This document shows, one piece after another, positions 1 through 22,548 of a stretch of 22,548 bases of DNA. Source of the DNA: a virus. How positions within the stretch are numbered: position 1 is the first letter of the stretch; each line of letters begins with the position of its first letter. The DNA lies in the IMG/VR virus record IMGVR_UViG_3300028489_000003, positions 1 through 22,548 of that record; one strand, 5' to 3'. The position numbers and the translations under genes are program-made. The notes under the pieces are model-generated. The model worked only from the letters and a program-made list of their open reading frames with translations. It did not search any database and had not been told where the DNA came from.

Positions 1-139
1 AAAGATTATAATCTACACCGTCATCTGCTAATGCAAATTTGCTTATATTAAGACTCCCATTAGTTGCCAATCGTTGTCTACCTAACTCAGTCAAAACAGC
101 GTCTATAAAAATAGTTTGACTTTTATCCAAAAATGCCAT
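1..139 (-). CDS. Tail/baseplate-associated protein, N-terminal part only (paralogue of the next gene)
   Basis: Only the first 46 codons lie in the window; the gene runs off the left edge. The ATG overlaps the stop codon of the upstream gene by one base (TAATG). The visible N-terminus (MAFLDKSQTIFIDAVLTELG, then a segment ending FALADDGVDY) matches the N-terminus of the neighbour at 139-846, which has the same spacing and the same FALADD-VDY block. The two genes are therefore tandem paralogues that share an N-terminal module. The position at the downstream end of a baseplate block suggests a virion structural role, perhaps a peripheral tail or fibre-attachment protein. That role is inferred from context only. 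Confidence 0.7.
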   Translation of the reverse strand, partial: MAFLDKSQTIFIDAVLTELGRQRLATNGSLNISKFALADDGVDYNL

Positions 140-846
140 TATTCATTTGCCTTATAATTTACTCTAATTGTCAATGCCGCAGTTGCCCCAGATTTTACTC
201 CTGTGACTATCAAAGACGTCTTTGAAGCATTTTGAGTACTAGTAATTCTCTTAGCTTTAATTTTAATAGTATTATTGCCTGATGGTGCAATAAGTGTTTG
301 AGAAGCTCTAAATCTTAAAGATTGTTCTGTCGGTTGTGCAAATCTACCCGCAGTTGATGGCGAATCATCTAAATATAAAAAAGCTATATTAGTATTAAGC
401 AATGTATAGCTATATGCTTCAGGGCTAGAATTAGAATGTAAATTGTTGGTACTACATTGTATAGAATCTTCATCCCCAATATTACTAACATTTTTCCAAC
501 TTAAATCTAATATTCCACTATTAGTATTTACTCTATTATTAAAAGTACCCCCAATAGTAGCCATCTTCATTCCACTACTCCTATCCAAATGATCTGTGCT
601 TCGTAAAAGTTTATATCTCATCACACTTGTTTCATTTGGTACTGGTTCCAATAATGGTAAATTTTCAATCACGGTTCCATAATAATCTGACCCTGACGGG
701 TGCGCGGTATCCCATAATGTATAATCAACTTCATCATCTGCTAATGCAAAATGAGTAACATCAAAATTACCTTGAGCTAACTTTTCTCTACCTTTATTGG
801 TAAGGATAGCCTTCAATACCTGCGTCGTTTTATTTAAATACGCCAT
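139..846 (-). CDS. Putative virion/tail protein with FALADD-type N-terminal module
   Basis: This is a 235-residue protein. Residues 1 to about 45 (LTNKGREKLAQG followed by FALADDEVDYTLWD) repeat the module found at the start of the next downstream gene. The remainder is rich in Ser, Thr and Asn and predicted to be beta-rich, and it ends in an Ig-like segment (SLIVTGVKSGATAALTIRVNYK). It has no signal peptide or membrane segment. The ATG at 846 follows a good Shine-Dalgarno sequence (CGGAGAAG), and the gene sits 90 bases after the giant tail gene. Its stop overlaps the next ATG (TAATG), so translation is probably coupled. A tail, fibre-base or baseplate-decoration role is likely from context. 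No enzyme motif is visible. Confidence 0.7.
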   Translation of the reverse strand: MAYLNKTTQVLKAILTNKGREKLAQGNFDVTHFALADDEVDYTLWDTAHPSGSDYYGTVIENLPLLEPVPNETSVMRYKLLRSTDHLDRSSGMKMATIGGTFNNRVNTNSGILDLSWKNVSNIGDEDSIQCSTNNLHSNSSPEAYSYTLLNTNIAFLYLDDSPSTAGRFAQPTEQSLRFRASQTLIAPSGNNTIKIKAKRITSTQNASKTSLIVTGVKSGATAALTIRVNYKANE

Positions 847-879
847 TTTTTAACTTCTCCGATTTGTAATATATGATCA

Positions 880-899
880 TAGACAACCTTTGTTATCTA
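880..899 (-). other. Hairpin in the leader between the giant tail gene and the next gene
   Basis: The minus-strand transcript can form an 8-bp stem (TAGATAAC with GTTGTCTA, one T-G wobble) closed by the 4-base loop AAAG. It lies in the 90-base gap between the stop at 937 and the start at 846. No T-run follows it, so it is more likely an mRNA processing or stability element than a classical terminator. An AT-only block (898-930) lies just upstream of it in the transcript direction. Confidence 0.4.
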
Positions 900-936
900 T
901 AAATATATATAAATTAAGTTTATTATTAATTTAGTT

Positions 937-3900
937 TTATTGCTGATCATCACCTTCCGTATCAAACTCTGTTCTCAATTGAACACTTTCACGCGCATCA
1001 CTTACTAATGCATATGGATTTGTTAATATATAGGTAACTGGTGTATAATCTTTCTTACCATTTACATCCAATGAAGATAATGCAGTAATAGCAGTATTTT
1101 TACTACCTTCAAAATTAATTCTACGTAATCCAGTTGAATTTTCTGTTAATTTTTCAAAACTTGAAGAAATAAATGAAACTGAACTTGCATTTCCTTGTAA
1201 AAAGTTTTTCTTACTACTATAAATATACATAGGTTTTTTATTAAAAGTAGAAACTCTTTGATTATTTATCATACCAATAGATTCCGTAAAAATAGATGTG
1301 GGTCCTCCAGAATAAATACTAGAGGTAGTATAGTTTCTTCCATAATGTCTAAAATTATCTACTCTATTTAAATCTCTTATTGACGGTTTAGAAAAAATAT
1401 CTCCACTAACTGTCGCTTCATAATATTGATTATCTGAATAAAATTCATATGTAGACTCTTCATCTATTTCCCTATCTAATCTAGTTACATTTTGATTAAC
1501 TTCATAATAATTATTTTCTGCACTTTGTGAAACAATATCACTATCTACATCTTTTAATTTAATAGTATCTTCAAAAAGTGGATTTTCAAATACAGGATGA
1601 TTAATTGCTTGTTTATTTCTATCTAAAATATTATTTTCCACCAGTACTCCAACAACAGCTTTACTCCTTGCTGGTAATAAAGATTCTAATTGTGTAAATA
1701 ATGAATGATCAAAATAATTTAATAATCTCATATAATCCCAAAAATTATTAGCACCTGTATATTTCTTAAAATATTCTAATTTTACCGCTTCTAAATCCCT
1801 ATATTGATATTCTGTATCATCTCTAGCATCACCAAGATATTGATCAAAATTAAAATCAGCTAACTGATTCATAATATCTTGATTAATTACATCTATGGGA
1901 CTAAAATACACTCCAATCTTATTTGAATCCAATGGAGACCTATCAAAAGAAGAAACTTCTACTCTTTCTGTTGGACTTAAATTTATATTTTCTCCAATTC
2001 TATCTAAGTACTCTGCAGTTTCAATTCTTACCTTATTTGCATTTCTTCTAATTCCACCTATTTTTGGGAGTGGAAATTTTGTTCTATCAACAACATTAGA
2101 ATAACTTGTTTCATCAGCGAATCCCGTAGCTATACCTGCAATTGGTGTAGATTGATCAGTCGAAGTATCTCTAACCGATGTATCACTATTATGGTTTTTT
2201 GATTCATTAAAACTATATCGTAAAGCAATATCCTCGAAAGAAGCACTAAAACTATTTCCTACATAAGATTGTGGATTTTCTACGTGTGCGTCGAATGATT
2301 TTACATTCAACCTAGATTTCCACAATCTAAATTCCATCATCGAACCACTAAATTGTCCTCCAAAATCTTTTGTAGTATATCCACCTATATATAATGAACC
2401 TGTATTATTATACGCTGTATTATAAGATTGAGATGCTGCATTTTCATCTCCAGGCATATACAAAGTTGTTTCAGATTCATATTGAATTACATCTCTACCA
2501 GCATCATATTGTTTAGCTACTAAATTATAATTTACATTATTACCAGATTCCGTACTAGGAAAATATCTATTAAATGTGCCATTATCAAAATATACTGACC
2601 GTCTTGGAGCATCATTTGGTTGAGTAAATGATAATTGTAGAGAAATATTTGCGGTAGATGGTTGTAATAACGTTGGTCTAAAACTTATTTTCTCCCAATT
2701 TGTAGTAATAGACTTATCAATATAATGATATCCTCCAGCTCCTGGATCTGGTAAAGTATTTTGATCAGGATATTTAACTGGGGCATCATTAATTATTCTA
2801 CCATCACTATCTAATTCAAGTACAACTAACCTAGCAGTTACTCCACCACTTCCAGATACTTTAGCATATACTGAAAAATCAAATTGATCAGATTTAGATG
2901 CAGTTATAAATCTAGCATCCCCCCACGCACTAACTGTACCATTATAATTTTGAAATGGCGCAGAATAAGTTCTACTACCTGGATTATTTTGAGTAACCTT
3001 TATAGAATAGTTACCATTATAAACTTCATCACTAGCGCTCGCTATTACTCCAGCTCCATTCTGCCAAACATTAAATGGTAATTGAAATGAACCAGTTTCA
3101 AAATTATTTTTAGCAAGTAAATCCTCCGAAATTACCTGTTTTGTTAACATTACAGACCAAAAATCTCCATTATATAGTGGTAAAGGTTCAGTAGATGATG
3201 TAACATATCCCGCAGACCCACTTAATGTAAATGTTAATCTACCAATGTTATCAGCCGAAGCATTATCTTTTAAATAAATTCCAAATTGGTCACCAGTAGC
3301 TCCATTACCACCCTGAACTAATGTCTGATCAGAACTTGAAGCCGCCTTATATCTAAATTCTATAGTATTTGGAACCTGTGTTCCACCCAATCCTAATGAA
3401 TGTGACCAAGAACCAGAAACATATTGAGCTGTTTTAAAATCTAAAGCTTTTGTAAATTTTCTACTTGTTTCATATATAGGTTCTACATCAGTAATAGATG
3501 GTCCTCCATACTCTCTAACTCTTAATATTGTAGATGGAATGCCATAACAATTTATTAATCCCCTTAATGCCTCCACAGTTCCTTTTGACTTTAAGAAAAA
3601 TGGCATATTAGCAATTATTCTTTTCCACACCTCACGTGAAATATCTTGTAAAGAAGCACTAGCATAAATACTTGTTGATTTATTTACAGGATCTACAGAT
3701 TTTCCAAAAAAATATTTATCTAATTTAGCTAAATCATACCCACCTTGTAAATTCCATCCAAAACTTTTTGCTACAGAATAAACAAGTTGTTTAGATAATC
3801 CTTTATCTAAAGATTCATCAATTTCATAAGTTTGTCCAAATCTATCAATATAATTTTTTAAATTATCAAAATGATGTCCAGTCATATCCATAAATTTTAA

Positions 3901-6555
3901 AAATTCTTCATTATTCGAATCATCTCTCATATGATCAGGTAGATGATATATAAGTCTATCTATATTATCTCTATCATAGTTTGAAGCACTAGTATAATTT
4001 AAATTATACCACTCAACTCCTTGAGAAGATGATACTTCATATAAAGTATATGGTTTAGTAGTATTCTGTTTAGGCCATGATGCATCATAAAATAATCCTG
4101 CACTTCCAGAAGAATATGAAGAACTATTAAAATACAAATATCTTTCATAACCATCAAAACTATTTACAACTTCACTACTAGCATTTTCCCACCTTTTAGC
4201 ATCTGACCCAGCATTTTGTATTACTGTATTTGCTGCATTTCCCAAATATCCAGTATCATAATAAGTCCCTGCAATTGATTGGCTATAAGCATCATATAAT
4301 TCTAAATTTGTTAATTTAGTTTTAAAATTTTCTAATCTACGTCTAGCAGAGCTAAATTTAATAAAATGATCTGGATTAGAATAATCCATATTTAATCTTA
4401 CTTCATTTATAGATCCACTTATTATATCTCTCTCTATGTCTTTAGCTTGTGAACTACTAACTAATAATAAATCATCATACGATTGATATTCAGTTTGTCT
4501 TTCTCTAATTGCGGGTTCCAGTCCTCCACCCACGCCAGTAGGTAATCTCAAAATAGAAGTTGGTATTACTGGTTCAGTATAATTAACTAAATTAACATCA
4601 CAAATATGTGGTGAAATAACTTCCCTTACAAAAAATATATCTTGCCCAAGTCCTATTCCAGGTGGTAATGGATTAAGAAATTTTACTAACATTAAACCTG
4701 TATCTTTCCCATAATCTTTATTTATAACAAGATTTAAACTAGAATTACCAGTCATAGCATAATAAGATAAATCTCTAGTATCTCTTTTACGTGATATCAA
4801 TCTAATTTTATTTATATTATCATTTATATCTTCATATGTTATATTATATTTCTCAGCAAATTCTTGTGGTGTAATTTTTAATGATAAACTACGTACTTTA
4901 TCTCCACCCCCTTGATAGGGTGCAGCTATTGTCGGGTCAGGCACATCTCCACTATTTAATAAATAATTTTGAAACTCTCCTATAAATGATTCATATTCAT
5001 ATGAAGTTACCATTTCTGTTGTAGTTACATCACGCCAATATGTTGGTGAATCTTGTGTAGCATCCATATACAAATATTCTTCCATCATATTCATCACACA
5101 TTCATTTAAATCTATATCTAATTCCGTTGCTGGTATAGCCCTTTCACCATCTATATATTCTATAAACTGTTGATCTAGTTTATCAGCAATATAATTAAAT
5201 AACTGAGCATTACTCATCAAAGTACTTCCATACATATAATGTTGAAACTTACCATTTGCTTTATTATCAAACCAAGATCTAAATGGCGATGACCATGAAA
5301 ATGCAATTATATAAACTTCTTCTTCACTATCTCCAGATTGTCCATAATTACCATAATCATCATCTTGTTGTCCTGAATAATCTGAATAATTATTGTACCC
5401 ACTAGATTGCTGACCAGTTGTAGTACCACCATCGTTAGTAACTGTCCATGTAGTAATTGGATCTGAAGTTGGCATTTCTGAAATTAATGAAGTAGTAATA
5501 TCTTCATTAGAATGCTCACTATGTAGATTTCTATTAGAAGCAATTGTTAATGGCATACCCGATACTAAATTATTAGACCATATTACATTTCCATCTCCAG
5601 TAAATTCTATACCTTCAGCATTAGATACCCATTCACCTTCAGTATTTCCAGTGTAATCACGTGCAAATACCCATTGTTTTCCTTCAGATACATTTGGTTG
5701 CGTTATAGTTGGTATAAGTGTTGGTTTATCTTCTTGAAAATATTCTTGAGTAGTTGTACTTACTTCTTTTTCTATAGCAGATATTAGGAAGAAATCTGGA
5801 ATTTCTACCAATATTTTATTTTCAAAAGACCTAGCTTTTTCAATAAAATTTATAAGTTGAGTAGAAGAAGCCATGGTATTATCTTCTACCGCTTCTATTA
5901 CAGTACTATCCTCGCCGATTGATTGATAAGATATTTGTTGTGAAGATAATATTAACCTATCATTAATATCACTACCAAATCCACTAAATCTACCCTTATA
6001 ATATGCATTACCTCTTAAAAGATCATCTACTTGCATTCTTACTTTTATCTCTGTTCTATCAGGTGATATTCCAGCTATATTATAACAAAGTTTTTTAGAA
6101 AAAACTCTTTCATCTCCAACATCAACATTTTGTATTTCTTCTTCTTGTTTAAGTAGAAAATCTTTATCTGCCTTTGGTGCAGAAATAGTTGATTTATAAA
6201 GTCCTCCCTCTCTTTTTATAGGTGTCCCACGATAAACTATACTTTCACTATCTAGTAATACAGACTTATATGACCCAGCTTCTGTTCTTAAAAAATAGTA
6301 TTCTAAACTAATATTTCCAGTTAATATTCCAAATGAATTTATAATTTCGGCAAGATTTATCTCAAAGTTATCTCCAACTACACTTGATTGCCAAATTTTT
6401 CTTGATCCTAACACCATACCAGTTTGATCAAAAGCTTTAATTAAAATAAAATCTCTCGGTCCAAACCTATCTCGAGCTCTACCAAATTTTAACTCTGGTG
6501 ATAACTCTCTCATACCTAAGGTAGCTAATTTATTATCTGATAATTTAAAACTCAC
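937..6555 (-). CDS. Giant multidomain baseplate/tail protein with tail-protein-I-like core and LamG-like lectin domain
   Basis: This protein has 1872 residues and starts with GTG (position 6555), two bases after the stop of the preceding gene. The N-terminus (residues 1-360) is mixed alpha/beta. A low-complexity Gly/Tyr/Asp/Gln linker covers roughly 379-412. Residues about 860-1010 look like the tail-protein-I/baseplate family, with LPDHMRDD, then MPFFLKSKGTVEALRGLINC and YGIPSTILRVREYGG. A LamG/concanavalin-like fold begins near 1066 (TIEFRYKA, ending FWSVML near 1139). It is interrupted by about 190 residues of a carbohydrate-binding-like jelly roll and resumes near 1336 to finish with GSLYIGGY and FSGSMMEFRLWKSRL. 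The C-terminal part (about 1500-1700) contains the block FWDYMRLLNYFDHSLFTQLE. In contractile phages such very long wedge proteins connect the baseplate to fibres. Sugar binding at the cell surface is inferred. The exact T4 counterpart (gp7-like) is uncertain. Confidence 0.75.
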   Translation of the reverse strand: MSFKLSDNKLATLGMRELSPELKFGRARDRFGPRDFILIKAFDQTGMVLGSRKIWQSSVVGDNFEINLAEIINSFGILTGNISLEYYFLRTEAGSYKSVLLDSESIVYRGTPIKREGGLYKSTISAPKADKDFLLKQEEEIQNVDVGDERVFSKKLCYNIAGISPDRTEIKVRMQVDDLLRGNAYYKGRFSGFGSDINDRLILSSQQISYQSIGEDSTVIEAVEDNTMASSTQLINFIEKARSFENKILVEIPDFFLISAIEKEVSTTTQEYFQEDKPTLIPTITQPNVSEGKQWVFARDYTGNTEGEWVSNAEGIEFTGDGNVIWSNNLVSGMPLTIASNRNLHSEHSNEDITTSLISEMPTSDPITTWTVTNDGGTTTGQQSSGYNNYSDYSGQQDDDYGNYGQSGDSEEEVYIIAFSWSSPFRSWFDNKANGKFQHYMYGSTLMSNAQLFNYIADKLDQQFIEYIDGERAIPATELDIDLNECVMNMMEEYLYMDATQDSPTYWRDVTTTEMVTSYEYESFIGEFQNYLLNSGDVPDPTIAAPYQGGGDKVRSLSLKITPQEFAEKYNITYEDINDNINKIRLISRKRDTRDLSYYAMTGNSSLNLVINKDYGKDTGLMLVKFLNPLPPGIGLGQDIFFVREVISPHICDVNLVNYTEPVIPTSILRLPTGVGGGLEPAIRERQTEYQSYDDLLLVSSSQAKDIERDIISGSINEVRLNMDYSNPDHFIKFSSARRRLENFKTKLTNLELYDAYSQSIAGTYYDTGYLGNAANTVIQNAGSDAKRWENASSEVVNSFDGYERYLYFNSSSYSSGSAGLFYDASWPKQNTTKPYTLYEVSSSQGVEWYNLNYTSASNYDRDNIDRLIYHLPDHMRDDSNNEEFLKFMDMTGHHFDNLKNYIDRFGQTYEIDESLDKGLSKQLVYSVAKSFGWNLQGGYDLAKLDKYFFGKSVDPVNKSTSIYASASLQDISREVWKRIIANMPFFLKSKGTVEALRGLINCYGIPSTILRVREYGGPSITDVEPIYETSRKFTKALDFKTAQYVSGSWSHSLGLGGTQVPNTIEFRYKAASSSDQTLVQGGNGATGDQFGIYLKDNASADNIGRLTFTLSGSAGYVTSSTEPLPLYNGDFWSVMLTKQVISEDLLAKNNFETGSFQLPFNVWQNGAGVIASASDEVYNGNYSIKVTQNNPGSRTYSAPFQNYNGTVSAWGDARFITASKSDQFDFSVYAKVSGSGGVTARLVVLELDSDGRIINDAPVKYPDQNTLPDPGAGGYHYIDKSITTNWEKISFRPTLLQPSTANISLQLSFTQPNDAPRRSVYFDNGTFNRYFPSTESGNNVNYNLVAKQYDAGRDVIQYESETTLYMPGDENAASQSYNTAYNNTGSLYIGGYTTKDFGGQFSGSMMEFRLWKSRLNVKSFDAHVENPQSYVGNSFSASFEDIALRYSFNESKNHNSDTSVRDTSTDQSTPIAGIATGFADETSYSNVVDRTKFPLPKIGGIRRNANKVRIETAEYLDRIGENINLSPTERVEVSSFDRSPLDSNKIGVYFSPIDVINQDIMNQLADFNFDQYLGDARDDTEYQYRDLEAVKLEYFKKYTGANNFWDYMRLLNYFDHSLFTQLESLLPARSKAVVGVLVENNILDRNKQAINHPVFENPLFEDTIKLKDVDSDIVSQSAENNYYEVNQNVTRLDREIDEESTYEFYSDNQYYEATVSGDIFSKPSIRDLNRVDNFRHYGRNYTTSSIYSGGPTSIFTESIGMINNQRVSTFNKKPMYIYSSKKNFLQGNASSVSFISSSFEKLTENSTGLRRINFEGSKNTAITALSSLDVNGKKDYTPVTYILTNPYALVSDARESVQLRTEFDTEGDDQQ

Positions 6556-6557
6556 TG

Positions 6558-7061
6558 TTACTGTCCACCAAATTGGTCTGCAAGACTAGCGGCACTTACA
6601 GGTACTCCCGTATCTTGAAGTTGTTTTATTCGTGCTTGTGTTTTATCCGTTCGTTTAGCTTCCGCCTTATCCTTATTAACAGCTTCTCTATTAGCATCTT
6701 CTTCTGTTATTATTTCATTAACTTGTTTAAAAGTTATATCTAATCCTTCTGTAACTAAATGTGGTGTTGCTAATTTTCTTTTATGTGGAACTTGTATTAT
6801 AAAATTACACACACCATGTTCAAAATCTATACTGTTATCGAATGTCACGTTATCAGAATTTTGAAATAAAATATATCTATCATTTTTATCTTTAGGTGGT
6901 TCATTTATAACAGCAGGTTTTGCCAAATCATCCATGTCCTTTTTATAATTAAAATGACTTGTTAATATTTTCTCTATATTATTATCATAATCTGCCTTGT
7001 ATTGTGAAACTAATCTATTAACGAAGGCAGTATGTTTAACTTCCTCTTTAGAATACGGCAT
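6558..7061 (-). CDS. Conserved-looking virion protein of unknown function
   Basis: This is a 167-residue protein. It begins with a helical segment (residues 1-45), then a beta-rich middle (about 60-95, YILFQNSDNVTFDN followed by CNFIIQVPHKRKL), then a long charged helix (about 105-150, rich in Glu, Lys, Ala and Arg) likely to be coiled coil, and ends in FGGQ. No catalytic motif is visible. It is encoded between the DNRLRE-like protein and the giant tail protein. Its ATG overlaps the preceding stop by one base in the TAATG pattern, and its own stop lies 2 bases before the GTG of the giant gene. Its position within a tight baseplate operon argues for a small wedge or assembly component. Confidence 0.7.
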   Translation of the reverse strand: MPYSKEEVKHTAFVNRLVSQYKADYDNNIEKILTSHFNYKKDMDDLAKPAVINEPPKDKNDRYILFQNSDNVTFDNSIDFEHGVCNFIIQVPHKRKLATPHLVTEGLDITFKQVNEIITEEDANREAVNKDKAEAKRTDKTQARIKQLQDTGVPVSAASLADQFGGQ

Positions 7062-8182
7062 TATCTACTCACTTTGAATTTAAAATCACCACCATAATAA
7101 TTTTTTGTTTGACTAACTCCACTGCCACTTACAACCTTATATTCTATTTGATAATATCTTTCTGCTTGTAATCCATTCATCCAAAAATTAAAATAATTTC
7201 CTGTTGAATCACAGCTAATTAATGAACCACTTCCATACGGTACCATTACGTCCTCAGTCAATGCATCTTTTATTTGATAATAACACGAAGCAGTTGGTAA
7301 ATATTTAACTGTTACATTATCAGAAACAGTTGTAGTAGAATATGTTTTAGTAGGATATCTTTCTCTACCAACTAGTCTAAATTTTACTTTTGAATTTTCT
7401 TTATAATCAGATCTTAATCCTTTCATATAAACTACTAAATCTTCTAAATCCGAAGAAACTAATGGGGATAGAGAACCAGAATTAAAAGTATAATCTTTCC
7501 AAAGTACTTCTAACTTAGGTTGGTAAATTGTATTTGTTTCTCTACTAAAAAATGCAAAATGTCCATACTTTGTGGTATCTCCTTCCTCTGCTCCCGAATC
7601 AGAATTACCAACACTTCCACTTCTTTTAATCATAAAGCCTTGGTTTGGTATAGTACCGTGTAACCAACTCCACATAATTCCAGTTACATCCATTCGCATA
7701 TCAGTTGTTTCCCATTCAAAAGATTGTGAAGCTTGATATCCACTTCCACTATACCACGTTCCTCCAGTATTATTACTACCACTTATCCATTGAGTACCAT
7801 CTACTGCTCCGTGTCTATATCTCCAACTAACACCTTCTTCATCTTTAGGATCATCATAAAATTTACCTTCTCCAACCGTCCAAGATTGACTTACTGGATG
7901 TGCATATAAAGATTGTGATGTAGTTAAATTAGATGAATTTGCATCATATAAATTTAAATAAAATTTTATATCTGATCCTGACGTAATTAACCCAGATGAT
8001 ACTGATTTAGAAATTTCTGTTAAATCAAATTTAATTAATGCTCGAGATACATTTATTACACTAGCATTATTATTAGTATCCTTACGTATCTCTAATATTT
8101 CATCCAATCCAGTATTCTGAGATTGAGTAACTGATCCTTCATACATTGTGGCATCTGCTGATGCATATTCAAAATAATGCAT
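7061..8182 (-). CDS. Beta-rich virion protein with DNRLRE-like module
   Basis: This is a 373-residue protein. Residues 1 to about 235 resemble the DNRLRE/carbohydrate-binding-like jelly-roll modules found in phage tail and cell-surface proteins. They contain an early strand pair with SRALIKFDLTEI, a Ser/Gly/Trp/Tyr-rich centre (WTVGEG, WISGSNNTGGTWYSGSGYQ), a DMRMDVT turn into WSWLHG, and a closing QPKLEVLWKD strand. Residues about 240-373 look like a second, Ig- or FN3-like beta domain. The gene is joined by TAATG overlaps to gp6 upstream and the 167-residue gene downstream, so it probably belongs to the baseplate wedge or its periphery. Its location just after gp6 is similar to that of other wedge genes, but no T4 homologue is assigned. 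Confidence 0.65.
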   Translation of the reverse strand: MHYFEYASADATMYEGSVTQSQNTGLDEILEIRKDTNNNASVINVSRALIKFDLTEISKSVSSGLITSGSDIKFYLNLYDANSSNLTTSQSLYAHPVSQSWTVGEGKFYDDPKDEEGVSWRYRHGAVDGTQWISGSNNTGGTWYSGSGYQASQSFEWETTDMRMDVTGIMWSWLHGTIPNQGFMIKRSGSVGNSDSGAEEGDTTKYGHFAFFSRETNTIYQPKLEVLWKDYTFNSGSLSPLVSSDLEDLVVYMKGLRSDYKENSKVKFRLVGRERYPTKTYSTTTVSDNVTVKYLPTASCYYQIKDALTEDVMVPYGSGSLISCDSTGNYFNFWMNGLQAERYYQIEYKVVSGSGVSQTKNYYGGDFKFKVSR

Positions 8183-10095
8183 TATGCTATATCTCCTATT
8201 ACTCTACCGATTATATCTTGGTCTGGAAATTTTACTTCAAATAGTGATGGGTCTTTAGATGGGTAAATAACTCCATTCTTCATTACCATTGAGTCTGCGA
8301 GATCATAAACATTACCAGAATATCCCTTAGAAGTATCATATTTGTTTGTTATAGCTAAATTAGTACCTAATGGATTACTATCCGATGGCTTTTCAACTCC
8401 AAGTACTCCTTCTACCTTTAATAATTGTGCAACTGCTTCTGCTATTACAATAGGTTGGTTTATTTGCCAATTATCAACATTCCAAAATTCTCTCATTTTA
8501 GCAATTGATCTTAATAAAACTTCATTTTTATTATATCCTCGTTTTACTAAAATATCAAATCTAACTGCAATGTTTATTATATAAGCATCTTTAATATTAA
8601 TTGCATCAGTTAACATACGAAATCTTCCCAAATATGTTTTTAAATTTTGTTTAGTAACTGTATTTAATTTTACTAATTTTTTATTATTATTATATCCTAA
8701 CAGATATAAATTTAACCCTAACGGATTTTTTTCGAATTTGGGTTTTTCTCCAGCGGGATTAGAAATTTGCTCATCTTGTACTACATAAGCTTTAGCGATA
8801 TTACCATATCTCTCTGGTAACGCATACACTCTAGTAATAATATCATCTCTTGTTACCATTCTAGCTTGTGCCTGAAAATAACCAAGTGCATTTTGTCTTA
8901 CTTCTTCATTAGATTCTGCATCCATACCTCCTGATGATGGTTCTACATTTGTTAGGTTAATTGATTTTCTAACACGATCTAATTTTGTAGAATTTAAATT
9001 TCCTGAAAATGGTGATAGAACTTTACTAGCAAAAGTATTTATCTGACCTGACATAACATTATGTTTAGATCCTCCACTATAAGCATATTTTATAGTAAGT
9101 GTAGTATTAGATGGTGCTTCACCATAAGCCCTAGTATTTGTAAAATTATTAGGATCAAATGCAATTCCTAATTTAGATGGTGCTCCTGGTAAATTTGAAC
9201 CAACATTATCTGGATTTGGAATTAATTCTTCATCTGGAGTTACTTCTGTTCCAGCCCCAAATCTTATTTCTGTCTTTTTATCAGACCTTACATAAGTTCT
9301 AAACCTTTTAGACGTTTTTAATCTTTTTATAATATAAGGATTAGTTTCATCATATTGAACAAGAGAACTATCATTTTCAGCTAAGTTTTGAAATTCAGAA
9401 AAAACCATGTCTTGTGCCAAGAAAGGAACCTCATACCAAGTATTTCCATCACTATCTGAGACTGATAAAATTTCTGTTATATTATCTTCAGATAAAACTA
9501 GCTTATCATATTTTTGAGGTCCGCCAAAAGTAAATGTTTCTTCTTTACTAAATCCACTTATAACAGTTACAGTTTTATATATTCTAAAATATTTTAAACC
9601 TGTTGACCAATTACCAGTTCTTTCTGGTGGTGGACTCTGACTACCTTGACCAGTTTTAAAATTACAATCTGACAATAATCTAAACTCTACACCATGTATT
9701 GGGGAAAACACTCTAGTATCAGATTTTATATTCATCGCATAATCATAATCTGGTTGTGCGTCATCATCAACTCTAGCTGGTAACTCCTGTGAAAATCTTA
9801 CTCTAGCTAATGACGGGGATATCAATCTTGGTCTATATCCCATAAATTGTGCTATATTATATATTTGATTTTTTTCTTCCGCGTAAGGTAATAAAGATTC
9901 TTTAAATACCGCATCAGTATAATAACCCATCACATCACCGATATATGCAACTGATTCTAAAAACATCATACCAGGCGAAACTTCATTAAAATCCTTATAT
10001 GCTGAAGGAAAATAAGTTTTAGCATAGTCCATCAAATTTTGACGTAAACTAGAAAAATCTCTACCTATATAATTTATATCTTTATTACTTGGCAT
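8182..10095 (-). CDS. gp6: Baseplate wedge protein, gp6-like (baseplate J family)
   Basis: This is a 637-residue protein, close to the size of T4 gp6. The N-terminus has the hallmark of this family: NYIGRDFSSLRQNLMDYAK, then FNEVSPGMMFLESVAYIGDV and MGYYTD within residues 8-63, followed by MGYRPR. The central domain (about 386-437) carries the baseplate-J-type segment SSGGMDAESNEEVRQNALGY, then RMVTRDDIITRVYALPERYG. gp6 dimers form the iris-like inner ring of the baseplate that drives sheath contraction. The gene lies 13 bases after gp25, as expected for partners in the wedge, and ends in a TAATG overlap with the following gene. The assignment is firm at family level. Confidence 0.9.
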   Translation of the reverse strand: MPSNKDINYIGRDFSSLRQNLMDYAKTYFPSAYKDFNEVSPGMMFLESVAYIGDVMGYYTDAVFKESLLPYAEEKNQIYNIAQFMGYRPRLISPSLARVRFSQELPARVDDDAQPDYDYAMNIKSDTRVFSPIHGVEFRLLSDCNFKTGQGSQSPPPERTGNWSTGLKYFRIYKTVTVISGFSKEETFTFGGPQKYDKLVLSEDNITEILSVSDSDGNTWYEVPFLAQDMVFSEFQNLAENDSSLVQYDETNPYIIKRLKTSKRFRTYVRSDKKTEIRFGAGTEVTPDEELIPNPDNVGSNLPGAPSKLGIAFDPNNFTNTRAYGEAPSNTTLTIKYAYSGGSKHNVMSGQINTFASKVLSPFSGNLNSTKLDRVRKSINLTNVEPSSGGMDAESNEEVRQNALGYFQAQARMVTRDDIITRVYALPERYGNIAKAYVVQDEQISNPAGEKPKFEKNPLGLNLYLLGYNNNKKLVKLNTVTKQNLKTYLGRFRMLTDAINIKDAYIINIAVRFDILVKRGYNKNEVLLRSIAKMREFWNVDNWQINQPIVIAEAVAQLLKVEGVLGVEKPSDSNPLGTNLAITNKYDTSKGYSGNVYDLADSMVMKNGVIYPSKDPSLFEVKFPDQDIIGRVIGDIA

Positions 10096-10108
10096 ATACT
10101 ATCTCTCC

Positions 10109-10516
10109 TTATTGGTTGTAAATAACTGTAGCTTTCCCAGCCTGGGATTGATCTGTTTTTAAAGTATAAGTTATTTTCACATCCAACCTACTAGCATCGT
10201 GATTGATAGTAGGTTCTATTTTAACTATATTTAAATATGGTAGCCATTTACTCACTGCTTCTGTTATATCTTCCTCTGCTTTTACTATAATACTGTCATC
10301 CAATTGCTCAAAATTTAAATGTGCCAACCTACATCCCAAATCTGGATGAGCAGGTCTTTCACCAAATTTTGTCATTAGTAAATTTTTTAAATTATATTCC
10401 GCCTGTTCTATAGTAGTAGAAGTTTTATTCCAAAACCCACTATTACCAAACTTTATAGGTAATTTTACTCCTATATAAACATCTGGATCACTATCGTATT
10501 CTCTATTGGACGCCAT
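10109..10516 (-). CDS. gp25: Baseplate wedge protein, gp25-like
   Basis: This is a 135-residue protein of the gp25/IraD (GPW_gp25) family, and its length matches T4 gp25 (132). The signature runs from about residue 13 (VYIGVKLPIKF) through EQAEYNLKNLLMTKFGERP to HPDLGCRLAHL, and ends in a strand pattern with VKITYTLK near residue 115. gp25 joins the gp6 and gp53/sheath-initiation layer at the top of the baseplate. The old annotation as a lysozyme does not apply, since no catalytic residues of that kind are visible. Its start overlaps the stop of the upstream gene by 14 bases, and it directly precedes gp6. Confidence 0.9.
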   Translation of the reverse strand: MASNREYDSDPDVYIGVKLPIKFGNSGFWNKTSTTIEQAEYNLKNLLMTKFGERPAHPDLGCRLAHLNFEQLDDSIIVKAEEDITEAVSKWLPYLNIVKIEPTINHDASRLDVKITYTLKTDQSQAGKATVIYNQ

Positions 10517-11012
10517 TAGTATTCTTCTTATTCATAGCTTTCATTAAACCACTATAATCTCTTGTTAAAGCTTTCATTGTAGATTCTGGAACTTTATCAA
10601 CTGGAACTCCTGCTGCCTTAACAGTCATAGCGGCTCCTAATTCTCTTTTAAATTCACTTGTGCTTCCAAATTCACCACTATTCATTGCTACCTCTGTTAC
10701 TTTACTAGAATCAAATACTTCTCCACCCATCATTGGATAAGATTCTGTACCATCTCCTTGTGGTATTCCACCTTTAGTTTCATTCAAAACCTTATTTAAA
10801 GTTTTATTTTTTGTATATTTTACTTCTTCTCTCTTACCAACTTTATATTTTTTTCTAATTGGTTCTTTGAACTCTTTTTCGGTTACTGATTTTGAAACTA
10901 ATTCGGAAAGTTGAGATGAGTTGTCGTCATTAATAAATATCTCATTTATTTGTTTTTTGACTTCCTTACGAACTGCTAGTTCTATTATTTTCTTTAGTTC
11001 ACCTTTTTTCAT
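10503..11012 (-). CDS. Small lysine-rich virion-associated protein of unknown function
   Basis: The chosen start is the second of two nearby ATGs (11012). The Shine-Dalgarno GGGAG ends only one base before the first ATG (11018) but 7 bases before the second, which is the usual spacing. The product has 169 residues. The N-terminus is a charged amphipathic helix (KKGELKKIIELAVRKEVKKQ), followed by a basic stretch and then the block NKTLNKVLNETKGGIPQGDG. The C-terminal part ends with a helical segment (DYSGLMKAMNKKN). It overlaps gp25 by 14 bases. The composition suggests a scaffold-like or assembly protein. That role is a guess from context, and no family is recognised with confidence. Confidence 0.65.
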   Translation of the reverse strand: MKKGELKKIIELAVRKEVKKQINEIFINDDNSSQLSELVSKSVTEKEFKEPIRKKYKVGKREEVKYTKNKTLNKVLNETKGGIPQGDGTESYPMMGGEVFDSSKVTEVAMNSGEFGSTSEFKRELGAAMTVKAAGVPVDKVPESTMKALTRDYSGLMKAMNKKNTNGVQ

Positions 11013-11036
11013 TTTCATACTCCCTTTATTAAATTT

Positions 11037-12491
11037 TTATCCACCAAATACATTTTGAGTCCACTCAACTAATGATGCATATCGTCCTTTATTTTTATCA
11101 CCAACTGCTTCTATACCACTTACTATATTTCCTTCGGCATCTAAAGCTTCTTGCTCTATCACTTGAGTACCATATCTATTTTGTACAATAAAATTGCTTA
11201 TATAATGTTTTTCACCATTAATATTTGTTTCTTCCATATCTACCCAAAACACCGTTTGTCCGCCGCCAAGTAATCGCTCTCCGTGCCTTGACTCTGATTT
11301 CATATAGTCACTATACGATTCAGTTACTCCACCAAGCTTCGATTCTTCATTCTTTATTATGATGCGACTATTAACGTCAATTACATCAAGTGGAATTTCA
11401 CCTACGGAATCATCTAATAATTGTTGTTGTCTGCTATTAATAATAGTATTATATTCATACCCAAGTATTCTACCAGTAGGATCTATATCTGTAGTTTCAG
11501 CCTGAAATCCTAATTGCATTAATGTTTGAGCATTTGAATCATATTCAGCTCTAGTCCTTGTTACTATTTCTTTTAACTTCTCCATCTCCCTTCTATCCAC
11601 ATTCTGCTCAAGTTGTAGAGCTTCCTTTTCCGCTGGAGTTGGTTCTGGATTATTGCCTGAGTACATATGTGGATACATTAATTTATCTCTTTCATATACT
11701 TGTTTCTTTATATCCTGAAAATCTTTATAATTTAATATCCAATCTATCATTAACCAATTCATTTTTATTTCTACGTCGACTCTCGTATCTAAAATTGGGT
11801 CTTCCTTACGATTACCTCTAACATAACGTAAATGTCCATGTGTTTTAGCATCTGCTAATACTTTAGCATATCTGCGTGGATCAGCATGTATATAATCTCG
11901 CATCACGTCAGATTGCCTGTCATCTCCTATGTATGCTAAATGCGTTTGATTTATAGCTAATTGATTGTTCCAATATTTTTCAACCCAGGGTGGAAATTGT
12001 CCTTCATTTAATTTTTTTGCTTCTCTATGTGCTTTCGCATATTCTGCCATCTGAATCATCTCTGCAGATAATCCTTTATATTCCTTTTTGACTTCCTTTA
12101 CTAAATCCTTTGATGATTCTAATGTATCTTCCACATCAGTAATAAGTGCTTCACTTTCATTGATAATTTTAGTAGATGTACCAAATCCAGGATTCATTGC
12201 ACTACCAGCCACTAATGCTACGTCTTTCCCAACCTTAACTCCTTTAACTACATTCTTTGTAGTTTTTATAACAGTATCCATTTCATCTATTGGAACTTTA
12301 CGCAAAGTCAATTGTATTTTCTCACCTTCTTCAAGTAACCGTCGGAGCTCCGCTTCCGTTATTGTACCTACTTTAAGAGATTTTTTTAAAGCCCTATTTA
12401 TCTCTTTCAATCTCCTTATTGGTCCATATACAGAATCTGCCACTTTATTTAGACCACCTGAGAGTGACTTTCCTGCAAAAGTTTTAGCCAT
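11037..12491 (-). CDS. Unrecognised 484-residue structural protein with helical N-terminal half
   Basis: Residues 1-165 are strongly helical and charged, probably coiled coil (two long helices around 20-60 and 120-165), with a small glycine-rich segment (ALVAGSAMNPGFG) near 92-104. Residues about 168-350 are Trp/Tyr-rich and helical (FPPWVEKYWNN, NWLMIDWILNYKDF, then a long charged helix). The last 120 residues turn beta-rich (TVFWVDMEETNINGEKHYIS, NRYGTQVIEQEAL) and end in WTQNVFGG. No catalytic motif or membrane helix is convincing. The gene lies between the gp5-like hub gene (TAATG overlap) and the 169-residue gene, so a hub, tail-tip or tape-measure-associated role is plausible but not shown. 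Confidence 0.65.
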   Translation of the reverse strand: MAKTFAGKSLSGGLNKVADSVYGPIRRLKEINRALKKSLKVGTITEAELRRLLEEGEKIQLTLRKVPIDEMDTVIKTTKNVVKGVKVGKDVALVAGSAMNPGFGTSTKIINESEALITDVEDTLESSKDLVKEVKKEYKGLSAEMIQMAEYAKAHREAKKLNEGQFPPWVEKYWNNQLAINQTHLAYIGDDRQSDVMRDYIHADPRRYAKVLADAKTHGHLRYVRGNRKEDPILDTRVDVEIKMNWLMIDWILNYKDFQDIKKQVYERDKLMYPHMYSGNNPEPTPAEKEALQLEQNVDRREMEKLKEIVTRTRAEYDSNAQTLMQLGFQAETTDIDPTGRILGYEYNTIINSRQQQLLDDSVGEIPLDVIDVNSRIIIKNEESKLGGVTESYSDYMKSESRHGERLLGGGQTVFWVDMEETNINGEKHYISNFIVQNRYGTQVIEQEALDAEGNIVSGIEAVGDKNKGRYASLVEWTQNVFGG

Positions 12492-13609
12492 TATCTTAAG
12501 TCCTCAGCTGCTAATATATCTGGTTCATCTAATTGTTTTATACTATGTTTATCTGGTATTGCATGAAATTCTTTATTATTTAACGACTTTCTTATAGATT
12601 TCATAGCTTGGTTTGGTCTCATAGCTCCCCCCATAGCTGGATTCCCTTGTGGTGTTGCTGATACTCCTGTTATTAAAATATCAATTAAATCACATATATC
12701 TTCTAAAATTAATGATAATGATTCAGCCATTGTTGCTGGCTCATTTCCAATATAAACACTTGGTGCATTTAAATATAAAGTCTTAGGAGTATTAATATGT
12801 ATATTATCTCTCTTAGCTTGAAAAATTAATTGATTAGAGTTTATAATTACTTTATCACCATGATTATCTACAAATTCTTTAACACCCTGAACAGAAGGTC
12901 TAGGAAATGGTTCTGTTGTCCCACTATCTATCAATATAGTTGACCCTTCTGTATAAAATTTAGATTCAAAATATGGTGAATTACCAACTTGACTTTGATT
13001 ATTACTTAATCTTATAGTTGGTTTTACACCATTATGATCAAATAAAATTGAACTACCATATCTACTATTAATTGTCTTTGACCCCTGTTGTATATAAGGT
13101 CTTTTGATAGGCTTCTTGGGTGCATCATAATCCTTAATTCTTTCTTTTAAAAGTTCTCTTATATCTTTTGGTAAAGTTGTTTTTCCTAGCGCTGGATCAA
13201 AATTAGAAGATGCACCTTCTATACTTATTTTATCAAAATAATAATTTTTATCCCAATACTTTATAACACAAACAATTTCACCTGGTATTGGTAATTCTAA
13301 ATTATCTACATCAACTGGATACGCTCTAACTGGAGTAGGCATTCTTGTGGATTGACTGTATATAAATTTACCGTTTACCATTCCAAATTTAGAAATATCT
13401 TCTTCTATTTCTTCTTTCTTATCCCAAACTCTACTAACTTGTAGAAAATCTATTTCAAATGGGATTGCTCTCGCATCTTCTATAAATTGTTTTACTAAAT
13501 TATATACTTCTAGTCGACTTGTAATACCTTTATTTAAATCAGGTAAAGTCCCAATTGGCTCACTATTAACGAAGAATTTTTGTTTGTTTACTTTTAACCT
13601 AACTGGCAT
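12491..13609 (-). CDS. Baseplate hub/spike protein, gp5-like (OB-fold domain)
   Basis: This is a 372-residue protein. The N-terminal 90 residues precede a segment that fits the OB-fold of gp5/gpV-type hub proteins (ELPIPGEIVCVIKYWDKNYY, about 105-124, continuing FDKISIEG). A linker with Lys/Pro repeats (about 150-172) leads to the pattern QGSKTINSRYGSSILF (175-190) and IRLSNNQSQ, which resembles the RFGSTV...NGQ region of hub proteins. Residues 230-295 have short strands such as VIINSNQLIFQ and LYLNAPSVYIG, as in the start of a spike. No lysozyme domain is visible, in contrast to T4 gp5. It is joined by TAATG overlaps on both sides. The hub assignment is likely, but the exact counterpart is uncertain. 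Confidence 0.6.
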   Translation of the reverse strand: MPVRLKVNKQKFFVNSEPIGTLPDLNKGITSRLEVYNLVKQFIEDARAIPFEIDFLQVSRVWDKKEEIEEDISKFGMVNGKFIYSQSTRMPTPVRAYPVDVDNLELPIPGEIVCVIKYWDKNYYFDKISIEGASSNFDPALGKTTLPKDIRELLKERIKDYDAPKKPIKRPYIQQGSKTINSRYGSSILFDHNGVKPTIRLSNNQSQVGNSPYFESKFYTEGSTILIDSGTTEPFPRPSVQGVKEFVDNHGDKVIINSNQLIFQAKRDNIHINTPKTLYLNAPSVYIGNEPATMAESLSLILEDICDLIDILITGVSATPQGNPAMGGAMRPNQAMKSIRKSLNNKEFHAIPDKHSIKQLDEPDILAAEDLR

Positions 13610-14010
13610 TATGATTCTACTATTTTAGAGGGTTCTGTTTCTATTTTACTATTGATTTCATCTGTATATTTTTGTAAATCCTTAGCTACTGGATCTAAAG
13701 ATTTTAACAAATCTTCTTTTTCTTTATCCGACAAACCAAATTCAAACTCACTAGAACCTTTTTGCTCTCCTACTATCAATCTTTGAACAATGGCTGCCAT
13801 TTTTACTAACTGTTCATCGTTCTTAACCTTGATATCTAAATATTCTTTAATAGCTGGAATTAACTGAACCGCTGTATCTCCATCTTTAATAAATTGCACT
13901 ACTTCTCTAATCAACACATCTAACTGTTTTTTATTTTCTGATGAGTTGTTGTAGATATCTTCAAAGATATCGGCCAATGATTTTTCTTTAAATACTTTAT
14001 AATCTGACAT
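13609..14010 (-). CDS. Small helical protein at the head of the baseplate operon
   Basis: This is a 133-residue acidic protein, almost entirely alpha-helical by composition (for example LADIFEDIYNNSSENKKQLD, then LIREVVQFIKDGDTAVQLIP and KEKEDLLKSLDPVAKDLQKY). It has no membrane segment and no known motif. It is the first gene of the minus-strand virion operon within this window, preceded by a weak AAGGT ribosome site and a 154-base divergent intergenic region. Its stop is fused to the start of the gp5-like gene in a TAATG junction. The context suggests a tail or baseplate assembly factor. Its function is unknown. Confidence 0.65.
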   Translation of the reverse strand: MSDYKVFKEKSLADIFEDIYNNSSENKKQLDVLIREVVQFIKDGDTAVQLIPAIKEYLDIKVKNDEQLVKMAAIVQRLIVGEQKGSSEFEFGLSDKEKEDLLKSLDPVAKDLQKYTDEINSKIETEPSKIVES

Positions 14011-14036
14011 GATTGAATTTTACCTTATTATTCACT

Positions 14037-14044
14037 TATAAATA
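14037..14044 (+). promoter_or_regulatory. TATAAATA box, T4 late-promoter-like (distal copy)
   Basis: This is an exact match to the T4 late -10 consensus TATAAATA on the plus strand, 121 bases upstream of the plus-strand gene start. A gp55-like sigma gene is encoded nearby, which makes such a box plausible. The sequence is very AT-rich, so chance occurrence cannot be excluded. The reverse complement (TATTTATA) also faces the minus-strand gene starting at 14010. Confidence 0.35.
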
Positions 14045-14068
14045 TAACTAACTTAAAAACCTCTTGTA

Positions 14069-14076
14069 TATAAATA
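14069..14076 (+). promoter_or_regulatory. TATAAATA box, T4 late-promoter-like (proximal copy)
   Basis: This is the second exact TATAAATA on the plus strand, in the same intergenic region, 32 bases after the first. Transcription from it would give a leader of about 80 bases before the ATG at 14165. It is the best candidate promoter for the only plus-strand gene in the window. Confidence 0.4.
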
Positions 14077-14164
14077 TATAAGATTTTCGGAAATATAGTC
14101 ACTTAAATAGTTATTTTAGAGGGAAAAAATACCCTTGTGAAACATAACTAACGGGAGAATAACC

Positions 14165-14389
14165 ATGAAGGAAGTCGTAACAATGGTTAAAGGATATATT
14201 GATGACTTAGCTCATCTTATGTTATCCTTTGTAGCCATAGGTGCTATTTCCGAAGTAATATTCGGAACAGGCATTTTTGGTGTCAATGTTATTGGAAACC
14301 TAACAGCAATTATCAGTCAGTTTGGAGAAGGCGGTTTCGCCGGACTCGTAGCTTTATTGGTATTGGTTGGTTTATTCCGCAGCAAGTAA
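14165..14389 (+). CDS. Small two-helix membrane protein, the only plus-strand gene
   Basis: This is a 74-residue hydrophobic protein. Residues about 15-37 and 56-71 are long enough to cross the membrane (LMLSFVAIGAISEVIFG; FAGLVALLVLVGLF). Between them is a Gly/Asn-containing loop, and the protein ends in the basic tail RSK. The ATG at 14165 is chosen because GGGAG lies 7 bases upstream; an internal ATG at 14186 has no such site. The coding sequence is visibly richer in G+C (about 40% by hand count) than the flanking structural genes. It has its own upstream TATAAATA boxes and a strong downstream terminator, so it forms a one-gene transcription unit. A holin, pinholin, membrane pore or virion membrane-associated peptide are all possible. 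No family can be assigned from sequence alone. Confidence 0.75.
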   Translation: MKEVVTMVKGYIDDLAHLMLSFVAIGAISEVIFGTGIFGVNVIGNLTAIISQFGEGGFAGLVALLVLVGLFRSK

Positions 14390-14404
14390 GCAGTGGAATG
14401 TTTT

Positions 14405-14426
14405 GGTAGGTATGAGTATACCTATC
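14405..14426 (+). other. Hairpin just after the plus-strand gene
   Basis: The arms GGTAGGTAT and ATACCTATC pair over 9 bp with one G-U, around the loop GAGT. It sits 15 bases after the stop codon and 6 bases before the terminator stem. It may protect the 3' end of the short mRNA. Confidence 0.45.
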
Positions 14427-14432
14427 AGATGT

Positions 14433-14464
14433 AAAAAAAGGGAAGTGGATACTTCCCTTTTTTT
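14433..14464. terminator. Strong bidirectional rho-independent terminator
   Basis: The stem GGGAAGT/ACTTCCC (14440-14446 with 14451-14457) has loop GGAT and is flanked by seven A before and seven T after. The structure reads as a terminator on either strand. It can end both the plus-strand 74-residue gene and the converging minus-strand operon that ends at 14579. Confidence 0.9.
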
Positions 14465-14466
14465 GT

Positions 14467-14530
14467 TTAAAGATTCGGTTGTTTTTAAGTCTGTCTATTA
14501 GTGGAAACTAAAAATCGGTTGAATCTTTAA
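14467..14530. repeat. 10-bp inverted repeat with embedded CGGTTG direct repeat
   Basis: TTAAAGATTC (14467-14476) is repeated in inverted orientation as GAATCTTTAA (14521-14530). The hexamer CGGTTG adjoins each inner edge (14476-14481 and 14516-14521) in direct orientation. It lies in the non-coding 3' region between the terminator and the sigma-factor gene. Confidence 0.5.
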
Positions 14531-14535
14531 TTTTG

Positions 14536-14564
14536 ATGATAGTGAGATTGAATCTCATTATCAT
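14536..14564 (-). other. Long hairpin downstream of the sigma-factor gene
   Basis: A 13-bp stem with one G-U pair (14536-14548 with 14552-14564) and a 3-base loop starts 15 bases after the stop codon at 14579. No T-run follows on the minus strand, so it looks like an mRNA 3'-protecting structure upstream of the real terminator at 14433-14464. Confidence 0.45.
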
Positions 14565-14578
14565 TACTTATAAGTTAA

Positions 14579-15298
14579 TTATGCAAAAATGGATCCAGTA
14601 TTAGATGTATCTATAGTACCATCTTTTTGATATTCTGTATTTAAAAGTAAATACTGTTGTTTCATTTGATTTACAATTCTAGTAATATGTTGTGTATTAG
14701 AACCAGTCATTTCTCTAACCAAAATATATAAAGCTTTCTTATTAAAATTTTCCAAAGTTGATCGTCTTTTAAATAACTCTAAAACAGAATATGCTACATT
14801 TAAATCTTTTTTTCTCTTAAAAAAATTATTTAAATTATTTTCCCAGTAATCTACCATTTGTTCTACGAAATCATTATAATATTCGATCTCCTCTTTATTA
14901 GCTTCTTCCATACCTATATTTCTTTTAAAATCTAATACATCTAATGCTGTATGTTGTTTCATTTTTTTGTAATTATTATTATTATGTAATATTAACCAAT
15001 TCTTACCAACAATACTAAAATATGAAAATGCTTTACCCTTCTCTTGTATATACTTATGCATATTAATTAATAGAAATGCTACCACTTCATGTTTTACATC
15101 ATCTAATGGTACATCAAAATAATAAAATTTGAATGTATGAATTAAATTTTCAGCTAATTTATTAAAAGGCTGATTAATATGTTCTTCATAAATTCTATTT
15201 TTAATATGTTGTTTATCACATTTATTATATCTAATAATTGCATCTTCTGTTTTTTGCCCAAAATATATTTTACTTTTCTTTTTTTTCTTAACTGGCAT
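14579..15298 (-). CDS. Late-transcription sigma factor, gp55-like
   Basis: This is a 239-residue protein. After a basic N-terminus (MPVKKKKKSK), residues 11-110 match the sigma-region-2-like part of phage late sigma factors: IYFGQKTEDAIIRYN, YEEHINQPFNKLAENLIHTF, then a helix with EVVAFLLINMHKYIQ and the diagnostic KGKAFSYFSIVGKNWLI (88-104), which resembles region 2.3/2.4 (AFSYFS...N-L). Residues 187-215 could form a helix-turn-helix-like end. Such factors direct host RNA polymerase to short TATAAATA late promoters, which are present in this window. It is the last gene of its operon and overlaps the start of its coupling partner at 15288 by 11 bases. The family assignment is likely but rests on motif resemblance only. 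Confidence 0.72.
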   Translation of the reverse strand: MPVKKKKKSKIYFGQKTEDAIIRYNKCDKQHIKNRIYEEHINQPFNKLAENLIHTFKFYYFDVPLDDVKHEVVAFLLINMHKYIQEKGKAFSYFSIVGKNWLILHNNNNYKKMKQHTALDVLDFKRNIGMEEANKEEIEYYNDFVEQMVDYWENNLNNFFKRKKDLNVAYSVLELFKRRSTLENFNKKALYILVREMTGSNTQHITRIVNQMKQQYLLLNTEYQKDGTIDTSNTGSIFA

Positions 15299-15554
15299 CT
15301 TCTTCTACCCCTTCTTGACTTAATTGTTGTGTAACATCTTTTAATCGACTGAATACATCCCCTACTTCATCATCAGCCTCAAATACACCTCTATCATCTA
15401 GTAATTGCATTTCACTATAAGCTTTATGAATTTTTTCTGTATAATCCGCTATCCAATCTTCTAATCTTTCTGTTTTATTTAATAAGTTTCTAACTATATA
15501 TAAACTTACTATATTAGTTATAACAGCTGTTCCTAATAATATTTCTACTAACAT
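15288..15554 (-). CDS. Small membrane-anchored coiled-coil protein
   Basis: This is an 88-residue protein. Residues 3-24 form one hydrophobic segment (EILLGTAVITNIVSLYIVRNLL), followed by an acidic helical tail with likely coiled coil (ERLEDWIADYTEKIHKAYSE) and a Glu/Asp-rich end. Topology would place the tail in the cytoplasm. The start ATG shares one base with the stop of the HD-domain gene (TAATG), and the end overlaps the sigma gene by 11 bases. Function is unknown. Its place between an HD-domain protein and the sigma factor is the only clue. Confidence 0.7.
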   Translation of the reverse strand: MLVEILLGTAVITNIVSLYIVRNLLNKTERLEDWIADYTEKIHKAYSEMQLLDDRGVFEADDEVGDVFSRLKDVTQQLSQEGVEEDAS

Positions 15555-16339
15555 TAGTTATCTCCAAATAATTCTTCAAAAAGTTCTTTAGCCCTATCAC
15601 TTGAAACTTGAGTTTCTTCTGTTGCAGATAAAACTTCTGTAGTAGTTTCCATTTGCTCTTTAAACTTCTCAATTGATTCTTCTTCTTTTTCTTTTTGTTT
15701 TACTTCACCTTGAACATGGTGTTGTTTTTCTGCAACCGTTGCCATCCAATCTGCCATATGTACTATATAATGTAACACATTTCTGGTAGCTGATGGTTTT
15801 CTATAATACTGTTCATTTCCAGCATCAAACATTCCATCCGACATTTTAATTGCTTTCCAAACTTCAGTACTAACATTAACATTAAACTGCTGAAGTATCC
15901 ATAACGACCTATCTGTTACAGACATAAATTCTCCAATTTCATTATGTTTATAAAATTCTCCAAGCTTATTACGATGCCATTCAGAATCCTGTTCTCTATA
16001 ATATGGTGTATCTAGATCACCCAATTTGCCCCAATCATGAAACATAGCAGCCAAGAAAACATCACTATCTGGATGTATTACTTCAACTCCCAAATCCTCA
16101 TATTGTTTCTTTACCTTTAATGCAGTTGTAGCAACTCTAACAGTATGATCTATGAATCCACCCACAAAACAATTGTGGTAATCTAATCTACCTGAAGCTG
16201 GTGCTTCCATTAATCTATTTTCAAAATGGCTAATGATAGATTTAACTCCTTCAAGAGTCTCCCCCTCTAAATGAGTTTCTACCATTTCCATTAACTCTTT
16301 GTATCTTTCTACAATTTGATCAGTTGTAAGTGTAACCAT
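15554..16339 (-). CDS. HD-domain metal-dependent phosphohydrolase
   Basis: This is a 261-residue protein with the HD-domain pattern: H65 in GGFIDHTVRVATTAL, H101-D102 in AAMFHDWGKLGD, and D197 in YIVHMADWMAT. Additional histidines lie near 122 and 132. These residues would hold one or two metal ions that cleave phosphate esters of nucleotides or related compounds. The last 60 residues are charged and helical (Glu/Lys-rich), beyond the catalytic domain. A good ribosome site (GGAG) precedes the ATG at 16339, and the gene follows the methylase after 3 bases. The substrate cannot be told. Nucleotide pool control or signalling-nucleotide removal are reasonable ideas. Confidence 0.85.
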   Translation of the reverse strand: MVTLTTDQIVERYKELMEMVETHLEGETLEGVKSIISHFENRLMEAPASGRLDYHNCFVGGFIDHTVRVATTALKVKKQYEDLGVEVIHPDSDVFLAAMFHDWGKLGDLDTPYYREQDSEWHRNKLGEFYKHNEIGEFMSVTDRSLWILQQFNVNVSTEVWKAIKMSDGMFDAGNEQYYRKPSATRNVLHYIVHMADWMATVAEKQHHVQGEVKQKEKEEESIEKFKEQMETTTEVLSATEETQVSSDRAKELFEELFGDN

Positions 16340-16342
16340 AAT

Positions 16343-17212
16343 TTAACTCCAAAACTTATGTTCTATATTTTTAACTTTTTCTTTTTTATTTTCTAATTGA
16401 TAATTCATAATCAATAACTCTGTTCCTTTATTTTGGCTTTTGCCTTTTTGTGCAGAAGCTGGTTTTACAAAATCTTTTAATTCCCACTCATATTCATCTT
16501 CTGGAAACCAATCATGTAATTGCTCAAAATCATAATATGACAAACTAAATCTACCTTCTATATTTTTTAATACATCAGCTAATCTTTTATGATCATCTGT
16601 ATCAAAATCATGTAATGAATAATAATTTTCTGTTTTCCAATAAGGTGGATCTACATAAAAATATGTTGTAGGACTGTCATACTTTTTAATAACATCTGCA
16701 CAATCCATATTTTCAACATTAGTTATTTTATTTAATTTTTCTATAACCGCAGGATTTTTTAATCTTCTTCTAAATGCATCAAATTTAGAACTATACTTTC
16801 CTTTTAAATCTATAAATTTACCTTTTTCTGGATTTAACCCTGAAAATATTTGTGTAACTATATAAGCATATTTCATACCATAATCATAATCTGGTATTTC
16901 TATATCTTTAATATTTTTATTTTCAAATACATCTGTTTTATATTGATAGAATAAATCAGAATTTTGTGCAACAATTTCATCCATTGACTTTAAAAATTCT
17001 TGTGGATTTCTACAACACGCAATTAAATTTGTCATATACCTATTAAAATCATTATATATAACATTTTTTAAAATAGGTTTTTTATGTACTTCACCATTAA
17101 CATATACCCAAAATGCCCCACCAAAAACTTCTACATATGTTTCTATATCATTGGGAATATAACTCCCAATCCATTTAGCCATACGGTTTTTTCCACCGAT
17201 ATAACTGATCAT
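16343..17212 (-). CDS. dam: DNA adenine-N6 methyltransferase (D12/Dam family)
   Basis: This is a 289-residue protein of the D12 class. The N-terminus MISYIGGKNRMAKWI is the usual PF02086-type start, followed by the SAM-binding motif I (YVEVFGGAFWV, 26-36), YNDFNR (53-58) and the catalytic motif IV DPPYW (188-192). Length is close to T4 and E. coli Dam. It would transfer a methyl group from S-adenosylmethionine to adenine in duplex DNA. The recognition site is probably short (GATC in relatives) but is not proven here. No endonuclease partner is encoded beside it, so it looks like an orphan methylase used for protection from host restriction or for regulation. Confidence 0.9.
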   Translation of the reverse strand: MISYIGGKNRMAKWIGSYIPNDIETYVEVFGGAFWVYVNGEVHKKPILKNVIYNDFNRYMTNLIACCRNPQEFLKSMDEIVAQNSDLFYQYKTDVFENKNIKDIEIPDYDYGMKYAYIVTQIFSGLNPEKGKFIDLKGKYSSKFDAFRRRLKNPAVIEKLNKITNVENMDCADVIKKYDSPTTYFYVDPPYWKTENYYSLHDFDTDDHKRLADVLKNIEGRFSLSYYDFEQLHDWFPEDEYEWELKDFVKPASAQKGKSQNKGTELLIMNYQLENKKEKVKNIEHKFWS

Positions 17213-17225
17213 CTATTAACCTTAA

Positions 17226-17753
17226 TTATTCATTACTCGTATTATGTACCAAATCGGTTTTATGTATTTGTCCATTTAATTTATATGGTTTAACATCTAT
17301 TGATTCCAATATATCTATACGATTTACCCAACGAGGGCTCATAGTATCCCTAACTTGATAAATACCATCTTTATGATATGTACCTTTAAGAAAAATAAAG
17401 TCACCATAATCTAACCACCCACCCCATCGTGTAAGAAGATTTCTACTCACCGCTATAAATTTATAATTGGACGCATCTTGCGTCCTAATACGCGTTCCAT
17501 CTGCGAGAATGTTCGGTGTAGAATCAGTCTGTCTACGAACTGGTTGGTACATAGTTACAGTCACATCCATTCCTTCACTTTTTAACTCTGCTAGAGTTTC
17601 AGTTAATACAATATTTTCCTCTTTAATAGTTTCTATTAATGAATTGTAATATCTTTTATTTTTTTCTAATATATTGATTGAAATAAATCCATTTGAAAAA
17701 ACTATCAAAAGGATAAATGCCAATACACTATTTGAATCAATTAGTTTACGCAC
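17226..17753 (-). CDS. Membrane-anchored 3D-domain (double-psi beta-barrel) protein, likely cell-wall active
   Basis: This is a 175-residue protein with a GTG start (17753) preceded by GGGAAAG. Residues 9-29 form an N-terminal membrane anchor (SVLAFILLIVFSNGFISINIL), followed by a short coiled-coil stalk (30-60). Residues about 64-150 fit the 3D domain: TMYQPV near the start, NILADGTRI, FIAVS, DYGDFIFL, then GIYQVRDTMSP and NRIDILE, which carry the conserved aspartates (D118, D136, D147). The fold is shared with MltA and RlpA, which cut or bind peptidoglycan. The anchor suggests an action in the periplasm, so lysis or wall remodelling is likely. The catalytic assignment remains uncertain. Confidence 0.75.
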   Translation of the reverse strand: MRKLIDSNSVLAFILLIVFSNGFISINILEKNKRYYNSLIETIKEENIVLTETLAELKSEGMDVTVTMYQPVRRQTDSTPNILADGTRIRTQDASNYKFIAVSRNLLTRWGGWLDYGDFIFLKGTYHKDGIYQVRDTMSPRWVNRIDILESIDVKPYKLNGQIHKTDLVHNTSNE

Positions 17754-17786
17754 TTTTACTTTCCCGTTATTTTATATAAATATCTT

Positions 17787-17814
17787 TTAAAATTACGTTC
17801 TACCATAATTTTAA
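17787..17814 (-). other. AT-only hairpin after the tmRNA
   Basis: A perfect 9-bp inverted repeat (TTAAAATTA with TAATTTTAA) with a 10-base loop begins 9 bases after the 3' end of the tmRNA gene on the minus strand. It is a candidate 3' processing or weak termination structure. There is no clear T-run, so it is not called a terminator. Confidence 0.4.
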
Positions 17815-17825
17815 TAACATTTTAG

Positions 17826-18265
17826 TGGAGCGGGGGAGATTCGAACTCCCGTCCTGTCTGTCTTTTCCAAAGAGTCATTCACAACTTAGTTGATTTATCA
17901 TTAGGTAAAAATCAACAAAACACCATCGAGCTCGTAACCTCGACTCCGCTTCATCATCTCTCTGAAGTAAGGAATAGTTCTCCACTAAGGTAGGATACTA
18001 TTACGCTCAACCGTTTGTCTAACTTATTTTATGCTCGGGTGTTAGACAACCCAAGAACTTATGCGTAAGCGTAAGTTGGTTGGGAATCCAGTATAGGTTC
18101 AACAAAAATGTCAAATCCCATTTCAGTATTGGCTAAATGCCAATCTATTTCCAACCCTTCGAGCGATTTATCGCTATTTTGGTTTGTGAGTCTTTTTTCA
18201 CGAGTCTTACTCAAACTCTGTTGCACTCTATTGTCAAATAACACCAGTCGAAACCTGTCCGCCCC
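17826..18265 (-). ncRNA. ssrA: Transfer-messenger RNA (tmRNA), one-piece
   Basis: This is a complete 440-base tmRNA. The 5' end GGGGCGGACAGG followed by TTTCGAC is the conserved tmRNA start. The 3' end has T-stem GGGAG, loop TTCGAAT, CTCCC, then CCGCTCC and discriminator A (17826). The acceptor stem pairs over seven positions with G3-U70, the alanine identity signal. The next bases are CTA, so CCA is not encoded. Pseudoknot 1 (about 18183-18220) forms from GAGT/GACTC and TGAGT/ACTCA. A hairpin at 18050-18084 holds the tag stop TAA (18059-18061). Pseudoknot 2 (18015-18052) uses GGGT/ACCC and a 9-bp TTGTCTAAC/GTTAGACAA pair. The in-frame tag ends QPTYAYA-stop. It would rescue stalled ribosomes and mark the products for decay. 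It is longer than the usual roughly 350-400 bases. Confidence 0.93.
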
Positions 18266-18274
18266 GTATAATAG

Positions 18275-18337
18275 CTTGGAGCAATACGCATCCTTCCACA
18301 TCTTATAGATGCTCATTAGATTATATATTGCTCCAAG
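18275..18337 (-). repeat. 12-bp perfect inverted repeat before the tmRNA 5' end
   Basis: CTTGGAGCAATA (18275-18286) is repeated inverted at 18326-18337, with a smaller CATCT/AGATG hairpin inside. It fills the gap between the cold-shock gene stop (18347) and the mature tmRNA 5' end (18265), ending 9 bases before the tmRNA. It may be a precursor-processing stem (RNase III-like substrate), a regulator site, or an attenuator of read-through from the cold-shock gene. Confidence 0.6.
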
Positions 18338-18346
18338 ACATACTAC

Positions 18347-18556
18347 CTAGTCCGTTGTTGTAACGTTTTTAGCTACTGGACCTTTTGCACCTTCACCAAT
18401 TTCAAACGTAACTTTTTGACCTTCTTCTAAAGTCCTAAAGCCATCAGTTTGAATTTCGGAGAAATGTACAAAGTAATCTTTATCAGTCGATGCTGAATCT
18501 GCTACGAAACCGTAACCTTTTTTAGCATCAAACCACTTTACTGTACCTGTGTTCAT
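18347..18556 (-). CDS. Cold-shock protein (CSD nucleic-acid-binding protein)
   Basis: This is a 69-residue single cold-shock domain, the normal family length. [18 protein letters not shown] contains RNP-1 (KGYGFV, 13-18), and YFVHFS (28-33) is RNP-2. It ends in a typical GPVAKNV strand. The start at 18556 is chosen over an upstream in-frame ATG at 18619. AAGGAAG lies 6 bases before it, and the extra 21 residues would be non-conserved and would overlap the next gene. Such proteins bind single-stranded RNA and DNA and melt RNA structure, which helps translation. The gene lies directly upstream of the tmRNA and downstream of a 49-residue gene, whose stop is 26 bases before its start. Confidence 0.95.
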
Positions 18557-18581
18557 TATTCTTCCTTGTTTACTTTTATCT

Positions 18582-18731
18582 TTACCAATCCAATTCTTTG
18601 TTTGATTCATATTCATCAAACGGATTGTCCAATTCTTCTGTTAATTTTTCTAATACTTGTTCTACTAAGTCCCACTCTTGTTCTTCAATTGCTTCTCTTA
18701 ACAAGTCAATTAAATTTTCCACGTCTAGCAT
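18582..18731 (-). CDS. 49-residue acidic helical protein of unknown function
   Basis: This short gene reads [20 protein letters not shown] and then an acidic amphipathic helix (about residues 20-35), ending in [12 protein letters not shown] stands 8 bases before the ATG at 18731. It is Glu/Leu-rich and probably one long helix pair. It lies between the purine enzyme (20 bases upstream) and the cold-shock gene. Nothing in it points to a function. A small regulator or inhibitor is possible. Confidence 0.7.
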
Positions 18732-18751
18732 AACTATACTCCAAGTTTAAT

Positions 18752-20188
18752 TTAAGTATCTAGCAGATGAGGTTTTCCTTCAATATATCCTGCGCTTGTA
18801 ACTTCTATTAATTCTACATTAGAATGAAACTCATCAATATTGTTAGCACCAACATAGCTGAAAGAACTACGTATCCCCTCTTGTATATCTTTAATAATTC
18901 TTTTTACTTTCCCTTTATAGGGAACAATCTTATAATTTCCTTCAACATTTTTAGTATCTCCTCTTGATTTTTTAGAATCTAATGAAGCAGAACCTCTATA
19001 CTTTTTATGTAACATTTCATTCGGCCACTTGCCTACTTTTTCGATTTCGCCTGGAGTTTCTTTTGTACCAGATAAAAGGGAGCCCAACATAATCGAGTCA
19101 GCCCCACAAGCAAGTCCTTTACACACATCACCAACATTGCGGCCCCCACCATCACCAATAATAGGGACATTATAATTATCAGCAACGGCGACACAATCAC
19201 GGATAGCAGACACTTGAGGGATTCCGACACCCGTTCTAATTCTCGTTTCACATAACGATCCATTTCCGATTCCGACTCTAATCGCATCTGCTCCTTTTTC
19301 GCATAAGTATTCACACGCTTCTCCTGTTGCAACTGAGCCAGCAACAACTTCGATTTTTGATATGATTTTTTTGATTTCTTCAATTGCGTCACCCACTAAT
19401 TTATGATGCCCATGCGCTACATCTATAAGTAACACATTACACCCATTGTTAATTAATTCTCTTGATCTTTCTATATAATCTTTCTTAACACCTACTGCGG
19501 CACATATTGGTAATTTACTTATAACTTTTTTTGAACTTTCCATACTTTTATAAAAGTCCTTTATAAGTTTTAATTTAATCTTACTTACCTTTATAGTAGG
19601 ATCTAATACGTTTAATAGATTCCTTTCATCTTCTTCATTTAATTCATCCATAAATATCTGTTGTTTATGAATATCAAAATAATCAAGATTTACCAGATGT
19701 CCCCACTTTAGTTTAAATACTTTCCTATAAAAAGACCTTATAGCACTTAAATTTAATTTAATTGGATGATTATCTAATGTTTCATCCAATAAAAATTTCC
19801 ATTCTTTTAATGTATACTCCTCAAGTGGTTTAGTTTTGGAACCAATTATTGTGCCTGCATAAGCAAACATAGAATCTACTTCATTCTCTAAAGTTACATT
19901 TTCTGATATAAACTTACCCCATAATTTTTTATTTAATTTTAACTTTTTTACTATACCAGCTTGTTCTTCAATACTCATAAAACGATGTATAACTCCAATA
20001 CCACCCAAATCCATCATTTCTAAAGCCATATCATATTCAGTAATGGTATCCATAGGTGAAGATACAATTGGTATTTTAATATTTTTAGTCTTTGTAAACC
20101 TAGTATTTAAATTAACTCTATTACGAGAAACCAACTCTGAATATTTAGGGACAATATTTACATCATCATACGCTAATAATTTTCTCAT
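18752..20188 (-). CDS. IMP dehydrogenase / GMP reductase family enzyme with an unusual inserted domain
   Basis: This is a 478-residue (beta/alpha)8-barrel enzyme. The N-terminus has AYDDVNIVP and SSPMDTITE (43-51), then IGVIHR. The catalytic loop is GIGNGSLCETRIRTGVGIPQ with C313 and the following Thr. IDVAHGHH, AGSVATGE, IIGDGGGR, and GSLLSGTKETPGE are the usual nucleotide-binding blocks. Residues about 84-226 sit where IMPDH carries its CBS pair but show no CBS signature; they are Lys- and Leu-rich helices. The flap near 399-418 (GSASLDSKKSRGDTKNVEG) resembles GMP reductases more than the Arg-Tyr flap of IMPDH. The ATG overlaps the upstream stop by 4 bases (ATGA). It could make XMP or convert GMP to IMP, so direction is unresolved. 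Confidence 0.85.
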   Translation of the reverse strand: MRKLLAYDDVNIVPKYSELVSRNRVNLNTRFTKTKNIKIPIVSSPMDTITEYDMALEMMDLGGIGVIHRFMSIEEQAGIVKKLKLNKKLWGKFISENVTLENEVDSMFAYAGTIIGSKTKPLEEYTLKEWKFLLDETLDNHPIKLNLSAIRSFYRKVFKLKWGHLVNLDYFDIHKQQIFMDELNEEDERNLLNVLDPTIKVSKIKLKLIKDFYKSMESSKKVISKLPICAAVGVKKDYIERSRELINNGCNVLLIDVAHGHHKLVGDAIEEIKKIISKIEVVAGSVATGEACEYLCEKGADAIRVGIGNGSLCETRIRTGVGIPQVSAIRDCVAVADNYNVPIIGDGGGRNVGDVCKGLACGADSIMLGSLLSGTKETPGEIEKVGKWPNEMLHKKYRGSASLDSKKSRGDTKNVEGNYKIVPYKGKVKRIIKDIQEGIRSSFSYVGANNIDEFHSNVELIEVTSAGYIEGKPHLLDT

Positions 20189-20604
20189 ACACTAACTTTC
20201 TTTCTATACCACTCATTAGAAGGTTTATCTTCATCAGTATTCCATACTGCTTTACTAATCAATTCATCAATTGGTTTATTTTCTTCACCAAATCTTCCGT
20301 CCATCTCCCATAATATATAGAGAGTTGTATTTAAAGAATCCGCTATTTTTTTCAATGTTTTATAATCTTCTGTAAGATTTAAATCACCAAACCACACTTT
20401 ACCATAATTAGGCATCAATACATTCGCATTGAATATAACCAAATCACCTTCGTGTTCTTCTGTATAATCCCATTTATGTCCTGCTATCATTCTAGCATCG
20501 TGAAATCCAAACGCACTAAAGTGTTGTTGTATTTCCCTTACTGACATTGTTGGTTTAAAATCACTTGGGTATGGTTCTGTAAGTGTTATTGTTTTATCAA
20601 ACAT
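20185..20604 (-). CDS. Conserved-looking 139-residue protein of unknown function
   Basis: The start at 20604 is chosen because its ATG overlaps the deformylase stop (TAATG) and GGAGG lies 12 bases upstream; the in-frame ATG at 20637 would lie inside the deformylase gene. The product has an N-terminal strand (DKTITLTEPYPSDF), then a helix, and a central block NYGKVWFGDLNLTEDYKTLK followed by LNTTLYILWEMDGRFGEEN. Length and composition resemble small phage proteins of unknown role. The Trp- and Asp-rich central part could bind a metal or a sugar, but no known motif is seen. It is coupled to the deformylase upstream and the purine enzyme downstream. Confidence 0.7.
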   Translation of the reverse strand: MFDKTITLTEPYPSDFKPTMSVREIQQHFSAFGFHDARMIAGHKWDYTEEHEGDLVIFNANVLMPNYGKVWFGDLNLTEDYKTLKKIADSLNTTLYILWEMDGRFGEENKPIDELISKAVWNTDEDKPSNEWYRKKVSV

Positions 20605-21257
20605 TAAGTTATAGGTCCTCCAATATAGATTTCCCATTTACCACTATCTATAAGTGGTTTTGCTTTTTTGTATTTCAAATCTTTTGTTTCTTTACCATCA
20701 GTAATCATCACAATTTCATTTCTTCCCCACTTCTGTTTAACTCTAATAGGTTCTAGTTTATGTTCTCTATCCATTATTGTAACTCCATTTAAATGGTCTA
20801 TTTCGTGTTGGACACAAATAGATTCTAGTAATCTTAATTCATTATCTTTTTTTATATTTTGTTCTTGTTCCCAACTTCCTTTACCTTCGGATGGATTTGT
20901 TGCTCCACTAAAATACCAATCAGATTCTTCTTGTTCTGTATGTATTATTACATTCTTAAATCTTTTTGTATCAACTCCCTTACCTTCATATGATAAGCAA
21001 CCTTCATAATATATTATATCATCCCATTGTTCTGTAATAACAGGATTGATTAAAATAAGGGGCTCCCGAACATTAACCACAGCAACACGAGCATCAATAC
21101 CAACTTGATTAGCCGCAAGCCCAATGCCATCTTTTCTCTCGGATAATATGTTAAGAAGTTCTTCTGCAATTTTGAGTCCTTCATCTACTGAAACCTTTCT
21201 CAGTTTTTTATTGATAACTGGGTTATCTTCTTTTAAACAATTAATTATTTTTGTCAT
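20604..21257 (-). CDS. def: Peptide deformylase
   Basis: This is a 217-residue protein with all three deformylase motifs: GIGLAANQVG (44-53), EGCLS with metal ligand C87 (85-89), and HEIDH with H151, catalytic E152 and H155. It removes the formyl group from new proteins. Compared with bacterial enzymes (about 165-190 residues), it has an insert of about 30 residues before motif III (roughly 112-142, SDWYFSGATNPSEGKGSWEQ) and an added tail of about 45 residues after the HEIDH helix (KWGRNEIVMITDGKETKDLK). The start shares a base with the stop of the 27-residue gene (TAATG), with no clear ribosome site, so it is probably coupled. A GC-rich patch lies over motif I (about 21061-21120). Confidence 0.93.
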   Translation of the reverse strand: MTKIINCLKEDNPVINKKLRKVSVDEGLKIAEELLNILSERKDGIGLAANQVGIDARVAVVNVREPLILINPVITEQWDDIIYYEGCLSYEGKGVDTKRFKNVIIHTEQEESDWYFSGATNPSEGKGSWEQEQNIKKDNELRLLESICVQHEIDHLNGVTIMDREHKLEPIRVKQKWGRNEIVMITDGKETKDLKYKKAKPLIDSGKWEIYIGGPIT

Positions 21258-21340
21258 TAAAACTTTGGTCTATTATTATCTATATCATACAACTTTACGG
21301 CAATAAAGATTAGTATACATACAACTATAAATTCAAACAT
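21257..21340 (-). CDS. 27-residue single-helix membrane peptide
   Basis: The reading frame MFEFIVVCILIFIAVKLYDI followed by DNNRPKF is one transmembrane helix with a short polar tail. It overlaps the upstream basic-protein gene by 8 bases and its stop is fused to the deformylase start (TAATG). The ribosome site (AGAAG) is weak. Its tight packing and membrane character support it as a real, translationally coupled gene, but it is very short and unrecognised. Confidence 0.55.
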   Translation of the reverse strand: MFEFIVVCILIFIAVKLYDIDNNRPKF

Positions 21341-21554
21341 TTTTTACTTCTCTATACTTAGATTTTTTTGATTTATCTGTAACATTAATTTTTTTCTTAT
21401 ATCTACCAGAATTAGAATAATGGTTTTCAATAAACCAATCTGGAACTTCACCATCATTGGCTTCCATATGTCTACGAAGAGCTCTACGAATATTACTCAA
21501 CTTTCTCCATTTAGAATCATTCATTTTTTTCTTATGATGTTTACTTCTTGGCAT
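21333..21554 (-). CDS. 73-residue highly basic protein
   Basis: This protein is rich in Lys, Arg, Ser and His from its start (MPRSKHHKKKMNDSKWRKLS) with a helical middle (NIRRALRRHMEANDGEVPDW) and a basic end. It is likely to bind nucleic acid or be a ribosome- or RNA-associated peptide, but has no recognised family. It overlaps the preceding gene by 14 bases and the next by 8. It is one of several basic small proteins in this run. Confidence 0.7.
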   Translation of the reverse strand: MPRSKHHKKKMNDSKWRKLSNIRRALRRHMEANDGEVPDWFIENHYSNSGRYKKKINVTDKSKKSKYREVKNV

Positions 21555-21693
21555 TTCTATCCTCTACAAATTTAATATAATCTTTAGATGCTTCATCATC
21601 TTTTGCCCAAAACTTAGTTCCATCTTTTAACTCATATTGTTTATAATTATGAGCTATGTGAAACGGTATAACTTTCTTTTTCTTTTTAGCCAT
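21541..21693 (-). CDS. 50-residue lysine-rich protein
   Basis: It reads MAKKKKKVIPFHIAHNYKQY, continuing ELKDGTKFWAKDDEASKDY and ending in DRNAKK. An AGAAG site lies 6 bases before the ATG and a stronger GGAGG further upstream. The poly-Lys start and the Y-E-L-x-D-G segment echo the motif of the two upstream small genes (see findings). It overlaps the 73-residue gene by 14 bases. Function is unknown. Confidence 0.65.
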   Translation of the reverse strand: MAKKKKKVIPFHIAHNYKQYELKDGTKFWAKDDEASKDYIKFVEDRNAKK

Positions 21694-21702
21694 TATTACT
21701 TC

Positions 21703-21855
21703 TTATGCCTCCGCTAATTGTATATCAGGATTGTCAAATCTATATTCCCAATAAAATAATATTAAGTCTGCCAACTTATCTAAATACTTTGAAGTCAAAG
21801 TTCTATCTGGATACATAAAATTAATTATAGTTGGATAAGTTATATTAACACCCAT
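21703..21855 (-). CDS. 50-residue protein of unknown function
   Basis: The frame runs MGVNITYPTIINFMYPDRTL, then a helical segment (SKYLDKLADLILFYWEYRF) and ends DIQLAEA. Its ATG overlaps the end of the 62-residue gene by 11 bases, and its stop comes 9 bases before the next ATG. The normal amino-acid balance and tight fit suggest a real gene. No family is recognised. Confidence 0.6.
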   Translation of the reverse strand: MGVNITYPTIINFMYPDRTLTSKYLDKLADLILFYWEYRFDNPDIQLAEA

Positions 21856-22033
21856 CAATTATTATTGTTTCTTGATCTTTACGATAAAGTTTATTTATTT
21901 TTTTCTTATCAAAGCTTTGTTTTTTAAATGACTCACTTCTTGTCATATAAGTCATTGGAACATCTGATAAATTATATGGTCTACCATATTCATCTACAAA
22001 AACTTTTTCTTGTAACCATTTCGTTTTAGACAT
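21845..22033 (-). CDS. 62-residue protein with FVD-x-x-G-x-x-Y motif
   Basis: The product starts MSKTKWLQEKVFVDEYGRPY and continues NLSDVPMTYMTRSESFKKQS with a basic centre. An AAAGGAT ribosome site precedes the ATG. The segment EKVFVDEYGRPYNL (residues 9-22) matches the segment KEFVDKDGTVYHL of the adjacent 148-residue protein. The gene ends overlapping the next by 11 bases. Function is unknown. Confidence 0.65.
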   Translation of the reverse strand: MSKTKWLQEKVFVDEYGRPYNLSDVPMTYMTRSESFKKQSFDKKKINKLYRKDQETIIIDGC

Positions 22034-22035
22034 AA

Positions 22036-22482
22036 CTATCCTTTATTTATATTATGATTAATAAAATCTTTTTGTTTCTTGACAGCCTTTTTCAAAGCTA
22101 CTTTCTTTTCCTTATGTCGGGCAACTAACATTTGTTCTTTTGTCCGACGCTTAGATTTTTTACTTACTAATTTTTTCTTTTTAGGTGGTGAAAACTTAGT
22201 AGGTGGTAAAGTACCTTTTAACTTAGGTTGTTCTTTACCCAAATGATACACAGTACCATCCTTATCTACAAACTCTTTTCTCCAATGCCATCCTGCTGGA
22301 CGACCTGTTGGTTTATAACCTTTTGATTGTTCAAGTGGTACTGAAAAATTAACACATTTACTACACTTTACACCTGTAGCTGATTCACCAACATTTTCAT
22401 ACACTCCACATACCATACAAGTCATATACCGTAAATGTCCTTCATAATAAGAGTGATACTCTATTTTCTTTTTACGAGCCAT
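22036..22482 (-). CDS. 148-residue basic protein with a four-cysteine zinc-ribbon-like N-terminus
   Basis: Residues C22-x2-C25 and C40-x2-C43 form a zinc-ribbon-type pair, which suggests a nucleic-acid or protein-binding finger. It is followed by TGRPAGWHWRKEFVDKDG (about 59-76), where GRPAGW resembles an AT-hook-like core, and a Lys-rich C-terminal half (KKKKLVSKKSKRRTKEQM, then several KK pairs). It lies 2 bases before the 62-residue gene, and starts 5 bases after the previous partial gene. DNA or RNA binding is inferred from the cysteine pattern and charge, but no named family is claimed. Confidence 0.65.
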   Translation of the reverse strand: MARKKKIEYHSYYEGHLRYMTCMVCGVYENVGESATGVKCSKCVNFSVPLEQSKGYKPTGRPAGWHWRKEFVDKDGTVYHLGKEQPKLKGTLPPTKFSPPKKKKLVSKKSKRRTKEQMLVARHKEKKVALKKAVKKQKDFINHNINKG

Positions 22483-22487
22483 TTATT

Positions 22488-22548
22488 TTATTTTCCCTTT
22501 TCTATTTTCTTTGTAAATTGTTTATACATTTTATTTAAAGCTTTTCTC
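22488..22548 (-). CDS. C-terminal end of a basic protein, runs off the right edge
   Basis: The last 19 codons of an open frame (ending MYKQFTKKIEKGK and TAA at 22488) lie at the right edge. The Lys-rich composition fits the neighbouring small basic proteins. It is short and could be chance, but the spacing of 5 bases to the next ATG fits the dense operon style. Confidence 0.45.
   Translation of the reverse strand, partial: RKALNKMYKQFTKKIEKGK

Follow-up and report, generated by a model that had tools for sequence, protein, structure and literature searches.

A predicted one-piece phage tmRNA with a long tag frame built of two conserved blocks

The length and sequence of a tmRNA tag decide which protease destroys the rescued proteins. 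SspB docks on the E. coli tmRNA tag. The Mycoplasma tag, of about 27 residues, makes several contacts with Lon, and its AFA ending goes with the loss of ClpXP. The extended tags of Mycoplasma and Mesoplasma tmRNAs are reportedly read by Lon, as Gur and Sauer in 2008 and Ge and Karzai in 2009 are said to have found.

The range stated for tmRNA tags is 8-35 residues (PMC3968760), with 10 as the commonest length (PMC11915505), and glycine resume codons are already known (PMC3968760). In E. coli, a nearly invariant A (A86) lies four bases above the resume codon, and tmRNA with another base in its place is inactive or has a shifted frame (PMC2481249). For a mutant E. coli tmRNA, base pairing around the resume codon has been suggested as the reason why function is blocked (PMC2481249). 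Phage tmRNAs have so far been without an agreed function. Those of the Melnitz type are two-piece molecules (PMC9004378), and the tmRNA of phage DS6A is little more than a tRNA-like domain, a kind of molecule that inhibits tmRNA (PMC4131195).

Locus, RNA structure, and relatives

The window analyzed here is a 22.5-kb fragment (22,548 nucleotides) of the virus record IMGVR_UViG_3300028489_000003. The contig is myovirus-like, with nearly all of its genes on the minus strand, and the nearest annotated relatives of its baseplate protein belong to Microcystis phage Mel-JY01 (43% identity) and Flavobacterium phage immuto (39%). Amid the minus-strand genes, a 74-aa hydrophobic ORF at 14165-14389 (+) could encode a small membrane protein.

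The initial annotation had read a full tmRNA at 18265-17826 (-), with a G3-U pair, T-arm, PK1, and stop hairpin, and Rfam recovered it there: the RF00023 match at 18265-17823 (-) spans the whole model, with 75.4 bits (E 6e-28; gathering score, 47 bits). ARAGORN, run on the window, called no tmRNA at 18265-17826. In the DNA, the mature molecule extends from 18265 to 17826, exactly as first annotated, and CCA is not encoded, the discriminator A at 17826 being followed by CTA (Table 1).

The adjacent 175-aa protein was used as bait and led to 23 related viral loci, and in most of the 20 bait loci scanned a tmRNA scoring above the cut-off occupies the corresponding position. With pattern scans, the set grew to 153 loci on viral contigs, which yielded 101 distinct full-length tmRNAs. 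The structure, A(-4), and hairpin checks cover the first 50 relatives, and the tag and synteny counts all 101. The pairs of the acceptor stem are retained in 47-49 of the 50, with compensatory changes at positions 4-6, and G3-U70 is present in 49. The T-arm retains five out of five pairs in all 50, and the consensus pairs of the stop-codon hairpin (H5) occur in 47-50, in both cases with compensatory changes, as is also true of the base of the long H2 helix. The 3' end reads CUCC-A-C-N, never ACCA, in all 50 full relatives. The stretch 18265-17826 (-) is, thus, a real, complete one-piece tmRNA.

Table 1. Features of the tmRNA gene and its surroundings in the window.
Feature	Position	Strand	Basis or remark
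tmRNA (ssrA) gene, mature part	17826..18265	(-)	RF00023, 75.4 bits
Acceptor stem, 5' strand GGGGCGG	18259..18265	(-)	sequence; G3 opposite U70, alanine identity
Pseudoknot PK1, GAGTT/GACTC + TGAGT/ACTCA	18187..18218	(-)	sequence and Rfam alignment
Probable outer stem around resume hairpin, AACC (18184-18181) with GGGTT (18157-18153)	18153..18184	(-)	
Frame-setting A at -4 from resume codon	18179..18179	(-)	equivalent of E. coli A86
Resume codon AGC	18173..18175	(-)	GGC in most relatives
Resume-codon hairpin AGCGA-TAAA-TCGCT	18162..18175	(-)	kept and rebuilt in relatives
Tag frame, 38 codons, SDKSLEGLEIDWHLANTEMGFDIFVEPILDSQPTYAYA	18062..18175	(-)	open and conserved in relatives
N-block, S-D-K-SL-E-GL-E-IDWHLA	18131..18175	(-)	near-invariant residues with synonymous codon change, 101 relatives
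C-block, QPTYAYA	18062..18082	(-)	QP[TS]YAYA(A) or close variants in family
Tag stop codon TAA	18059..18061	(-)	sequence
Stop-codon hairpin (H5)	18056..18077	(-)	consensus pairs kept
T-arm, loop GTTCGAATC	17834..17850	(-)	five pairs kept
Acceptor stem, 3' strand CCGCTCC	17827..17833	(-)	sequence and relatives
Cold-shock protein	window		adjoins tmRNA on one side
IMP dehydrogenase/GMP reductase	18752-20188	(-)	upstream of tmRNA
Peptide deformylase	20604-21257	(-)	upstream of tmRNA
Baseplate wedge, gp6-like, phrog_219	window		annotated gene
D12 adenine methylase	window		annotated gene

On its other side, the tmRNA is flanked by the gene for the 175-aa protein. The same gene is found near the tmRNA in 79 of the 101 relatives, which argues that the tmRNA gene is maintained. 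Peptide deformylase is near the tmRNA in 50/101 relatives and IMP dehydrogenase/GMP reductase in 35/101; together with the tmRNA, they constitute a translation/nucleotide gene cluster of the phage. Selenocysteine tRNA genes were also seen in phage contigs of the family (L086, 281-374 (-); L076, 9791-9884 (-)).

RF00023 scores of the relatives range from 57 to 111 bits, against 118-197 for the bacterial tmRNAs passing the cut-off. ARAGORN called only eight of 42 family loci, with seven tags cut to 11-24 residues and one in another frame. The usual annotation program is, therefore, largely blind to this family, and the extent of trans-translation among phages is probably underestimated.

Fourteen matches came from a scan in which each bacterial and archaeal species was represented by one genome; the only one with the tmRNA is on contig C77 of the MAG TMED198. 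This contig carries a polynucleotide kinase, a cluster of three tRNAs, and a phage-family protein, and is probably a co-binned phage contig; the MAG's own tmRNA is ordinary, with the short tag ADYGYAAAA. A chromosomal bacterial origin of the family was rejected, its sole carrier among the cellular genomes scanned being this phage-like contig.

The resume codon and the tag frame

The frame ending in QPTYAYA-stop had been described as open back through PK1, which holds in the window. Resumption had been proposed near the TAGCG that follows PK1, for a tag length of some 38 residues, and the 101 relatives lead to the same site and length. An A stands at -4 in 50 out of 50 relatives, ahead of AGC, GGC, GAC, or GGT, and the resume codon of the window was, therefore, placed at AGC 18175-18173. 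Across the family, this codon is GGC in 87 relatives, AGC in 11, GAC in two, and GGT in one. The tag then counts 38 residues, or 39 including the tRNA alanine. The resume codon and the stop hairpin are far apart and share one frame.

Three other starts were considered and rejected. In an E. coli-like register (UAGCG, then ATA), the frame closes after about eight codons and is without conservation. Codon conservation would allow a start at GAT, but the base at -4 is then U, whereas AGC/GGC obeys the A(-4) rule in 50/50. As for a start further upstream in the open ORF of the window, 23 out of 50 relatives have a stop in this frame in the last 60 nt before the resume codon, and pN/pS is 1.04 in the upstream part.

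The tag frame is open from the resume codon to the stop in all 101 relatives, and spans 34-43 codons in 100 of them. There are ten tag length classes, all in frame, plus one 49-codon variant. Nearly all the others share the end motif, which implies that insertions and deletions come in whole codons. Codons of invariant residues vary among the 101 relatives (Leu as CTA/CTT/CTC/TTA, Ile as ATT/ATA/ATC, His as CAT/CAC, and Ala as GCT/GCC/GCA), and the +1 and +2 frames are mostly closed within 1-13 codons in the first 50. Computed from 25 ungapped tags, pN/pS is 0.44 in the tag frame, while the two other frames have 1.10 and 1.24. Column shuffles have a mean of 0.86, with at least one in 100 as low as 0.38, a weak test when taken alone, and the case for the frame is, therefore, built on the length classes and the codon variety. 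Judged by these patterns, the long frame is real and under protein-level selection in the whole family.

The 49-codon variant is found in identical tmRNAs on two contigs (L041 and L042), the only ones in which the tag stop is lost: UAA has become CAA, and the tag ends in NTRT. This natural variant should spoil the usual tag end.

The most conserved part of the tag is the N-block, with an almost fixed family consensus, [GS]-[DE]-x-SL-x-GL-x-[IV]DW[HQ]LA. It is followed by a linker varying in sequence and length, and then by the C-block, which takes the form QP[TS]YAYA or YAYAA, sometimes YANA, HVYA, or YAFA, and once YALAA. The ending YAYA had been noted as unlike ALAA. This is right for the window, which is without a ClpXP-type ALAA, but the ending is less odd than it seemed, since YAYAA, VAYA, and similar ends are found on ordinary short bacterial tags; among the 101 relatives, 35 tags end in AYAA and one (L067) in ALAA. 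The C-block is, thus, similar to normal degradation ends, and what comes in addition is the N-block with its linker.

Synonymous change is also lowered in the N-block, which indicates that part of its conservation is at the RNA level (hairpin and GGGTTG). Two extra hairpins had been reported within the tag frame. The first, at 18162-18175, is conserved, with 4-7 Watson-Crick pairs in 50/50 relatives and four sequence versions: GCGA/UCGC; GCGAG/CUCGC (L002 and L024); GACGAA/UUCGUU (L090 and L094); and GGUGA/UCACU (L067). Rather than an inserted piece, as had been suggested, it is the resume-codon region itself. The second, at 18144-18128, shares bases with the DWHLAN codons, and some family members have lost it or keep it only as G-U pairs; it is partly forced by the codons, and as a conserved structure it is unproven. 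An outer stem (AACYY/GGGUU) probably surrounds the resume hairpin, as five out of five pairs form in 37 of 48 relatives, compared with 19% when the upstream sequence is shuffled. This stem, which is weaker in the window itself than in its relatives, would explain why the GGG-TTG codons hardly vary. Considering the pairing proposed as a block in the E. coli mutant, it is notable that the resume codon is kept in a rebuilt hairpin; the ribosome would have to open this hairpin, or else the hairpin would delay use of the frame.

Possible functions of the tag

The reading that we consider probable is that of a working phage tmRNA, belonging to a phage-specific family, whose long two-part tag serves as a degradation signal. 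By analogy with established tmRNA biology, host alanyl-tRNA synthetase would charge the molecule, and host SmpB and EF-Tu would bring it into ribosomes stalled during infection. Translation would pass to AGC/GGC, the resume codon fixed by the A at -4, and run to the UAA in the stop hairpin, while the resume hairpin probably shuts off the long frame as long as the ribosome has not opened it. A host AAA+ protease would recognize the C-block as the signal for degradation, a role that agrees with the YAYAA-type ends of bacterial tags and with the one relative ending in ALAA. The conserved N-block may provide a second docking site for the same protease or for an adaptor, spaced by the linker.

The use of host partners is suggested by the gene content. 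No smpB was found in 20 records, including family contigs of 216, 82, and 77 kb, all of them fragments. Another test, of 11 family records that are likewise fragments, found neither clpP nor lon; a ClpP gene occurs only in two distant phages. The family records being fragments, the largest of 216 kb, a phage smpB or protease could sit outside them, but their content suggests that the family tmRNA probably relies on host SmpB and host proteases.

A more specific proposal, which is put forward tentatively and is itself rather doubtful, is that the N-block constitutes a phage-made docking module beyond the degradation signal. The phage tmRNA would then override the host tag and send rescued chains to a protease, adaptor, or other partner of its choice. 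No homologue of the N-block with known function was found, nor any likeness of the tag to solved structures, nor similar DNA or a similar tag in cultured phages.

It is unlikely, although in keeping with the distribution of the N-block, that the tag changes the fate of rescued proteins, the N-block redirecting them to a phage protein, a membrane site, or a storage complex, or slowing their degradation. This block is the most conserved, is matched by none of the 59 other viral or 29 bacterial tags examined, and is found in cellular genomes only on the one phage contig. Nevertheless, with YAYA, YAYAA, and once ALAA, the C-block has the look of an ordinary signal for degradation.

Much less probable is a short true tag that starts closer to the stop hairpin or in a different frame, with the long frame as a by-product of RNA structure. 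The truncated ARAGORN tags, which start mid-frame in the seven relatives, agree with such a tag, but these starts differ among relatives and skip the conserved block. Furthermore, the long frame is open in 101 sequences, with whole-codon length changes and codon-level conservation, and the A(-4) rule points to AGC/GGC throughout.

Equally improbable is a decoy or inhibitor, mainly taking up SmpB or stalled ribosomes, for which the tag would hardly matter. This role was suggested for the stripped-down DS6A tmRNA, such a molecule inhibiting tmRNA (PMC4131195), and a TLD-only form is also present in the distantly related huge phage LR756508.1; protein-level selection on the tag in the whole family would, however, be needless for a decoy. 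A decaying or contaminating host gene, to which the modest Rfam scores might point, is the least credible reading of all, given 101 distinct copies that agree in structure and retain their phage gene neighbourhood, the absence of any sign of decay, and cellular-genome matches that yield a tmRNA only on a phage contig.

If the tag is indeed a two-part degradation signal, its conserved blocks suggest that these phages mark rescued proteins in a more elaborate way than bacteria do. Family tags mostly lie beyond 8-35 residues and have a second conserved block, which leads to a testable question: what binds the N-block?

Comparison with described tmRNAs

The one-piece bacterial tmRNA (RF00023, ssrA) shares with the window tmRNA the tRNA-like domain with G3-U70, the T-arm, PK1, the A at -4, a resume codon after PK1, a stop codon in H5, and a downstream pseudoknot region. 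As regards membership in RF00023, the window tmRNA scores above the cut-off and has G3-U70 and the T-arm, PK1 ahead of the tag, the A at -4, and a stop in a hairpin with a hydrophobic/Ala end. It exceeds the stated range of 8-35 residues (38 in the window, 34-43 in the family), which does not exclude membership, as this range sums up known tags and is not part of the definition of the family. The phage family differs from the bacterial form by its 34-43-codon tag, its conserved N-block, and a resume codon inside a conserved hairpin. Such a hairpin is lacking in 42 of 59 other viral tmRNAs, and about half of 29 bacterial tmRNAs have one.

Tags of the 59 control viral tmRNAs count 8-23 residues, except for a doubtful one of 29; these controls were called by ARAGORN, which cannot measure very long tags, so their lengths are biased downwards and do not imply that other tmRNAs never reach the length of this family. 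Of the 29 bacterial tmRNAs, from the phylum of the MAG TMED198, 28 have tags of 8-10 residues and one a tag of 21. In another viral tmRNA-like gene (L183), a crude reading gives a 35-residue frame ending in RPAA, which could be artefactual or represent another long tag.

The huge phage LR756508.1 (uncultured, 484 kb) has a related baseplate protein and a tmRNA at record positions 92434-92880. By the A(-4) rule, this single sequence reads GVNNADYESAGFTAEDFAQMDGESLYHGSERKPAAV (36 codons), a tag that is also long but unrelated in sequence, ending in KPAAV. The same phage carries, besides the full tmRNA, a TLD-only gene like that of DS6A, a 112-base tmRNA-like gene (L125, 1501-1612) with an acceptor stem and T-arm and no room for a tag.

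The window tmRNA is phage-encoded, like those of the Mycobacterium phages of the Bxz1 group, Bacillus phage G, DS6A, Melnitz, and the pelagimyophages; it has a 38-codon tag, whereas that of DS6A has none. The Mycoplasma/Mesoplasma tag offers a loose likeness, being long, with several conserved stretches and an aromatic-Ala end (AFA there, YAYA here), but it is shorter, belongs to a cellular gene, and does not share the N-block. A two-site tag, with a docking site and a pulling end, can be likened to SspB on the E. coli tag and to Lon on the Mycoplasma tag (work cited in PMC3985003). The tmRNA itself is of a known kind, and what is new is a large phage family with a tag design of N-block, linker, and C-block.
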